Source: Pectobacterium araliae
GTDB taxonomy: Bacteria; Pseudomonadota; Gammaproteobacteria; Enterobacterales; Enterobacteriaceae
DNA: 64,000 nucleotides
Reading direction: 5' to 3'
Assembly: GCF_037076465.1 (NCBI RefSeq)
Contig: NZ_AP028908.1
Coordinates: forward strand, 744,001-808,000
Position numbers and translations under genes: made by a program. The notes under the pieces are model-generated. The model had not been told where the DNA came from and did no database searches. It was given only the letters and a program-made list of their open reading frames with translations. Of this stretch, positions 1-64,000 are shown piece by piece; the stretch's first letter is position 1; each line of letters opens with the position of its first letter.

Positions 1-2
1 TC

Positions 3-737
3 GTCGGTATGGATAACTTTGTGCGTCTGGTGCAGGACACGGTGTTCTGGCAAGCCTTGCTGAACAACGTGCTGTATATCCTGATGACGGTCGTACCCGG
101 TGTGCTGCTGGCACTGTTACTGGCGGTGCTGCTGTGGGAAAACACGCGCGTTAACCGCTGGCTGCGTACCGCTTTCTTCTTTCCGATGATTATTCCGCTG
201 GTGAGTGCCGCGACGCTGTGGTTGTTCATTTTTATGCCGGGGCTGGGGCTGCTGGATTACTACCTGGCTAAAGTGTTCGGTCCGATGAACAACAACTACC
301 TCGGCATGAGCGACAGCGCGCTGGTGGCGGTGAGCGTTATCGGCATCTGGAAATTCGCGGGATACTACATGCTTTTTTTTCTCGCGGGTCTGCAAGCCGT
401 TTCTGCTTCCGCACGCGAGGCGGCGCTGATGGAAGGGGCTTCCCGGCGTCAGGTGTTTTTCTACGTCACACTGCCGCTGCTGCGCCCAACCATCGCTTTT
501 GTGGTCACCATCGCTTTTATCTACGCCATTACCCAGATCGACCATGTTGCTGTGATGACGCGCGGCGGGCCGAATAATGCGACGACCGTGCTGCTCTATT
601 ACATCCAGGATCTGGCCAATGACACGCACGATCTGGGTAAAGCCTCTGCGGCCACTTTCCTGACGCTGGCGATGCTGTTCGCCTTTTCCATTATGAATCT
701 GAAAGTGCTGGAGAAAGGGGCGCATTATGAGCGTTGA
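3..737 (+). CDS. ABC transporter permease, UgpA/MalF type (5' end outside window)
   Basis: This is one inner-membrane permease of a carbohydrate/glycerol-phosphate type ABC importer. The visible 244 residues start inside the protein: the frame is open to the window edge, and family members are about 290 residues, so roughly the first 45-50 are missing. Hydrophobic segments alternate along the chain. The cytoplasmic EAA loop that docks on the ATPase is visible (AREAALMEGASRRQVFFYV). The next permease gene starts 11 bases before this stop, so the two are translationally coupled. The downstream GpdQ-like enzyme and UgpC/UgpB-like genes suggest glycerophosphodiesters as substrate, but a sugar cannot be excluded. 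Confidence 0.9.
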   Translation, partial: VGMDNFVRLVQDTVFWQALLNNVLYILMTVVPGVLLALLLAVLLWENTRVNRWLRTAFFFPMIIPLVSAATLWLFIFMPGLGLLDYYLAKVFGPMNNNYLGMSDSALVAVSVIGIWKFAGYYMLFFLAGLQAVSASAREAALMEGASRRQVFFYVTLPLLRPTIAFVVTIAFIYAITQIDHVAVMTRGGPNNATTVLLYYIQDLANDTHDLGKASAATFLTLAMLFAFSIMNLKVLEKGAHYER

Positions 738-1632
738 TCACCCGCATGTTGAGAACTTAAACGTTAACGTTCGGCATGTTGCAAATCGCAGCATTGCCAA
801 CCGCCATCCGCTGCGCATCACAACACGCTTCACGCTGCCGCTGCTGCTGATTTGCGCCGCGTTACTGTGGATCAGTCCGTTTATTTGGATGCTGTCTTCC
901 TCTGTCAGTGCCCGTAGCTTTGGCGTGGATATGGCCTCGCTGTTGCCGCGTCTCCCATTGACATTCGATAACTTCCGCGATGCGTGGGACAGTGCCGACT
1001 GGTTACGGCTTTACACCAATACGCTTTTCTTTGCGGTTGGCACCTTTCTGGTACAACTGGTGACGATCACCACGGCGGGCTACATCTTTGCCTATCACGA
1101 GTTCCGCGGCAAAACGCTGCTGTTCTACCTGCTGCTGATTCAAATGATGATCATGCCCGTCGTCATGATGGTACCGAACATGATGACGCTCAAACAGCTC
1201 GGTCTGCTCAATACCCTGACCGGCGTGATGATGCCGTATTTCGCCTCGGCGTTTGGCGTGTTCCTGATGCGTCAGGCGTTTCTCAATATTGCGAAAGAGA
1301 TCGAAGAAGCCGCCTTGATGGAAGGTTGCCGTTGGTGGCAGGTGGTGTTTCACGTCCTGATTCCGATGACCTGGCCGTCGATCCTGGCCTTCGCTACGGT
1401 CAGCATTACCTATCACTGGAATGAATACCTCTGGCCGCTGATGGTGCTCAACGACCCGGACAAACAGGTGCTGACCATCGGGTTGGTATCGTTCGCGATG
1501 GGTGCAGAGTCCGGCGGGCAGTGGGGATTGATCTGCGCGGGCACGCTACTGGTGTGCCTGCCGCTGATGGTGGCCTTTGTCGTATTCCAGAAGCAGTTCC
1601 TGAGCAGCTTCGGTTTCTCGGGCATTAAGTGA
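727..1632 (+). CDS. ABC transporter permease, UgpE/MalG type
   Basis: This is the second membrane subunit of the importer (301 residues). It has a long N-terminal cytoplasmic stretch, about six transmembrane segments beginning near residue 40, and an EAA loop (EIEEAALMEGCRWWQVVFHV) near residue 195. The C-terminus ends FLSSFGFSGIK, and MalG/UgpE proteins commonly end in a similar ...G.K tail. It overlaps the first permease gene by 11 bases. The 237-bp gap to the next gene contains a palindromic dispersed repeat, so gpdQ and the ATPase may be partly uncoupled from the permeases. Substrate assignment is inference from context. Confidence 0.9.
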   Translation: MSVDHPHVENLNVNVRHVANRSIANRHPLRITTRFTLPLLLICAALLWISPFIWMLSSSVSARSFGVDMASLLPRLPLTFDNFRDAWDSADWLRLYTNTLFFAVGTFLVQLVTITTAGYIFAYHEFRGKTLLFYLLLIQMMIMPVVMMVPNMMTLKQLGLLNTLTGVMMPYFASAFGVFLMRQAFLNIAKEIEEAALMEGCRWWQVVFHVLIPMTWPSILAFATVSITYHWNEYLWPLMVLNDPDKQVLTIGLVSFAMGAESGGQWGLICAGTLLVCLPLMVAFVVFQKQFLSSFGFSGIK

Positions 1633-1673
1633 ATCGCTGATAAGGCCATACGGGTTACTTAAGCCCGTTGTTA

Positions 1674-1742
1674 GGGGAAACACAGGGGGAGGTTCCCGCG
1701 GGGAGGGCTCACCCCTGTGATCGCCCCGTGTATCTCGATGCT
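1674..1742. repeat. Intergenic palindromic repeat, copy 1
   Basis: This is a GC-rich imperfect palindrome between the permease and phosphodiesterase genes. Its outer arms are ACACAGGGGG and CGCCCCGTGT, and the internal phrase GAGGTTCCCG is followed by CTCACCCCTGTG. The same arrangement recurs at 21927-21995, ending in the same GTGTAT.TCGAT tail. It looks like a dispersed REP/MITE-like intergenic element that can fold in RNA. Confidence 0.6.
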
Positions 1743-1869
1743 TAAGCGCTCGGCATTAGGCTATGCGGGTGACTTAATTCTATTTATCAGGAGCGATACG
1801 CTCCATGTATCTCGCTCCTTAAACAATCGGCGTTCGCCAACGGGCGAAATAACGGTAAAGGTGGTGGTT

Positions 1870-2694
1870 ATGTTGCTGGCACAAATTTCCGATCTGCATT
1901 TTCGCAGTGAGGGACGCAAGCTTTATGAATTTATTGATATTAACGGGGAAAATGCGGAAGTCATCAACCAGTTAAACGCGCTGCGTGAGCGGCCAGATGC
2001 CGTCGTGATTAGCGGTGATATCGTTAACTGCGGGCGTCCACAGGAGTATCAGGTAGCACAGCGCGTGTTACAGATGTTGGATTACCCGTTGTACGTGATC
2101 CCAGGTAATCATGATGACAAGCAGCATTTTCTCAATGCGATGCGCCCGCTGTGTCCGCAACTGGGTGATGACCCGGAAAATATCCGCTATGCGGTGGATG
2201 ATTTTCCGATGCGCCTGTTGTTCATCGACACCAGTCTGACAGGGCAATCAAAAGGTTGGTTGACGCCGTCCACGCTGGGCTGGTTGGAGCAGCAATTGCA
2301 GGATCACTCGACGCGTGAAACGGCGATCTTCATGCACCACCCGCCGCTGCCGCTGGGGTCGGCACAGATGGATCGTATCGCCTGCGAAAACGGACATGAA
2401 CTGTTGATGCTGATCGAACGTTTCCCGCAACTCACGCGCGTATTTTGCGGGCATACGCATCGTCTGATCATGACGCAGTATCGGCAGGCGATTATTGCCA
2501 CCGTACCGGGAACCGTCCATCAGGTTCCGTATTTTTACGAAGACGATGCGCTGTACTACAACCTGGAGCCTGCCAGCGTGGTGATGCATCGCTATGTGCC
2601 GGTGACCGGACTGGTGAGCTATTGCCAGTCGATTGCGTCTTACCCCGGCCCTTATCTCTATGACCCTCGAATCAGTTGCCCGGTGGATGCGTAA
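1870..2694 (+). CDS. gpdQ: Glycerophosphodiesterase GpdQ-like metallophosphoesterase
   Basis: This is a calcineurin-like phosphodiesterase that hydrolyses glycerophosphodiesters such as glycerophosphoethanolamine. The 274-residue product closely resembles GpdQ of Klebsiella/Enterobacter aerogenes from memory, including the start [11 protein letters not shown] and the tail ISCP. The dinuclear metal ligands are visible: Asp8 and His10, Asp50 in [10 protein letters not shown], Asn80 in PGNHDD, the HHPPLP histidine, and the two histidines of GHTH. There is no signal peptide, so it acts in the cytoplasm on imported substrate. The ATG at 1870 follows AAAGGTGG; an upstream extension to 1717 is possible but runs through the palindromic repeat. 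Its stop overlaps the ATPase start (TAATG). Confidence 0.88.
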
Positions 2695-3782
2695 TGGCCG
2701 TGATTCAGCTACGTAATATCAGTAAACACTTTGAGCACACGCAGGCGCTGGCATCGCTATCCTTGGATATCGCCGATGGCGAATTTCTGGTACTGGTTGG
2801 GCCGTCCGGCTGCGGCAAGAGTACGCTGCTGCGTATGCTGGCTGGTCTGGAAGACGTGAGTGACGGACAGATCCTGCTGGGTGAGGATGACATCACGACA
2901 TGGAGCCCAAAGCAGCGCAATTTCTCGATGATCTTCCAGAACTATGCACTGTTTCCACACCTGACTGTCGAGCAGAACATCACTTTTGGGATGCGGATGC
3001 GCGGTGAGCCGAAAGCGGACTATCCACAGCGGGTGCAGCGTGTTGCCAGTCTGCTTCAGCTTGATCCACTACTCAAACGCAAACCGGGAAAACTGTCCGG
3101 CGGTCAGCGTCAACGCGTGGCGATGGCGCGGGCGATCGTGCGCGATCCACATTTGTTTCTGATGGATGAACCGCTGTCGAATCTGGATGCTCGCCTGCGT
3201 AGCGACGTGCGGGACGGCATTATGGATCTGCATCGTCAGTTGAAAACGACCACGGTTTACGTCACGCACGATCAGATCGAGGCGATGACGATGGCGGATA
3301 GGATCGCCGTGCTGGATCGCGGCGTGCTGCAACAGGTCGGTACACCGGAACAGCTGTACTCTCATCCGGCTAACGTCTTTGTTGCCGGATTTATCGGCAC
3401 GCCCGCGATGAACATGCTAACGCTGCCCTGTACCGACGGCCATGCGCTTCTACAGGCATTGCCCGTGGCGCTGCCCGCCAGCGAAGAAGCACGGTCATTA
3501 ACCAGCGTGCTGCTGGGGATTCGCCCTGAGCATATTACCGAACACGCCGCGTCAGACGGCGAGTGGTCATTGCCGGGAACGGTGAAGCAGCGGGAGCTGT
3601 TTGGCGCAGAGTATCTGCTTCATGTGGAAACGCCGCTGGGCAATATCCGCTACCGTCGGCCAAATCGCGATGGCGTGCCGGATATCGGTGCGCCTGTTGA
3701 TCTTCATTTTTCACCGCAGGATTGTCATTGGTTTTCCGGGCAAACCGCCCGTAATTTATCCCAGGAGAAAAGAAATGCGTAA
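2694..3782 (+). CDS. ugpC: ABC transporter ATP-binding protein, UgpC/MalK type
   Basis: This is the nucleotide-binding subunit of the importer (362 residues). It shows Walker A (GPSGCGKST), the Q-loop (FQNYALFPHL), the signature LSGGQRQRVA, Walker B (LFLMDEP), and the H-loop histidine in VTHDQIEAMTMADR. A C-terminal TOBE/OB region of about 120 residues contains GIRPEHI, as in MalK and UgpC. The start ATG overlaps the gpdQ stop by one base, and the 3' end overlaps the binding-protein start by 8 bases, so gpdQ, ugpC and ugpB are one translational unit. The symbol is by family resemblance; substrate is inferred. Confidence 0.88.
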   Translation: MAVIQLRNISKHFEHTQALASLSLDIADGEFLVLVGPSGCGKSTLLRMLAGLEDVSDGQILLGEDDITTWSPKQRNFSMIFQNYALFPHLTVEQNITFGMRMRGEPKADYPQRVQRVASLLQLDPLLKRKPGKLSGGQRQRVAMARAIVRDPHLFLMDEPLSNLDARLRSDVRDGIMDLHRQLKTTTVYVTHDQIEAMTMADRIAVLDRGVLQQVGTPEQLYSHPANVFVAGFIGTPAMNMLTLPCTDGHALLQALPVALPASEEARSLTSVLLGIRPEHITEHAASDGEWSLPGTVKQRELFGAEYLLHVETPLGNIRYRRPNRDGVPDIGAPVDLHFSPQDCHWFSGQTARNLSQEKRNA

Positions 3783-5082
3783 GCCTCGTATGATGGCGCT
3801 GGCGGTAGCCTTGCTGATGTCTGGCTCGGCGCTGGCAAAAGAAAATATCGATTTCATGTTCCCCGCGCCGGTGGATGGCAAGCTGACGATGGAAATGACG
3901 CGCATCATCAAAGAGTACAACCAATCGCAGGATCAGGTTGAGGTGCGTGGGATCTTCACCGGCAATTACGATACGACAAAAGTAAAAGCGGAAGCCGCTG
4001 CCAAAGCGGGCGATCCGCCAGCACTGGTGATTATGTCGGCCAACTTCACCGCCGATCTGGTCATCAAAGATGAAATCCTGCCGATGGACGAGCTGTTCAA
4101 ATACGGCAATGAAAAAGCCACGCCTTTCCTGACGAAAAACTTCTGGCCTGCGCTGCATCAGAACGCGCAGGTGATGGGGGTGACCTATGCGATCCCGTTC
4201 CACAACTCGACGCCGATCCTCTATTACAACGAAGACATGCTGAAGAAGGCGGGTTTTAACGAACCGCCAAAAAACTGGGATGAGGTAGCAGCGGTCGCGA
4301 AGAAACTGACCGATCCGGCGAAAGGGCAATGGGGCATCATGATCCCGTCCACGAACGATGACTACGGCGGCTGGATGCTGTCTGCGCTGACGCGTGCCAA
4401 CGGCGGAGCGTATTATAATGCCGATTATCCGGGTGAAGTGTATTACAACACCGCATCGACCAAAGGCGCGCTCCAGTTTTGGCGCGATCTGGTATACCGC
4501 GATAAAGCAATGCCCGCTGGTGTGCTGAATTCCAAGCAAATCAGCGCCGCGTTTTTCTCCGGCAAGCTGGGTATGGCGATGCTGAGCACGGGGGCGCTGG
4601 GCTTTATGCGTGAAAACACCAAAGATTTCCAGCTTGGCGTGGCGATGATGCCGGAAAAAGAGCGTCGTGGTGTGACCATCGGCGGGGCGAGTCTGGTGAG
4701 CTTCAAAGGGATTTCCGAGGAGCAGAAGAAAGCGGCCTGGCAGTTTATGAACTATCTGGTCAGCCCGGAAGTCAGCGGAAGCTGGAGCCGTTTTACCGGC
4801 TACTTTGCACCGCGTATGGCGGCCTACGATCTGCCGGAAATGAAAGACTATCTGGCGAAAGATCCGCGTGCAGCCATTGCCTTGTCGCAGTTGCAATATG
4901 CTCATCCGTGGTATGCCACCTATGAAACGGTCGCGGTACGCAAAGCGATGGAAAATCAACTGGCGGCGCTGCTAAACGATCCGGCGAAAAAGGTCGATGA
5001 TGCCGCTGCCGCTGCACAAAAAGAAGCGGACGGCATCATGGAGCCTTATGTAGATAAAACCGCGTTAAGAGACGTTAAATAA
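3775..5082 (+). CDS. ugpB: ABC transporter substrate-binding protein, UgpB type
   Basis: This is a periplasmic solute-binding protein (435 residues, family SBP_bac_1). The Sec signal peptide is MRKPRMMALAVALLMSGSALA, cut after ALA before KENIDF. The mature protein has UgpB-like features, including PAPVDGKLTMEM, IPFHNSTPILYYNEDMLKKAG and the DYGGWML region. The ATG at 3775 has a strong AGGAG seven bases upstream and lies inside the end of the ATPase gene. Together with gpdQ this suggests import of glycerol-3-phosphate diesters, although UgpB-like proteins in soft-rot bacteria may bind other polyol phosphates. Confidence 0.88.
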   Translation: MRKPRMMALAVALLMSGSALAKENIDFMFPAPVDGKLTMEMTRIIKEYNQSQDQVEVRGIFTGNYDTTKVKAEAAAKAGDPPALVIMSANFTADLVIKDEILPMDELFKYGNEKATPFLTKNFWPALHQNAQVMGVTYAIPFHNSTPILYYNEDMLKKAGFNEPPKNWDEVAAVAKKLTDPAKGQWGIMIPSTNDDYGGWMLSALTRANGGAYYNADYPGEVYYNTASTKGALQFWRDLVYRDKAMPAGVLNSKQISAAFFSGKLGMAMLSTGALGFMRENTKDFQLGVAMMPEKERRGVTIGGASLVSFKGISEEQKKAAWQFMNYLVSPEVSGSWSRFTGYFAPRMAAYDLPEMKDYLAKDPRAAIALSQLQYAHPWYATYETVAVRKAMENQLAALLNDPAKKVDDAAAAAQKEADGIMEPYVDKTALRDVK

Positions 5083-5092
5083 CAGCATCTCC

Positions 5093-5117
5093 CCCCGTTG
5101 ATATTGACTCAACGGGG
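5093..5117 (+). terminator. Hairpin after the ugp-like operon
   Basis: CCCCGTTG and CAACGGGG form a perfect 8-bp stem with a 9-base loop just after the ugpB stop. No T-tract follows, so it may be an mRNA 3'-stabilising or Rho-assisted hairpin rather than a classical intrinsic terminator. Confidence 0.45.
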
Positions 5118-5317
5118 TGAGATCGCGTTAATGCGCAGCCTGAGAACGCATACTTGCCGTGTTGGATGACGATGGCAGCGCAAAGGTGGAGATCACAGTA
5201 AAGGTGAGCGCGATACTGCCGCCACCGACAAACCCAGGTTATTTGCGATTGTTTTTAAAGACCCCACTCTCTCCTGACGCGAATGCCCGGCGACGGGCGT
5301 TTATCGGGAAAACCGAA

Positions 5318-5926
5318 TTATAGCAACCAGCCCTTGGCTTTGGCGTCTTCCAGATGCTGCTTCAGGTAGTGCCACAATTCTGGGTTAATCGTGGCGATGA
5401 ATTCGGCGCGGTCGAGAACCTGTTCCAGACGGATGCCGTTCTCTACCCAGCTTTGGCCACCGTTGTACAGATTCATCAGCATCGGCATGACGCGATCGAG
5501 CACCAGAGCGAACTGGGCGCTGGGGGTTTCATTGGCTTCGTATTCTTCCCACAGATCGTGGAATTGCTGACGCTGTGGCTCTGGCAACAGGCCGAAAATA
5601 CGGGCCGCGGCAGCGACTTCTTGATCGTGAATCGCAAGACGTGCGGAAAGATCGTAAACGATCACATCGCCTGCATCGATTTCGACGATATCGTGAATCA
5701 GCGCCATTTGGATTACGCGCTGAATATCCACGCCTTCACCCGCGTAAGGCGCCAACGCCATCGCAGCGACGGCAAAATGCCAGCTGTGTTCGGCAGAATC
5801 TTCGTGGCGCTCGCTGGCGATAATCTTGGTGCGGCGCTGTACGCTTTTTAATTTATCGATTTCTATCAGAAAGCCGAACACATCGGTCATGGAACCGAAA
5901 TTCAGAGTAGATGGGGAAGATGACAT
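5318..5926 (-). CDS. HD-domain phosphohydrolase (HDDC2/COG1896 type)
   Basis: This is a 202-residue HD-superfamily protein related to 5'-deoxynucleotidases of the YfbR/HDDC2 group, but clearly distinct from E. coli YfbR. Metal-binding motifs are His in EDSAEHSWHFA, His-Asp in ALIHDIVEIDAGD, and a distal Asp in VLDRVMPM. It probably dephosphorylates deoxynucleoside monophosphates, which is inference from family. The start at 5926 (MSSSPSTL) has AGAGGT upstream; an 18-residue longer reading has no good ribosome site. It is monocistronic, convergent with the ugp-like operon and divergent from trhA. Confidence 0.8.
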   Translation of the reverse strand: MSSSPSTLNFGSMTDVFGFLIEIDKLKSVQRRTKIIASERHEDSAEHSWHFAVAAMALAPYAGEGVDIQRVIQMALIHDIVEIDAGDVIVYDLSARLAIHDQEVAAAARIFGLLPEPQRQQFHDLWEEYEANETPSAQFALVLDRVMPMLMNLYNGGQSWVENGIRLEQVLDRAEFIATINPELWHYLKQHLEDAKAKGWLL

Positions 5927-6330
5927 GAAAAGCGTACCTCTTGCAGTGAAAATGATGCGTGACAACATCGTGCATGACAATGTTATGCAATAAGACCAGA
6001 GGAAGGCACTGCGGGCGTTAGAACCGGATGACCGTTAACGCGAATAACCGATAAGAACGGCAGAGCCCTTCAAAATACAGGGAGATATCGAAGTCGGTCA
6101 TTGTAGGGGATGTTGCCTGAGATTGACATGTATGATTGCACGTTAAGTCAGAGAAAACGGGAAGAAGGCGTGAGGATAATTATTTTAGCTTACACGTGTA
6201 CACTGAAACTATTCTCAGTTAATCTGCTCAAAGGTTAAACACCTACGCCCGTGCCATCCGCTCAAAAGCGCGAAAGGCGGGGCAGATAACGTCAGAACAC
6301 TCTTTTTGCGAAATACTGCGGAATTTATTG
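5927..6330. other. Divergent intergenic region between the HD gene and trhA
   Basis: About 400 bp without a credible gene. It carries the 5' regions of both divergent genes and a FabR-like palindrome at 6187-6204. No other ordered structure was recognised. Confidence 0.6.
6187..6204. promoter_or_regulatory. FabR-like operator upstream of trhA
   Basis: AGCTTACACGTGTACACT is centred on the palindrome ACACGTGT and matches the FabR (YijC) operator pattern. As I recall, that pattern was described upstream of fabA, fabB and yqfA (trhA) in E. coli and relatives. It lies about 127 bp before the trhA start. FabR senses the unsaturated/saturated acyl-thioester balance. Confidence 0.6.
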
Positions 6331-6978
6331 ATGTCAAACAGTGTACATAAGCCGGAGTACTCTCTGGCAGAGGAAATTGCGAATAGCATCAGCCATGGAA
6401 TCGGCGTGATTTTCGGGATTGTTGGCCTGGTTTTGCTGCTGGTACAGGCGGTCAATAACGATGCCGGGAGCGTAGCGATTGCTAGCTACAGCCTCTATGG
6501 CGGCAGCATTATCCTGCTATTTTTGGCCTCGACGCTGTATCACGCCATCCCTTCTCAGCGAATTAAACCGTGGTTGAAAAAATTCGACCACTGCGCCATC
6601 TATCTGTTAATTGCCGGAACCTACACGCCATTTTTACTGGTAGGGCTGGATTCACCGCTCGCGCACGGCTTGATGGTCGTCATCTGGAGCATGGCGCTGT
6701 TGGGCGTGCTTTTCAAACTGGCGTTTGCCCATCGTTTTGAAGTGCTGTCGTTGATTACCTATCTGGTGATGGGCTGGCTGTCGTTAGTGGTGATTTATCA
6801 GATGGTGATGAAACTGTCTGCGGGGAGTGTGACGCTGTTAGCGGTGGGCGGCGTGGTGTATACGCTGGGGGTGATTTTCTACGCTAGCAAGCGTATTCCC
6901 TACAATCATGCGATTTGGCACGGGTTTGTTTTAGGCGGCAGCGTTTGCCACTTTCTGGCGATTTATCTTTATATTTAA
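6331..6978 (+). CDS. trhA: PAQR/hemolysin III family membrane protein TrhA
   Basis: This is a seven-helix inner-membrane protein of the hemolysin III/PAQR family, formerly YqfA (215 residues; E. coli about 219). Family motifs are visible: [12 protein letters not shown] near the N-terminus, STLYHAIPS with the conserved His, [16 protein letters not shown], and [19 protein letters not shown] with two metal-site histidines. It is implicated in membrane-lipid/energy homeostasis. ATG 6331 is preferred over the in-frame TTG at 6328. A FabR-like operator lies upstream, and the gene converges on ygfZ, as in related enterics. Confidence 0.9.
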
Positions 6979-6988
6979 TCCAGCATAA

Positions 6989-7017
6989 CGCGCATGAGCT
7001 TAACTGGCTCATGCGCG
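6989..7017. terminator. Hairpin between convergent trhA and ygfZ
   Basis: CGCGCATGAGC and GCTCATGCGCG form a perfect 11-bp stem with a 7-base loop between two convergent genes. No strong T-tract is present on either side, so it is probably a shared bidirectional terminator or 3'-end stabiliser. Confidence 0.6.
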
Positions 7018-7032
7018 ATGTTACTCGTCAGA

Positions 7033-8034
7033 TTAATCCGTTATTTCATACGGCAGAGGCTGAACTGTGAGTTGGCTTTCGGCATCTTCACGTACGCGCA
7101 GAAGGTTCTCTGCGTTCAGATCGTTATTCAATACCGCCTGAACCCAAACATCGCCGTTCTGCAATTGGCTAGCGGCCAACACTGTACCGGTACGACGCCA
7201 GTTCTCGCCGAGTTGCAGTTCGAGATCGTCCCCCGCTTGAGGCACCTGATTTGCTTTACCCGCCAGCCAGTAGAGTGCTCGCTTGTTCGCACCGCGATAT
7301 TTTGCCCGGGCAACCATTTCCTGACCGGTATAGCACCCTTTGCTGAAGCTAATTCCATTTAATGCCTGTAAATTAGTCGCTTGCGGGATGAACTGCGCAC
7401 TGTTTGCGCTGTCAATGATGGGCTGACCGGCCTCAATATCTAACGTTAGCCATTGGCGGCTGTCATTCAGGCTGACTTTATCGCCGAGCTGTTCAAGCAG
7501 CGCAGCGCTTTGCTCTGGAGACAGCACCAGCAAGAAACGCTCTGCGGGATGCGTGAAATGCAGTAAGGTGACCCCTTCGAGTTGCACGACAGGGTGTTCG
7601 GCATCGGGGAGTTGGTTAAATACTGAAGCCAGCAGCTCGCGGATACCCGCTCCTGCCGCGCCCAGCAGTACAGCGTTGTCGTCTGGTGCGATGGTGGTTT
7701 TCGAAAAAACGGCGTATTTTTTCAGTTCGCTAAGCTGGGCATCGCGTAGATTACGGCGCTCAATGAAAGCAAACCCCTCGCCGTGATGGAACAGACGCAG
7801 GTTGCTCCACATTTTTCCTTTCGCGTCGCAGTGGGCGCAAAGGATGTGCCGATCGTCAGCCAGGGCGCTGACATCCGCGGTGACCTGTCCCTGAAGATAT
7901 TTGACGGTATCCGGCCCGATCAGCGTGGCTAGCGCCCAGTCATCCAGTGAGATGAGTGTGGCGGCGAGCTGGGCAGAAGCAAAGGGGGGCTGTGAGGCAA
8001 AAGGGCGTTGATGAGCCGTATGTTGATTAACCAT
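7033..8034 (-). CDS. ygfZ: tRNA-modifying / Fe-S assembly protein YgfZ
   Basis: This is a folate-binding protein of the GcvT-like fold needed for maturation and repair of some Fe-S enzymes such as MiaB (333 residues; E. coli 326). The diagnostic motif [17 protein letters not shown] is present near residue 245, with the reactive cysteine in KGCYTGQE. The blocks [27 protein letters not shown] and [15 protein letters not shown] match E. coli YgfZ. The start at 8034 (MVNQHTAH) is chosen; a 23-residue longer reading runs into the sdhE promoter region. It is divergent from sdhE-ygfX, the standard enteric arrangement. Confidence 0.93.
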
Positions 8035-8269
8035 ATAGTACAATCCTGCGCTAAGGGCGATACCCGAATGGCCTAATGGTAAAAGAGCGCTCAGGGTTTG
8101 CAAGTGGTTATTCGCGCGGCGTTATGACATAGCACATCCTGACGCTGATGAGCGCACTGGGCGCGGTGCATGTCAGTAAGTTATGTCAAAATGTTACTAT
8201 TAGTTGATGTCCGCTACCGGAATCGGAGTACACTAGCGGCAAGCAGCGATAACAAGGTGGACATGAAAT

Positions 8270-8536
8270 ATGGAAATCGATAATAAATCACGTATTCATT
8301 GGGCATGCCGCCGTGGTATGCGCGAACTGGATATCGCCATCATGCCGTTTTTTGAGCATGACTATGACACACTTAATGACGGTGATAAGCACACGTTTGT
8401 ACGTTTGTTACAAAGCGACGACCCTGATTTATTCAACTGGCTGATGAACCACGGTGAGCCGGAAGACGGAGAGCTGAAACGCATGATTTCCCTTATTCAG
8501 ACGCGAAATAAAGATCGTGGCCCAGTGGCAATGTGA
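8270..8536 (+). CDS. sdhE: FAD assembly factor SdhE
   Basis: This is a small cytoplasmic protein (88 residues) that promotes covalent FAD attachment to succinate dehydrogenase SdhA and fumarate reductase FrdA. The RGxxE motif appears as CRRGMRELD near residue 14, and the fold signature [19 protein letters not shown] is present. It overlaps ygfX by 20 bases, the conserved sdhE-ygfX operon. The upstream 235 bp contain the divergent promoters with ygfZ. Confidence 0.95.
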
Positions 8537-8930
8537 CCTTCGCGTCTCCTGGCGCATGCAACTGCTGTCGTTAGTGGTGCATGGCCTGCTCGTATTGCTC
8601 ATTCTGCTGGCACCGTGGCCGGACGGCTATGCGTGGCTGTGGCTCTGTCTTGTTACCATGGTGATGTTTGGTTTTATTCGCAGCCAAAGGAATATCAAAT
8701 CGCGGCAAGGGTGTATTACTCTGCTCAGCGAAACGACCCTGAACTGGCGGCAGCAGGAGTGGCAAATCGTTAAGCGACCGTGGCTGCTGAAGAATGGCGT
8801 GTTGCTGTCATTGCAGGCGGTTAACGCTAAAGACAAGCAGCAGCTGTGGCTGGCATCAGACAGCATGGGCGATGACGAATGGCGCCATTTGCGCCAACTT
8901 CTCTTACAGCAGAAACATTGGGCGAGATAA
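8517..8930 (+). CDS. ygfX: Membrane protein YgfX
   Basis: This is an inner-membrane protein of 137 residues with two closely spaced transmembrane helices (about residues 16-32 and 35-52), then a soluble C-terminal domain containing [21 protein letters not shown]. YgfX (CptA) has been described as interacting with SdhE, and in E. coli as a toxin-like inhibitor of MreB/FtsZ; in Serratia it affects pigment production. The start lies inside sdhE, so it is translationally coupled. The following roughly 220 bp to rlmF contain small palindromes only. Confidence 0.88.
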
Positions 8931-9154
8931 CGGCGCGTTTTGGCGTGGGTATCACGCCCAGTGTGTAGAAACATCACCACGGTGATTTACGGAAATAATC
9001 GCAGCAGGTATCTTACGCCGCTTCGTGAGGATGGATATCGGCTGTTCCCGTCACGGGAATGTCGGCTTTCCTTTCTTTTTCTCCGCGTTATTTGGGGAAA
9101 CGTTCTTATTCGGCCATCGACTGGCCGTGCCTTGAAATTTATTGGGTATAACTG

Positions 9155-10090
9155 ATGACTAAGCCCGCAGTGCAAAAAAGTGGTCTGCATCCTCGTAATC
9201 GCCATCGCGACCGTTATGATTTTCCCGCGCTCAAACAGAGCTATCCTGCCCTGATCCCGTTTGTGAAGGTGAATGCCTACGGCGACGAGTCAGTGGACTT
9301 TGCCAATCCCGAGGCGGTGAAAACGCTGAATCAGGCGTTGTTGCAGCATTTTTATCAGATTGAACACTGGACGATTCCTGACGGTTTTCTGTGCCCACCG
9401 ATCCCCGGTCGTGCTGATTATATCCACCATCTGGCCGATTTACTGGCGGAAGATAACCGCTCGGTGGTGCCGCGTGATGCATCCGTACTGGATGTCGGTT
9501 GCGGTGCTAACTGCGTCTATCCGCTGATTGGACACCGTGAGTACGGCTGGCGTTTTACCGGCAGCGAGATTAACCCGCTGGCGATGAAAGCGGCCAATGA
9601 AACGATTGAAGCGAATCCCGGTTTGAATCGGTCGATTCGCCTGCGTCGTCAGAAAAATAGCAAAGCGATACTGGCAGGCATTATTCACAAGAACGATACG
9701 TTTGATGCCGTGATGTGTAATCCGCCGTTCCATGCCTCCGCTGAAGATGCCCGCCAGGGATCGCAGCGTAAATTGCATAATTTGGGGCTAGATAAACGCT
9801 CACCGCTGAATTTTGGCGGCCAGCAGGATGAGCTGTGGTGTGAGGGCGGCGAGTCAGCTTTCATTGGCCAGATGATCAAAGAGAGCGCCGGTTTTGCCCG
9901 TCAGTGCCTGTGGTTTACGTCGCTGGTATCGCGCAAAGAGAACCTGCCGGAGATTTATCGTGCGCTGGAAGCGGTTGACGCGGAAAAGGTCAGAACGATA
10001 GATATGGCACAAGGCCAGAAGCAAAGCCGCTTTGTGGCGTGGAGTTTTCTGGATACCGCTGCGCGAACCCGCTGGTTACAAAAGCGCTAA
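9155..10090 (+). CDS. rlmF: 23S rRNA (adenine1618-N6)-methyltransferase RlmF
   Basis: This is a SAM-dependent methyltransferase that modifies A1618 of 23S rRNA (311 residues). The N-terminal phrase [16 protein letters not shown] is characteristic. SAM motif I is [15 protein letters not shown], and the catalytic NPPF motif lies in [12 protein letters not shown]. The C-terminal region [14 protein letters not shown] is also conserved. It is monocistronic and followed by an 11-bp stem terminator. Confidence 0.92.
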
Positions 10091-10104
10091 GCCACGTCAA
10101 TCTT

Positions 10105-10139
10105 CACGGATACCTGTTGCAAAGGTATCCGTGGGCGTT
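10105..10139. terminator. Terminator after rlmF
   Basis: CACGGATACCT and AGGTATCCGTG form an 11-bp perfect stem around a short GTTGCAA loop, followed by GGCGTTTTA. It lies between convergent genes and may serve both. Confidence 0.75.
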
Positions 10140-10463
10140 TTATTCAACGGTAACCGTATCCGGTTCCTGTTTGGTCACCTTCAGCGACGTCCCCTGAATT
10201 GCCATAAACACCGCTTCCCGCCTTGTCAGATAGCCTTTAACGGGATGTGGTTTAATCGCACCGATCAGCGAGGTATCGCCGATAATGCCACAGCCTGTCG
10301 CGTGGGCGATTTGCTGCGCGGTCTCATCAAACCTTGGGAAATCGATGTCGTAATATTGCGGCACATCGCATTTCCCACCCAAATTTCTGGCGTATTCCTC
10401 TGTGCCTGTTTGCGCGCAACCCGCAAGCAACAAGCCTGTGACCGCTATGAGTAACCTTTTCAT
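10140..10463 (-). CDS. Small lipoprotein with an STN-like C-terminal region
   Basis: This is a 107-residue predicted lipoprotein: MKRLLIAVTGLLLAGC ends in a clean lipobox (LLAGC), so the mature protein is lipid-anchored. The body includes CDVPQYYDIDFPRFDETAQQ, and the end (VKGYLTRREAVFMAIQGTSL, then VTVE) resembles the secretin/TonB short N-terminal (STN) fold, in which a small beta-alpha unit precedes a secretin or receptor. That is pattern-based inference. The start at 10463 is set by the signal sequence. It lies 28 bp downstream of fldB on the same strand and may be co-transcribed. Function unknown. Confidence 0.75.
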   Translation of the reverse strand: MKRLLIAVTGLLLAGCAQTGTEEYARNLGGKCDVPQYYDIDFPRFDETAQQIAHATGCGIIGDTSLIGAIKPHPVKGYLTRREAVFMAIQGTSLKVTKQEPDTVTVE

Positions 10464-10491
10464 CGTGTTGACTCCTGTTGACGCGTACCGT

Positions 10492-11010
10492 TTACAGCAG
10501 TGATGCCATCTCTTGCAGGATCTGTTCGCACCACTGTTCCAGTCGTTCATCGCTGAGGTCGTATTGGTTCACTTCGTCTAGCGCCAGCCCGACAAAATGT
10601 TTGCCATCGGCGGTCAGTGGTTTCGGGCTGGTGAAGTCGTAGCCCTCTATTGGCCAGTAGCCAATAAATGTGACACCGAGCGGCAGCAGTTGTTCGTGCA
10701 GCATGCCCAGCGCATCCAGGAACCATTCACTATAGCCAAGCTGGTCGCCCATACCGTAGAGCGCGACCACTTTGCCTTTGAGATTCAGCGTCGCTAGTTG
10801 ACCCCAGATGTTCTCCCAGTCTTCCTGAATCTCACCGAAATCCCAGGTTGGGATGCCAAGAATCAGCGTACTGTAGTCTTCCATACGTTGAGGGGCGACA
10901 TCTTTAATGTTGTGCAGATCCACCAGTTCTTCGCCCAACATGTCGCGAATTTTTTCTGCTGCCATTTCGGTGTAACAGGTGCTTGAGCCGTAAAACAGAC
11001 CGATTTTCAT
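10492..11010 (-). CDS. fldB: Flavodoxin 2 (FldB)
   Basis: This is an FMN-containing long-chain flavodoxin of 172 residues (E. coli FldB 173), a low-potential electron carrier in the SoxRS response. The phosphate-binding loop [14 protein letters not shown] is at residues 8-21. The FMN loops [17 protein letters not shown] and [20 protein letters not shown] are almost identical to E. coli. The ATG at 11010 ([10 protein letters not shown]) is chosen over a 15-residue upstream extension. In E. coli fldB sits beside xerD; here about 4.5 kb holding a metNIQ-like operon and yhjE separates them. Confidence 0.94.
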
Positions 11011-11338
11011 ATGTCGTAAGCGAATTTTTGTGACTAATGTTGGCGAGGATACCACAAGTCACGTGTCGTGCAGAGGGTGAGACAGGTGCGGATACGTAAG
11101 CGATGTTGTCAGCATGGAATCTTGCTTACGGCGGCGTGATGGTTATGGGCAAGCGTCAAATTTTTATATATAATCAAATTGAATATCTAATGTGTTATGC
11201 ATTCTTCCTGCCTATATAAAGTCCCGCTAGGATACAGTCGTATAGCCATAAATAGCTGCGCTGACGATCTCGAATTGTTTCCTAAACCGAGTGAGATCAT
11301 CGGAAAAAGCAGCAAGATGTATAAGGATTCGTTTCGTT
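11011..11338. promoter_or_regulatory. Divergent promoter region of fldB and the metNIQ-like operon
   Basis: About 330 bp with no gene. On the plus strand a TATAAT sits at 11169-11174 inside an AT-rich tract, with only a weak -35 candidate. I did not find a clear MetJ box (AGACGTCT repeats), which argues against simple methionine control of the downstream operon. Confidence 0.4.
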
Positions 11339-12364
11339 ATGATCGTTCTTTCGAACGTAGGCAAGACTTTCGATAGTACACACGGGCGTATTGTCGCTGT
11401 GGATGATGTGAACCTCACCGTCGAACAGGGGCAAATTTACGGCATTATCGGCTACAGCGGGGCGGGGAAAAGTACGCTGATTCGCTTACTGAATGGGTTG
11501 GAAACGCCAACCAGCGGCAGCATCGTGGTTAATGGATTTGATATCGCCCGTGCCAGCGGTGAAGCGCTGCGCCGTGCGCGGTTGAAAATTAGCATGATCT
11601 TCCAGCACTTCAATCTGCTGTGGTCGCGTACGGTCAGCCAGAATATCGCCTTTGCTCTACAAATTGCGGGCGCGCCAAAAGCTGAAGTCACACAACGCGT
11701 GGCCGACTTGATCACGCTGGTGGGGCTGGAAGGGCGGGAACACGCTTATCCTTCGCAACTCAGCGGTGGTCAGAAGCAACGGGTTGGGATTGCCCGTGCG
11801 CTGGCGAACAACCCTAGCGTACTGTTGTGTGATGAAGCGACCTCGGCGCTGGATCCGCAAACGACAGACGCGATCCTCGAATTACTGTTGGATATCAATC
11901 GTAAGCTGAACCTTACCATTGTGCTCATTACGCACGAAATGTATGTGGTGCGTAAAATCTGTCATCGGGTGGCCGTGATGGAAAGCGGTCGGATTGTTGA
12001 AGAGGGGTCGGTACTGGATGTGTTTGTTCGCCCACAGCAGGCGATTACTCGCCAGTTTGTGAAGCAGGTAGGGCAGTATCAGGCAACAACCGAAAGCTTT
12101 AATCCACAGTTGACGGAACATCTGTCAGGAGCCGTGCTTAAACTGACGTTCATCGGTCAGCAAACCCAACAGGCGGTTATTTCTGAGGTGATTCAAACCT
12201 ATAACCTGACGATCAATATTTTGCACGGTCAAATCAGCCACACGCTGAACGGAACGTTTGGCGAATTGTATATCCATGTTGACGGCAATGAACAGGAAAC
12301 AACGCGCGTGCTGGCTTTCCTACAAGAGCGTGCCATCGCCGTTGAGGTGATTAAACATGCTTGA
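11339..12364 (+). CDS. Methionine-type (MUT family) ABC ATPase, MetN-like
   Basis: This is the ATP-binding subunit of a D/L-methionine-type importer (341 residues). Walker A is GYSGAGKST, the signature is LSGGQKQRVGIARAL, and Walker B is VLLCDEATSALD. The C-terminal 90 residues form the NIL/ACT-like regulatory domain typical of MetN (LKLTFIGQQTQQAVISEVIQ). The start ATG 11339 follows AAGGA. The gene overlaps the permease by 8 bases. It may be a paralogue of the main metN, and its substrate could be another sulfur compound. Confidence 0.88.
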   Translation: MIVLSNVGKTFDSTHGRIVAVDDVNLTVEQGQIYGIIGYSGAGKSTLIRLLNGLETPTSGSIVVNGFDIARASGEALRRARLKISMIFQHFNLLWSRTVSQNIAFALQIAGAPKAEVTQRVADLITLVGLEGREHAYPSQLSGGQKQRVGIARALANNPSVLLCDEATSALDPQTTDAILELLLDINRKLNLTIVLITHEMYVVRKICHRVAVMESGRIVEEGSVLDVFVRPQQAITRQFVKQVGQYQATTESFNPQLTEHLSGAVLKLTFIGQQTQQAVISEVIQTYNLTINILHGQISHTLNGTFGELYIHVDGNEQETTRVLAFLQERAIAVEVIKHA

Positions 12365-13025
12365 GTCTTTATTCCCTCACCTGAACATTGAACAACTGCT
12401 GGATGCCACGTGGGAAACGCTATACATGACCGGCGTTGCTGGCGTAGCGACGCTGATTCTGGGGATCATTTTGGGTGTTCTGCTCTTCCTGACGTCCAAA
12501 GGGCAGTTGCTTCAGAATCGGCCGGTTTATCTGCTGATTTCCGCGTTGGTGAATATCTTCCGTTCTATCCCGTTCATTATTTTGATTGTGTTGCTGATTC
12601 CGTTTACCAAAACGCTGGTCGGCACCATTTTGGGCGCGAATGCAGCACTGCCTGCGTTGATCGTCGGTGCTGCACCGTTTTACGCGCGTCTGGTCGAAAT
12701 TGGCCTGCGTGAAGTGGATAAAGGCGTGATTGAAGCGGCGCGTTCAATGGGGGCAAAAACCCACACGCTAATCTTTCGTGTTTTATTACCGGAATCCTCC
12801 CCTGCATTGGTTTCTGGTATTACCGTCACGCTGATTGCGCTGGTCAGCTATACCGCGATGGCTGGTGTGATCGGTGCGGGCGGGTTGGGGAATTTGGCCT
12901 ATCTGGAAGGCTTTCAACGAAACCACGGCGACGTGACGCTGGTTGCGACACTGACGATCCTTGTGATTGTGTTTGTCATCCAGTTTATCGGCGACCTCAT
13001 TACTACCACACTCGATAAACGTTAA
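12357..13025 (+). CDS. Methionine-type ABC permease, MetI-like
   Basis: This is an inner-membrane permease of 222 residues with five predicted helices. It has the MetI landmarks RSIPFIILIVLLIPFTK, the coupling-helix region VDKGVIEAARSMGAKTHTL, and AMAGVIGAGGLGNLAYLEGF. It overlaps the ATPase gene and is followed after 17 bases by the binding protein, so the three form one operon. Confidence 0.9.
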   Translation: MLESLFPHLNIEQLLDATWETLYMTGVAGVATLILGIILGVLLFLTSKGQLLQNRPVYLLISALVNIFRSIPFIILIVLLIPFTKTLVGTILGANAALPALIVGAAPFYARLVEIGLREVDKGVIEAARSMGAKTHTLIFRVLLPESSPALVSGITVTLIALVSYTAMAGVIGAGGLGNLAYLEGFQRNHGDVTLVATLTILVIVFVIQFIGDLITTTLDKR

Positions 13026-13042
13026 TAACAGGAAGAATGATG

Positions 13043-13861
13043 ATGAAAAAGCAGCTTATGATGATGGCTTTCGCCTCGCTGACCGCGCTGGCGTCGTTCG
13101 GTGCCGCAGCGGATACCAAGCTGGTGGTTGGGGCATCCAATGTACCTCACGCCGAGATTCTGGAAGTGGCGAAGCCGATTCTGAAAAAAGAAGGGATCGA
13201 TTTGGAAATCAAACGATTCCAAGACTACATCCTGCCGAATACCGCGCTTGCCAGCAAGGATATCGATGCTAACTACTTCCAGCACATCCCGTATCTGGAA
13301 TCAGTATTGAAAGATCACGCGAAAGATAAGAGCTATAATTTTGTCAGCGCGGGGGCCATTCACATTGAGCCAATCGGCATCTACTCCAAAAAATACAAAA
13401 GCCTGAAAGATCTGCCCGAAGGCGGCCGCATTATCATGCGTGATGCCGTGGCGGAAGAAGGGCGTATTCTTTCCATTTTTGAACGTGAAGGCGTGATTAA
13501 GCTAAAACCCGGTATCAACAAGGTTAATGCGCGTATCTCTGACGTCGTGGAAAACCCGAAAAAACTGAAATTCCTGGCTAACGTCGAAGGTGCGCTGCTG
13601 CCGCAGATGTACAATAACGACGAAGGCGATGCGGTGGTGATTAATGCCAACTACGCCATCGATGCGGGTCTGAACCCGACCCAAGATCCTATCGCGGTAG
13701 AAAGCGGTAAAAATAACCCGTATGCCAATATCATCACTGTGCGTAAAGGCGATGAAAACAAGCCTGATATTGTGGCTCTGGTGAAGGTACTGCACTCTAA
13801 ACCGATTCAGGATTTCATCCGTGAGAAATACAAAGGCGCGGTCATTCCTGTTGATAAGTAA
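13043..13861 (+). CDS. MetQ/NlpA-family substrate-binding protein, apparently not lipidated
   Basis: This is a periplasmic binding protein of the NlpA/MetQ family (272 residues). Three ATGs occur in a row; 13043 lies seven bases after AGGAAG, whereas 13037 would have almost no spacing. The signal peptide is MKKQLMMMAFASLTALASFG, then AAADT. It has no lipobox cysteine, unlike E. coli MetQ, so the mature protein should be soluble in the periplasm. The family core is visible in NYFQHIPYLESVLKDH, HIEPIGIYSKKYKSLKDLP and the NANYAIDAGL region. The ligand is probably methionine or a related compound (inference). Confidence 0.88.
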   Translation: MKKQLMMMAFASLTALASFGAAADTKLVVGASNVPHAEILEVAKPILKKEGIDLEIKRFQDYILPNTALASKDIDANYFQHIPYLESVLKDHAKDKSYNFVSAGAIHIEPIGIYSKKYKSLKDLPEGGRIIMRDAVAEEGRILSIFEREGVIKLKPGINKVNARISDVVENPKKLKFLANVEGALLPQMYNNDEGDAVVINANYAIDAGLNPTQDPIAVESGKNNPYANIITVRKGDENKPDIVALVKVLHSKPIQDFIREKYKGAVIPVDK

Positions 13862-13886
13862 GATATGCCGTGATGTGAGATAAAAA

Positions 13887-13919
13887 AGAACCGCCGGAAA
13901 TGTTGGCGGTTCTTTTTTT
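13887..13919. terminator. Intrinsic terminator after the metNIQ-like operon
   Basis: AGAACCGCC and GGCGGTTCT form a 9-bp stem with a 9-base loop followed by seven T residues. A tract of A residues precedes it, so it can also end the convergent yhjE transcript. Confidence 0.9.
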
Positions 13920-13929
13920 GTGCGGTGAC

Positions 13930-15255
13930 TTAACCCAGAGATTGGTGGCGCGTTTCTTTTGTCGCCAGCAGTGCAATCAGCGTCAGCGACGCCATGGCCG
14001 CCAGATAAACACCGACGTAGAACAGGCCATAGTTAGCCGTCAGCCACGCTGCGATATAGGGAGCGACTGATGCGCCCAGAATCGACGAGACGTTATAGGA
14101 GAATGACGCACCAGTGTAGCGCACTTCCGTCGGGAACAGTTCTGGCAGCAATGCACCCATCGGGCCGAACGTCAGCCCCATAAGGCTCAGACCTAGTACC
14201 AGAAAGCCCATCACCAACGCCTGATTACCTGAGCCGAGCATATAAGGGAACAGCATCGCGAAGACGATCATGAGACAGGTGATAGTAATCATGGTTTTAC
14301 GGCGACCAAAGGCATCCGCCAAATAGCCTGCTATCGGCACCATCAGACCAAAGCCGATCACTGCGATCATCAGCATCAACAGGAAGCTGTTGCGCGAGAA
14401 ACCAAGCCCTTTCGGCACGGGCGCTGTGCCATACGTCATGGAATATACGGTCATGATGTAGAACAGCGTGTAGGTCGCCAGCATGATAAAGGTGCCAAGA
14501 ATTGTCACTTTCATATGTTTGCTGAGCAGCGTGCCTAGCGGCATGCGTACCTGCTTACCGGCTTTGACCGCTTTGGTAAAGACGGGGGCTTCATGCAGAG
14601 AGATACGAACATACAGGCCAACCAGCACCAGCACAGCGGACGCGATGAACGGCACGCGCCAGCCCCAGTTCATGAACTGTTCTTCCGTCAGCAGCCAGGA
14701 CAATAGCAGGAAGGTGCCGTTAGCGAAGAAGAAGCCAATTGGTGCGCCGAGCTGGGGGAACGACCCATACAGTGCACGTTTATTGGACGGGGCATTTTCG
14801 GTCGCCAGCAGTGCCGCGCCGCCCCATTCGCCGCCCAGCCCCAGCCCCTGGCCGAAGCGTGCCAGTGCCAGCAGAATCGGTGCAAAAATACCAATGGTTT
14901 CGTAGGTCGGTAACAGCCCAATCAGAACGGTTGAAATCCCCATGGTCAGCAGAGAGGCGACCAGGGTGACTTTACGCCCGACGCGGTCGCCAAAGTGACC
15001 GAATACCGCAGAACCAATAGGGCGAGCCACAAAGGCAATCGCAAAGGTTGCCAGTGACTGTAGCGTCGCGGCAGTCGGATCGCCTTGCGGGAAGAAAATG
15101 TGCGGGAAAATCAGCACCGCGGCGGTGGCATAGATATAAAAATCGAAAAATTCGATCGCGGTGCCAATGAGTGACGCAACAATGACCTTATTGCGTGAGT
15201 TTACGGGTGGCGCTTCCGCTTCGGCATCGAGAGTGGGAGTGATGGTGGCTTGCAT
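13930..15255 (-). CDS. yhjE: MFS transporter of the metabolite:H+ symporter family, YhjE-like
   Basis: This is a 12-helix major facilitator of 441 residues that matches E. coli YhjE over most of its length (IEFFDFYIYATAAVLIFPHI, RFGQGLGLGGEWGGAALLA, LPELFPTEVRYTGASFSYN). The MHS-family signature GHFGDRVGRK between helices 2 and 3 is intact. The natural substrate is not established; family members move dicarboxylates, betaines or similar compounds with protons. It is convergent with the metNIQ-like operon and has its own upstream region. Confidence 0.88.
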   Translation of the reverse strand: MQATITPTLDAEAEAPPVNSRNKVIVASLIGTAIEFFDFYIYATAAVLIFPHIFFPQGDPTAATLQSLATFAIAFVARPIGSAVFGHFGDRVGRKVTLVASLLTMGISTVLIGLLPTYETIGIFAPILLALARFGQGLGLGGEWGGAALLATENAPSNKRALYGSFPQLGAPIGFFFANGTFLLLSWLLTEEQFMNWGWRVPFIASAVLVLVGLYVRISLHEAPVFTKAVKAGKQVRMPLGTLLSKHMKVTILGTFIMLATYTLFYIMTVYSMTYGTAPVPKGLGFSRNSFLLMLMIAVIGFGLMVPIAGYLADAFGRRKTMITITCLMIVFAMLFPYMLGSGNQALVMGFLVLGLSLMGLTFGPMGALLPELFPTEVRYTGASFSYNVSSILGASVAPYIAAWLTANYGLFYVGVYLAAMASLTLIALLATKETRHQSLG

Positions 15256-15566
15256 AATGTTTCTTTATTTTAACAACACGGGCGGCCATTCTACGCATAG
15301 AAAAATCGGCTTTTCAACGTTGATTAAGTAAGGTCAATACCCGTAGGCGCAAGGCTTCAAGGCACCTGTTCCAGTATACTGACGATACATAAAATATAAT
15401 GTTATGTGATCTTGTTTTTGCCGGAGAATGTTATGGTGATGTTGATGTTCACGGAATATGTGAGATCGCACACAATTCTGTCTGTGAGAGAATACCGCGT
15501 TGATGAAGGTGTAAAGTCGTCGCTTCATCGGCATAATATTGCCAATCAGTGAAGAAGGGCACGGCG
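15256..15566. promoter_or_regulatory. Divergent region between yhjE and xerD with palindromes
   Basis: About 310 bp without a credible gene. It contains the inverted pair ACATAA (15387-15392) and TTATGT (15402-15407), and a CRP-like half-palindrome TGTGAGATCGCACACA at 15459-15474. Either could serve yhjE. No clear sigma70 pair was identified. Confidence 0.35.
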
Positions 15567-16466
15567 ATGCAAGAACACGATCAGGCGCTTATCGAACCGT
15601 TTCTCGATGCGCTGTGGCTGGAAAGAAACCTGGCCGAGAATACGCTGGCCTCTTATCGGCTGGATCTGCGCACGCTGGCGGAATGGCTTGCACATCATGA
15701 TAACGATCTGCTACAGGCGCAGTCGCTCGATCTTCAGGCGTTTCTCGCTGACAGGGTTGAGGGGGGCTACAAGGCGACCAGTTCAGCGCGTTTGCTGAGC
15801 GCGATGCGTCGCTTCTTTCAGTATCTTTATCGGGAAAAGCTGCGTAGCGACGATCCCAGCGCTGTTCTATCGTCCCCGAAGTTGCCACAGCGTTTACCCA
15901 AAGATCTGAGTGAGGCGCAGGTTGATGCACTACTCAACGCCCCAAGCATTGAACAACCGCTGGAATTACGCGATAAGGCCATGCTTGAGGTATTGTATGC
16001 GACGGGGCTGCGTGTTTCCGAGCTGGTCGGTTTGACGATGAGCGATGTCAGCCTGCGGCAGGGCGTGGTACGCGTGCTGGGGAAAGGCAATAAAGAACGG
16101 CTGGTGCCGCTCGGTGAAGAAGCGGTGTATTGGATCGAGTATTATCTGGAGCATGGTCGCCCGTGGCTGCTGAATGGGCAAACGCTGGATGTGCTGTTTC
16201 CCAGCAATCGCGCACGGCAAATGACGCGCCAGACGTTCTGGCACCGCATCAAGCATTATGCGGTACTGGCGTCCATCGACAGCGAAAAGCTCTCGCCACA
16301 CGTCTTGCGCCACGCGTTTGCGACCCATTTATTGAACCACGGCGCGGACTTACGGGTTGTACAGATGCTTTTAGGGCACAGCGATCTTTCCACGACACAG
16401 ATTTACACCCATGTGGCGACGGAGCGGTTGAAACAGCTTCATCAGCAGCACCATCCGCGTGCATAG
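15567..16466 (+). CDS. xerD: Site-specific tyrosine recombinase XerD
   Basis: This is a chromosome-dimer resolvase acting with XerC at dif under FtsK control (299 residues; E. coli 298). The catalytic set is visible: Arg in ATGLRVSELVGL, Lys in VRVLGKGNKERLVPLG, His-Leu-Arg in LSPHVLRHAFATHLL, His in LLGHSDLSTTQIYTH, and the Tyr nucleophile in the same block. The ATG at 15567 is preceded by AAGAAGG with 8-base spacing. It is the first gene of the conserved xerD-dsbC-recJ-prfB-lysS block. Confidence 0.96.
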   Translation: MQEHDQALIEPFLDALWLERNLAENTLASYRLDLRTLAEWLAHHDNDLLQAQSLDLQAFLADRVEGGYKATSSARLLSAMRRFFQYLYREKLRSDDPSAVLSSPKLPQRLPKDLSEAQVDALLNAPSIEQPLELRDKAMLEVLYATGLRVSELVGLTMSDVSLRQGVVRVLGKGNKERLVPLGEEAVYWIEYYLEHGRPWLLNGQTLDVLFPSNRARQMTRQTFWHRIKHYAVLASIDSEKLSPHVLRHAFATHLLNHGADLRVVQMLLGHSDLSTTQIYTHVATERLKQLHQQHHPRA

Positions 16467-16605
16467 GGATCGCGCAACCAATCGAGTCATTATACAGAGT
16501 AACAGGATGTTATCTGGCTGGCGGGTTACCCCGTCTATTATCACAGCGCATTGGTACGATGCTATTTTGCTATGAGCCATGTTGCGAAAACACAGGATTG
16601 ATGAA

Positions 16606-17322
16606 ATGAAAAAAGGGTTATTACTGCTTTCTTTACTGGTGGCGACGGCGACTAACTTTGCGCACGCCGACGATGCCGCGATCAAGCAGACGTTGACGCG
16701 TCTGGATATGCAGGGGGCGGAAATTCTGCCTTCGCCGATGGCAGGCATGAAAACTGTGATTACCGAGAGCGGCGTGCTGTACATCAGCGAAGACGGCAAA
16801 CATTTGCTGCAAGGCCCGCTTTATGATGTGAGCGGCACTATGCCGGTCAATACCACCAATCAAATCCTGATCGGCAAGTTGAATGCGCTACAGGAGCAGA
16901 TGATTGTTTATAAAGCCGCGCAGGAAAAACACGTGATTACCGTTTTCACCGACATCACCTGCGGTTATTGCCACAAACTGCATGAGCAGATGAAAGACTA
17001 CAATGCGCTGGGCATTACCGTGCGCTATCTGGCATTCCCGCGTCAGGGCATGAAATCGCCAGCAGCGAAAGATATGCAGTCCATCTGGTGCGTGGCCGAT
17101 CGTAATAAAGCGTTTGATAGCGCGATGAAGGGCGACGCGATCTCAGCTGCAACATGCAAAACCGATATCGCTGCGCATTACCAACTGGGCATCCAGTTTG
17201 GCGTGCAGGGGACTCCTGCCATCGTGCTGCAAGACGGTATGGTTGTACCGGGATATCAAGGGCCGAAAGAGATGTTGGCAATGCTGGAAGCACACAAAGC
17301 TTCGAAGAAAACCGGCGGTTAA
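16606..17322 (+). CDS. dsbC: Periplasmic thiol:disulfide isomerase DsbC
   Basis: This is a homodimeric periplasmic disulfide isomerase (238 residues) kept reduced by DsbD. The signal peptide ends ATNFAHA before DDAAIK. The N-terminal dimerisation domain contains GVLYISEDGKHLLQGPLYDV. The thioredoxin-fold active site is TDITCGYCHKLHEQM, and the cis-proline loop is GVQGTPAIVL. The start ATG 16606 opens a typical signal sequence; an upstream in-frame codon would spoil it. Confidence 0.95.
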   Translation: MKKGLLLLSLLVATATNFAHADDAAIKQTLTRLDMQGAEILPSPMAGMKTVITESGVLYISEDGKHLLQGPLYDVSGTMPVNTTNQILIGKLNALQEQMIVYKAAQEKHVITVFTDITCGYCHKLHEQMKDYNALGITVRYLAFPRQGMKSPAAKDMQSIWCVADRNKAFDSAMKGDAISAATCKTDIAAHYQLGIQFGVQGTPAIVLQDGMVVPGYQGPKEMLAMLEAHKASKKTGG

Positions 17323-17328
17323 TACTAC

Positions 17329-19089
17329 GTGGATATGATTACCCAACTCCGTCGGCGTCCTCTGGTGGAGGATAGTGACTTACCTGATACCGTTCCGCCT
17401 TTGCTACGTCGTCTCTATGCGCAGCGCGGCGTGAAAGGTGCGCAGGAGCTGGAACGTAACCTGAGTGGTTTACTCAATTACCGTTTACTCAGCGGCATTG
17501 ATAAAGCGATCGACCTGCTGCAACTGGCGCTGGCAGAGAAGCGCTGCATCGTCATCGTTGGCGATTTTGATACCGATGGTGCCACCAGCACCGCGCTTAC
17601 CGTATTAGCGCTGCGCAGTATGGGTGGCGTGAACGTGAAATATCTGGTGCCGAACCGTTTTGAAAACGGCTACGGGCTAAGCCCGGAAGTGGTGGCACAG
17701 GCTGCCGCGCTGGGTGCGGAAGTGATTGTGACCGTTGATAACGGGATCTCTTCTCACTCGGGAGTCGACGACGCGCATCGGCGCGGTATCGCGGTACTGG
17801 TGACCGATCACCACCTGCCGGGCGAAATCCTGCCTGACGCCGATGCGATGATTAACCCCAATCTGCCAGATTGTGCCTTCCCTTCCAAAGCGCTGGCTGG
17901 CGTGGGGGTGGCATTTTATCTGATGATGGCGCTATTTGTGCGCCTGCGTGACAGTGACTGGTTTACGCAACCCTTTTTTACGCAGCAGGGTCTGGCGAAG
18001 CCGAATCTCACCGAATTACTGGATCTGGTGGCGCTGGGCACGGTGGCTGACGTCGTGCCGCTGGATGCCAACAACCGGATTCTGGTGGCTCAGGGGCTGA
18101 ATCGTATTCGCGCAGGTGAGTGCCGTCCAGGTATTCGCGCGCTGCTGGAAGTGGCTAACCGTGATGCCAGCCAACTGGTCGCCAGCGATTTAGGCTTTGC
18201 CATCGGACCGCGCCTCAATGCAGCCGGACGGCTGGACGATATGACGGTCGGGGTCGAACTGCTATTGAGTAACGATATTACTCAGGCGCGCATGTTGGCT
18301 AACGATTTAGATGCGTTGAATCAGGACAGGCGCGAAATCGAGCAGGGAATGCAGGTCGAAGCCTTGCACCTGTGCGAATCGCTGGAGCGTACCCGAACTG
18401 AATTGCCCTACGGTCTGGCGATGTATCACCCTGAATGGCATCAGGGCGTTGTTGGTATCCTGGCTTCGCGTATTAAAGAGCGCTTTCATCGCCCAGTGAT
18501 TGCCTTTGCACCCGCAGGCAACGGTATGCTGAAAGGATCGGGACGTTCCATTGCTGGTCTGCATCTTCGTGATGCGCTGGAACGACTGGATACGCTATAC
18601 CCCGGAATGATGGACAAGTTTGGCGGACACGCGATGGCGGCAGGGTTATCGCTGCATGAAACGCAGTTTGAGGATTTCCGTCAGCGCTTCGGCGAACTGG
18701 TGGGGGAGTGGCTTGAACCCTCTCAGCTCGAAGGTGTCGTCTGGTCTGATGGCGAACTGGCATTGCCTGAACTGAATTTGCTCTCGACGGCAGAAATGCT
18801 GCGTTATGCAGGGCCGTGGGGACAGGCGTTTCCTGAACCGACATTTGATGGCTGCTTCCGTATTCTGCAACCCCGCTTGCTCAAAGAACGCCATTTGAAA
18901 GCAATGTTTGAACCGATCGGTGCAACAGGGCAGGTGCCGCTGTTAGATGGCATCGCGTTTAATGTCGATACCACCATCTGGCCCGATCCGAGCATTAAAG
19001 AAGTGGAAATGGTGTATCGGCTGGATATTAACGAGTTTCGCGGTAAACGCTCGGTGCAATTGATGATCCAACATCTGTGGCCGCGCTGA
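17329..19089 (+). CDS. recJ: Single-stranded-DNA 5'-3' exonuclease RecJ
   Basis: This is a DHH-family exonuclease for RecF recombination and mismatch repair (586 residues). DHH phosphoesterase motifs are visible: GDFDTDGATSTAL, VTVDNGISSHSG, VTDHHLPGE (the DHH), and ALGTVADVVPLDANNRIL. The C-terminal DHHA1/OB part includes GSGRSIAGLHLRDAL and KFGGHAMAAGLSL. Translation may begin at GTG 17329 or ATG 17335, with no strong ribosome site for either. It is six bases after dsbC. Confidence 0.94.
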   Translation: MDMITQLRRRPLVEDSDLPDTVPPLLRRLYAQRGVKGAQELERNLSGLLNYRLLSGIDKAIDLLQLALAEKRCIVIVGDFDTDGATSTALTVLALRSMGGVNVKYLVPNRFENGYGLSPEVVAQAAALGAEVIVTVDNGISSHSGVDDAHRRGIAVLVTDHHLPGEILPDADAMINPNLPDCAFPSKALAGVGVAFYLMMALFVRLRDSDWFTQPFFTQQGLAKPNLTELLDLVALGTVADVVPLDANNRILVAQGLNRIRAGECRPGIRALLEVANRDASQLVASDLGFAIGPRLNAAGRLDDMTVGVELLLSNDITQARMLANDLDALNQDRREIEQGMQVEALHLCESLERTRTELPYGLAMYHPEWHQGVVGILASRIKERFHRPVIAFAPAGNGMLKGSGRSIAGLHLRDALERLDTLYPGMMDKFGGHAMAAGLSLHETQFEDFRQRFGELVGEWLEPSQLEGVVWSDGELALPELNLLSTAEMLRYAGPWGQAFPEPTFDGCFRILQPRLLKERHLKAMFEPIGATGQVPLLDGIAFNVDTTIWPDPSIKEVEMVYRLDINEFRGKRSVQLMIQHLWPR

Positions 19090-19205
19090 TATACCCGAAC
19101 CACATATGGTGGGCAGAAAGTCTATAAACTGGGCGTTTTATTCGCTAGAATGGCGGGTTACATCATTCCGTTGTCAACGACTTAACGTAAGAATATAAAA
19201 AAATC

Positions 19206-20304
19206 ATGTTTGAAATTAATCCGGTAAAAAACCGCATTCAGGATCTGTCTGAACGTAGCGCCGTTCTTCGGGGGTATCTTTGACTATGATGCCAAGAAAG
19301 AACGCCTTGAAGAAGTAAACGCTGAACTGGAACAACCTGATGTCTGGAATGAGCCTGAACGCGCTCAGGCATTAGGAAAAGAACGTTCCTCGCTGGAAGC
19401 TATCGTCGATACCATCGATCAACTGGCTCAAGGGCTGGAAGATGTAAATGGTCTGCTTGAGCTCGCGGTGGAAGAAGACGATGAAGATACCTTTAATGAA
19501 ACCTCGTTAGAACTGGACGCACTGGAAAATAAATTAGCCCAGCTTGAGTTCCGTCGCATGTTCTCCGGTCAGTACGACAGCGCAGACTGCTATCTGGATA
19601 TCCAGGCGGGTTCTGGTGGTACGGAAGCGCAGGACTGGGCCAGCATGCTGGTGCGTATGTACCTGCGTTGGGCGGAAGCGAAAGGGTTTAAAACCGAAAT
19701 TATTGAAGAGTCAGACGGTGACGTGGCCGGTACGAAATCCGCCACTATTAAGATCATCGGTGACTATGCGTTTGGCTGGCTGCGCACTGAAACCGGCGTG
19801 CATCGTCTGGTGCGTAAGAGCCCATTCGACTCTGGTGGCCGCCGTCACACTTCATTCAGCTCGGCGTTTGTCTACCCGGAAGTGGATGACGATATTGATA
19901 TCGAAATCAATCCAGCCGACCTGCGTATTGACGTGTACCGCGCATCTGGTGCGGGTGGTCAGCACGTTAACCGGACAGAATCCGCCGTGCGTATTACCCA
20001 CATTCCGACCAACATTGTCACACAGTGTCAGAATGACCGTTCCCAGCATAAAAACAAAGATCAGGCGATGAAACAGCTGAAAGCCAAGCTGTACGAGTTT
20101 GAGATGCAAAAGAAAAATGCTGAGAAGCAGGTGATGGAAGACAACAAATCTGATATCGGCTGGGGTAGTCAAATTCGTTCTTATGTTCTGGATGATTCGC
20201 GCATCAAAGATTTACGTACCGGAGTGGAAACACGTAACACTCAGGCGGTACTGGATGGCGATCTGGACAAATTTATTGAAGCAAGTTTAAAAGCGGGGTT
20301 ATAA
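19206..20304 (+). CDS. prfB: Peptide chain release factor 2 (programmed +1 frameshift)
   Basis: RF2 terminates translation at UGA and UAA. The gene needs a +1 frameshift: 25 codons from ATG 19206 end at an in-frame TGA (19281-19283), and the rest is read from GAC at 19282, giving 365 residues as in E. coli. The anticodon-like SPF tripeptide is seen in [14 protein letters not shown] and the catalytic GGQ in [16 protein letters not shown]. The residue four before GGQ (position 246) is Ala, the common form, not the Thr of E. coli K-12. It is followed after 9 bases by lysS. Confidence 0.96.
19270..19284 (+). promoter_or_regulatory. prfB programmed frameshift site
   Basis: GGGGGTATCTTTGAC combines an internal Shine-Dalgarno-like GGGGG, the slippery CTT codon and the TGA stop followed by C. 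This is the standard RF2 autoregulatory element: low RF2 lets the ribosome slip +1 at CUU-UGA. Confidence 0.95.
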
Positions 20305-20313
20305 GAAATTCAC

Positions 20314-21831
20314 ATGGCTGAATCACAATCACAGGGTGCCGATCAGGCGCAAGATCTGAATAATGAATTAAAAACGCGTCGGGAAAAGCTGGTGGCGCTG
20401 CGTGAAAACGGGATCGCCTTCCCGAATGATTTCCGCCGTGACAGCACCTCCGATCGTCTGCACGCTGAGTTCGATGGTAAAGAGAACGAAGAGCTGGAAG
20501 AACTGGGCATCGAAGTGACCGTTGCAGGCCGTATGATGACCCGTCGCATCATGGGTAAAGCCTCTTTCGTGACCTTGCAGGACGTGGGTGGCCGCATTCA
20601 ACTGTATGTTTCCCGCGACGATCTGGCGGAAGGCATCTATAACGAGCAGTTCAAGAAATGGGATCTGGGCGATATCCTGGGCGCACGCGGCAAGCTGTTC
20701 AAAACCAAAACAGGCGAGCTGTCCATTCACTGTACCGAACTGCGTCTGCTGACCAAAGCGCTGCGTCCGCTGCCGGATAAATTCCACGGTTTGGCCGATC
20801 AGGAAACGCGTTACCGCCAGCGCTATTTGGATCTGATCGCTAACGACGAATCCCGCAATACCTTCCGCATCCGCTCTAACGTGATGGCGGCTATCCGCCG
20901 CTTCATGGTAGATAACGGTTTCATGGAAGTCGAAACGCCGATGATGCAGGTGATCCCCGGCGGTGCGTCTGCCCGTCCGTTCATCACGCACCATAACGCG
21001 CTGGACATCGACATGTACCTGCGCATCGCGCCGGAACTGTACCTGAAGCGTCTGGTTGTGGGGGGGTTTGAGCGTGTGTTCGAGATCAACCGTAACTTCC
21101 GTAACGAAGGTGTTTCCCCGCGTCACAACCCTGAATTCACCATGATGGAACTTTATATGGCGTATGCCGATTATAAAGACCTGATTGTGTTGACGGAAAA
21201 CCTGTTCCGCACGCTGACGCAGGACGTGCTGGGCTCGACGACGGTGGAATATGGCGACCAGACATTCGACTTCGGCAAGCCGTTCGAGAAGCTGACGATG
21301 CGCGAAGCGATCTGCAAATACCGTCCTGAAACCAACGCTGCCGATCTGGACGATCTAGAGAAAGCGACCGCGATCGCCCAGTCTCTGGGCATCAAGATCG
21401 AGAAAAGTTGGGGCTTGGGCCGCATTGTTACCGAGATCTTCGAAGAGACGGCAGAAAGCAGCCTGATCCAACCGACCTTCATCACCGAATATCCGGCTGA
21501 AGTGTCGCCGCTGGCGCGTCGTAACGATCAGAACCCGGAAATCACCGATCGCTTTGAATTCTTCATCGGCGGCCGTGAAATCGGTAACGGTTTCTCCGAG
21601 CTGAATGATGCCGAAGATCAGGCAGAGCGTTTTGCGCAGCAGGTGAATGCTAAAGATGCAGGTGATGACGAAGCGATGTTCTACGACGAAGACTACGTGA
21701 CGGCGCTGGAACACGGTCTGCCGCCAACTGCGGGTCTGGGTATCGGTATCGACCGCATGGTGATGTTGTTCACGAACAGCCACACTATCCGCGACGTTAT
21801 TCTGTTCCCAGCGATGCGTCCGCAGAAGTAA
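20314..21831 (+). CDS. lysS: Lysyl-tRNA synthetase (class II)
   Basis: This is a class IIb lysyl-tRNA synthetase of 505 residues, identical in length to E. coli LysS. The N-terminal OB-fold anticodon domain occupies about residues 60-150. Motif 2 is in [20 protein letters not shown] and motif 3 in [20 protein letters not shown]. It is downstream of prfB in the conserved operon and is followed by an intrinsic terminator. Confidence 0.96.
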
Positions 21832-21877
21832 AAAGCAGGGCGTAAAAATAAGCCTGACGTTGTTGTCAAATTTCATC

Positions 21878-21905
21878 AAACCGGTGCAACTGCATCGGTT
21901 TTTTA
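21878..21905 (+). terminator. Intrinsic terminator of the prfB-lysS operon
   Basis: AAACCG-G-TGC and GCA-T-CGGTTT pair around an AACT loop and are followed by a run of T residues. It is positioned 46 bases after the lysS stop. Confidence 0.8.
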
Positions 21906-21926
21906 TTATCGACAATGCCAAATTTT

Positions 21927-21995
21927 AGGGTAAACACGGGGATGAGGTTCCCGTAGGACACCTCGCACCGTGGTGTCCCCGTGTATTTCGATCTT
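21927..21995. repeat. Intergenic palindromic repeat, copy 2
   Basis: This is a second copy of the element at 1674-1742. Perfect 9-bp outer arms ACACGGGGA and TCCCCGTGT enclose TGAGGTTCCCG and CACCGTGG, and the same GTGTATTTCGAT tail follows. It lies between the lysS terminator and the AraC gene. Confidence 0.6.
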
Positions 21996-22061
21996 ACCTC
22001 GATAGTATTATTACCTCGTTTTATCTCCGCATCCTTGCCGTCATTTCGTGATTGTCGCCTG

Positions 22062-22868
22062 ATGATGGAAGATGCTATTTTCAGGCATTCGTTCACTGCC
22101 GGAACACCCATTATGATGACGTACCGCGATGCCTGGTTCGAGCTGGCGCTGTTAACCAACGGCCGCAGTTTTCCACGACATACGCACGATGAGTTCGTCA
22201 TCAGCGCCAATCTTAGCGGGGTGGAAACGGTCTGGCTCGATGGGGAGACCTTTGTTGCCACCAACGATATGGTGACGACCTACAATCCTAATCAGCTACA
22301 GGGCAGCGACAACGCGTTTGATCGCTGGCAGTGCGCATCGCTGTACGTTCACCCGCTGGCATTCGAGCATTATTTCCATCAAACCTTTTTGTTCTCCCAG
22401 GGTTGGAATCCGTCGGCGCAACTGGCATCTGAGTTAAAACAGTTAGTCACCGCTGATTTGGACGACAGCACCCGTCAGGAGCGCATTATCCTGCTGCTGG
22501 CAGGATTGATGGAGGGGCAGCACCGAATGCCGCCTCAAAACCACGTCAAAGAGGCTGAGCGGATCACGCGGATCAAAGATGGGCTGTTGAACGATCTCAG
22601 CGATGTCCCCACGCTTGATCAGCTCGCGCAGCAGGAAACGTTGTCGGTCGCGCATCTGGTACGTTCGTTTAATCAGGCGGTCGGGCTGCCACCACTGGCG
22701 TGGCTAATGCAGCGGCGTATGTGTAAAGCACGAGAGCTGCTGCGGCAAGGCACAGCAATCAGTCAGGTCGCAGGCGATGTCGGGTTTGCCGATCAGGCGC
22801 ATTTCACTAAAGCTTTCAATCGCTATAACGCCATGACACCGGGACAGTTCCGCCGTATCAATTTTTGA
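22062..22868 (+). CDS. AraC-family transcriptional regulator
   Basis: This is a 268-residue AraC/XylS regulator. The N-terminal cupin-like ligand/dimer domain starts near SFTAGTPIMMTYRDAWFELA and contains FPRHTHDEFVISANLSG. The C-terminal 100 residues hold two helix-turn-helix motifs (TLDQLAQQETLSVAHLVRSF and ISQVAGDVGFADQAHFTKAF), ending in MTPGQFRR. It lies 62 bp upstream of a LysE exporter on the same strand and probably controls it, an arrangement common for amino-acid exporters. The start is uncertain: ATG 22062 or 22065, or possibly 22113. Confidence 0.85.
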   Translation: MMEDAIFRHSFTAGTPIMMTYRDAWFELALLTNGRSFPRHTHDEFVISANLSGVETVWLDGETFVATNDMVTTYNPNQLQGSDNAFDRWQCASLYVHPLAFEHYFHQTFLFSQGWNPSAQLASELKQLVTADLDDSTRQERIILLLAGLMEGQHRMPPQNHVKEAERITRIKDGLLNDLSDVPTLDQLAQQETLSVAHLVRSFNQAVGLPPLAWLMQRRMCKARELLRQGTAISQVAGDVGFADQAHFTKAFNRYNAMTPGQFRRINF

Positions 22869-22930
22869 CAATACAGCGTTTCCATTGAGTTTTACACTCG
22901 CCTTATTGCTTAACGCTCTAAGGGAATATC

Positions 22931-23614
22931 ATGCTGTTAGTTGTTTTTACGGGGATGCTGCTTTCCCTGTCACTGTGTCTCGATCTGGGAATGGTCAATA
23001 CTGCGATTATTAACCGTGGGCTGCGGCACGGGGCGCGTTCGGCATTTTATATCGGGCTGGGTTCCTGCTTTGGCGATCTGTTTTATGCCACGCTGTCGGT
23101 GCTGGGGTTGGCGGTGGTCTTTAACCTGACGCCAGTACGTTGGGTGTTATGGATTGGTGGTGGGCTGGTTCTGATCTGGATGACATTCAGCATGGCGCGT
23201 GCGGCATGGCGTGATTATCAGGTTAAGCGCTTTGCCGATTTATCTACGACAGAGAATGCGATGGGTTCCACTGCGTCACCTGCTCGGTACACTGAATTTT
23301 TCAGTGGCGTCGGCATGGCATTAGCGTCACCAACGGCGTTACTGTGGTTTGCGGCGATTGGCGGTACCATTATCGCGCAGTCTACCGATGGTTCTGCCTT
23401 CATGGTCGGCCTGTTTCTGCTGGGATTTTTCGTCGGCGGCGTACTATGGACGTTCTTCCTTGCCGCGCTGGTGAAATACGGCCAGCGCCTGCTGAAAGAA
23501 CGGATCTCATTCTATTGCAGCCTGATCTCTGCGCTGCTATTTGCCTATTTTGCCTGGCACGTCATTTCCAATGGTTATGAAACGTTGCTCCTACCGCTAG
23601 CCACGGCGGCATGA
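22931..23614 (+). CDS. LysE/RhtB-family amino-acid exporter
   Basis: This is an inner-membrane exporter of 227 residues with about six transmembrane helices. The N-terminal LysE pattern reads LLVVFTGMLLSLSLCLDLGM followed by VNTAIINRGLRHG, with GSCFGDLFYATLSVLG in helix 2. A short hydrophilic loop near residues 95-118 separates the halves. Substrate is not predictable from sequence. ATG 22931 follows AAGGGAAT. It is probably paired with the upstream AraC regulator. Confidence 0.88.
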   Translation: MLLVVFTGMLLSLSLCLDLGMVNTAIINRGLRHGARSAFYIGLGSCFGDLFYATLSVLGLAVVFNLTPVRWVLWIGGGLVLIWMTFSMARAAWRDYQVKRFADLSTTENAMGSTASPARYTEFFSGVGMALASPTALLWFAAIGGTIIAQSTDGSAFMVGLFLLGFFVGGVLWTFFLAALVKYGQRLLKERISFYCSLISALLFAYFAWHVISNGYETLLLPLATAA

Positions 23615-23650
23615 CCGGTCAAAACAACAGCACTTTGCCGGGTTTTTTAC

Positions 23651-23678
23651 TTGCTCGGCAACGGCATAGCGCTATAAT
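23651..23678 (+). promoter_or_regulatory. Promoter of tRNA-Gly
   Basis: TTGCTC (23651-23656) and a perfect TATAAT (23673-23678) are separated by 16 bp, followed by a GC-rich discriminator. The tRNA begins 18 bases after the -10 box. Confidence 0.8.
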
Positions 23679-23695
23679 GCCACTCGCCTCTCTGT

Positions 23696-23769
23696 GCGAG
23701 TGTAGTTCAATGGTAGAACGGCAGCTTCCCAAGCTGCATACGAGGGTTCGATTCCCTTCACTCGCTCCA
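23696..23769 (+). tRNA. glyU: tRNA-Gly (anticodon CCC)
   Basis: This is a 74-nt cloverleaf. The acceptor GCGAGTG pairs with CACTCGC, the D arm contains AGTTCAATGGTAGAAC, and the anticodon stem-loop CAGCTTCCCAAGCTG carries CCC at 23728-23730. The T arm is CGAGGGTTCGATTCCCTTC... and CCA is encoded. It matches E. coli glyU in type. Its 3' end is the attachment site of the following genomic island. Confidence 0.97.
23747..23761. repeat. Left attachment repeat (tRNA 3' end)
   Basis: TTCGATTCCCTTCAC in the T arm/acceptor of the tRNA is repeated exactly at 33595-33609. Downstream bases (…CCAAAA) are also similar at both ends. Confidence 0.75.
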
Positions 23770-23881
23770 AAATCTCTTCTTTCAACGTCTATCCAAGTCC
23801 AATAAATCCAGTCACCACAAGGCTTAGCGCTACTTCTCAGTCGTTCAGGGAAAACCCGCGTCTATCTAAATCTACCGGTCA

Positions 23882-23967
23882 ATGTGTATAGTAATGTGTA
23901 TAGGACAGGATGGAATCTAAAATCCTATACACATTCGCTCTCAACACAGGTAGGAAACTATACACAT
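23882..23967. repeat. Four decamer copies before the integrase gene (candidate arm sites)
   Basis: ATGTGTATAG occurs at 23882-23891 and 23894-23903 in direct orientation. Its reverse complement CTATACACAT occurs at 23925-23934 and 23958-23967, the last overlapping the integrase start codon. A fifth copy lies at 33529-33538 near the right end. The distribution suits integrase arm-type binding and autoregulation. Confidence 0.6.
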
Positions 23968-25186
23968 GCCGCTGACAGACCTTGAGATACGCCGCGCCAA
24001 GCCAGAAGACAAGTCCTACACCAAAAACGATGGTCATGGTCTTTCACTACTGATTGAACCTAACGGATCGAAGGGATGGCGTTATCGTTACCGTTTCGAT
24101 GGCAAAGCAAAATTGTTGTCACTTGGGACTTACCCCACCATTTCTTTAGCTGAAGCCAGACAGAAACGCGACGAGGCCAAAAAACTGGTTGCCGCAGGCA
24201 TCAATCCCAGCGAAGTGCGTAAAGAGGTAAAACTGGCTAAGGAGGGACGCCTTGGTAATACCTTTGAGGTGATCACCAGAGAATGGTATCAAAAACGGGT
24301 AGATCGCTGGTCTGATTCCTATGGTGCAGAAATGATGAAAACTTTTGAGGCAGATGTTTTCCCGTTTATTGGACACCGACCGATTGCAGATATTCAGGCA
24401 ATGGAATTAATGTCAGTGCTGGAAAAACTGGATGAGCGTGGTGCTACCGAGAAGCTTCGCAAAGTGCGTCAGCGCTGTGGGGAAGTCTGGAAATATGCCA
24501 TTGTGACGGGAAGAACGAAAGATAACCCTGCCATGAATCTCGACAGTGCTTTTGCCCCACATAAAAAAGAGCACTATGCATTTCTGACCGTCGATGAATT
24601 ACCGGAGTTTTTCCGCACCCTCAATACCTATAGTGGCAGTATCATCGTAAAGATGGCGATGCGTTTGCAGGCATACACCGGATTGCGTCCGGGTGAATTA
24701 AGGCAAGGGCGCTGGTCAGAAATTGATTTTGATAAGCGCTTATGGGAGATCCCCGCAGAGCGGATGAAAAAACGGCGGCCTCACTGTGTCCCATTGTCAG
24801 ATCAGATTTTATCGATTTTTGAACAGTTAAAACAAATCACAGGGAATTATCCGTTTATTTTCCCCGGCAGAGTCCAAAATAGTAAACCGATGAGTGATAT
24901 GGCGATGAACGTGTTGATCCGCCGACTTGGTTACGGCGGTCGAGTTACAGGGCATGGATTCCGTCATACCATGAGCACTATCTTGTATGAACAAGGTTAT
25001 CCCTCTGAATGGATTGAAACCCAGCTTGCGCATGTTGATAAGAATGCTATCCGTGGCACCTACAACCATGCGCAATATCTCGATGGCAGACGTGAGATGC
25101 TGCAATGGTATGCCGATTATATGGATAGCCTTGAAAACGGTGGTGACGTAGTGCATGGGACATTTAATCGGAGTAGTGGGAAATAA
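23966..25186 (+). CDS. P4-type tyrosine integrase
   Basis: This is a site-specific integrase of 406 residues, the usual length for P4/DUF4102-type island integrases. The N-terminal DUF4102 arm-binding domain contains LTDLEIRRAKPEDKSYTKND and KLLSLGTYPTISLAEARQKRDEAK. Catalytic residues lie in YTGLRPGELRQGRW (Arg), GHGFRHTMSTILYEQG (HxxR), QLAHVDKNAIRGTYNHA (His and the Tyr nucleophile). It begins about 200 bp from the tRNA and reads away from it, the standard order. It appears intact and could still excise the island. Confidence 0.93.
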   Translation: MPLTDLEIRRAKPEDKSYTKNDGHGLSLLIEPNGSKGWRYRYRFDGKAKLLSLGTYPTISLAEARQKRDEAKKLVAAGINPSEVRKEVKLAKEGRLGNTFEVITREWYQKRVDRWSDSYGAEMMKTFEADVFPFIGHRPIADIQAMELMSVLEKLDERGATEKLRKVRQRCGEVWKYAIVTGRTKDNPAMNLDSAFAPHKKEHYAFLTVDELPEFFRTLNTYSGSIIVKMAMRLQAYTGLRPGELRQGRWSEIDFDKRLWEIPAERMKKRRPHCVPLSDQILSIFEQLKQITGNYPFIFPGRVQNSKPMSDMAMNVLIRRLGYGGRVTGHGFRHTMSTILYEQGYPSEWIETQLAHVDKNAIRGTYNHAQYLDGRREMLQWYADYMDSLENGGDVVHGTFNRSSGK

Positions 25187-25634
25187 TAAATAAAATAGGG
25201 TTACTTTGGTTGGTCATAACCGTTTATTCATGTTCATATTAGTTTACACTGGTTTATCAATCTGGTGTTATTCTCTATTTATATGAGTATATCGAGAGAC
25301 ATAAATTCATATTTCTATATTAAATGGACATTGATAACGGAATTATTCTGAAAGTGTAAAGTTTATCTGTGATAGTTGAATTATTCTTTACGAAATATTT
25401 TACATATTATAAGTGAAGCCTTTATTTAAAGGCGTTGTAGCGGTTTTTTATAGGTATCCGGTGTGCATAAATTTTATTATCCGTACCTGTTTATTTTATG
25501 TCAAATAAATTTAATTAAGGCATTAATAATTAAGTGAATTAGTTCCTTTTTTTTTGTAAAAAATTTGATTTATTTAACATTGAAATATATTAGATAAGTC
25601 GGAGTGATATTAAAACGTAAAGATTGAGGGAATA
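25187..25634. other. AT-rich non-coding stretch in the island
   Basis: About 450 bp, very AT-rich, with no supported gene. A small hairpin GCCTTT-ATTT-AAAGGC lies at 25418-25433. The region probably holds the promoter of the recombinase genes, but I cannot fix it. Confidence 0.5.
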
Positions 25635-26841
25635 ATGGGATACAAGATAAAAAAACTTATCATGCGTAGTGGGGAGCGAGGACACCTTATCCTTGATAAA
25701 GAAACTGAACTGCCAGTTTACTATCAAAATCTTTTTCTTACTGAGAATGTCAGGAATAGAAATGCTACAGCTTCAACTGTAGAGGTAGTGGCAACTAACC
25801 TGCTAATTTTCAGCAATTTTTTAGATAGCAGGAAAATAAATATAGTAGAAAGAATTGAGGCTAAAAAAATACCTTAGTATTGCTGAAATCAATGACCTTA
25901 TAACATATGCAAAACAGAGGTTTGACAAACAGAAGATAACAAATATAAGGCAGATGAATAAGATGTTTATTGCCAAAAGAACCTTTAGTTACAGGATCCA
26001 TGTCTTTTCGAGTTATCTAAAGTGGTTGTGTATATTAGTTCACTCCACAAAAGGAATTCATGACAGATATGAAGTAGATAATTTTATCGAAAGCATCAAA
26101 GCACATATTCCGAGAAAGAGTTCATTAAATATGAATGATAGATCTGACAAATCATTAGATGAAGGAGAGATAAGAATACTGTTCAATCTGTTAAAAATTG
26201 ACGGAAATAATAATCCTTTTCAAAAGGATGTTCAGATAAGAAACAGGCTCATATTCTCTTTACTTTTTAATTTGGGTTTAATGGCAGGCGAGTTACTCAA
26301 TCTTAAAATAGATGATTTTGACCTCAGAGACAACACGCTGAGTATTATTAGAAGACATGATTCAAAGGAGGACAGAAGATCTTATCAGCCATTAGTCAAG
26401 ACGGGTGAGAGAGTTATTCCATTATTCGACGAATTAGCCAGTGACATTTTCAGATATATAAGTGATAGCAGGGAGAAGATGACTAAGAGAAAAAAACATA
26501 ATTTCTTATTAGTCGCACACTACGCTGGAAAAACTGCTGGAGAACCTTTAAGTATTTCAGCTTATGAGAAAATCATATCAACCCTGAAGAGAGCAAGTCC
26601 AGAATTATCCAAACTATCGGGTCATAGATTAAGGCATTCCTGGAATTATATATATTCAAAAGAAATGGATGTGTCTAATTTGGAATTTAGAAGAAAGAAA
26701 GAACTAAGAAATTATCTTCAGGGTTGGTCAAAAGGATCAAAAATGTCTGATAATTATAATTTCAAATACATATCACAACAAGAAAAAGAAGTTGTCCTGA
26801 GAATTTATGGTTCAATTAACAAAATAATTAGTGGGGCTTAG
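25635..26841 (+). pseudogene. Tyrosine recombinase 1 of the trio-like set, frameshifted
   Basis: The first 76 codons (25635 onward, with GAGGG five bases before ATG) give an N-terminal SAM-like domain ending VERIEAKK. Immediately after a run of seven A residues (25863-25869) this frame stops, while the +1 frame continues as KKYLSIAEINDLITYAKQRF to a full catalytic domain ending at 26841. Removing one A rejoins a protein of about 400 residues. The C-terminal boxes SGHRLRHSWN and SDNYNF are visible. The place where Arg I is expected reads GLMAGELL. It is either a frameshift pseudogene or a slippage-dependent gene; decay of its neighbours favours the former. Confidence 0.75.
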
Positions 26842-26842
26842 C

Positions 26843-28093
26843 GTGGAAATCAAATGTATTGAAAGTGAAGATATCTTTTTATCAAAAATGTCAGGCTACA
26901 GTTTCAAAATTTCAGACAGGAAATGGCAATTAGATAAAGACATCTGTGTATATCCGCATAAAGTAGCAGAAAGAATGCCAGAATTAATGAAGATGAGCTA
27001 CCTAAAGACGTTGGCTTACTATGCTTCTGAATATAGTCCAGGTCATATTAAAAATATTAATAGCCTGTTCAATGAGTGGTTTGAGGTAATGACCATTAAG
27101 ACGATTGATGATAAGGCAGTATATCAATTGAATGTTCACTTAGGCCATGCGAGAAACTATAAACTAAACATCATTAAGGCTTTTATCACCAAATGGAAAA
27201 AATTCAATTATCCTGGGGTAGAAACAAGTGCTCTTAGAGTGATGGAGAAAATAAAAATAACTCCGAGCCAAACAGGGGAAGCTGTCAAAAGACGAGATCC
27301 GAATAAGGGGCCATTGACTGAAACTGAACTCAGCACCATGCTAAGACGTGTTGGCGATATCTATCGAGAGAAGAAAATTGATGGTTACTTATATTGCTAT
27401 ATTATTCTGTTGGTAACAACAGGAAGAAGGCCATTACAATTAACATCTCTTAAAGCTAAAGACCTCATTGAAAATGAGGAAGGGTATTTCCTTAATATAC
27501 CAAAAGTAAAACAACAAAAAAATTTCAGACAAGAATTTAATATGAAAATGATAGACAATTCCTTGTTTGAAAATCTATTAATGCTGATTAATGAAAACCA
27601 GACCTTTGTTGAATCTCAACTAGGTGTCGGGGTTTCTCAACTGAGAGACGAATTACCAATTTTTATAGATATTAAAAAAGTGACTGAAATAAGAGATGTT
27701 GAAAATTTTTCATCTTATTTAAAAACGGATTTTCTTCACATGAAAAATTCATTTATCTCAAAGAAATTGAAAAAAATCCCTGTGGAATTTAATATTATAT
27801 CAGAAAGGACTGAGCGTTACTTAGAGCTCAATGCCAGAAGATTCAGGTATACACTAGGAAGTCGTTTGGCTAATGAAGGTGCATCAATTGAGGTCATTGC
27901 TAAAGCATTAGATCATAAATCAGTAAATTCATCAGGGATATATATATAAAATAGTCCTGACAATGTTCATGATATCGACAACAGGCTAAATTCATTTTTT
28001 GATCCTTTAGCTAAGATATTTATGGGGGAAGAGATCGCAGAAAACAAGGAATCTTTCATTAACCATATTTTTGAATTCTTATGGATTAATTGA
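26843..28093 (+). pseudogene. Tyrosine recombinase 2 of the trio-like set, nonsense mutation near the C-terminus
   Basis: This is a recombinase with Arg in TTGRRPLQLTSL and the family block NARRFRYTLGSRLANEGASI plus ALDHKSVNSSGIYI, where the Tyr nucleophile sits. A TAA (27947-27949) follows directly. The same frame then continues for 47 codons (NSPDNVHDIDNRLNSFFDPL...) to TGA at 28091-28093, as expected of full-length relatives. A single base change of a Lys codon would explain it. GTG 26843 has a GTGGGG ribosome site; GTG 26831 is an alternative overlapping the previous gene. Confidence 0.75.
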
Positions 28094-28153
28094 CGATAAG
28101 AATGATGGGATTAAATGTTTAACCTGTAAAAAACTTATACCCTGGAGTGTATA

Positions 28154-28570
28154 ATGAACAATATTCTCATATTTGAACCAATTAATACAAATAACTCCGT
28201 AAGGAAGTTTATTTCTCAAAATGTGTCTTATGACCACAGAACGCATCTTCAAATGTCTAAATTGATAAGAGAGGGAAAATCATCAGAGGTTATTAATAAC
28301 CATAGAATAAAACAAATACCCGTTGTTGATCTAAATGAATTCGATTCACTAAACAGTGGTGCCATTCTCATTACTCAGTATGGGTGTTGTAAGCATGCAT
28401 ATGCATTTGAGCCTTGTCGTTCTTACCCTTTTAAAGAGTCTGGTATGGGTAATGAAAGTTTATCTAAAATACACAATAAAATTATAGAAAGAACACGTTA
28501 TGATAAAAATGATGGAAATCTCAATGCTGAGAAATGGTATGAATTTCAAGAGAAAATAATAAAAGGATAA
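28154..28570 (+). pseudogene. C-terminal remnant of a third large tyrosine recombinase
   Basis: The 138-residue open frame contains NVSYDHRTHLQMSKLIREG, which resembles the nucleophile-tyrosine box of long trio recombinases. It is followed by ITQYGCCKHAYAFEPC, a Cys/His cluster like the yGxCtHdxxxxPC tail of that family. Relatives, as I recall, are several hundred residues long, so most of the protein is missing. The first 20 or so residues may be the original N-terminus joined by an internal deletion. It is four bases upstream of the next gene. Confidence 0.55.
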
Positions 28571-28573
28571 TAA

Positions 28574-28971
28574 ATGGCTAAGCATATAAATGGTTATCAT
28601 GAAAAGAATATAATAGACATCATTAACACATGGCCTATAGATAACAAACTAACCTGGGATGCTTTATGTGACAGGTTAATTGGAGTCATTGAGAAAAGAC
28701 CATCAAGGCAATCTTTAAGCAGTCATGTTAGGATCTCAGAAAGCTTCAATGCAAAAAAAACCACTATAAAATCTGGTGAAATCCACACTGTAAAACCTGC
28801 TAATTTAAAGATAGCATCTCAACGGATCAAAAGCTTGAAGCAGAGAATGAAAATTTGAAGGCAATTAATAACAGATATTTAGAGCAGTTTGAAATATGGT
28901 TGTATAATTCCCACATTAAAAAAATAACGATTGAAGAACTTAATAATCCCTTGCCTAAAAAATACGTTTAA
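28574..28971 (+). pseudogene. Small GmtX-like partner gene, frameshifted
   Basis: The first frame gives 94 residues (MAKHINGYHEKNIIDIINTW...) ending in SQRIKSLKQRMKI. From about 28835 the neighbouring frame continues as KLEAENENLKAINNRYLEQF, then EIWLYN..., to TAA at 28969-28971. Inserting one G after AGCTT joins the two into a coiled-coil RIKSLEAENENLKAINNR. Small proteins with such an EN-rich coiled coil and LEQF.xWxYN end accompany recombinase trios (GmtX in Gamma-Mobile-Trio elements, from memory). The gene therefore looks broken by a 1-bp deletion. Confidence 0.6.
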
Positions 28972-28977
28972 TGTCAA

Positions 28978-29014
28978 TTGGCAGCCTTCATCATCTCAGG
29001 GCCAGGGCTGCCAA
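28978..29014. terminator. Hairpin between the recombinase set and the effector module
   Basis: TTGGCAGCC and GGCTGCCAA form a perfect 9-bp stem around a 19-base loop, between two convergent gene sets. There is no T-tract, so it could be a terminator or a module boundary. Confidence 0.5.
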
Positions 29015-29064
29015 CCGCATGAAAATAATTACTTTATTATAATAATATAGCTAAAATTATGGCT

Positions 29065-29274
29065 CTATTTTCTAAAATCAATCTTATTGAAACAGTCTGA
29101 TGTTAATGTGATCCAAGCCAGTGTCTCACCATTATCATCACAAAATTCTATGTCATATGCAGGGGATGGCTCGTCATAAATGTGAACAATAGTCCCTAAC
29201 ATTCCTTTTTTTAACCCTTCATCTGGAAGATCATTTTTTAAAGAAATAACATCAAATAAAGAATAGCCCATCAT
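29065..29274 (-). CDS. DUF4926 family predicted immunity protein
   Basis: This is a 69-residue acidic protein with the DUF4926 pattern: LFDVISLKNDLPDEGLKKGM, GTIVHIYDEP, and the YDIEFCDDNGETLAWITL strand block. Its ATG overlaps the stop of the effector gene (TAATG), so it is translated coupled to the toxin, as expected for a cognate immunity protein. No signal peptide is seen; it should act in the cytoplasm. Confidence 0.8.
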   Translation of the reverse strand: MMGYSLFDVISLKNDLPDEGLKKGMLGTIVHIYDEPSPAYDIEFCDDNGETLAWITLTSDCFNKIDFRK

Positions 29275-31052
29275 TACTTACCCTTCACATAAATTGTTGC
29301 TAACCGAGGAACATCGGAACCATTGTCAAAAAACCAACCTGTCCTAACAATAGCTGAACTCCCATTTATACCTTCAATCGGCATATCAACAATAACCTGC
29401 TGTCCATAGTTAGTTGCATTACCTAATGCAGCAGGACTTGATCCTGCGCCAAGTCTAACTTGCTCAATCAGCTCGTCAACATTGGATTGATTATAACCTA
29501 ACGCAGATTCAAAAACTTTAGCTTTATGTCCTCCGACTGGATGTTCAGGATTTAATGCATAACCTGTCAGTTTATTTTTATCAATGGTTGCTTTATCTGA
29601 ATTTTGAAGAACACCGTCTTTAGTAATATAGGGTGAACTATCCTCGCTTAAATAAATATAAATCGGTGGAAACGCATTCTCAGGGAACACCAGAATATAA
29701 TCCCGAAAGCTCTTTTCGTCCGGGATAGGTGTGGCAAGAATGCTGACATCATCCATTTCTGGAATTTCAAATCCCGGCACCGCTGACGGAATAACAGGCT
29801 GTTTACCGTGTGCCGTATCTGTGGGTAATTCTACCCCCGGATTATCCGGTGTCCATAGAATGGTTGGCCCTGTTGCGCCTTCTTCCCAGAACTCATAGCG
29901 GTTGTTGGGGAAATCATGTTTTAGCAATCTGACGCGCACCTGATCACGCCCGCTTTCCATACTGGTGTGGTAGCCAACAGCCTTTAACTTACCTGTCTCT
30001 TCATCTTCCACCCACTGATAACGCACACGACTGGGGACGGTTCCCTGCTTGTTAGCCACCTCAAGCAATTTTTTCGGCGTCAGCAGATCATCTTTTTCAC
30101 CTTTCAGTTGCTGCTGAATCAGTGCACCCAGCAGCAAGAAACTTTGCGCCATCTGCAACTGGCCTTGCCAGATAGACGGGCCGGTGAGATGTTTCATCTG
30201 GTGTGTCAGTGCTTTTGCTGCATCCTGATTGGCTTGGGCTATAGCACCACCCGCAGCCGCAGCCGCCGCCCCTGTCTGTGCTGCCGTCCCCGCCATGACC
30301 AGTTGTTGAGGTGGCGGCAACATGGCCGCATCGGCTTTACCCACTAACAGGTCAAATATCGTTTTATACCACGGCTCCATCTGTGGTATTTGAGGCTTGT
30401 TAATCGCACCGGGCGGGGGCTGGGGTAATGGTTTGGTTTTTCCGGTAAATGATTGAGGTGAAACAGCAGAAGACGTGTTTTTCTTTTTCGCTGACTGCGC
30501 ATACTGTTTCACTTCACCCTGTTTATCAACCGGAGCGATGGATTCACCAACAGGCGCGGAGAAATAGACACTCATTTCCCCGATGTTGCCCTGTGGCTCA
30601 TCTTTCGTTCCCGCATCCGTACAACCTGGACCGCGTAAACAGGATTTGGCAAAAACAGGCTCGACTGCCAGCATCGGAGTTAATGCCAATAATGGCGCAC
30701 GAGTCAACGCGGCCTGTTTAGCGCATTCCTGAACCGGAGAACGATGGGGTGTATCACCAATGATGACGTTGCCACTGCCAGAGATAACCACCCCTCCACA
30801 ATTGATACCATCCCCAATACGCGCAGCAGACTTACCATTAATGATAACGGTCGATGAACCTTCGGCGATTTTTCGGGGATGAACACCATGTGGAACATTG
30901 GGACAGGGGCAACCGTGAAGCAGAACGGTATCGCCTTTACGAGCGGCTGGCTGACCATTGATAATAACGTCGGGGCTGCCTTCGGTTATTGGGGTCTCAG
31001 GGAAGCAGTCGTGACCACTTCCTATATCATTAAGACGGGCCGCACCTGGCAT
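29274..31052 (-). CDS. PAAR-domain T6SS effector with pyocin S-like and DUF6883 toxin regions
   Basis: This is a polymorphic effector of 592 residues. Residues 1-105 are a PAAR spike tip (MPGAARLNDIGSGHDCF, then repeated DVIINGQPAARKGD / TVIINGKSAARIGD units). A proline/alanine-rich linker follows. Residues of about 340-480 resemble the pyocin S/colicin translocation-type domain (VRVRLLKHDFPNNRYEFWEE, FRDYILVFPENAFPPIYIYL). The last 110 residues match a DUF6883-like toxin (KLTGYALNPEHPVGGHKAKV, LGYNQSNVDELIEQV, TYGQQ-like NYGQQVIVDMPI). The ATG at 31052 is chosen because AGGAG lies seven bases upstream; ATG 31058 abuts it. The toxin activity is unknown. No vgrG is nearby, so delivery would use a T6SS encoded elsewhere. 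Confidence 0.85.
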   Translation of the reverse strand: MPGAARLNDIGSGHDCFPETPITEGSPDVIINGQPAARKGDTVLLHGCPCPNVPHGVHPRKIAEGSSTVIINGKSAARIGDGINCGGVVISGSGNVIIGDTPHRSPVQECAKQAALTRAPLLALTPMLAVEPVFAKSCLRGPGCTDAGTKDEPQGNIGEMSVYFSAPVGESIAPVDKQGEVKQYAQSAKKKNTSSAVSPQSFTGKTKPLPQPPPGAINKPQIPQMEPWYKTIFDLLVGKADAAMLPPPQQLVMAGTAAQTGAAAAAAGGAIAQANQDAAKALTHQMKHLTGPSIWQGQLQMAQSFLLLGALIQQQLKGEKDDLLTPKKLLEVANKQGTVPSRVRYQWVEDEETGKLKAVGYHTSMESGRDQVRVRLLKHDFPNNRYEFWEEGATGPTILWTPDNPGVELPTDTAHGKQPVIPSAVPGFEIPEMDDVSILATPIPDEKSFRDYILVFPENAFPPIYIYLSEDSSPYITKDGVLQNSDKATIDKNKLTGYALNPEHPVGGHKAKVFESALGYNQSNVDELIEQVRLGAGSSPAALGNATNYGQQVIVDMPIEGINGSSAIVRTGWFFDNGSDVPRLATIYVKGK

Positions 31053-31513
31053 CGTCATTCTCCTTTGACAGTAAAATATTCCTTTTGATGACCGAATGTT
31101 GAGTGCTTTTTATGGGTGATTCAATACCGAAATCGCTATCGGTTCAAGAAATAGCGATAAATTGTGATAATTTTACTTATACCAGTGTTTTATTTGAACC
31201 ATCCTTCAAATTCCACCTTTAATATAAAGCAAAATATAGACGATTTTCGTTAGAAAAAACAGAGTCCTGGCTAAATTTAATTACCCATCATTCAGAACGA
31301 TGAGGTTAACTTTATTAATGTTTAATATATGAGCTGCGGGAGTCGGATTAGTCATTATTTTAATGATGACTTACTCAAAAGTATGGTTATTGAAAATGTC
31401 ACATGTCAAATTAAATATATATTCATCGACCTCTTGTTTTTTAATTTAATAATGGTATTTGTTGGTTGTCAGGGCGACAATTAATAATAATTTAAATGCA
31501 AGGATGCATAGTT
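31053..31513. other. Non-coding region upstream of the effector and of the next ORF
   Basis: About 460 AT-rich bases between divergent genes. Only short palindromes were seen (for example GTCAT...ATGAC near 31351-31370). It probably holds the effector promoter. Confidence 0.4.
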
Positions 31514-31909
31514 ATGAAAAAAATAAATATGAGTTTAATGGAAAGGTATCTTCTGTTGCTGGACAGGTTCGTTAATAAGTTCGATGAATCGGGCTTTTCA
31601 GAAGCGGAAATCACCGAGCAGTCTTATCTTTTTTGTGCAGGATTTTATATTAAATACCAGCAGGACATAGAAAATCTGACGTTTTCAAACAGAGAAGTGG
31701 TGCTAAACTTTTTACTTCTCTCTTATTACAGCCATATCGAGAAAATCAGTGATGATTTGATTGATAAAGCCCGTCTGAATAAAGTCTTTCTTTCCATCAT
31801 CAGTTTCATCATCAACAACGGTGGAAGAACCGAACGAATCTATGTGCATGAGAAAAAGAAGTATGACACCAACAAGCTGATAAGAGCTTCAGCGAGTGTC
31901 AGGAAGTGA
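31514..31909 (+). CDS. Hypothetical protein truncated by the IS element
   Basis: This is an unrecognised 131-residue, Lys/Ile/Leu-rich, probably helical protein (MKKINMSLMERYLLLLDRFV...). ATG 31514 follows AAGGA with about nine bases spacing. Its TGA stop is made by the first three bases of the IS terminal repeat (31907-31909), so the original reading frame was longer. No signal peptide or clear domain. It is cargo of the island; function unknown. Confidence 0.6.
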   Translation: MKKINMSLMERYLLLLDRFVNKFDESGFSEAEITEQSYLFCAGFYIKYQQDIENLTFSNREVVLNFLLLSYYSHIEKISDDLIDKARLNKVFLSIISFIINNGGRTERIYVHEKKKYDTNKLIRASASVRK

Positions 31910-31971
31910 TCCTACCCAGCAATAGTGGACACGTGACTAAGTGAGTAAACTCAGTAACAGAGGAGACTCAC

Positions 31972-32256
31972 ATGACAAAATCAGCATCAACCAGCAAAAA
32001 ACCACGTAAACAATACACTTCTGAATTTCGTCAGGAAGCCCTGAAACTTGCCGAACGTATCGGTGTTCCTGCGGCCGCCCGTCAACGCTGTGTATATGAA
32101 TCCCCGCTCTATAACTGGCGAACCAAACTGCAACAACAACTCACATCATCCGAACGTGAAAATGAACTCGCCACCGAAAACGCCCGCCTCAAACGGCAAC
32201 TGGCTTACCCGGCGTCATCTGAGCTCGTCACGACAACAGTTCCGGGTGTGCTGTGA
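31972..32256 (+). pseudogene. IS3-family transposase OrfA, 3' end lost
   Basis: This is the helix-turn-helix OrfA of an IS3-group element. It starts after GAGGAGA with [20 protein letters not shown] and has a leucine-zipper-like stretch [16 protein letters not shown]. After that point the normal OrfA tail is absent and the frame runs about 16 residues into out-of-frame orfB sequence (32201 onward). The recognition helix region ([16 protein letters not shown]) looks altered. Confidence 0.75.
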
Positions 32257-32962
32257 TGACGCGGTTCGTGAGGCTTTTTTTAAAGCAAAACAGTATGATG
32301 GCGCACCACGTCTGGCTGATGAGTTACCGATGTACAACGTAAAAAGCATCGCGTCCAGTCTGCGGCGCCAGGGGTTACGGGCAAAAGCGTCGCGAAAATA
32401 TCGTCCGGTGAATTACCGTGAGCATCACCTTCCTGTATCAGAAAATGAGTTACAGCAGGACTTTAGTGCCAGTGGTCCGAATCAGAAGTGGGCTGGCGAT
32501 ATCACCTACTTACGAACCGATGAAGGCTGGCTGTATCTGGCGGTGGTTATCGATTTATGGTCACGGGCGGTTATCAGCTGGTCGATGTCATCGAGGATGA
32601 CGGCGCAACTGGCCTGCGATGCACTTCAGATGGCGCTGTGGCGGAGAAAACACCCCAGGCAGGTTATCGTGCATACAGACAGAGGGTGCCAGTATTGCTC
32701 AGGGGATTATCAGGCATTACTGAAGCGGCATAAGTTGCGTGGCAGCATGAGTGCAAAAGGGTGCTGCCACGATAATGCGTGTGTGGAAAGCTTTTTCCAC
32801 TCACTGAAAATGGAATGCATCCACGGAGAACGGTTTAGTGACCGGGAAATAATGAGAGCAACGGTGTTTAATTATATCGAGTGCGATTACAATCGCTGGC
32901 GGCGTCACCGTGCCTGTGGTGGTCTCAGTTCGGAACAATTTGAAAACCAGAATCTCGCTTAG
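32201..32962 (+). pseudogene. IS3-family transposase OrfB, 5' end lost
   Basis: This remnant of the DDE integrase-type transposase starts abruptly at [14 protein letters not shown]. It keeps [23 protein letters not shown] and the catalytic triad region: [20 protein letters not shown] (Asp), [13 protein letters not shown] (Asp) and [15 protein letters not shown] (Glu). The N-terminal 50-60 residues and the frameshift window with orfA were removed by a deletion near 32200, so autonomous transposition is unlikely. Confidence 0.78.
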
Positions 32963-33060
32963 AACTGTGTCCACTTTACGTGGGTAGGATCAGCTTATCA
33001 ATAAGGGAATTGCTAGACTTGCTGATAGCCATTTCGTTAGTTTCCTTAGCGGTGTGGTTA

Positions 33061-33094
33061 GTCTCTGTCTGATATGTCCGTATCAGGCAGAGAC
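33061..33094. terminator. Strong hairpin right of the IS element
   Basis: GTCTCTGTCTGATA and TATCAGGCAGAGAC form a 14-bp stem with one G-T pair and a 6-base loop. No T-tract. It may be the original terminator of the gene cut by the IS. Confidence 0.5.
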
Positions 33095-33123
33095 GATTGG
33101 TGACGATATGTTTTTGTGATAGT

Positions 33124-33165
33124 GTACGTACCTATTAAGCTCAGCATAGTTAAAAAGGTACGTAC
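33124..33165. promoter_or_regulatory. Perfect inverted-repeat operator in front of the RHH gene
   Basis: GTACGTACCT (33124-33133) and AGGTACGTAC (33156-33165) are exact inverted repeats separated by 22 bases, and the second copy abuts the start codon. Each arm itself contains the self-complementary GTACGTAC. It is a likely autoregulatory binding site. Confidence 0.65.
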
Positions 33166-33360
33166 ATGTCAACGATTAAACGTGATACGAAAAAATCTTC
33201 ATCAGTGGGGAAATCACCCACTTTTCAGATCCGGATCTCACCTGAACTCCGTGAACAGTTAGATGAAGTTGTGGCGAAAGAAGGGGTCAGCCTTGGCAAC
33301 TGGTTCAAAGAGCTTGCCCGTCAGGAATTGAGAAAGCAGGGGATTGAGCCGAAGGGGTAA
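33166..33360 (+). CDS. Ribbon-helix-helix (Arc/CopG-like) small DNA-binding protein
   Basis: This is a 64-residue protein with a basic N-terminal tail (KRDTKKSSSVGKSP), an RHH strand TFQIRISPELREQLDEVV and helices AKEGVSLGNWFKELARQELR. Family members are antitoxins or small phage/island regulators (HicB-like, YlcI/YnfO-like). No toxin partner is adjacent. The inverted repeat touching its start suggests it represses itself. It lies just inside the right end of the island and could regulate island functions. Confidence 0.78.
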   Translation: MSTIKRDTKKSSSVGKSPTFQIRISPELREQLDEVVAKEGVSLGNWFKELARQELRKQGIEPKG

Positions 33361-33528
33361 GATTATCTTCTCTGGTAGTGACGTTTCATCCAGATAAACC
33401 GCACTGGTTAGTAGTGATAAGGTGCTACCAGACAACGTTTATACCTATTAATGAATGCTATTTTCTACGTTTTTACTCTTCACACCAAAATTAAGTTTTC
33501 GCTGTTGGTAAAATTCAAGTGAGAGTGA

Positions 33529-33538
33529 ATGTGTATAG
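33529..33538. repeat. Right-end copy of the ATGTGTATAG decamer
   Basis: An exact copy of the decamer found four times beside the integrase gene, 57 bases from the right attachment repeat. Candidate integrase arm site. Confidence 0.5.
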
Positions 33539-33594
33539 TTAACAGAGGGTGTGGATAAATAATATATTTTAATATCAATACATTATGATTTTTA

Positions 33595-33609
33595 TTCGAT
33601 TCCCTTCAC
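33595..33609. repeat. Right attachment repeat
   Basis: TTCGATTCCCTTCAC, identical to the tRNA-Gly 3' segment at 23747-23761. Sequence after it (GTGCCAAAA) resembles CTCCAAAA after the tRNA. Confidence 0.75.
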
Positions 33610-33747
33610 GTGCCAAAACATTTCGAATGCCTTGATTCTAAAAGTGTATATCTGCGTAATTCTCGAGAGTCGTGATTTCTCAGCCATTGGTGAATAAATT
33701 GAACAAATCACTCGCTATTCCGTTGCCATTTTATTGAGGCCATGTTT

Positions 33748-34140
33748 ATGAAACCACATCCGATACGCGAAATCATTGAAGCCTGTGATAAAGCAATATC
33801 TGAACGAAATTTTGATGCCTTGATGAATTATTATGCCGAGGATGCCGCACTTGTTATCAAACCAGGAATGGTTGCAAGAGGGAAAGGTGATATAAGAAAA
33901 GCGTTTATCGCTATTGCCGATTACTTTAAAAACCAACTTGTTGTTAAACAAGAAAATATGCAGGTCATAGAAGGTGGTAGAGACGCTTTAGTTATTATGG
34001 AGACGGTGCTTCATTACCCAGACGATCAGGGGAATCGTGTCACCACAACCCGACGAGCGACCTACGTGTTCAGGAAAGACGCTGATGGACGCTGGCTTTG
34101 CACGATTGATAACTCCTATGGAACAACACTTCTTGACTGA
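33748..34140 (+). CDS. NTF2-like (SnoaL/DUF4440-type) protein
   Basis: This is a 130-residue soluble protein with the NTF2-like cone fold pattern: an N-terminal helix (IREIIEACDKAISERNFDAL), then MNYYAEDAALVIKPGMVARG and a C-terminal sheet TRRATYVFRKDADGRWLCTI. Such proteins act as small hydrolases, isomerases or ligand binders; no specific activity can be read. ATG 33748 has GAGG eight bases upstream, whereas ATG 33742 has only two. It is the first core gene right of the island. Confidence 0.75.
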   Translation: MKPHPIREIIEACDKAISERNFDALMNYYAEDAALVIKPGMVARGKGDIRKAFIAIADYFKNQLVVKQENMQVIEGGRDALVIMETVLHYPDDQGNRVTTTRRATYVFRKDADGRWLCTIDNSYGTTLLD

Positions 34141-34230
34141 TTATGTCTAGTCAATTCAGGCGCGTTTTTCTTCTTTCTCGATAGTTTTCCCATGTTTGGA
34201 TATGAGGCCAACGAGTGACCTCAATCTCTT

Positions 34231-35337
34231 TTATTTCCCTGCTTTAATGACGGTTGCCGTCCAGTAGGGTAAATCCCAGGTGCCGCCGAGGCGGATCATA
34301 CGGCATGAGCCTGTGATTGATGCTCGGCTTTGCTGAAATGTTTTGCCATCCCATATCCAGGCACTATCGCTCATGCAGTCCGCGAGTCCGCGCCCTTTCT
34401 GTACTGCGGTAATTTCACCGTTTTCGTAGCCGACTCCCATTGTGGTTACGAGCTGAGGCTGAGTTTGCATTGCGTTGTCGATGACCCAGTAAGCGTAGCC
34501 TTCATTGTAGGCTGCACGCCAGCAAAGAGTACTGAGCAACGACATGCTGCCATTGAGCGGCGTGAGCATCATTGGTTCCTCTACTCTGCCATCTTGTTGC
34601 GGGAAGTCATAGCAGTCATCTTTCTCCAGTGTCTTGAGCAGCTTATTCTGGATAGCCGCTTGTTCCACATTCGTCAGATTTCGTGAGGGTTCCTGTTGGG
34701 TTGCTGCCGCGTAAATAATCGGGGCTGCTAAGGCTGGTAGATCACTGCTTTTGTTGCCTTTTTGGGTTATGGCGTCCGTTGTACCAATGCGACCCTGTCT
34801 TTCATCCATTTTTAGCAAGACCGCGTAGGCACCTGCTCCAGATAGTTCGGAGACGATATCATCGTGCAGAAAAGCCACTTTTCCGCTTCCTTTTAGGGCC
34901 TGTAATACGACGAGAATTTGCGCCTCATTGAGCTGCCAGAGATTGTCTCCTGCTGAGGTGAGAGAGCCTTTATTCACACCGTCAACGGTTAGCGTGAGTT
35001 TGGTGCCTGTAGGAATCTCTTTGTCCACCTCAGCGAGCGTGATCTCAGCCGTTATTGGCGTATTCTTCCCGGCATGACGCGTTATGAGCAATGAGACGTC
35101 TTGAGCTTCTTCATCTTCTCCTATGCCTTTCTCTTCTGGTGAGTAGCCTGCTGCCCGGCACGTTAGTGTGTTATCGCAGACCAGTTCCCAATCTTTATGA
35201 AAGAAAGTGCTATCGGCGAATGTTGTGGCACATGCCAGAGTAGGGAGCGCCGCGATGAGGGCTGTTAGCACAGAGAGGCTGGTAGGGAGAGAAAAAATCA
35301 TTTCCATCAATTCCTTGATTGTATTGTTGCTTTTCAT
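34231..35337 (-). CDS. DUF1176 secreted protein
   Basis: This is a 368-residue protein with an N-terminal signal region (IFSLPTSLSVLTALIAALPT then LACATTFAD). The DUF1176 hallmark FHKDWELVCDNTLTCRAAGY follows directly, and more conserved cysteines occur later (KDDCYDF, TLCWRAAYNEGYAYWVID, GLADCMSDSAWIWDGKTF). It is probably periplasmic; family function is unknown. The start could be 35337 or the internal ATG 35307 preceded by AAGGA. It is convergent with the NTF2-like gene. Confidence 0.82.
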   Translation of the reverse strand: MKSNNTIKELMEMIFSLPTSLSVLTALIAALPTLACATTFADSTFFHKDWELVCDNTLTCRAAGYSPEEKGIGEDEEAQDVSLLITRHAGKNTPITAEITLAEVDKEIPTGTKLTLTVDGVNKGSLTSAGDNLWQLNEAQILVVLQALKGSGKVAFLHDDIVSELSGAGAYAVLLKMDERQGRIGTTDAITQKGNKSSDLPALAAPIIYAAATQQEPSRNLTNVEQAAIQNKLLKTLEKDDCYDFPQQDGRVEEPMMLTPLNGSMSLLSTLCWRAAYNEGYAYWVIDNAMQTQPQLVTTMGVGYENGEITAVQKGRGLADCMSDSAWIWDGKTFQQSRASITGSCRMIRLGGTWDLPYWTATVIKAGK

Positions 35338-35677
35338 TGGCTTGTTCTTCGTATCAGGAAGTTAGCCACTTTTTTAACATATGTCAGGATGTTAGCTTTA
35401 TACTGCGTGATATTGCGAATATTTCTTGTTCGGCCACTCCTCTATTAAGAGCGAATCGGGTATGATGGCGTCACCGTCGACCGTTCATCGGTTGCTCAAA
35501 ATCCCCTCTGCGTTATCAGCATGTTTATCCTGCTTTTTAACCTCATGCGTGATAACGGTCAGAAATCAGTTTCCCACACAGCTGAAACGATCCCTATAAA
35601 TAAGTGTCATGATAGATGTAGCGCGATGAGAACGACTCTTTATGCGGTACGCTGTTAATCACTTAAAGATGAGTATC
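35338..35677. other. Divergent intergenic region before lpxP-like gene
   Basis: About 340 bp between the DUF1176 gene and the acyltransferase. I recognise no operator or RNA in it; it should contain both promoters. Confidence 0.4.
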
Positions 35678-36601
35678 ATGAAAATTAAGCAAACATTTAC
35701 CAGGGCATTACTCCACCCGCGCTATTGGGCGACTTGGTTCGGTCTTGGCGTGCTGTTTTTATTAGTCCAACTTCCTTACCCGCTATTGATGAGGCTTGGG
35801 AGCAGCGCAGGTCGTTTATCTCGGGTCTTTCTTAAGCGTCGGGTGTCGATTGCCCGGCGCAATCTTGAGCTGTGCTTCCCTGCAATCTCCGACGATGAGC
35901 GAGAGGCCATGATCGATAGCAACTTTGCGTCGCTCGGCATGGCCTTAGTCGAAACCGGCATGGCCTGGTTCTGGTCCGATCGTCGTGTGCGCCAATGGTT
36001 TGATGTCTCGGGGCTGGAGCATTTGGAGCGTGCTACGGAAAAAAGGCAGGGCGTGATGGTGATTGGTATTCACTTCATGTCGCTGGAACTGGGAGGCAGG
36101 GCGATGGGGTTGTGTCGGCCAATGATGGCGATGTACCGCCCGCACAATAATAAAGCGATGGAAATGGTGCAAACCTGGGGACGTTCTCGTTCAAACAAGG
36201 CAATGATTGACCGTAAAGATCTGCGCGGTATGGTTCAGGCGCTAAAGCGTGGTGAAGCGGTGTGGTTCGCTCCCGATCAGGATTACGGCCCAAAAGGCAG
36301 CGTCTTTGCACCATTCTTTGCGGTGAAAAATGCGGCCACCACCAGCGGCACGTTCACCATCAGTCGCTTGGCAAAACCTGCAATGATGACGACGGTGCTG
36401 ATTCGTAAACCGAATGCGTTGGGTTACCAACTGGTGATTCAGCCTGAATTACAGGATTATCCTTATCACGATGAACAGGCTGCTGCGTGTTACATGAATA
36501 AGGTGATTGAGAAAGAAATCATGCGTGCGCCTGAACAGTACCTTTGGCTGCACCGCCGCTTTAAAACGCGTCCGGCAGGGGAAATATCACTCTATGCCTG
36601 A
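35678..36601 (+). CDS. lpxP: Lipid A late acyltransferase, LpxP-like
   Basis: This is an inner-membrane Kdo2-lipid IVA acyltransferase of 307 residues. It shows one N-terminal transmembrane helix (ATWFGLGVLFLLVQLPYPLL), the catalytic HX4 motif region GVMVIGIHFMSLELGGRAMG (HX4E) and WFAPDQDYGPKGSVFAPFF. The C-terminus IMRAPEQYLWLHRRFKTRPA is conserved. Detailed matches (RRVSIARRNLELCFP, MGLCRPMMAMYRPHNN) are closer to LpxP (palmitoleoyl, cold-induced in E. coli) than to LpxL. ATG 35678 is preferred over 35642. Confidence 0.85.
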   Translation: MKIKQTFTRALLHPRYWATWFGLGVLFLLVQLPYPLLMRLGSSAGRLSRVFLKRRVSIARRNLELCFPAISDDEREAMIDSNFASLGMALVETGMAWFWSDRRVRQWFDVSGLEHLERATEKRQGVMVIGIHFMSLELGGRAMGLCRPMMAMYRPHNNKAMEMVQTWGRSRSNKAMIDRKDLRGMVQALKRGEAVWFAPDQDYGPKGSVFAPFFAVKNAATTSGTFTISRLAKPAMMTTVLIRKPNALGYQLVIQPELQDYPYHDEQAAACYMNKVIEKEIMRAPEQYLWLHRRFKTRPAGEISLYA

Positions 36602-36630
36602 GGTGAGATGACGTAAGCATGTGCGAAATG

Positions 36631-36652
36631 GGATGGCGCTTCCGCGCCATCC
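36631..36652 (+). terminator. Hairpin after lpxP
   Basis: GGATGGCGC-TTCC-GCGCCATCC, a perfect 9-bp stem with tetraloop 29 bases after the lpxP stop. No T-tract follows. Confidence 0.5.
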
Positions 36653-36687
36653 TGCTGTCAGGAAGACTGCGGTTATCGTTGATGCAC

Positions 36688-36720
36688 AAACAAAAATGGC
36701 CGCCGGATGGCAGCCATTTT
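36688..36720 (-). terminator. Intrinsic terminator of the azuC-like transcript
   Basis: On the minus strand AAAATGGC-T-GCC-ATCC-GGC-G-GCCATTTT folds into an 11-bp stem with one mismatch, followed by TTTTTGTTTG. It ends the small transcript from 36979. Confidence 0.8.
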
Positions 36721-36743
36721 GGGGGTTAACGTACCGAGTACGA

Positions 36744-36830
36744 TTAACGGAAGATAGCGTGGGGGTTAACACCGCGATAGGTTTTGCCCAACGCTTTTAA
36801 TATTTGATTGATTTTGCGGACAACGCGCAT
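36744..36830 (-). CDS. azuC: AzuC-like small protein (28 residues)
   Basis: This tiny gene was found by reading the minus strand. ATG 36830 is preceded by GGGGA with seven-base spacing. The 28-residue product starts MRVVRKINQILKALGK and ends TYRGVNPHAIFR. It has the same length as E. coli AzuC, and its tail matches AzuC's KTFKDVPPGNMFR (recalled sequence). The N-terminal part should be an amphipathic basic helix. E. coli AzuC is a membrane-associated peptide from the dual-function AzuCR RNA that affects GlpD. A terminator follows directly, and a CRP-flanked promoter precedes the gene pair. Confidence 0.65.
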   Translation of the reverse strand: MRVVRKINQILKALGKTYRGVNPHAIFR

Positions 36831-36857
36831 TTTTTTATCCCCACGATTCTTAAATAA

Positions 36858-36929
36858 TTATTGGTTAAAAGTACCAAAGTTGATGTTGATGTTTTCAAAC
36901 ATAGCGATGATTTTGTTCAGCAGTTTCAT
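36858..36929 (-). CDS. Second AzuC-like small protein (23 residues)
   Basis: This lies immediately upstream of the 28-residue gene on the same strand, 27 bases apart. ATG 36929 has GAGG eight bases upstream; ATG 36935 is too close. The product starts MKLLNKIIAMFEN and ends FGTFNQ. The spacing MKL..KI..MF.N fits the N-terminal half of E. coli AzuC (MKLRKILKSMFNN), so it may be a diverged tandem copy. It is predicted as an amphipathic helix. Confidence 0.6.
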   Translation of the reverse strand: MKLLNKIIAMFENININFGTFNQ

Positions 36930-36963
36930 GGTCATTTCCTCATTGTTAGTTAATTTGTTTTTC

Positions 36964-36979
36964 TGTGATGCTGTTCACG
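36964..36979. promoter_or_regulatory. CRP-like site overlapping the azuC-like transcription start
   Basis: TGTGATGCTGTTCACG fits TGTGA-N6-TCACA with one mismatch at the end. It overlaps the predicted start of the minus-strand transcript, a position suited to repression. Confidence 0.5.
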
Positions 36980-36985
36980 TTTTTA

Positions 36986-37014
36986 AGAGTACTCGCACTG
37001 ATACAGGTGGTCAA
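36986..37014 (-). promoter_or_regulatory. Promoter of the azuC-like transcript
   Basis: On the minus strand TTGACC (37014-37009) and TACTCT (36991-36986) are separated by exactly 17 bp. Transcription would start near 36979 and run to the terminator at 36688, about 290 nt. Confidence 0.7.
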
Positions 37015-37020
37015 CTTTTT

Positions 37021-37036
37021 TGTGATGGAAATCACA
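37021..37036. promoter_or_regulatory. Consensus CRP site upstream of the azuC-like promoter
   Basis: TGTGATGGAAATCACA is a perfect TGTGA-N6-TCACA palindrome flanked by T and A runs, about 50 bp upstream of the predicted start. A second CRP-like site lies at the start itself. Confidence 0.75.
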
Positions 37037-37504
37037 AAAAAATGAACGATCAGTTTGTGAGAAGTAAACCGTGGTTTTGATTTTCGTCTAAGAACCCTTT
37101 CTGCTTTTTCTTCATACTGGCGCGTTTTCAGCGAGTTGCCTGGTTGCACAGTATTTGTACCGATTGCAGATTTCCTTAGCGGAAAGATGGAATAGAGATA
37201 GGTAAATTGTCTCGATTAGCAGTTGAAATAAGCGCGGAGGAAGCGGGATAATCGTGCGCTTCACATTACCTGACACTGTTTATCCGGTGATGTTTTACTT
37301 CCGCTTGTTTTTATACCGCTCGTTTTGATCGAGCAACATTTTCCGGTTCTGCATCCAGCGAGTTAATCGTTTGCGTGCGGGGTTATAGGGTTCATGGCGC
37401 GTTATGTTCATTGTTAATTAGTGTGCTGATGCGTTCGCGGGCAAGGCTGCGAGAACCGTTCAGAATTGATCGTAAATAATAATGGCATTTCAGGGGATAC
37501 CACT
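37037..37504. promoter_or_regulatory. Upstream region of the adenine permease
   Basis: About 470 bp without a gene. Its recognised element is a PurR-like site at 37361-37376; the rest shows no structure I can name. Confidence 0.4.
37361..37376. promoter_or_regulatory. PurR-like operator
   Basis: AGTTAATCGTTTGCGT is the reverse complement of ACGCAAACGATTAACT. It matches the PurR box ACGCAAACGTTTTCGT well in its first half. Purine permeases of this family are PurR-controlled in E. coli. Confidence 0.5.
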
Positions 37505-38872
37505 ATGTCAAACACCACCCGTCAGGCAGAGAATGCGGCGCGTCCGCAAGGCGCGCTTGATGCTTTTTTCAAAATTACACAGCGTGGCAGTAACACGCGT
37601 CAGGAAGTGTTAGCAGGCCTGACAACGTTCCTGGCTATGGTTTATTCGGTGATAGTCGTACCGAATATGCTGGGCAAAGCTGGGTTCCCGCCAACTGCCG
37701 TGTTCGTTGCAACTTGTTTGGTCGCTGGACTGGGATCGCTGCTGATGGGATTGTGGGCTAATCTGCCGATGGCCATTGGTTGCGCGATTTCTCTGACGGC
37801 GTTCACTGCGTTTAGTCTGGTGCTGGGGCAACAAATCAGTATTCCCGTAGCGCTGGGGGCGATCTTCCTGATGGGGGTGCTGTTTACCATTATTTCCGTT
37901 ACCGGCATCCGTTCTTGGATCTTGCGTAATCTGCCGCTAGGCGTGGCGCACGGTACAGGTATTGGCATTGGTTTGTTCCTGCTGATTATTGCTGCCAACG
38001 GTGTGGGACTGGTAGTAAAAAACCCGATTGACGGCCTGCCTGTCGCGTTGGGTGATTTCACCTCTTTCCCTGTTGTGATGTCCCTGCTGGGGTTAGCGGC
38101 GACCATTGGTTTAGAAAAACGTCGCGTACCAGGCGGCATTTTGCTGGTTATTGTCGTGATCTCTATTCTGGGGCTGATTTTTGATCCGAATGTAAAATAT
38201 GCCGGTTTCTTCGCACTGCCGAGTCTGACGGCGGCTGACGGTTCGTCGCTGATCTTCAGTCTGGATATCATGGGCGCGTTGCAGCCTTTGGTTCTGCCGA
38301 GCGTACTGGCGTTGGTAATGACGGCGGTGTTTGATGCGACGGGGACGATTCGTGCGGTAGCGGGGCAGGCGAACCTGTTGGATAAAGACGGGCAAATCAT
38401 CAACGGCGGTAAAGCGTTGACAGCAGACTCCGTGAGCAGCATTTTTTCCAGTCTGGTTGGGACGTCTCCGGCGGCGGTCTACATCGAGTCCGCCGCAGGT
38501 ACAGCGGCTGGTGGTAAAACTGGCTTAACCGCGACTGTCGTCGGTGTGCTGTTCCTGCTGCTGCTGTTCGTGTCTCCGTTAGCGTATTTGGTTCCCGGTT
38601 ATGCTACCGCCCCTGCGCTGATGTACGTCGGTCTGCTCATGCTGGGCAACGTATCCAAACTGAATTTTGATGACTTCGTGGATGCCATGTCTGGTCTGGT
38701 CTGTGCGGTATTTATCGTACTGACCTGTAACATCGTGACCGGTATTATGCTGGGCTTTGGTGCGCTGGTATTAGGCCGCCTCTGTTCCGGTGAATGGCGT
38801 AAACTGAACATCGGTACAGTGGTTATCGCGGTGGCTCTGGTCGTGTTCTACGCTGGCGGCTGGGCACTGTAA
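37505..38872 (+). CDS. adeQ: Adenine permease, NCS2/AzgA family (AdeP/AdeQ-like)
   Basis: This is a purine:H+ symporter of 455 residues with about 13-14 membrane spans, matching E. coli AdeP/AdeQ (PurP/YicO) over its length: [80 protein letters not shown]. The family signature [18 protein letters not shown] is present. ATG 37505 follows CAGGGGATACC; the upstream in-frame ATG 37466 lacks a ribosome site. Choice between AdeP and AdeQ is uncertain. Confidence 0.88.
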
Positions 38873-38885
38873 TCCTGTTTGATTT

Positions 38886-38915
38886 GAGGGGCGTAGGCCC
38901 CTCTCTCGTTTCCTT
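38886..38915 (+). terminator. Terminator after the adenine permease
   Basis: GAGGGGC-GTAG-GCCCCTC forms a 7-bp stem with tetraloop and is followed by TCTCGTTTCCTT. Moderate T-richness. Confidence 0.65.
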
Positions 38916-39225
38916 AACTCTTCGTCTATTTCCTCTTCCCTTATTTTATCTTTTTTCATGTTTCTGAATATTTATTATCCACGCAATAGCGCTATGCATC
39001 GTTATGATATTTTCCATTTAACGCATAAGCTAAACTGAATTTATGATTAACAAAACGCATAAATAGTCACTTACAATGCGAATAGTGAATGGTTAATAAT
39101 AATTTTTTTGATGTTGATTTAATAATATATTTTCGTATTAGAACCAGGGATTAAATAAAACATATCGTCATGTCGAGAATGTTTTATTGCTGAGTAAAAA
39201 TAACTAAAAAAGAGAATTTCATAAT
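38916..39225. other. AT-rich promoter region of the URO-D family gene
   Basis: About 310 bp of AT-rich sequence with no ORF or clear operator. Confidence 0.4.
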
Positions 39226-40218
39226 ATGAAGCCGAATGAACGCTTGCAGGTAGCACTTGCTAATGGCGTTCCTGATTCTGTCCCAGTCGGTGCATGGGGG
39301 CACTTCTATATTCAGGAAATTAACACGGTTGATTTTGCCGCCACAATGGTTGAATTTTATCACCGCTACCAGTGGGATTTTATTAAAGTACATTCACGAG
39401 CCAGTTATCATGTTGAAGGTTGGGGATATACCTATCGTCCTTCGACAGATCCTTCCACGTTACATCACTGTTTATCTTCTCCGATTTCACAACCTGAGGA
39501 TTGGGCAACGTTACGTCCATTGGATGTGACCTGCCCACCGCTGGCTGAGCAACTGGCGATATTGCGTTTGATTCGCCGACAGATTGGCCCGCATGTGCCG
39601 ATTATCATGACCGTTTTTTTACCTCTGGATGTCGCTGATAAACTGGTTGACCGTAATACGGAATTGCTTCGCCAGCATCTTGCCATCGCACCGGAGTTTG
39701 TTTGCGGCGCTCTGGATGCGATTGCTACCACGTTTGCCAACCTTGTTCGCGCGCTGGTGAATGAAGGCGTGGACGGGATTTATTTTTCCAGTAAATGGGC
39801 TAATAGCCGTCATCTGTCTTCATCTGATTACCTTCGGTGGATAAAACCTTATGATCTTCGGGTAATGAATGAAGCCAAAAATTTATGGTGTAATTTTTTA
39901 CACTTATGTGAGAGCGATATTTATCTGAATGACTGTCTGGATTATCCGGCACAGGTGATGCATTGGGATACGATGTCCGGAAATAACCCTTCATTTGCTC
40001 AGGTTCGCCAGAAAATGCCTTCGCTTGTCGTTAGCGGGGGAATATCTCCTTCACTGCTGGCCTACGGTAGCGCCGATGATGTACGCCGGAGTGTAAGAGA
40101 CGCTATTGAGCAAACTCAGGGGCGCGGTTTTATTCTGGCTCCCGGCTGCTCTGTCCCTATTGGAAAAACGCCGCAGGAAAATCTTGATGCGTTACGGCAG
40201 GCAGCTCAATGCCGCTAA
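39226..40218 (+). CDS. Uroporphyrinogen decarboxylase-family protein (not HemE)
   Basis: This is a 330-residue TIM-barrel protein of the URO-D/methyltransferase superfamily. N-terminal MKPNERLQVALANGVPDSVP and PVGAWGHFYIQE begin the barrel, and C-terminal PSLVVSGGISPSLLAYGSAD, FILAPGCSVP and TPQENLDAL are typical of corrinoid-methyltransferase-like and catabolic members rather than of heme-biosynthetic HemE. It looks intact but heads an operon whose remaining genes are all broken. Its substrate is unknown and was presumably delivered by the decayed ABC transporter downstream. Confidence 0.8.
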   Translation: MKPNERLQVALANGVPDSVPVGAWGHFYIQEINTVDFAATMVEFYHRYQWDFIKVHSRASYHVEGWGYTYRPSTDPSTLHHCLSSPISQPEDWATLRPLDVTCPPLAEQLAILRLIRRQIGPHVPIIMTVFLPLDVADKLVDRNTELLRQHLAIAPEFVCGALDAIATTFANLVRALVNEGVDGIYFSSKWANSRHLSSSDYLRWIKPYDLRVMNEAKNLWCNFLHLCESDIYLNDCLDYPAQVMHWDTMSGNNPSFAQVRQKMPSLVVSGGISPSLLAYGSADDVRRSVRDAIEQTQGRGFILAPGCSVPIGKTPQENLDALRQAAQCR

Positions 40219-40261
40219 TTCTACGCCGGAAAATGAATATTATATTCAGGGGATTTATATT

Positions 40262-40357
40262 ATGAGCGCCAGACAATTACACGATCGGGCGATGGCTTAC
40301 AGACCAGTGAATGGACGCGGGAAAATTTTATTGAAATGCGTGCAGCGGGTCTGACGG
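40262..40357 (+). pseudogene. Fragment of a membrane dipeptidase (peptidase M19)
   Basis: After ATG 40262 (AGGGG upstream) the frame gives MSARQLHDRAMAY. A neighbouring frame then continues DGLQTSEWTRENFIEMRAAG, LTAVNCS, the N-terminal signature of renal-dipeptidase-like enzymes. So a small frameshifting loss and a large deletion leave only about 40 of more than 300 residues. The fragment runs directly into the tail of another gene. Confidence 0.6.
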
Positions 40358-40592
40358 CCGTCAATTGTTCATTGATTATGCTATTGGCGTGGAAGCGCAA
40401 ACCGTCTTTGCTGAAAAGAGCTTCTATGCGCCGGTAAATCAGTCGGTGAAGTTGGAAGATACCGTTGCGGCGCGTATCTACGGCAGTAAAGAAGCGCAGG
40501 CGGCACAGTCGTCGCTGGACTGGCCTTGGATCGCGGAACAGTACGCGCCGTGGATACAACGCATTCGTCGTGAAGTTATTGCGGTTCATTAA
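40358..40592 (+). pseudogene. C-terminal fragment of an ABC substrate-binding protein
   Basis: The frame reads DYAIGVEAQTVFAEKSFYAP, VNQSVKLEDTVAARI and ends IRREVIAVH. This is the C-terminal lobe of a spermidine/iron-type periplasmic binding protein, with about 75 residues left. It is joined without a start to the dipeptidase fragment. It precedes a matching ATPase and two permeases, so the original order binding protein-ATPase-permeases is kept. Confidence 0.6.
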
Positions 40593-40615
40593 TCACTGAT
40601 GCAGGCAAGGGTTGT

Positions 40616-41464
40616 ATGTCTGATTTTCATGTTGTGGTAGAGGATTTGGTAAAGACGTATCCAGGTGCTGCAACGCCGTCCGTCGATCGTGTCAGCTTTT
40701 CGCTGCCGCAGGGGGAGATGCTGGCGTTGCTGGGGCCTTCTGGCTGCGGTAAGACAACAATGTTACGCATGATAGCCGGGCTGATAGCGCCAGATGCCGG
40801 CACGATCAGCCTGAACGGTCGTGATATTTCGGCTATTCCCGTTTATCAGCGCAATATCGGCATGGTTTTCCAGTCATATGCCTTGTTCCCGCATATGACG
40901 ATTGCGCAGAATGTCGCTTTTGGTCTGGACGTGCGTAAGGTTGGAAAATCTGAACGGGATAGCCGTGTCAGGAAAGCGCTGGATCTGGTCAAGCTAACCG
41001 GCCTGGGCGATCGTCGCGTCAGCCAGCTTTCAGGCGGGCAACAGCAGCGTGCGGCTATCGCGCGTTCGTTGCTCATCGAACCGGCTCTATTGCTGTTCGA
41101 TGAGCCGCTCTCCAATCTTGACGCTAAACTGCGTGATGAAATGCGCGATGAGATCCGCGATATTCAGCGTCGTACCGGCGTTACCGCAATCTTTGTCACG
41201 CACGATCAGGATGAAGCGCTGTCGATGGCGGATCGTCTGGTGCCGGTGTTATCTGGCAAGCGCGATGGCGTTAATCATTTTAGCGGCGTAGTTGAACGCA
41301 TTGTGTATCGAGGGTAAGTGCAGGCGCTAACGGTACAGTGCGGCCAACATCGGCTACAGGCCGAAATCTTTACCCATATTGGCTATGTGCCGAAAGTCGG
41401 GGAATTGATTACTTTTGCCGTTGATCCCGGTGACGTCACCCTGATCGGGCAGGATGCGGTATGA
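40616..41464 (+). pseudogene. ABC transporter ATPase (PotA type), internal deletion and nonsense codon
   Basis: The ATPase core is intact: GPSGCGKTT, LSGGQQQRAAIARSL, LLLFDEPLSNLDAKL, VTHDQDEALSMADRL. Directly after it about 70 residues usual in PotA-type proteins are missing, and the frame jumps to VLSGKRDGVNHFSGVVERIV. An in-frame TAA stops it at 41315-41317. The same frame then continues as VQALTVQCGQHRLQAEIF...DVTLIGQDAV to TGA at 41462, the end of a TOBE domain. The last codon overlaps the next ATG. Confidence 0.75.
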
Positions 41465-41624
41465 AAAAGCGTCAGCAATCACGCGTTCTGCTATTAATGT
41501 TCCTGTTTCCGGGGCTGCTGGTGCTGGGCGTTACCTTTTTGGCGCCGCTGATTTGGCTGATGAAAACGTCGCTTTCTTCATCAGCGAGCATTACGCTCTC
41601 TGGAAGGGTAGGGGCTCAGCATGA
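41461..41624 (+). pseudogene. ABC permease 1 (PotB type), largely deleted
   Basis: The first 40 residues (MKKRQQSRVLLLMFLFPGLL, VLGVTFLAPLIWLMKTSL) are a normal start of a PotB-like permease. After 41580 the original C-terminus appears in another frame (YALWKGRGSA then TGA overlapping the next ATG). More than 200 residues are gone. Confidence 0.65.
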
Positions 41625-42148
41625 AATATTCCCGCATCGCGACGGCCAAGCTTGCCTGGCGTACCTTGATTTCACTTATTTATCTTTTCTTACTGGCGCC
41701 GATTATCGTCGTGTTGATCATTTCGTTCGATACCCGACAGTATCTCTCTTTTCCGCCAGAAAGCTTTTCTTTCGGGTCATACATTAAGGTGTTCAATAAC
41801 GCCGAGTTTATTGCCGCCTTTTGGCGTAGCCTGGCTATTGGGATTGTTGTCGGAATGATTGCGGTTATCTCTGGAATTTTGCTCTCGCTGGCGCTGACTC
41901 GTTTTCGCTTCCGCAGGCGGCAGACGATCACATTTCTGGTCGCCGCGCCGTTTCTGGTTCCGCATATCGTACTGGCGGTCGGATTGATGTTGGTATTTGC
42001 CCCGTTGGGGCTACTCGATAGCTATGGCGGGATCATTCTGGCGCATTTAGGGATCACCATTCCTTATACCGTCCGCACGATCGCCATGAGCCTGTCGGCT
42101 GTGTCGCTACGTCGCATTTACAGACTGGCTGTGATTTTCTTACGGTGA
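41621..42148 (+). pseudogene. ABC permease 2 (PotC type), 3' end deleted
   Basis: This is 175 residues of a PotC-like permease (LISLIYLFLLAPIIVVLIIS, FLVPHIVLAVGLMLVFAPLG, IPYTVRTIAMSLSAVS). The chain stops where the EAA loop should begin and is fused to sequence of the next gene near 42123. About 90 residues including the ATPase-docking loop are missing, so it cannot work. Confidence 0.7.
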
Positions 42149-42465
42149 ATGTCCGAACTCCTGGGCTGACGGGAAACGCGCTGGTATTGGTTTGGATCCA
42201 TGGTGGAGGCTATGCCGTCGGCTCGGCCAATGAACCGCTGCTACAAACCGGCGCGTTTGCGGCCAGCGGCGTGGTTGAAGTGAGTGTAAATTACCGGCTG
42301 GGCGCGTTGGAGAGTGAGGCGGATGATTTATCGACGCTACCAATAGAACGTCTGCTACTGGCGCAGCAAGCCGTTTGCGATGAATCCTATCACCACCATG
42401 ATTATGAACGTGACGGTGGGGTAACCGCGCTTGGCGTGCCTTTCGTGCCAGTCATTGGTGGTCAG
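42123..42465 (+). pseudogene. Type B carboxylesterase fragment, internally deleted
   Basis: The frame reads GCDFLTVNVRTPGLTGNAL, VLVWIHGGGYAVGS (oxyanion-hole HGGG), VSVNYRLGAL, then jumps to DLSTLPIERLLLAQQAV and VPFVPVIGGQ. The N-terminus and the region holding the catalytic Ser (GxSxG) are absent. It resembles PnbA-type esterases. Confidence 0.65.
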
Positions 42466-42647
42466 CGACGTCAAATTACCATTGATTTCTCTCGCCCTTT
42501 CTGTTTATCCCTTTCTTTTGTTTGATTTTTATTCTTTTTGCGATCCTTCATACCGATCTGCCTCCCGATCGCGAGGGGGCGGAGTGGTTTCATCCTGGCG
42601 TTCTGCGAAAATCTCGCTGGCAAAAAAAAGTAGCGGCGCAACTGTAA
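42466..42647 (+). pseudogene. Probable C-terminal remnant of a membrane transporter
   Basis: A hydrophobic stretch split over two frames (PLISLALSVYPFLLF and ILFAILHTDLPPDRE) is followed by GAEWFHPGVLRKSRWQKKVA, AQL and TAA. A last membrane span with a basic tail looks like the end of a secondary transporter. The identification is tentative. Confidence 0.4.
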
Positions 42648-42760
42648 ATTCTTCACTCAAAAAAACATTTTAATGCCAGAATAAAGACGTTAAATATAAG
42701 AGCGTTGTTCACGCGCTAACTGGCAGAATTTTTTGATTTAGGAGTACGTCTAAGGAAAGC

Positions 42761-44407
42761 ATGGAAATATTTTTTACGATTCTTATTTTGACCCTGGTTG
42801 TCTCCCTGTCTGGGGTGGTTACCCGTATTTTACCTTTTCAAATTCCTCTGCCTTTAATGCAAATTGCGCTGGGTGCCATTCTTGCCTGGCCCCAGTTCGG
42901 TTTGCATGTTGATTTCAATCCTGAGCTGTTCATGGTGCTTTTCATTCCGCCGCTGCTGTTTGCCGACGGCTGGAAAACGCCCACGCGTGAGTTCCTGAAG
43001 CACGGTCGAGAAATTATCGGTCTGGCGCTAGTTCTTGTTCTGATTACTGTGGTGGGCATCGGCTATTTTATCTACTGGATGGTGCCGGGGATGCCGCTGA
43101 TTGCCGCTTTCGCGTTGGCTGCAGTGCTGTCGCCGACCGATGCTGTCGCGCTGTCTGGCATTGTGGGAGAAGATCGCATTCCGAAAAAGCTGATGGGCAT
43201 TTTGCAGGGCGAAGCGTTGATGAACGATGCGTCAGGTCTGGTGTCGTTGAAGTTTGCCGTCGCGATTGCGATGGGCACCATGGTATTTACGGTGTCTGGT
43301 GCGACGCTGGAATTTATGCAGGTCGCGCTAGGTGGATTGCTGGCGGGCGTCGGCGTGACCTGGATATTCGGTAAATCGCTGCGCGTTATTAGTCGTTGGA
43401 GCGGTGATGATGCAGCAACGCAGATTGTGTTGCTGCTGCTGCTGCCTTTCGCGTCGTATCTGATTGCAGAACATATCGGCGTGTCGGGTATCCTGGCGGC
43501 AGTAGCGGCGGGGATGACCATCGGCCAGTCTGGTGTAATTCGTAGTGCGCCGTTAACGATGCGGATGCGTGCTAATGGCGTGTGGTCGATGCTGGAGTTT
43601 GTGTTCAACGGTATGGTGTTCATTATGCTGGGCTTGCAATTGCCGGACATTCTGGAAACCTCGGTTACGCAGGCGGAACTGGACCCAACGGTTGAAACCT
43701 GGATGCTGTTCACCGATATCGCGATCATCTATGGTGCCTTGCTGCTGCTACGTTTCAGTTGGCTGTGGGTGATGAAAACCTACAGTACGCATATCCAAAA
43801 GAAGCGCCCTATGGTCTTCGCCGAATTTTCCACGCGTGAATTGTGGATCGCGTCCTTTGCTGGCGTTCGAGGAGCGATTACGCTGGCGGGTGTATTGTCT
43901 ATTCCGCTGTTGCTCACTGACGGCACGGCGTTCCCGTCACGCTATCAGTTAGTGTTTATCGCTACGGGTGTCATTTTGTTTTCTCTGCTCTGTGGCGTAT
44001 TGGCGCTACCGTTTCTGCTGCGTGGCGTTGTGGTGGCGGACAAAGCGGCGCATGCCAAAGAAATCCGCATGGCGCGTATGGCCGTGGCGGAAGTGGCGAT
44101 CAAAAGCATGCACAAAATGGAGGAGCGTCTGGCAGCCGATCGAGAGGAAAATATTGATGAGCAGGTGCTGAAAGAAGTCAGCGCACGTGTCATCGGTAAT
44201 CTACGTCGGCGGCTAATTAATAAAGACGATCCTGAAAACGGTATGTTGATTGAGGATCTGGAGCGGCGTTTTCGCCTTACTGCACTGAATTCCGAGCGTG
44301 CGGAGCTGTATCACCTGCGTGCCACACAGCAGATCAGCAATGAAACATTGCAAAAAATGCTGCGCGATCTCGATCTGATGGAAGCACTTCTGATCGAAAA
44401 TGAATAA
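42761..44407 (+). CDS. yjcE: Na+/H+ antiporter, CPA1 family (YjcE-like)
   Basis: This is a monovalent cation:proton antiporter of 548 residues (E. coli YjcE 549). About 12 membrane spans cover residues 1-420; the transport-site motif LQGEALMNDASGLVSLKFAV contains the ND pair, and AALAAVLSPTDAVALSGIVG-like and SFAGVRGAITLAGVLSIPLL blocks are conserved. The C-terminal 120 residues are a cytosolic, helical tail (EERLAADREENIDEQVLKEV). It has its own terminator. Confidence 0.92.
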   Translation: MEIFFTILILTLVVSLSGVVTRILPFQIPLPLMQIALGAILAWPQFGLHVDFNPELFMVLFIPPLLFADGWKTPTREFLKHGREIIGLALVLVLITVVGIGYFIYWMVPGMPLIAAFALAAVLSPTDAVALSGIVGEDRIPKKLMGILQGEALMNDASGLVSLKFAVAIAMGTMVFTVSGATLEFMQVALGGLLAGVGVTWIFGKSLRVISRWSGDDAATQIVLLLLLPFASYLIAEHIGVSGILAAVAAGMTIGQSGVIRSAPLTMRMRANGVWSMLEFVFNGMVFIMLGLQLPDILETSVTQAELDPTVETWMLFTDIAIIYGALLLLRFSWLWVMKTYSTHIQKKRPMVFAEFSTRELWIASFAGVRGAITLAGVLSIPLLLTDGTAFPSRYQLVFIATGVILFSLLCGVLALPFLLRGVVVADKAAHAKEIRMARMAVAEVAIKSMHKMEERLAADREENIDEQVLKEVSARVIGNLRRRLINKDDPENGMLIEDLERRFRLTALNSERAELYHLRATQQISNETLQKMLRDLDLMEALLIENE

Positions 44408-44468
44408 TACGTAGTGAGGCGATCCCAGCTACTACGTTGATTTCTTTCTCTTCTCTTTCCTTTCTTTA

Positions 44469-44502
44469 CATCCCCCTTGCGTAAGCGATGGGGATGTTTT
44501 TT
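44469..44502 (+). terminator. Intrinsic terminator of the antiporter gene
   Basis: CATCCCC and GGGGATG pair, with further pairing inside, followed by TTTTTTAT. Confidence 0.88.
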
Positions 44503-44556
44503 ATACGCCGATGCTAAGAACGCCGTCATGCGATTGTAAACTGCTTGTCATCAAAT

Positions 44557-44575
44557 GATAATGATTGTTATTATC
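44557..44575. promoter_or_regulatory. Fur-box-like site upstream of the two-component system
   Basis: GATAATGATTGTTATTATC matches the 19-bp Fur box GATAATGATAATCATTATC at 16 positions. It lies about 205 bp before the response regulator gene. Confidence 0.6.
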
Positions 44576-44588
44576 TGTAGGATGATTC

Positions 44589-44638
44589 TCATAAATAGAA
44601 AGTTTAGACGTAGAGAAGTCATAAATAGGACGTTTAGA
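44589..44638. repeat. Two 20-bp direct repeats, 30-bp period
   Basis: TCATAAATAGAAAGTTTAGA (44589-44608) and TCATAAATAGGACGTTTAGA (44619-44638) differ at two positions and are spaced 30 bp start to start, close to three helical turns. They are a likely regulator-binding array upstream of the response regulator. Confidence 0.65.
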
Positions 44639-44780
44639 AACAAAAATCTCTGAAGTAAAAAACGGCCCGCGTGGTAGCAGAACCGTGTGGGGTGAATGGC
44701 TGTTTGAAGGACCAGATAAAAAATAAAGGCGTATTAACCCTAAATTAATGAGGGAAAAGTCGCATTTATAGGGGAACATT

Positions 44781-45491
44781 ATGCGTGTATTAGTGGTTGA
44801 TGATGATTCTGTGCTGTGCCATTGGCTGGGGTCTAAATTACATTCCCACGGCCATTCCTGTCGGATGGTGCACGATGGCGCACACGCATTAAAAGCGATC
44901 AAGGATGAGGTTTATGATGTCGTCCTGTTGGACAGAATGCTACCCATCATGGATGGATTTACGGTATTACGTGAACTACAAGGATCTCGTCATCCACCTA
45001 TTATGTTGCTCTCGGCTCTGGATCGTGATGTTGATCGTGTCATGGGATTAGAGCTTGGCGCGGAAGACTACCTCGGTAAACCTTTTAACTTTAATGAGCT
45101 TAGATTACGTCTGGATATTATGGCGCGGCGTAGTAAACGTCATACTGATAATCCTTCGATGCTAACGTTTGAAGATCTGCAACTTGATCGTATGCAACGT
45201 GTCGCATGGCGCGGTAGCAAACGTATCGATTTGACTGATAAAGAGATCAAATTACTGATTATATTGATGGAAAATCCAGGGCAGGCTATTACGCGTACAA
45301 TGTTGCTAGAGCGAGTCTGGGGCTACAATTTTGATCCGCAGACTAATCTTATCGATGTTCATATGTCAAAGCTGCGGGCGAAAATTGATAAAGGGTTCCC
45401 TCGTCCATTAATTAAAACGCTGAGAGCGATGGGCTATGCATTAGGCGCGGTAGATAAGGGTAAAATCGATGTTGGCAGCCACGCTGAATAA
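44781..45491 (+). CDS. OmpR-family response regulator
   Basis: This is a 236-residue two-component regulator. The receiver domain has the acidic triad start VVDDD (7-9), phosphoacceptor Asp51 in VVLLDRMLPIMDGF, and the Lys in GKPFNFNEL. The C-terminal winged helix contains LTDKEIKLLIILMENPGQAI and TNLIDVHMSKLRAKID. It overlaps the histidine kinase gene by 23 bases. It is placed between a Fur-like site/direct repeats and the Tad locus, so it may regulate itself and the pilus genes (inference). Confidence 0.9.
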   Translation: MRVLVVDDDSVLCHWLGSKLHSHGHSCRMVHDGAHALKAIKDEVYDVVLLDRMLPIMDGFTVLRELQGSRHPPIMLLSALDRDVDRVMGLELGAEDYLGKPFNFNELRLRLDIMARRSKRHTDNPSMLTFEDLQLDRMQRVAWRGSKRIDLTDKEIKLLIILMENPGQAITRTMLLERVWGYNFDPQTNLIDVHMSKLRAKIDKGFPRPLIKTLRAMGYALGAVDKGKIDVGSHAE

Positions 45492-46983
45492 AATAAAAAT
45501 AAAGAGGCTGGGGCAGCGCTGGCAGATAAAAATAAAACATTGGCAATTACTTGGGGCAAGCCAATATCCTGGCTTCTTATGCACCTCTAATTTTCGTCAG
45601 GCAATAACCATTGTTTTTCTGTTCTTATTAATGATGCTGATGTGTATTGTTGGCTTCAGCTCATTAAGTGAAACATTGATTAGAACGCATGTTCGCGAAG
45701 TTATTCTGGGTAATATTTACGATTACTCAATGCAGTCGCATTTAACAAATGCCGATAGCCTGATTACGCAATTGCGGCAGGATAATCGCGCGAATGGGGA
45801 TGAATTACCGCTGTTTCTGGTGATGAATAAAGACGGTGATATTCTGTATCATAATCATCCTCTAAGGGCGCATCCTCTAAGAACGTCTTCTTTAAAGGCT
45901 CTTCCTCTCAACATGCATCCTCTGGAAATGCGACAACATACCGATTGCCAGATGGACGTCATCTGTCTCAAGGCCGAAATTTCCAGCCCGGACGATCCTA
46001 ATCTGATTGGTTTGTCTGTCATGTTAGTTGACGGAGGCGTGCTGTTTACCGCGTACAACATTCGACCTATGTTAGAGCGGGTGAGAACGATTCCGCTGGT
46101 CGCAGGGGCTGGACTGTTTATTGTGCTGCTTTTCTGCCTGTTCGTCAGTCGCCATTTCAGCTTACGTAGCTTACGTAGTGTGGAGAAAATCCGCACGGCC
46201 TTACATCGCTACAGCAGTGGTGAGCAGCAGGTGCGTATGCCGCTGTCGCCTTACGATGATGATTTTGACAGCCTGAGCGCTGATATTAACCAGAATCTGG
46301 AGCGTATTGAGCGCCTGATGGAGCAGGTGCGCAACACATCGAGCCATGTTGCACACGAACTGCGAACGCCGTTGACGCATTTACAAAACCGCCTGTTCAA
46401 CCTGACGGAGCGCACAGGGTTGGATAACGATATTCGTGACGAATTGAATCTGGCGGTGGACGAGGTGCATAAAATCCTCGGGCTGTTCCGCACCGTGATG
46501 CGTATCGGTGAAATTGAAAGCGGGCGCTGCGTGCACCAGTTTGAAAATATTGAAGCGCGCCAACTGCTGGAAGAAATTGCCGAATATTATCAACCGCTGG
46601 CGGAAGCGCGGGGTTGCCAACTGAAAATTGAAATCAAGTCAGGCATCCAACTCTTCGGCGATCGGGCGCTACTGTTTCAGGCTCTGGCGAATCTGGTGGA
46701 GAACGCGCTGAAATACGCGGCTCAGGGAAAATACATCACCTTGAGCGTGACGCTTTACCGCGGTTGGATTGCGCTGAGCGTCGCTGACCGAGGACCGGGC
46801 ATTCCGCCTGCACTTCATGCTAAAGCGTTACAGCGTTTTCAACGACTGGATACCTGGTTTCAGTCCGGTTATGGACTGGGACTCTCTTTGGTTCAGGCGA
46901 TTACTGACCTACATGGTGGAAAACTTTATCTGGATTCCTCCGAGCCGGGTTTGAACGTCTACCTCTGCCTTAACCGCTGTTAA
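45469..46983 (+). CDS. Sensor histidine kinase with pentapeptide repeats in the periplasmic domain
   Basis: This is a 504-residue membrane kinase. TM1 is about residues 45-65, a periplasmic sensor region spans about 70-200, and TM2 (PLVAGAGLFIVLLFCLFVSR) precedes a HAMP-like segment. The phosphoacceptor His296 lies in SSHVAHELRTPLTHL. ATPase boxes are NLVENALKYAA (N), ADRGPGIPP (G1) and GYGLGLSLVQAI (G2). Residues 130-154 are five tandem pentapeptides (HPLRA HPLRT SSLKA LPLNM HPLEM), encoded by five 15-bp units. It overlaps the response regulator gene. Confidence 0.9.
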   Translation: MLAATLNKIKIKRLGQRWQIKIKHWQLLGASQYPGFLCTSNFRQAITIVFLFLLMMLMCIVGFSSLSETLIRTHVREVILGNIYDYSMQSHLTNADSLITQLRQDNRANGDELPLFLVMNKDGDILYHNHPLRAHPLRTSSLKALPLNMHPLEMRQHTDCQMDVICLKAEISSPDDPNLIGLSVMLVDGGVLFTAYNIRPMLERVRTIPLVAGAGLFIVLLFCLFVSRHFSLRSLRSVEKIRTALHRYSSGEQQVRMPLSPYDDDFDSLSADINQNLERIERLMEQVRNTSSHVAHELRTPLTHLQNRLFNLTERTGLDNDIRDELNLAVDEVHKILGLFRTVMRIGEIESGRCVHQFENIEARQLLEEIAEYYQPLAEARGCQLKIEIKSGIQLFGDRALLFQALANLVENALKYAAQGKYITLSVTLYRGWIALSVADRGPGIPPALHAKALQRFQRLDTWFQSGYGLGLSLVQAITDLHGGKLYLDSSEPGLNVYLCLNRC

Positions 46984-47290
46984 TCCATTTGTTGGCTAAT
47001 ACCCTGTGCAGTAAGCGATCACATCCTGCTTGGAATGATGCATCTCTCCCGATTTTTTATGAATATCCCTGCAAAAAACATGAATATTTATTAGTTTTTT
47101 CGGTAAGTGAATGGTGTGTTAGTTATTGATTTATATTGATAATTTATTAAATTGAAAGATTAACGAATATTAATGTTCTGCTGCTTGCGGTGCTTGATAA
47201 TAAGTCTCATTATTAATCTTATTATCATCATGGCTCCCCCGATTTCCAAGTAGGCCATGATTTCTTTGGCGGCTGATAGAGAATCTTTCC
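46984..47290. promoter_or_regulatory. Upstream region of the flp/tad locus
   Basis: About 300 AT-rich bases separate the kinase from flp. They contain the inverted repeat at 47196-47226. ATGAATAT occurs twice near 47058 and 47089. A promoter for the abundant pilin is expected here but was not pinned down. Confidence 0.45.
47196..47226. promoter_or_regulatory. Inverted repeat upstream of flp
   Basis: GATAATAAG and CTTATTATC are perfect 9-bp inverted repeats with a 13-base spacer, 65 bp before the flp start. The GATAAT/ATTATC halves recall Fur-type hexamers. Confidence 0.5.
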
Positions 47291-47515
47291 ATGAAAAACA
47301 TGAAAACAACATTACGTTCTTTCCTGCGTGACGAAAGCGGTGTAACGGCAATCGAATACGGCATCCTCGCGGCGGCAATGGCGGCGGCCATCGGCGCTAT
47401 TTTCGGCGGCGACGGCATCTTCGTGAAAGCGCTGAATGAAAAATTCACCCAAATCGCCGATCAGATTACTGGCACGGGTACGACGGGCAGTGGTTCATCC
47501 GGCGCAGCGAAATAA
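47291..47515 (+). CDS. flp: Flp major pilin
   Basis: This is a type IVb Flp prepilin of 74 residues. The leader FLRDESG is cut before VTAIEYGILAAAMAAAIGAI, with Glu at +5 and Tyr at +6 as required for Flp processing and assembly. A Gly/Ser/Thr-rich tail (GTGTTGSGSSGAAK) ends the protein. It is the first gene of the Tad locus. ATG 47291 is used; ATG 47300 is possible. Confidence 0.95.
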   Translation: MKNMKTTLRSFLRDESGVTAIEYGILAAAMAAAIGAIFGGDGIFVKALNEKFTQIADQITGTGTTGSGSSGAAK

Positions 47516-47525
47516 CTCACGCGAG

Positions 47526-48077
47526 ATGACGGATTACACGCACTGGTTGCAGATCGCACTATTGGTTGGGTGCTTGCTGTGGTGCATCAGCACCGATCTG
47601 TTAGTACGAAAAATTACCAATCAGGCGGTATTGATTTTATTGCTGGGCTGGCTGTTCTTCAGCGCTTTACATGTCCTGCAATCCGGTGCGTTAGATATGA
47701 CGGCATTACGGAAAATGCTGTGGGCGTTGCCCGGAGCGACAGTCGTTCTGGTTGTGGGATTTTTACTTTTCCTCACAGGCAGATTAGGTGCCGGGGATGT
47801 GAAGTTGATGAGTGTGCTGTGCCTGTGGGTTGGGCAAGGGCACCAGATCGTTTTCGTCATGGTAACGGCACTGGCTGGCGGTGTTTTGGCACTAAGTCTA
47901 CCGCTGCTGAATACCGTCCCGACAGCGGTGGCGTTGGGCATCCAAACCACTAACCGGATATTCAAGAGTCGGTTGCCTATGCCACCCGCGTTGCCCGCCG
48001 ATCTTTCTCAAGGCATACCTTACGGTGTCGCGATTGCATTTGGCGCGATATATGTCCTGATTTTTCCTTTGTTTTAA
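47526..48077 (+). CDS. tadV: Flp prepilin peptidase (TadV/CpaA)
   Basis: This is an A24-family aspartic membrane peptidase of 183 residues that processes Flp and the TadE/F pseudopilins. The two catalytic aspartates are in CISTDLLVRKITN and GRLGAGDVKLMSVL (GDVK). About five to six membrane spans are visible. It starts 10 bases after flp. Confidence 0.9.
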   Translation: MTDYTHWLQIALLVGCLLWCISTDLLVRKITNQAVLILLLGWLFFSALHVLQSGALDMTALRKMLWALPGATVVLVVGFLLFLTGRLGAGDVKLMSVLCLWVGQGHQIVFVMVTALAGGVLALSLPLLNTVPTAVALGIQTTNRIFKSRLPMPPALPADLSQGIPYGVAIAFGAIYVLIFPLF

Positions 48078-48123
48078 TTCCGTCGCAGCTTTAAGACACA
48101 CACGCTAGGGTAGGCCAGTTGAA

Positions 48124-49059
48124 ATGAAAGTGAACTCTACATACGTACTGTCAGGCGCGCTCGTTCTGGCAGGTATTGTTGCGTTGATGGTACGCAGCCA
48201 CCTCTCTTCTGCACCCCCACCGCCACCTCCGGTCGTTGTTAAAGCACCAGAAAAAACAGCTGTTTTGGTGGCGGCGAAAGATCTGCATCCCGGTGATTTT
48301 ATCAGTGCTGAGTCACTGCGCTGGGAAGAAACGGATAAACCAGTTTCCCGCACATTCAACTTTGTTCGCGGTAAAGACAGCCAATCACTGCTACTTGGTG
48401 CAACGCTGCGTGAAACCGTGACAGAAGGTTCCGCACTGACGAGTAACGTGCTGGTGAAGCCGAATGAACCAGGTTTTGTTGCCGCCGTACTGAGTAAAGG
48501 GATGCGCGCTATTTCTGTTCCCACCAGCGCGCTTGCCAGCAATGCCGGTTTAGTGACGCCAAATGATCGTGTTGATGTGATCCTCAGCATGAAACGAGAC
48601 GATCAGTCCGAGTTACCACCAAGCCGTACTCAACCCGTGGTCATGCCGCTGCTGGCATCACAAACCATTGTGCGTGATATACGCGTGTTGGCGCTGAACG
48701 ATAAAACCATTTCTCCTATTTACCCGCGAGCAGACGATGCGGTGATTGATGCCGCAGCCAAAAGCCGTGAGTCTGCCGCAGGCTCTCGTTCGCGTTCCGC
48801 TACCTACCAAACCGTTACGCTGGAAGTGACGCCGCAGCAGGCTGAAGCGCTGGCCGTTGCCAAAGAACTGGGCATTCTGCATTTGGCGTTGCGCAGTGCC
48901 GAGCAGGGTGATGCAGTCGATCCAGCGACAGGGCGACCGCATGTGACCACTGTGCCAGTAGCGACCGATATCTACGGGGTGTTATCAGCAGGTTCTGGTC
49001 ACAAGGTAAAAGTCTATCGCGGTGAACAAAAAGACGTGGTGACGTTCCCCTCCCGATAG
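48124..49059 (+). CDS. rcpC: Flp pilus assembly protein RcpC/CpaB
   Basis: This is a periplasmic, N-terminally anchored protein of 311 residues. After one membrane helix (VLSGALVLAGIVALMV) and a proline stretch comes a SAF-type domain (VAAKDLHPGDFISAESLRWE) and the RcpC block (LSKGMRAISVPTSALASNAG, LVTPNDRVDVILSM). It supports the RcpA secretin channel. Part of the tad operon. Confidence 0.9.
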   Translation: MKVNSTYVLSGALVLAGIVALMVRSHLSSAPPPPPPVVVKAPEKTAVLVAAKDLHPGDFISAESLRWEETDKPVSRTFNFVRGKDSQSLLLGATLRETVTEGSALTSNVLVKPNEPGFVAAVLSKGMRAISVPTSALASNAGLVTPNDRVDVILSMKRDDQSELPPSRTQPVVMPLLASQTIVRDIRVLALNDKTISPIYPRADDAVIDAAAKSRESAAGSRSRSATYQTVTLEVTPQQAEALAVAKELGILHLALRSAEQGDAVDPATGRPHVTTVPVATDIYGVLSAGSGHKVKVYRGEQKDVVTFPSR

Positions 49060-49139
49060 GACGAACACGTAATCTGACAGCCTGCGGAAAGCCGTGCGCT
49101 GATCATGGAAAAATAAAGCCCATTACGGAAATTAAGTAA

Positions 49140-50561
49140 ATGACGATGTTTTCGCTGTTTTTGAAATCAGATGCTCGGGGAACGTGCAAACGGTTGCTGG
49201 TTGCCAGCCTGTTAAGTACAGCCTTGCCTGTTATGCTGATGTTGCCTGCCGCCACGCAGGCTGCCGGGGTGTCTGAAGTGGCTGAAACCAATGTGGTGCA
49301 CCTGACCGTGCATCAGGGGCGGTTACTCCAGCTCGATGCGCTGCCGGACAGCGTGCTGGTGGCCGATCCGAATATTGCCAGTTTTGAACTGCCTTCACCG
49401 GGTAATCTGTTTGTCTACGCTAAAAGCGTCGGCACCACTACGCTCTATGCAATGGATGAAAATGGCAATGTTATCAACGCCATTCGTCTGGTGTCCGAGC
49501 ATGATTTGAAAGCATTGGGTGAACGCATGAAGCGTGAATTCCCCGGTGCGGATATCCAACTGGAAGCCTCGATTCCCAGCGGCGTGATTGTGCGCGGTAG
49601 CGTTGATACTCCGCAGGACGCCAAGCGCGTTATCGACAGTATACAGGCGTACATCAGCGCGTCGTCAAACGGTGCACAGGGTGGCGGTGGCGAGAAATTG
49701 CCGGGTTCCAGTGAATCCTCCGGCAAAGTGATCAACCAGCTCAAAATCAAAACGCCTTCGCAAATCAACATTCAGGTGCGCGTGGTGGAAGTGTCTCGCA
49801 AGTTAACCAGCGAACTGGGCTTCAACTGGGCGGCTTCCCTGAGCACCGGTAGCGGCAACATGACCGCAGGCAGTGGCTCGCGCCTTAACCTGTTCAATGC
49901 CACGACGGGGAGATTTGCTAACCCAACGGATGCGGGCTTCCTGAACTTTGGTCGCTCCAGACTGAGTGGGTTGTTAACCGCCATGAACCAACAGGGCATG
50001 GCAACGGTATTGGCCGAGCCAAACCTGACGGCGATGTCAGGGGAAACCGCGGCATTTGCCGCGGGCGGTGAAGTGCCGATCGTCTTGATCACCAATAACA
50101 GCGTCAGCATCGATTATAAATCTTACGGTGTCATTCTGCGCATGACGCCGACGCTGCTGTCTGCCAACCGCATCAGTCTGCACATTGCGCCCGAAGTCAG
50201 TGAGCTAACCGAAGTGGGTTCTGTACAGTTGGAAGGCGGATCGCGTATTCCGGCCTTAACGGTACGTCGTGCGGATACCACAGTAGAACTGGCCAGCGGA
50301 CAAAGTTTCGCCCTGGCAGGGATGCTGCGTAGTGCGGGGAGCCAGACGATCAATGGCGTTCCTGGGTTGAGCAGTGTTCCGATGTTTGGTCGCCTGTTTG
50401 AAAGCGAGGCCACCAGTCAGGAAGAAACGGAGCTGGTGATTATCGCGACCGCTTATGTGGTTGAACCCGTCAATGCTGGCGATCTTCAGACGCCGGGACA
50501 AGGCGTAAAAATGCTGGATTCGTCCATGCCACGTTCTGCATCTGTCGGCTATCTCTACTGA
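49140..50561 (+). CDS. rcpA: Flp pilus outer-membrane secretin RcpA/CpaC
   Basis: This is a type II/III-secretin-family channel of 473 residues. It has a signal peptide (LLSTALPVMLMLPAATQAAG), a pilus-formation N-terminal domain (HQGRLLQLDALPDSVLVADP), a BON-like segment (DIQLEASIPSGVIVRGSVDT) and a C-terminal secretin domain (MATVLAEPNLTAMSGETAAF, PALTVRRADTTVELASGQSF). It forms the outer-membrane pore for the Flp pilus. Confidence 0.93.
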   Translation: MTMFSLFLKSDARGTCKRLLVASLLSTALPVMLMLPAATQAAGVSEVAETNVVHLTVHQGRLLQLDALPDSVLVADPNIASFELPSPGNLFVYAKSVGTTTLYAMDENGNVINAIRLVSEHDLKALGERMKREFPGADIQLEASIPSGVIVRGSVDTPQDAKRVIDSIQAYISASSNGAQGGGGEKLPGSSESSGKVINQLKIKTPSQINIQVRVVEVSRKLTSELGFNWAASLSTGSGNMTAGSGSRLNLFNATTGRFANPTDAGFLNFGRSRLSGLLTAMNQQGMATVLAEPNLTAMSGETAAFAAGGEVPIVLITNNSVSIDYKSYGVILRMTPTLLSANRISLHIAPEVSELTEVGSVQLEGGSRIPALTVRRADTTVELASGQSFALAGMLRSAGSQTINGVPGLSSVPMFGRLFESEATSQEETELVIIATAYVVEPVNAGDLQTPGQGVKMLDSSMPRSASVGYLY

Positions 50562-50581
50562 GTCCACGAGGGGCAATAAAC

Positions 50582-51268
50582 ATGAACACGATTAACAACA
50601 ATCAGCCTCCGTTCCGCCCGCTGCACATACGTGTCGCAGTGCTTACCGCCGTTTTTCTGCTGGCAGGATGCGGATGGAATAAGCCGATTAATGATGTACG
50701 TATGCAGCGTTTTGACCAGCCTGGACTTCAACCGATCGCCGTGCAGCCTTCATCGGTGTCGGTGCCGCTATTGGTTGCACCAAACGGGCGAGGCTTCCTC
50801 CCTGAATCCCTAAAACAGCTCAATATCATGTTGAAGGATCAGGGGCGGCTTTCCGCACAGACGCTGACGCTGATCCCGCACAGCGCGAGCGGCGAGCAGA
50901 TGGCCGGGCGACTGGCGACCGTGCTGAAAAACGCCGGTGCTAATGCACAGAATGTGAAGCAGATGCACCGTTCTACGGCGAGTGGACAGAATGGCGATGT
51001 GGAAGTGATCTCCGAAGCACTGGTAGTCAAAACCACTCGCTGCGCGATCAATGACCCAAATCAACTGATGGTGAAGCCCTATGAGGCGATTGGTTCTCTC
51101 GGCTGCGCCACGCAAAACAATCTGGCGATGATGGTCGCCGAACCTCGCGATCTGATTCAGGCGAAAGCGCTGGATGCTGCGGATGGCGTGGCGGCGGTCA
51201 ATAGCATTGAACGCTATCACAAAGATGAAGTGAAAGAGCTCATCGACATTAACTTTGAAGAAGATTAA
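50582..51268 (+). CDS. cpaD: Flp pilus lipoprotein, CpaD family
   Basis: This is an outer-membrane lipoprotein of 228 residues with lipobox FLLAGC. The CpaD signature AIGSLGCATQNNLAMMVAEP, RDL is near residue 175, and an OmpA-like/SPOR-like region (LTLIPHSASGEQMAGRLATV) precedes it. GAGGGG precedes the ATG. It works with the RcpA secretin. Confidence 0.88.
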   Translation: MNTINNNQPPFRPLHIRVAVLTAVFLLAGCGWNKPINDVRMQRFDQPGLQPIAVQPSSVSVPLLVAPNGRGFLPESLKQLNIMLKDQGRLSAQTLTLIPHSASGEQMAGRLATVLKNAGANAQNVKQMHRSTASGQNGDVEVISEALVVKTTRCAINDPNQLMVKPYEAIGSLGCATQNNLAMMVAEPRDLIQAKALDAADGVAAVNSIERYHKDEVKELIDINFEED

Positions 51269-51282
51269 GGGCGTGACATTCC

Positions 51283-52482
51283 ATGAGTGAAATTACCCCT
51301 AACGATGGTGAAGAACTGTCGCTGCCGCTGGTCGCGTTCGCCAATGACGTACGTGATGTAGCCGATATCAGCGATCTCTTCACGCGCCTGAAACAACCGG
51401 ATGTTCCGGTAATGCCCGGCGGTATCGCCGCTGCTCGGCAGTGGTGTGAGTTGAATGTACCGCCACACATTTTACTGGTGGATCTGGAAGAGACGCACTG
51501 GCCGCTTCCGGCACTGGAAGAGTTGCTGAGCGTCTGCGGCCCTACCAGCCAGGTGATTGCGACGGGCAAAGAGCAGGATGTTGGCTTGTATCGCGCACTG
51601 CTCCAGGCGGGCGTGGTGGATTATCTGGTGAAGCCATTCACGCTGGATCTGCTGGCGGCAACGCTGGCGAAGTGCGAAGGCCAGCAGGCCGGGCCGGAAT
51701 ATGCCCGTACTGGCAGGACGATTGCGGTCGTCAGCGCCAGCGGCGGAAGCGGCGGAAGTACGGTAGCGATGGGGCTGAGCCGTCTGCTGTCCGGTGAGCG
51801 TCATTTACCCGTGGCACTGGTGGATTTTGACCGCCGCAACGGTGACCAACTGCTGTTGCAGGGGCAAACCGATGATGCGGGGCTGGCTGCGGTATTGGGG
51901 ACGCAGGAACTGGATACCCGACTGCTTCAGCGTGCCATGCTGCGTGTCGATACGCGCTTGCACCTGCTGGCACAGAAGCCGGAATTGGGTGAACTGAGCC
52001 CGGTTGACGTAGATAACGTACTGAATCTCGGCGGGGCGCTGTGCCGCATGTTCAATCAGGTCATTTGGGATCTGCCCAGCAGTTACCCGGATGGGGCGCT
52101 GGATGTGCTGACCTATGCAGATTTGCGCATCATCGTGACGGAATTGACGCTTCAGGATGCGCGTAATGTACGGCGCGTACTGAATGAGATCGGTGATGAA
52201 AGCGAAGGGCAGCGTTTGCTGTTGGTACATAACCAGAGCCGCTTTGCCACGACTGCGCCGCTCAGTCGCGATCAGTTCGAACAATTTGTTGGCCGGAAGA
52301 TTGATGTCGTGCTGCCTAATGCCGGTCATGCGCTGGCGCAGAGCCTCGCTCTCGGCGCATTAAATTTCGCCGCCGCGCCTGCTTTCCAGCAAGGATTACG
52401 CCAACTGGTCGATTTAGCCTGCGGTGTACGCACCAGACAGGCGGAAAAACGCTGGTTCTCGCGGTGGTTAAAGCGAGCCTGA
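51283..52482 (+). CDS. tadZ: TadZ/CpaE pilus localisation ATPase-like protein
   Basis: This is a 399-residue MinD/ParA-superfamily protein that positions the Tad machine at the pole. An atypical receiver-like N-terminal domain (residues 1-130) is followed by a deviant P-loop SASGGSGGSTVAMGLSRLL, in which the Walker Lys is absent, as in other TadZ proteins. ALVDFDRRNGDQLLLQG is the Walker A'/B region. Confidence 0.9.
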   Translation: MSEITPNDGEELSLPLVAFANDVRDVADISDLFTRLKQPDVPVMPGGIAAARQWCELNVPPHILLVDLEETHWPLPALEELLSVCGPTSQVIATGKEQDVGLYRALLQAGVVDYLVKPFTLDLLAATLAKCEGQQAGPEYARTGRTIAVVSASGGSGGSTVAMGLSRLLSGERHLPVALVDFDRRNGDQLLLQGQTDDAGLAAVLGTQELDTRLLQRAMLRVDTRLHLLAQKPELGELSPVDVDNVLNLGGALCRMFNQVIWDLPSSYPDGALDVLTYADLRIIVTELTLQDARNVRRVLNEIGDESEGQRLLLVHNQSRFATTAPLSRDQFEQFVGRKIDVVLPNAGHALAQSLALGALNFAAAPAFQQGLRQLVDLACGVRTRQAEKRWFSRWLKRA

Positions 52483-52559
52483 TGATGTTCAGCGGTCGGT
52501 GTTTCCCACAGGGTTAACCGACTATTTTAGGGTTACGGACTGCCTTTGGGTTCAGGATT

Positions 52560-53966
52560 ATGTTGATTCGCAAGAATAACCTGCAAAAAAGTGAAGCAGG
52601 AAAAAGCACGCCTCAGCCAGCGCCTGCTGCCAATGTGGCAGAACTGAAAACGCGTCCCGCTGCGGATAACCGCACGCAGCCAGCGGCGAATACGTCTTCA
52701 GGATCTGCTGCGCCAGCAGCCCGCCAGACGGACAACCGGACGAGCCAGCGCCGTATTATCCGCGCACAGCTTTACGATCAAATCGACGCCGGTAAAGCGG
52801 CGGTGATGGGGCGTGACAAGCTGCTGGTACAGATCGAAACGGTAATCCGCCGTATCTGTGATGAGCAGCGCTTGCAGCTTTCTCGACAGGAAGAGGAAGC
52901 CATCGCCACCGAAATGCTGGATGAGATGACGGGGATCGGGCCGATCCAGCCGTTGCTGGCAGATGACACGGTCAACGATATTCTGGTTAACGGTGCTGGT
53001 CAGGTGTTTGTCGAGCGCTTTGGCAAGCTGGAGCTGTCGCCGATTACCTTCATCGATGAAGAACATGTGTTTAACACCGCGCAGCGTATTGCCGCCGCAG
53101 TAGGGCGGCGTATTGATGAAGCCAGTCCAATGGTGGATGCGCGTCTGCCTGACGGCAGCCGCGTTAACGTCATCACCTATCCGTTGGCGATCGACGGCAC
53201 CACGATCTCGATCCGTAAGTTCATGCGCCGCAACCTGTCGCTGGAAATGCTGGCGGAGCGCCGCTGTATGTCCTATGCGATGGCGGATGTGCTGAACAAA
53301 GCCATGCAGGCACGCGTTAACGTGATCGTCTCTGGTGGTACGGGGGCGGGTAAAACCACCCTGCTGAACGCGCTGTCGCAGAAAATCGGCAGTACCGATC
53401 GCATCATCACCATTGAAGATGCCGCCGAACTGCAATTGCAGCAAGAACATGTCGTGCGACTGGAAACCCGCCCTGTCAGCGCCGAAGGTACGGGGCGCAT
53501 CGATCAGCGTGATCTCATGCGTAACGCGCTGCGTATGCGCCCAGACCGTATCATTTTGGGTGAGGTGCGCGGTGGCGAGAGCTTTGACATGTTGCAGGCG
53601 ATGAACACCGGCCACGACGGTTCACTGTGTACGGTGCACGCCAATACCTCGCGTGATGCGATACAGCGTCTGGAAAACATGGTGATGATGGCGAACATGC
53701 AGCTGCCGCTGATGGCGATCCGTCGGCAGATCGCCAGCGCCGTTCACCTGATCGTGCAAATCGAGCGTATGCGTGATGGCATGCGCCGTGTCGTGTCCAT
53801 TACCGAAGTATGTGGCATGGAGAATGAAGTGATCCAGCTTCAGGATCTGTTCAGCTTCAATATTCAGGGGATGGATGGACAGGGTCTGTTGACGGGTGAA
53901 TATGTTCAGCACATACAGCGCCCGCAGTTCTACAGCGATAAAGCGCATTTGTTTGATGCGCAGTGA
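52560..53966 (+). CDS. tadA: Tad secretion ATPase TadA/CpaF
   Basis: This is the hexameric motor ATPase of the Flp pilus (468 residues), from the VirB11/PilT superfamily. It has Walker A GGTGAGKTTLLNALS, the Asp box DRIITIEDAAELQLQ, Walker B RPDRIILGEVRGGESFDM and the His box GHDGSLCTVHANTSRDA. The first 70 residues are low-complexity Ala/Pro/Asn-rich. Confidence 0.95.
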   Translation: MLIRKNNLQKSEAGKSTPQPAPAANVAELKTRPAADNRTQPAANTSSGSAAPAARQTDNRTSQRRIIRAQLYDQIDAGKAAVMGRDKLLVQIETVIRRICDEQRLQLSRQEEEAIATEMLDEMTGIGPIQPLLADDTVNDILVNGAGQVFVERFGKLELSPITFIDEEHVFNTAQRIAAAVGRRIDEASPMVDARLPDGSRVNVITYPLAIDGTTISIRKFMRRNLSLEMLAERRCMSYAMADVLNKAMQARVNVIVSGGTGAGKTTLLNALSQKIGSTDRIITIEDAAELQLQQEHVVRLETRPVSAEGTGRIDQRDLMRNALRMRPDRIILGEVRGGESFDMLQAMNTGHDGSLCTVHANTSRDAIQRLENMVMMANMQLPLMAIRRQIASAVHLIVQIERMRDGMRRVVSITEVCGMENEVIQLQDLFSFNIQGMDGQGLLTGEYVQHIQRPQFYSDKAHLFDAQ

Positions 53967-53984
53967 TGGGCTGAGGAGACGCCG

Positions 53985-54965
53985 ATGAGTGATTTACGCC
54001 TGAATCTGATTACGCTGCTGGTGTTTTGCAGCGTGCTGATGCTGCTTTTGGTGGTCAACGCCTGGAGAAAATCACGTCAGCAACGCATGCAGCGTGAACA
54101 ACGCTGGCAACAGGTTTTGAATGAGGTTAGCCCATCGGTAGCCGCTGTGGCGTCTGATTCCATTCTACGTGACGAGATTAAAACGCCGCTGATGGGCATT
54201 CCTGTTGTCGGACGCTGGTTGGCGATCCTCTGGGCGCAGATGGCGTTTATTGGCTGGAAAAAGAACCTGCTTCAGCGTTCCCTTGCGCTGGCGGCAGCCA
54301 GCCTGATACTCGGCATGATTCTGGGGCAACGGACTCTGCTGCCACTGACGATGGGGCTGATATTTACACTGCTGCTGTTTGTCAGTATCGGTATGTTGAT
54401 GTTCCGATCAACTTTGCAAAAGCACCTGAAAGCACTGCGTGAGAGCCTGCCTGAAGCGATTGATGCGATTACACGTAGCTGCCGTGCAGGTGTACCCGTC
54501 GCGAATACTTTCTCGATTGTCGCCGAGCACTTAACCGGGCCGCTGGCGAATGAATTCAAGACGATCGACCACTGGCTGCGGCTCGGTATCCCGCTGCGTC
54601 AGGTGATTCAGGCCTCGGCGACGCGAGTGCCGATGGCCGAGTACCGTTTCTTCGTGGTGATTCTGATCATCAATCAGGAGGCGGGTGGACGACTAGGAGA
54701 AACGCTGGAGCGTTTGTCCGCTACGTTGCGCGACCGTCGGGAACTGCAATTGAAAGTGCAATCCAAGACGTCTGAAGCGCGCGCGTCCGCCAAGATTGTC
54801 GCCGCACTGTTCCCCGGCTGTCTGGCCTATCTGTATATGAAATCGCCAGAGGATTTCAGCTTTTTGTTCTCCGATCCGGTGGGAACGACGGTACTGATTT
54901 ACGCCTTATGCAGCGTTTCAATCGGCATGCTGGTGACACACGTTATGGTTAAACGGATAGGGTAA
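53985..54965 (+). CDS. tadB: Tad inner-membrane platform protein TadB
   Basis: This is a GspF-family platform protein of 326 residues. An N-terminal membrane helix, the cytosolic T2SSF domain (LRESLPEAIDAITRSCRAGV, INQEAGGRLGETLERLSATL) and C-terminal helices are visible. It pairs with TadC and interacts with TadA. GAGGAG precedes the ATG. Confidence 0.93.
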   Translation: MSDLRLNLITLLVFCSVLMLLLVVNAWRKSRQQRMQREQRWQQVLNEVSPSVAAVASDSILRDEIKTPLMGIPVVGRWLAILWAQMAFIGWKKNLLQRSLALAAASLILGMILGQRTLLPLTMGLIFTLLLFVSIGMLMFRSTLQKHLKALRESLPEAIDAITRSCRAGVPVANTFSIVAEHLTGPLANEFKTIDHWLRLGIPLRQVIQASATRVPMAEYRFFVVILIINQEAGGRLGETLERLSATLRDRRELQLKVQSKTSEARASAKIVAALFPGCLAYLYMKSPEDFSFLFSDPVGTTVLIYALCSVSIGMLVTHVMVKRIG

Positions 54966-54979
54966 AGGGAGAGCCATTC

Positions 54980-55939
54980 ATGACTGTTTTTGACGATCCC
55001 TTACTGCTGCTGGCGCTCGTGCTGATGGTGGCGGGTATTTATCTGGCCCGTATGCAGCATAAAACACAGCAATACAAGCAGTTGGAAATTCGCATGCGCG
55101 GGCACCTGCCCACGGCTTCTATAGAGGCGATCTCTCAGGAAAATATCCTGAGAGGTCAGGGAACAACCCTCTCTCCCTTGCTGGAAAAGCTATTGCAGCC
55201 CCTTGCCACACAGGGGGAACGTCTGTCGGGATCGGAACGCGATCGTCGTAACCTGCGCCGCCTGCTGGATCTGGCAGGTCTCCGCCGTAACGAAGCGGTG
55301 GGCTGGTTGGTCATGGGGAAATTTGCTTCTGGGGCGCTACTTGCTATCGCGCTGGTGTGGGGATGGCTGCCACCAGCCGACCGTGCTGGCCTGACGGGGA
55401 TCGCCGCAGGGCTAATTGGTTTCTTTGTCAGCTCTATGGTGCCGGAGTGGTGGCTGAAGTGGCGTGCGGCAAGTCGGGGTGAAAAGCTGGCGCGTGCGGT
55501 GCCGGATGCGCTGGATCTGATGGTGGTCTGCGCCGAAGCAGGTTTGCCTATCGGACGCGTACTACAGGTGGTGTCAAAAGAGTTGGGGCTGTCGTCACCG
55601 GAAATGGCGGATGAACTGCACTACACCGCGGCCGAATTACAGATCCTGTCGGATCGCACGCTGGCGATGAAGCATTTGGCAGAGCGTACTCGCGTCAGCG
55701 AGATCGAAAGTATGGTTGCGACACTGATTCAGGCGGAGCGCTACGGTACGCCGCTGTCTCAAGCGCTGCGTACCATAGCGGATGAAAGCCGCAAGACGCT
55801 GATTTTAGTGCTGGAAGAGAAAGCGGGCAAATTGCCTGCGCAGTTGAGCGTGCCGTTGATGGCGCTGATCCTACCGCCGATTATCGCCATTATGGCATCG
55901 CCTGCACTGGTGCGAGTGGTCCGCCTGCTGGCGCAGTAG
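54980..55939 (+). CDS. tadC: Tad inner-membrane platform protein TadC
   Basis: This is the second GspF-like platform protein (319 residues). The T2SSF block reads VPDALDLMVVCAEAGLPIGR and IQAERYGTPLSQALRTIADE, followed by KAGKLPAQLSVPLMALILPP and terminal helices. It starts 14 bases after tadB. Confidence 0.93.
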   Translation: MTVFDDPLLLLALVLMVAGIYLARMQHKTQQYKQLEIRMRGHLPTASIEAISQENILRGQGTTLSPLLEKLLQPLATQGERLSGSERDRRNLRRLLDLAGLRRNEAVGWLVMGKFASGALLAIALVWGWLPPADRAGLTGIAAGLIGFFVSSMVPEWWLKWRAASRGEKLARAVPDALDLMVVCAEAGLPIGRVLQVVSKELGLSSPEMADELHYTAAELQILSDRTLAMKHLAERTRVSEIESMVATLIQAERYGTPLSQALRTIADESRKTLILVLEEKAGKLPAQLSVPLMALILPPIIAIMASPALVRVVRLLAQ

Positions 55940-56028
55940 TTTTGATTGCCAAGGTATGGTTTTTAAAAACATCGATTTCCAATATGTGCCGGAAATCACC
56001 AGTATTACAACCGATGGAGTTAGCGAAA

Positions 56029-56880
56029 ATGGTCGATCTGGTAGCAAAACTTAAGCGCGGCGCGCCCATGTTGGCACTGCTCATCGTCAGTACCGTGCTG
56101 GTGGGATGCGGCAGCTCGATGGCGATTAAAGGCAGTAAGGATGAGGGTCTGCGTCTGGCACGTCTGCTGCGCGATCAGGGACGTGTTGAAGCGGCGACGG
56201 AAGTGTATGCGCGTCTTGATAGCCGTGATGCGCTGAAAGGCGCAGAGATGCTGGAATATGCCAGCGTGGCTGCGCTGGTGCGCTCGCCACAACAAACGCT
56301 AGAACTGTACGGACGCGCACGTCAGGCATTAGGTGGTGATACCAATAAAATGACGCCGGAAGAAGCGCTTGCCGTGTGTCTGGGCATGGGACGTACGCAG
56401 CTAGCATTAGGACGTAATGCCATGGCACAAACTGACTTTACCTGTGCACTGAAAGCACAACCAAACGACGCTGGCGCACTCAATGGTATGGGCGTGGTAA
56501 TGGATGCTTCAGGCAAGCACGCCGAGGCACGCCAGCTGTTTGAAAAAGCGCTACAGGTGAACCCGGCAGATGTCGCGGCACTCAACAATCTGGCGCTCTC
56601 CTGGCTGGCGAGTGGCAACGCAGACAAAGCGATTTCTCTGCTGCGCTCGGTGGATGAGAGTAACGCAACCGGCCGACTGAATCTGGCGCTGGCCTACCTT
56701 TCTGGCGGCAGAGACACTGACGCACGTGCGGCGCTGGCGACCATTGCCCAGCCACAGCGTATTGATGGCCTGATCGATGAGCTGAATCAGCGTTTACAGC
56801 AGATGCAACAGGATAAATCTCGTGGCGAAGCGCTGTTGTTATCCAGTCGCCAACGTCTGCAATTGAGTTCGCCTGAGTAA
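56029..56880 (+). CDS. tadD: TadD, TPR lipoprotein
   Basis: This is a 283-residue tetratricopeptide lipoprotein (lipobox VLVGC near residue 25) needed for Tad assembly. TPR units are seen in RLARLLRDQGRVEAATEVYA, DAGALNGMGVVMDASGKHAE and DVAALNNLALSWLASGNADK. ATG 56029 is favoured because GGAG lies nine bases upstream; 56014 is an alternative. Its stop overlaps the tadE start. Confidence 0.88.
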   Translation: MVDLVAKLKRGAPMLALLIVSTVLVGCGSSMAIKGSKDEGLRLARLLRDQGRVEAATEVYARLDSRDALKGAEMLEYASVAALVRSPQQTLELYGRARQALGGDTNKMTPEEALAVCLGMGRTQLALGRNAMAQTDFTCALKAQPNDAGALNGMGVVMDASGKHAEARQLFEKALQVNPADVAALNNLALSWLASGNADKAISLLRSVDESNATGRLNLALAYLSGGRDTDARAALATIAQPQRIDGLIDELNQRLQQMQQDKSRGEALLLSSRQRLQLSSPE

Positions 56881-57428
56881 TGGCGTGGTTTCGCAATCCC
56901 GGCTCGTGGCGTGATGAGGGCATCGTGCCGCGTCATGACCGCAACTGGCGTAGCACCTGCGGCGTCATCGCGACGGAAGTGGCGTTTCTGGTGCCCGTCG
57001 TGCTGGTTGGCGTGATGATGCTGTTTGAACTGGCGCGTATCGGGCTGGTGATCGCCATCGGCAGCGCCGCGCTGGATAAGGCCGTACAGACTTTTCGTCT
57101 TGATAACCTGGTATCGGACAGTGCGGAACAGATGGGAACCCGACTGAAGGCTCGCATGATTGAGGCGGGTTACGGCTACCTCAAGGAAGACGATTTAACC
57201 GTTAGCGTGTTGCACTTCGACAATCTGACTCAGCTTGGCGGGTTAACCAACGGAAATAGCAGTCAGGACGATCCCGATAGCGAGGCAACCACAACGCTGC
57301 CTGTGTGGTCCGTGACAGTACAGATCAAAAAGGCGTTTATTACGCCGTTGCCGGAAGTGTTAACGCTGGGTGACACCTTCCGTTACCAGTACAAACATGT
57401 GTTTGGGACGGAACTGCGTAATGACTGA
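56880..57428 (+). CDS. tadE: Pseudopilin TadE
   Basis: This is a minor pseudopilin of 182 residues. The processing site lies between Gly and Val in STCG-VIATEVAFLVPVVLVG, with Glu at +5, followed by the hydrophobic pilin helix. The TAATG overlap with tadD and a short overlap with tadF show tight coupling. Confidence 0.9.
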   Translation: MAWFRNPGSWRDEGIVPRHDRNWRSTCGVIATEVAFLVPVVLVGVMMLFELARIGLVIAIGSAALDKAVQTFRLDNLVSDSAEQMGTRLKARMIEAGYGYLKEDDLTVSVLHFDNLTQLGGLTNGNSSQDDPDSEATTTLPVWSVTVQIKKAFITPLPEVLTLGDTFRYQYKHVFGTELRND

Positions 57429-58059
57429 TCGTTTGTTGAAAAATAATCGATTGTTGAAAAAGAATCGTTTTCTGAGCGGGATACGCCGCTTCTGGTTTTC
57501 TCACCGAGCCTCCATTGCGGTAGAAACGGCGCTGGCGTTTCCGATTGTATTGGCGATTGGCTCGCTGTGTGCGGATATCTATACCGTTGGGCTGGAGCGG
57601 ACGCGAATGGAACAGCGCGTGGGTGCCATTGCATCAATATTAGCGATGCAGCAGAAGCTGGATGAAAAAGGCTTACAGGGACTGCTTGATACGGTGCTGC
57701 CAACGGAAGGCGTTGGGAATTACCAACTGTTGATCAGCAACGTGCGCCAGACCGGCGAGCTGTATTGGCAATTGAGCCGAGGGACGGCGGCGGCACTCTG
57801 TGCCGAAAGCGAGACGCTGCCCGGTGAAGACTATACGCCTGAATTGCCGGAAAGAGACCGGGAAGAAGGCAGTAAGAATACCTCGATGATGGTGGTCGAA
57901 ATCTGTCGTGAGGGGAAAGATGTCGGGTTGTTGGGAGGCCTGTCGCTGGGCGGCATGTTACATGCTTCATCCATCAACCGGGTGGCGATTGGCGTGGTGA
58001 CGCTGGATGAGACACTCAGAAAAGAAGCCGGGCTAGAAGAGGACGAACGGAATCCGTAA
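57421..58059 (+). CDS. tadF: Pseudopilin TadF
   Basis: This is a minor pseudopilin-like protein of 212 residues. The basic N-terminus contains a tandem repeat RLLKNN RLLKKN RFLSG (18-bp units). The processing region is HRASIAVETALAFPIVLAIG. The remainder is a globular periplasmic domain (NYQLLISNVRQTGELYWQLS). ATG 57421 overlaps the tadE stop. Confidence 0.88.
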   Translation: MTDRLLKNNRLLKKNRFLSGIRRFWFSHRASIAVETALAFPIVLAIGSLCADIYTVGLERTRMEQRVGAIASILAMQQKLDEKGLQGLLDTVLPTEGVGNYQLLISNVRQTGELYWQLSRGTAAALCAESETLPGEDYTPELPERDREEGSKNTSMMVVEICREGKDVGLLGGLSLGGMLHASSINRVAIGVVTLDETLRKEAGLEEDERNP

Positions 58060-58168
58060 TCCCAAGCCGGAATAATAAATTTATCACGATGAGCCATGTC
58101 GTTTTTATTTTCCCGTTTTATGGGCGGGACGAGTACGCGCTGAATCCAGGTACACAGGATAGGAATTG

Positions 58169-59788
58169 ATGAAAAAAACCTTACAGAACAGAAGAGCAAA
58201 AAAAGACGATACCGGAATCATTCTGTTCTGGCGTCAGCGCCTGTCTGCCTTTATTCATCAGGAAAAAGGGGCGGGTACAGGGTTTTATGTGCTAGGCGCT
58301 ATGGCGCTGTTGGTGACGGCGGCTTTCATTGTGGATACCTCAACGTCAACGGGTGATGCGACGCAGATCAAGCGTGCGACGGATGCCGCTGCGTTGGCCG
58401 TCGGGCATCAGGCGACCATTAATGGCGAAGAATACAGTCAGGAAGAGACCAATAAGCTGGCGTATGACTACGTCAAAAACAATCTGGGAATGAATAAGGC
58501 GCTAAGTGAAAAACTGGTGGCGGGCGACGTGTCCGTCATTGAAGGGCGCAATAGCGCTACACGTAAAACCTATACCGTGACTGTAGCTTTTGAAACCAAG
58601 CCCAGCTTGCTGAGTCTGGGGGCGAGGGCGCAGGAAGTGTACTCGACCTCCGAAGTCATCAACCGCCCGACCGAAATTGCCTTTGTGATGCCGGTGACGG
58701 GGGATATGAGTGAGGGGGATATTCGCTCGCTGAAAAGTGTTAGCCGCAGCTTCGTTGAACGCATGCTGAGCAGCGCGGACGGTAAACGCGACAATTTGTG
58801 GCTATCGCTGGTGCCGTACAGCCAGGCGGTTAGCGTATACGATGCAGAAGATGCCAATCGCATTCGCCGCTGGTCTACACCGACGGCGCTGAATCCCCCA
58901 GAGCTGCGTTCGCTCTTTGCCAGCGGTGTGGTGAGTAGTCTGGCGGATCGCCGTTTCCCGGATCGTCGGGCTAACCTGCTGTGCATGTATCGCGGGTTGG
59001 GACGGGAAGAAAACTTCTTCTGGGATGAACCCCCTGTCGGCCAGTTCAAGATTTATTATCGCCACGATTTGCCGCAAAACGGCAGCCCTGGCGCACCGCC
59101 CATCTCCTGGCGTGGCCCCAATCCTGATTTTGACGATACCGATGCGGTGGATACCCGTTGGATCGTGGCAGATAAAGGATGCCCGAATGCCGCACTGCTG
59201 CCGCTGACTAACGAAGAAAGCAAGCTGAATCAGCGTATCGAACAGTTTTCTGCCCGTTTTAATACCAACTATGCCATCGCTATGGGATGGGCGGGAGCCG
59301 CGCTGTCACCAAGCATGCGCGGTTCAGACGGCTGGGGCGATGCCAAGCTGCCGCTGGATTTCAATCTGGACGGCAACGGTGACGGGCAAAAGGTGATCGT
59401 GATGATGGCAAACACGATTGGTAACTGGTTTGACACCGACAGCTACAACTTCAATCGCAATCAATTTTCTGGCAACAGCGGATCGGATGTCGCTGGCGAA
59501 TTCGCACGACAGCGCTTTCGCGATCTGTGTTCCAGCTTCCGCGCGCGCAACATCAAATTCTACTTTATCGGCATTCGCCCCGGCGATCCGGAAGACTTTG
59601 GCCGCAACCTGTTCGACAAAGAAGCGACGCCGGGTTTGCTGGTCTGTACCGAGGGCGAAAAGCGCATGAGCTTTATCGATGGTGCAGGCTTTGGCGCAGA
59701 GGGCGTTGAGGATCAATTGATTCAACGGTTGGATCGTATCGCCGGCCAGATAGAAACCGAGGGCGGCTATGTTCGGCTGGTTGAATGA
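58169..59788 (+). CDS. tadG: TadG, pilus-associated VWA-like protein
   Basis: This 539-residue protein has a TadE/G-like N-terminus (VLGAMALLVTAAFIVDTSTS, DATQIKRATDAAALAVGHQA) and a VWA-like body. The site where a MIDAS DxSxS is expected reads FVMPVTGDMSEGDIRSLKSV, so the metal site looks degenerate. The C-terminal part includes KVIVMMANTIGNWFDTDSYN and RARNIKFYFIGIRPG. It has its own leader (ATG 58169 after AGGA) about 110 bp from tadF. It probably anchors or caps the pilus. Confidence 0.88.
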   Translation: MKKTLQNRRAKKDDTGIILFWRQRLSAFIHQEKGAGTGFYVLGAMALLVTAAFIVDTSTSTGDATQIKRATDAAALAVGHQATINGEEYSQEETNKLAYDYVKNNLGMNKALSEKLVAGDVSVIEGRNSATRKTYTVTVAFETKPSLLSLGARAQEVYSTSEVINRPTEIAFVMPVTGDMSEGDIRSLKSVSRSFVERMLSSADGKRDNLWLSLVPYSQAVSVYDAEDANRIRRWSTPTALNPPELRSLFASGVVSSLADRRFPDRRANLLCMYRGLGREENFFWDEPPVGQFKIYYRHDLPQNGSPGAPPISWRGPNPDFDDTDAVDTRWIVADKGCPNAALLPLTNEESKLNQRIEQFSARFNTNYAIAMGWAGAALSPSMRGSDGWGDAKLPLDFNLDGNGDGQKVIVMMANTIGNWFDTDSYNFNRNQFSGNSGSDVAGEFARQRFRDLCSSFRARNIKFYFIGIRPGDPEDFGRNLFDKEATPGLLVCTEGEKRMSFIDGAGFGAEGVEDQLIQRLDRIAGQIETEGGYVRLVE

Positions 59789-59846
59789 CCGCTAAATGTA
59801 GCCAGGAATGACGCGATTTGCCCCTTTCATTACAGGACATGACACG

Positions 59847-62800
59847 ATGACTTTTTCCCGCTCAAAATCTGGTTCAGCCTTCGCGCGTACGCCGCGTCAG
59901 GCGTGGGTATTGGAACCACGCATGATGTTTGATGCCGCCGCCGTGGTCACCGCAGTCGAGGTCGCCGAACAGGCGCAACCCGTGGAACTGGCCGAGGTTA
60001 AGACGCCCATTGACGGCGGCGATGTGGCTGAATCATCTGGCGCGCTTGCGGATACGGGGGAACACCCAATCCTGGATGCCGATATCGGCGCGCTCATTGA
60101 TGCCGGTAAGATTGATATCAACGGTATTCAGGATGTGGCCAGCGCAGAGGATAAGGTCTATGTGATCAGCACAACTGAGTCGGGTGACGTCAGTACATTG
60201 TCTGTTTACCAGCGCGGAGCGGATGGGGAATTGGTCGAGCAGCATAGCGTTGATAGCAATACGCTGAGTGCACTCGCTGGCGCTACCGACATTCGGGTTT
60301 CGGATGACGGCAATACCGTTTATGTCGTCGGCTCCAAGGGCATTTCGCTGTTCAGCCATGACGCGGCGTCTGGCGAGTTGACATCGCAGGGGAGTGTTGG
60401 CGCCGATCTTGGAATGGTTTCGGACATTGTGGTGCAGGACGATCACATCTACGTGACGGCGGGCGGCAGCCTGACGGTATTTTCACGCGACGACAATGTC
60501 TGGGCTGTGAAGGACACCGAAACGACTCTAGATGTAGACACGCAGTTCACCGCGCTGTCTCTCTCCGCTGACAGCAAATATTTATATGTTGGCACTACGG
60601 GTGGCACGACATTGGTTAGCGTGTTTCACGTAGGCAACGATGGCTCGCTCGAATTTGTGGCATCGGCGCAGGGTAAGGACCCGAATGCGACGGAGCAGTT
60701 CTATTTTGCTTCGGCGCTCACGCTTTCTCCGGATGGTAAGACACTCTATGTGGCTGACGACGGTTTTCTGCATGTTCTGTCGGTGGCGGATGACGGAAAA
60801 CTGTCCGCGCAGAGCGCTATTGAGCAGAGCGGGATCGCGAAGGGCGTCATTGTTTCAGCGGACGGTGCGATGTTGTTCCTCGTAGGTGAAAAGCAGATTG
60901 AACTCTATGCCCGCAGCGCCGATGGGTCGCTCACCAAGAGTGGGACGAAAAGTTTTGGTGATTTTTCTGACGAAGTGCGCAATATCACACTGAGCGCCGA
61001 CGGCACGCGGCTCTATCTGGTCGGTCAGTTTAGCTGGAGCGATGCACTGCTGGCGTTAGAGCTGAAACCGACAAGTTCCACTTATGTTGAAGACGGTGAC
61101 GCTATCGCTCTGTTGCCGGGCGGCAGGCTATCCGACCCGCAGTTAGATGCGCTGAACGGCGGGCTGGGAGATTATCGAGGTTCTAGTATCACGATTAGCC
61201 GACAGGATGGCGCGCTTTCGGAAGACACTTTTGGCTTTAAGGCGGATAACGGTTTAACGCTTGATGGCAACAATATCCTGAAAGATAGTGTCACGATTGC
61301 CACCTTTACGCCGCTGAATGGTTTGCTGACGGTGACGTTCACCACTGCGGTGACAAAAGCGGATGCGCAGAATGTATTGCGCCAGATGACCTATAGCAAT
61401 ACCAATAATGATCCACAGAATGTGGCGACATTCAACATTACACTGGATGACGGAGAGAATAACCGTAATACGCTGACGACTGAAATTATTGTAGAAAATC
61501 GTAATGATGCCGCCAAAGTGAGTACGGATGCTTTAACACCGATCTTTAATGTTGGAGGAGAAAGGGTAAAGCTGTTCGAAAACACGGACATTGATACCGT
61601 TGAGTCTGGGCAAAAGATTTCAAGGGTTGTTATTACGCTGGAACCTTCTGATGTGAATGATGTATTGGGGGTGGATCAAGGACGAATTCTACTTGATAAC
61701 GCCACCAGCGGTACGGCAACAACGGCGACCGGAATGACTTATATGGTGACGATTGAAGAAGGTAAAACGGTTGTCACCCTCTATCTTGGCGAAACATCGG
61801 AACACACCGCTGGTGTGATTGATAGCCTGACATACGGCAATAGCGGTAATACGCAAAGTGGTACCCGGACGATTAGTTTGCAGGTAGTGGAAGATGTCGA
61901 CTGGGAACATCCTGAACCCAAAAATGATGTAACGATTTTTAAGCAAAGCGCTGTAGTGACTTTCGCGCCGTCCAGTTCGCCGAATACGGCACCCACATTG
62001 GGCAATGATGTGGCACCAGAGCCATATACCGAGCAGGCCCCCCCGGTAGCGGTTGCTCCCGGCGCCACGGTGTCTGACGCGCAGATGGATGCGTTTAACG
62101 GTGGACGGGGCAACTACGATGGTGCGGTGATCACCGTGACGCTAGGGGAAGGCAAAAGCAGTGCCGACACGCTGGGCCTTGCGGCTGGTAATGACCTGAG
62201 CCTGAAGGGCGCGACCCTGCTCAAAGGTGACAACGCTATCGGTACTGTCAGCAATGTCAACGGCGTCTTGACTTTCACCTTCAGCGATGCGGCAGGTTCT
62301 ATCCCTACCACTGCGGATGTACAGAATGTGTTACGGCAGATTACCTATGCCAGCAGTAGCGATGTTCCCCCGGAAAGCGTGGCGGTGAGTATTACTTTAG
62401 CCGACCAGCGCGGCCTGGCATCGGCGGCACTGGGCATTTCGATCATAATTAATGCCGTCAACGATGTGCCGACTGCCAGCGCCGACCCGGTATTATCACA
62501 GGGCGATCTTGAGCATCTACAGGCGCTGGATTTGGCCGAATCAGGCCTGACTACACCAACGGCCAGTGTGGCATCTGCCGATGGTAAGTGGGTCTACATT
62601 GCTGATGGGCATGGCGTCATCGCGTTATTCAGTCGGGATACCAGCAATGGCGAGCTGACCTTCCAGCACACGATATCCAGCGTAGCCAATATCACCCAAT
62701 TGCAACTCACCAGCGATGGTGCAGGTCTGTATGCCCTGCAAACTGAAGGCAACAGCAACACTATCGTTTGGTTTGCCGTCGATGCGCAAGGGGGGCTGGA

Positions 62801-64000
62801 ACAAAAAGGGACGCTCGGCGATCTTTGGGATCTTCAGGGGATGACCTTGTCGGAAGATGGTCGCAACCTCTATCTGATCGACCAGTTCACCGTGAAAATG
62901 TACAGCCGCGATACTACCAGCGGAGCACTGAACCATATCGACGATCTTGCTAACGATATGTCTACCCCTCCCTATCTGTGGGCACCGACCAATATCGTCA
63001 GCCAGGGCGATCGGGTATTTGTTGTCACCGATGCTGGTAATGGCTCAACGCTGATCGTTTACCAGCGCGATGGCAGCGGCGGACTGACCGCGCTGGCTAA
63101 TATCCATTCAGGTAACATTGATGCAGCCGGCAATACCGTGAATCTGAGTGCGCTTCGGTATATTGCAGTTAGCGACGATGGCAGCACTATCTTTGTATCT
63201 AACAGCCGTAACACCTCGTTGAACGGCTGGACCGGCGAATTTGAGGTTACGGAAAACCCGCAGAAAATTGATGCTTTCCACCTCGATCCTCTGACAGGCG
63301 AACTGACGCACCTGAGTACCATTGATGGCGGATTGACGGTAGAAGATATCGCTCTCTCTGCCGATGCGCGGGTGTTGTATGTGACGCAAAGCGATGGTTC
63401 GCTCACGCGCTATGTGTTGAGCGATAACACGCTGATAAAGCTCGATACGCCGATAAATAACGGTGCAGGCTCCACTCATCTGTTGCCGGTTGACGGCGGC
63501 CTGATTACCGTTGGCAACGGCATAACCGTGTTGGATGAAGCCTCCAGCCTGCCGATTTACCACGTTGATGGTCCGGCGGTTATCGTCGCGCCAGCGATTG
63601 TCCTCAGTGATGCGGAACTGGATGCCCTGAACGGCGGGGCGGGGAATTATCAGGGGGCGTCGATTACGCTACAGCGCGGCGAAACGGCTTCAGCAGGCGA
63701 TCGTTTCGATTTTACCGCGGGCAATGGCTTCACCTTAGCGAATGGCGTGATTAGCAAAGAGGGACAGGCGGTTGCGACCTTCACGCAGGTGCATGGCAAG
63801 CTTACTGTTACCTTCACGGCTGCCCTTTCCCGTGCGGATACAACGGCGCTAGCACGCCAGATTAGCTGGGCGACGAGTGCAGCGTTGACGGGGAATACGA
63901 CATCGCTGACGCTGGTGCTCAATGACGGTGAAGCCGATTCGGCGGCGCAAACGTTAGGTATTACGTTATCGAGAGAAGTGAACCTGCCGCCGGTTGGTCA
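59847..64000 (+). CDS. Giant LEPR-type propeller/repeat surface protein (3' end outside window)
   Basis: The frame is open from ATG 59847 to the window end, at least 1384 residues. The N-terminus carries the LEPRxxFD motif (VLEPRMMFDAAAVV, residues 21-34), found at the start of giant repeat proteins of gammaproteobacteria. Lactonase/YncE-like beta-propeller repeats (LSPDGKTLYVADDGFLHVLS) fill about residues 95-420 and 880-1240. Three copies of a domain of roughly 120 residues begin at about 428, 742 and 1253 with LSDPQLDALNGGLGDY, VSDAQMDAFNGGRGNY and LSDAELDALNGGAGNY. It is 58 bp after tadG on the same strand. It is probably secreted and adhesive; the exporter and C-terminal signal are not visible. 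Confidence 0.8.
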   Translation, partial: MTFSRSKSGSAFARTPRQAWVLEPRMMFDAAAVVTAVEVAEQAQPVELAEVKTPIDGGDVAESSGALADTGEHPILDADIGALIDAGKIDINGIQDVASAEDKVYVISTTESGDVSTLSVYQRGADGELVEQHSVDSNTLSALAGATDIRVSDDGNTVYVVGSKGISLFSHDAASGELTSQGSVGADLGMVSDIVVQDDHIYVTAGGSLTVFSRDDNVWAVKDTETTLDVDTQFTALSLSADSKYLYVGTTGGTTLVSVFHVGNDGSLEFVASAQGKDPNATEQFYFASALTLSPDGKTLYVADDGFLHVLSVADDGKLSAQSAIEQSGIAKGVIVSADGAMLFLVGEKQIELYARSADGSLTKSGTKSFGDFSDEVRNITLSADGTRLYLVGQFSWSDALLALELKPTSSTYVEDGDAIALLPGGRLSDPQLDALNGGLGDYRGSSITISRQDGALSEDTFGFKADNGLTLDGNNILKDSVTIATFTPLNGLLTVTFTTAVTKADAQNVLRQMTYSNTNNDPQNVATFNITLDDGENNRNTLTTEIIVENRNDAAKVSTDALTPIFNVGGERVKLFENTDIDTVESGQKISRVVITLEPSDVNDVLGVDQGRILLDNATSGTATTATGMTYMVTIEEGKTVVTLYLGETSEHTAGVIDSLTYGNSGNTQSGTRTISLQVVEDVDWEHPEPKNDVTIFKQSAVVTFAPSSSPNTAPTLGNDVAPEPYTEQAPPVAVAPGATVSDAQMDAFNGGRGNYDGAVITVTLGEGKSSADTLGLAAGNDLSLKGATLLKGDNAIGTVSNVNGVLTFTFSDAAGSIPTTADVQNVLRQITYASSSDVPPESVAVSITLADQRGLASAALGISIIINAVNDVPTASADPVLSQGDLEHLQALDLAESGLTTPTASVASADGKWVYIADGHGVIALFSRDTSNGELTFQHTISSVANITQLQLTSDGAGLYALQTEGNSNTIVWFAVDAQGGLEQKGTLGDLWDLQGMTLSEDGRNLYLIDQFTVKMYSRDTTSGALNHIDDLANDMSTPPYLWAPTNIVSQGDRVFVVTDAGNGSTLIVYQRDGSGGLTALANIHSGNIDAAGNTVNLSALRYIAVSDDGSTIFVSNSRNTSLNGWTGEFEVTENPQKIDAFHLDPLTGELTHLSTIDGGLTVEDIALSADARVLYVTQSDGSLTRYVLSDNTLIKLDTPINNGAGSTHLLPVDGGLITVGNGITVLDEASSLPIYHVDGPAVIVAPAIVLSDAELDALNGGAGNYQGASITLQRGETASAGDRFDFTAGNGFTLANGVISKEGQAVATFTQVHGKLTVTFTAALSRADTTALARQISWATSAALTGNTTSLTLVLNDGEADSAAQTLGITLSREVNLPPVG

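What the first reader, a model, noticed from the sequence alone, without database searches (positions are those of the whole stretch)
36688..37036. Tandem AzuC-like micropeptide genes with CRP sites, promoter and terminator
On the minus strand between lpxP and the adenine permease lies a complete small transcription unit. It has a CRP consensus palindrome, a TTGACC-17-TACTCT promoter, a second CRP-like site on the start point, two ORFs of 23 and 28 codons each with a ribosome site, and an intrinsic terminator. The 28-mer shares length and tail pattern with E. coli AzuC, encoded by the CRP-repressed dual-function RNA AzuCR. The duplicated arrangement seems undescribed, and genes this short are normally missed.
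Basis: partly seen in the sequence, partly recalled or inferred. Interest (0 to 1): 0.75.

Follow-up and report, generated by a model that had tools for sequence, protein, structure and literature searches.

The report
CRP-blocked RNA encoding two tiny proteins
A short stretch between two ordinary genes of a plant-associated bacterium appears to make a sugar-responsive RNA that carries two tiny, unannotated protein genes, and the same switch-plus-tiny-protein design recurs in many related bacteria.

Summary
The unit is real. On the minus strand (37036-36693) two CRP palindromes 57 bp apart flank a promoter, followed by 23- and 28-codon ORFs and a terminator. 23 of 23 same-genus genomes searched carry it.

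The reading needs changing. ORF1 belongs to its own peptide family (MKLxNKIIAxF...), mostly stand-alone elsewhere; ORF2 is the AzuC-like one. The closest described RNA is Yersinia sRNA Ysr206 (RF02852): a full-length but sub-threshold match (35 bits; cut-off 124). Published work saw Ysr206 only in a crp mutant and found cooperative CRP binding. ORF1 lies inside it.

The double-CRP spacing is diagnostic: 36 of 39 named Enterobacterales loci show a micro-ORF just downstream, against 1 of 41 elsewhere. This genome has a second such locus, beside treB.

ORF2 shows no synonymous change among 22 distinct same-genus sequences; lpxP has 0.39 per synonymous site in 12 of them. ORF2's ribosome site covaries with its own codons (1 of 20,000 permutations as good; 7 of 23 rows go the other way). 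I infer a CRP-repressed, probably dual-function RNA with structure-gated ORF2. Expression and translation are untested in this organism.

The parts
37021..37036 (-). CRP site 1, perfect TGTGA-N6-TCACA palindrome, centre about 48.5 bp upstream of the inferred start point
   Evidence: only one in the window; same place relative to the -35 box in the related loci
37009..37014 (-). -35 hexamer TTGACC
   Evidence: TTGA at 7-8 bases from site 1 in nearly all related Enterobacterales loci; not called by the generic promoter scan
36986..36991 (-). -10 hexamer TACTCT (weak)
   Evidence: position kept in the related loci; not called by the scan
36965..36978 (-). CRP site 2, GTGAACAGCATCAC, just downstream of the inferred start point (36980)
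   Evidence: the Ysr206 model begins at window 36980
36936..36941 (-). ribosome site of ORF1 (GAGGAA)
36858..36929 (-). ORF1, MKLLNKIIAMFENININFGTFNQ, Ysr206-type micropeptide
   Evidence: pN/pS 0.32 across genera, 0 of 300 column shuffles as low; profile hits in 37 of 149 family genomes, 21 strong
36839..36845 (-). 5' arm (CGUGGGG) holding the ribosome site of ORF2
   Evidence: predicted fold; arm-swap test
36744..36830 (-). ORF2, MRVVRKINQILKALGKTYRGVNPHAIFR, AzuC-like amphipathic micropeptide
   Evidence: pN/pS 0.43, 6 of 300 column shuffles as low; no synonymous change in 22 distinct same-genus sequences; helical moment 0.82, 0 of 5000 shuffles
36774..36794 (-). inner hairpin inside ORF2, stem around loop CAAAA
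   Evidence: predicted fold; near-invariant nucleotides across genera
36758..36764 (-). 3' arm (CCCCACG, codons 23-25 of ORF2) pairing with the ribosome-site arm
36693..36720 (-). intrinsic-terminator-like stem
   Evidence: kept in the same-genus alignment

Best explanation
The locus makes one RNA of about 290 nt from a promoter held between two CRP sites, one just upstream of the -35 box and one on the start point. When cAMP is high, CRP on these sites blocks RNA polymerase, so the RNA is made on glucose or other preferred sugars. ORF1 is translated into a 23-residue peptide. The ribosome site of ORF2, an AzuC-like cationic amphipathic helix, is paired with codons 23-25 of ORF2 itself, so ORF2 is read only when that pairing is opened, perhaps by ribosomes finishing ORF1 close upstream. 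The nearly frozen nucleotide sequence of ORF2 suggests that the same stretch also acts as RNA, as I recall for AzuCR. Shown here: sites, spacing, conservation, covariation. Published for the Yersinia relative: repression and direct binding by CRP. Inferred: translation, gating, coupling, base pairing, and peptide targets (a membrane-surface enzyme such as GlpD).
For: Double-CRP arrangement unique in the window and coupled to micro-ORFs in 36 of 39 named Enterobacterales loci against 1 of 41 others. Full-length sub-threshold Ysr206 match, E 1.2e-7 in a 431-base search; Ysr206 was detected only in the crp mutant and bound CRP cooperatively (passages of PMC4376681). Coding signal for ORF1 (0 of 300) and ORF2 (6 of 300). 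Zero synonymous change in ORF2 against pS 0.39 in lpxP. Arm-swap covariation, 1 of 20,000 permutations as good. Beside the adenine permease gene in 23 of 23 tandem loci tested. GlpD present, 76% identical to E. coli.
Against: No expression or translation data for this organism. The Ysr206 match is far below the family cut-off (35.2 against 124 bits). The generic scan sees no promoter. The swap test ignores relatedness; 7 of 23 rows pair no better with their own arm than with the median foreign arm, and pairing is weak or elsewhere in L137, L067 and L041. The ORF2 coding signal is modest. ORF1 is also low in synonymous change (0.035-0.047), so the constraint is not confined to ORF2. A CRP site at this distance upstream could also be read as activating.
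Confidence: 0.62

Rival explanations
1. It is a CRP-repressed base-pairing sRNA of the Ysr206 kind, and one or both ORFs are not translated in a way that matters.
For: Ysr206 is described as an sRNA. ORF2 is frozen at the nucleotide level and structured, and its coding signal is modest (6 of 300).
Against: ORF1 keeps frame and amino acids across genera (0 of 300; profile hits in 37 of 149 genomes), under this promoter at several genomic places. No in-frame stop in any of the 10-11 representatives of either ORF, stops in most of them in other frames. L040 has lost one codon of ORF2 in frame.
Confidence: 0.2
2. CRP activates the unit, making it a cAMP-induced micropeptide message rather than a glucose-expressed one.
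For: A perfect CRP palindrome lies upstream of a weak promoter.
Against: Site 2 lies on the start point, and the related Ysr206 was seen only without crp. AzuCR and VcdRP, of similar kind, are reported as CRP-repressed, VcdRP through a site upstream of -35 (passages of PMC8672173).
Confidence: 0.1
3. It is a type I toxin-antitoxin-like unit making small membrane-active peptides.
For: Very short peptides, one strongly amphipathic, and a structure over a ribosome site.
Against: No antisense promoter-like site was found by the scan (a weak test). No long hydrophobic segment by eye. Single-copy, kept in 23 of 23 same-genus genomes at one place, with a sugar-status control region.
Confidence: 0.05

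Closest known systems
Ysr206, Yersinia sRNA (Rfam RF02852)
   Same: RNA begins at CRP site 2; double-CRP promoter; 23-codon ORF1 inside; published as seen only in a crp mutant and bound cooperatively by CRP
   Different: Below the Rfam cut-off (35 against 124 bits). The Yersinia RNA has no ORF2, and its locus lies elsewhere. 'Small protein' does not occur in the main text of the describing paper.
AzuCR / AzuC, E. coli
   Same: 28-residue basic amphipathic peptide with a similar tail; CRP site 1 at the same distance from TTGA; a CRP-repressed dual-function RNA (passages of PMC8672173)
   Different: CRP site 2 lies in the -35/-10 spacer; different locus; one ORF; no arm covariation; NCBI AzuC model does not recognise ORF2
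VcdRP / VcdP, Vibrio cholerae
   Same: CRP-repressed RNA of about 300 nt with a 29-residue peptide and an RNA part (passages of PMC8672173)
   Different: Its sequence was not compared here; its CRP site lies upstream of -35 only, as described
Spot 42 / SpfP, E. coli
   Same: RNA with a 15-residue protein; repressed by CRP
   Different: Different sequence; by eye no double palindrome upstream of the K-12 gene

Membership tests
AzuC (NCBIfam NF033642) | Match to the curated model | tested here: not met
   No hit for ORF2 or ORF1 up to E 10, while E. coli AzuC scores 75.9 bits
AzuC (NCBIfam NF033642) | Sequence kinship | tested here: inconclusive
   Pairwise: 0 of 5000 shuffles reach the Pectobacterium ORF2 score; Serratia 15, Edaphovirga 784. 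Profile: 1 of 4000 for Pectobacterium, 159 for Serratia, 406 for Edaphovirga; ORF1 scores 6.3 bits against 6.6 for ORF2
AzuC (NCBIfam NF033642) | azuC locus (between yecJ and yecR) and CRP site 2 in the promoter spacer | tested here: not met
AzuC (NCBIfam NF033642) | Binds and stimulates GlpD | not testable with these tools
   Only the presence of GlpD was shown
Ysr206 (RF02852) | Score at or above the gathering cut-off | tested here: not met
   35.2 against 124 bits, though over the whole model with E 1.2e-7
Ysr206 (RF02852) | Transcript starting at a CRP site, with a second CRP site upstream | tested here: met
   By sequence only; the start point was not mapped here
Ysr206 (RF02852) | Repressed by CRP | not testable with these tools
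   Published for Yersinia
dual-function RNA | Acts both as message and by base pairing | tested here: inconclusive
   Coding signal plus nucleotide-level constraint in ORF2; no target search was run

The most novel reading that the evidence does not exclude
A fixed double-CRP promoter marks a largely unannotated class of glucose-expressed micropeptide RNAs spread over many Enterobacterales, including the 'non-coding' Ysr206. In Pectobacterium, Dickeya, Serratia and their kin, an AzuC-like second ORF is joined to the ORF1 message, with its ribosome site gated by pairing with its own codons, so that one RNA is a message for two peptides and a structured regulator at once.
Probability: 0.5. Interest if true: 0.75.

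Novelty: new variant of a known kind. Interest (0 to 1): 0.62.

Why it matters
The few CRP-linked micropeptides that I know of (AzuC, SpfP, VcdP) were found one at a time. A promoter signature that finds such genes at several places in one bacterial family gives a test bed: each member predicts a peptide made when cAMP is low. It predicts that a published sRNA, Ysr206, is translated. It also suggests a functional link between AzuC-like and Ysr206-type peptides, since two families that lie apart in some genera share one message in others.

Tried and rejected
A duplication of AzuC was rejected as the simplest reading: ORF1 aligns with the stand-alone MKLxNKII family. Its pairwise score against E. 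coli AzuC is within reach of shuffles (169 of 5000), though against a composite AzuC only 8 of 5000 reach it, so distant kinship stays open. Counting covariation on alignment A1 was dropped because the ribosome-site arm was visibly misaligned; an alignment-free arm-swap test was used instead. The same pairing was looked for in azuC and not found (3862 of 5000 permutations as good). A leader-peptide role for a downstream gene was rejected because lpxP is convergent. A Citrobacter-type ORF1 query found nothing in the E. coli collection. NCBIfam gave nothing for ORF1, ORF2 or the treB-side peptide; Pfam gave only a weak sub-cut-off hit for ORF2 (E 0.18). The main text of PMC4710047 (Pectobacterium sRNAs) was searched for six terms with no relevant passage; supplements could not be opened. 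Six peptide strings were in no paper of the library. A search on Ysr206, RF02852 and small-protein terms was seen as a listing only; none of the six papers shown was opened for it.

Full report
What is there. On the minus strand, in order: TGTGATTTCCATCACA (37036-37021), TTGACC (37014-37009), 17 bases, TACTCT (36991-36986), GTGAACAGCATCAC (36978-36965), GAGGAA then ORF1 (36929-36858), a 27-base gap, ORF2 (36830-36744) and a terminator-like stem (36720-36693). The palindrome is the only perfect one in the window, and the whole arrangement occurs once and in 0 of 100 shuffles. The generic scan calls no promoter here and finds terminator-like stems about as often in shuffles.

Conservation. The 351-base locus was found in 23 of 23 other same-genus genomes and 0 of 16 from other families. 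In a family-wide sample, 29 of 149 genomes matched and 8, this one included, hold both ORFs. The adenine permease gene lies beside it in 23 of 23 tandem loci tested; lpxP was found in 12 of the 23 within the DNA held (some of the 23 are the same genome seen through two collections).

Constraint. Among 22 distinct same-genus sequences (24 loci, two identical ones dropped), ORF1 has pS 0.035 and pN 0.005; ORF2 has no synonymous difference and one amino-acid change in one sequence. lpxP could be read ungapped in 14 of 24 loci; one was dropped for poor alignment and one had no distinct ORF row. On the remaining 12, lpxP (last 290 codons) has pS 0.39, ORF1 0.047, ORF2 0. Windows of 28 lpxP codons have at least 11 synonymously variable codons; ORF2 has 0 of 28 and ORF1 2 of 23. 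Both ORFs are thus held at the nucleotide level, ORF2 most. Across genera, codons 12-20 of ORF2 are nearly invariant at third positions.

Coding. Across genera, ORF1 has pN/pS 0.32 (10 sequences; 0 of 300 column shuffles as low) and ORF2 0.43 (11 sequences; 6 of 300). Neither has a stop in frame; in the other two frames stops occur in 7 and 10 of 10 for ORF1 and in 11 and 9 of 11 for ORF2. ORF2 has lost one codon in frame in L040. Translation is well supported for ORF1 and moderately for ORF2.

Structure. In predicted folds, the ribosome-site arm of ORF2 pairs with ORF2 codons 23-25 around an inner hairpin with loop CAAAA. The arms change together: CGTGGGG with CCCCACG in Pectobacterium, GCGTAGG with CCTACGC in Serratia-type and Dickeya-type loci, GTGTGGG with CCCATAC in others. 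Over 14 distinct 3'-arm classes (from 23 distinct rows), own-arm pairing averages -17.4 kcal/mol against -14.4 (sd 0.7) for swapped arms; 1 of 20,000 permutations was as good. Against this: relatedness is not corrected for; in 7 of 23 rows (L039, L137, L239, L241, L243, L245, L246) the own arm is no better than the median foreign arm; L137 hardly pairs, and L067 and L041 pair differently. The same test on 18 distinct azuC loci is negative.

A promoter class. The pattern with loose gaps was found in 67 of 295 family genomes, with 0 in the reversed-pattern control columns; part of these hits have other spacings and are probably other promoters. With tight gaps, 4 of 247 order-level genomes matched, all in this family; the 229 from other families gave none. 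This genome has two, the window's and one beside treB. Of the 80, 36 of 39 Enterobacterales loci had a ribosome site and ATG micro-ORF 12-50 nt after site 2, against 1 of 41 others; several of the 39 are from the same genera. Two of the three misses (L156, L170) encode the usual 23-mer but failed my ribosome-site expression; the third (L163) has another spacing. Two of the 36 (L107, L139) are longer ORFs of another kind. The peptides fall in groups: MKLINKIIALF... 23-mers and 16-residue forms; the tandem group; a 32-mer beside treB (L031 2355-2453); 27-mers such as MKLMKKINKLMKELGDIYLEAAKVTKY; and longer ones in Chimaeribacter. Shorter ORF1-like genes often keep the start-point CRP site without a clear upstream one.

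ORF1 and AzuC, apart and together. A profile of ORF1 hit 37 of 149 family genomes, 21 of them strongly (E at most 3.2e-10); the rest match 13-15 positions with E 3e-5 to 0.005. Eight of the 21 are the tandem genomes. Of the other 13, ten also hold an azuC-locus match longer than 100 bases; none of the 8 tandem genomes does. Such matches occur in 28 of 149 genomes, out of 45 with any match. I read the azuC ORF itself in 19 of the 20 loci fetched (L227 gave none), and 8 of the 28 were not fetched. So two peptide families that lie apart in some genera share one message here. That suggests, but does not prove, a linked function.

Link to published RNAs. Rfam's Ysr206 matches Yersinia locus L049 at 222 bits and the window at 35 bits over the whole model, E 1.2e-7 in a 431-base search, below the cut-off of 124. 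The whole-window search at the cut-off reported only a tRNA. Six of 13 further sources matched Ysr206 below cut-off (L035, L037, L038, L041, L044, L057); L039, L040, L062, L031, L034 (azuC), L268 and L271 did not. The Yersinia RNA begins at CRP site 2 and contains ORF1 but no ORF2. In passages of PMC4376681, Ysr206 was detected only in the crp mutant, and CRP bound its regulatory region in a cAMP-dependent, cooperative way, with more than one predicted site; 'small protein' does not occur in that main text. From passages of PMC8672173: AzuCR is repressed by CRP, AzuC up-regulates GlpD, and VcdRP is repressed by CRP bound upstream of -35. That the coding and pairing parts of AzuCR overlap is recalled.

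AzuC kinship. ORF2 against E. coli AzuC scores 38, reached by 0 of 5000 shuffles; other ORF2 forms range from 0 to 784 of 5000. My AzuC profile gives ORF2 6.6 bits (1 of 4000 shuffles as good), but ORF1 also scores 6.3, and the Serratia and Edaphovirga forms are not set apart from shuffles (159 and 406 of 4000). NCBI's model recognises neither. I call ORF2 AzuC-like and probably related, not AzuC.

Mechanism. A CRP site on the start point, and one near -48.5, fit repression by CRP-cAMP, as published for the Yersinia relative. I infer that the RNA appears on glucose, that ORF1 is read freely, and that ORF2 is gated by its own structure and perhaps opened by ribosomes ending ORF1. ORF2 is strongly amphipathic (moment 0.82, 0 of 5000 shuffles; net charge +7), ORF1 less so (0.45, 343 of 5000; +1); AzuC has 0.60 (121 of 5000). 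A membrane-surface enzyme partner is a guess; GlpD, the precedent, is present.

Verdict.

Noticed in passing
G000 chromosome 2911253-2911453 (L031 2253-2453): Second double-CRP locus in this genome, between an acetyltransferase-like ORF and a PTS permease ORF that I read as treB, encoding MAMFSKITKFFKRMGDVYVSYCERIGSIISPF; the same peptide type recurs in other Pectobacterium, Samsonia, Dickeya and Serratia loci.
   Followed up: partly
L025-L033: Inside the treB-side 32-mer gene an overlapping 22-codon frame (MSA.VNVLGQSSARSDCD.NNL) is open in each copy printed.
   Followed up: no
L268-L276: Stand-alone 16-17 residue ORF1-like genes (such as MKLINKIIAMFANYSN) with a CRP palindrome just after a -10-like box, often without a clear upstream CRP site.
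   Followed up: partly
L064, L066, L146: A further group of 27-mers (such as MKLMKKINKLMKELGDIYLEAAKVTKY) under the double-CRP promoter with slightly different spacing.
   Followed up: no
L073-L075, L107, L139: Loci with the promoter but a longer ORF of 47-52 codons ending GQ[ND]FVGAGKRMY or similar; two carry Chimaeribacter titles.
   Followed up: no
L057 1786-1943, L062 1714-1871: The known sRNA STnc410 lies on the opposite strand just downstream of stand-alone ORF1 loci.
   Followed up: no
window 37295-37411, minus strand: A 38-codon basic ORF (MNITRHEPYNPARKRLTRWMQNRKMLLDQNERYKNKRK) upstream of the unit.
   Followed up: no
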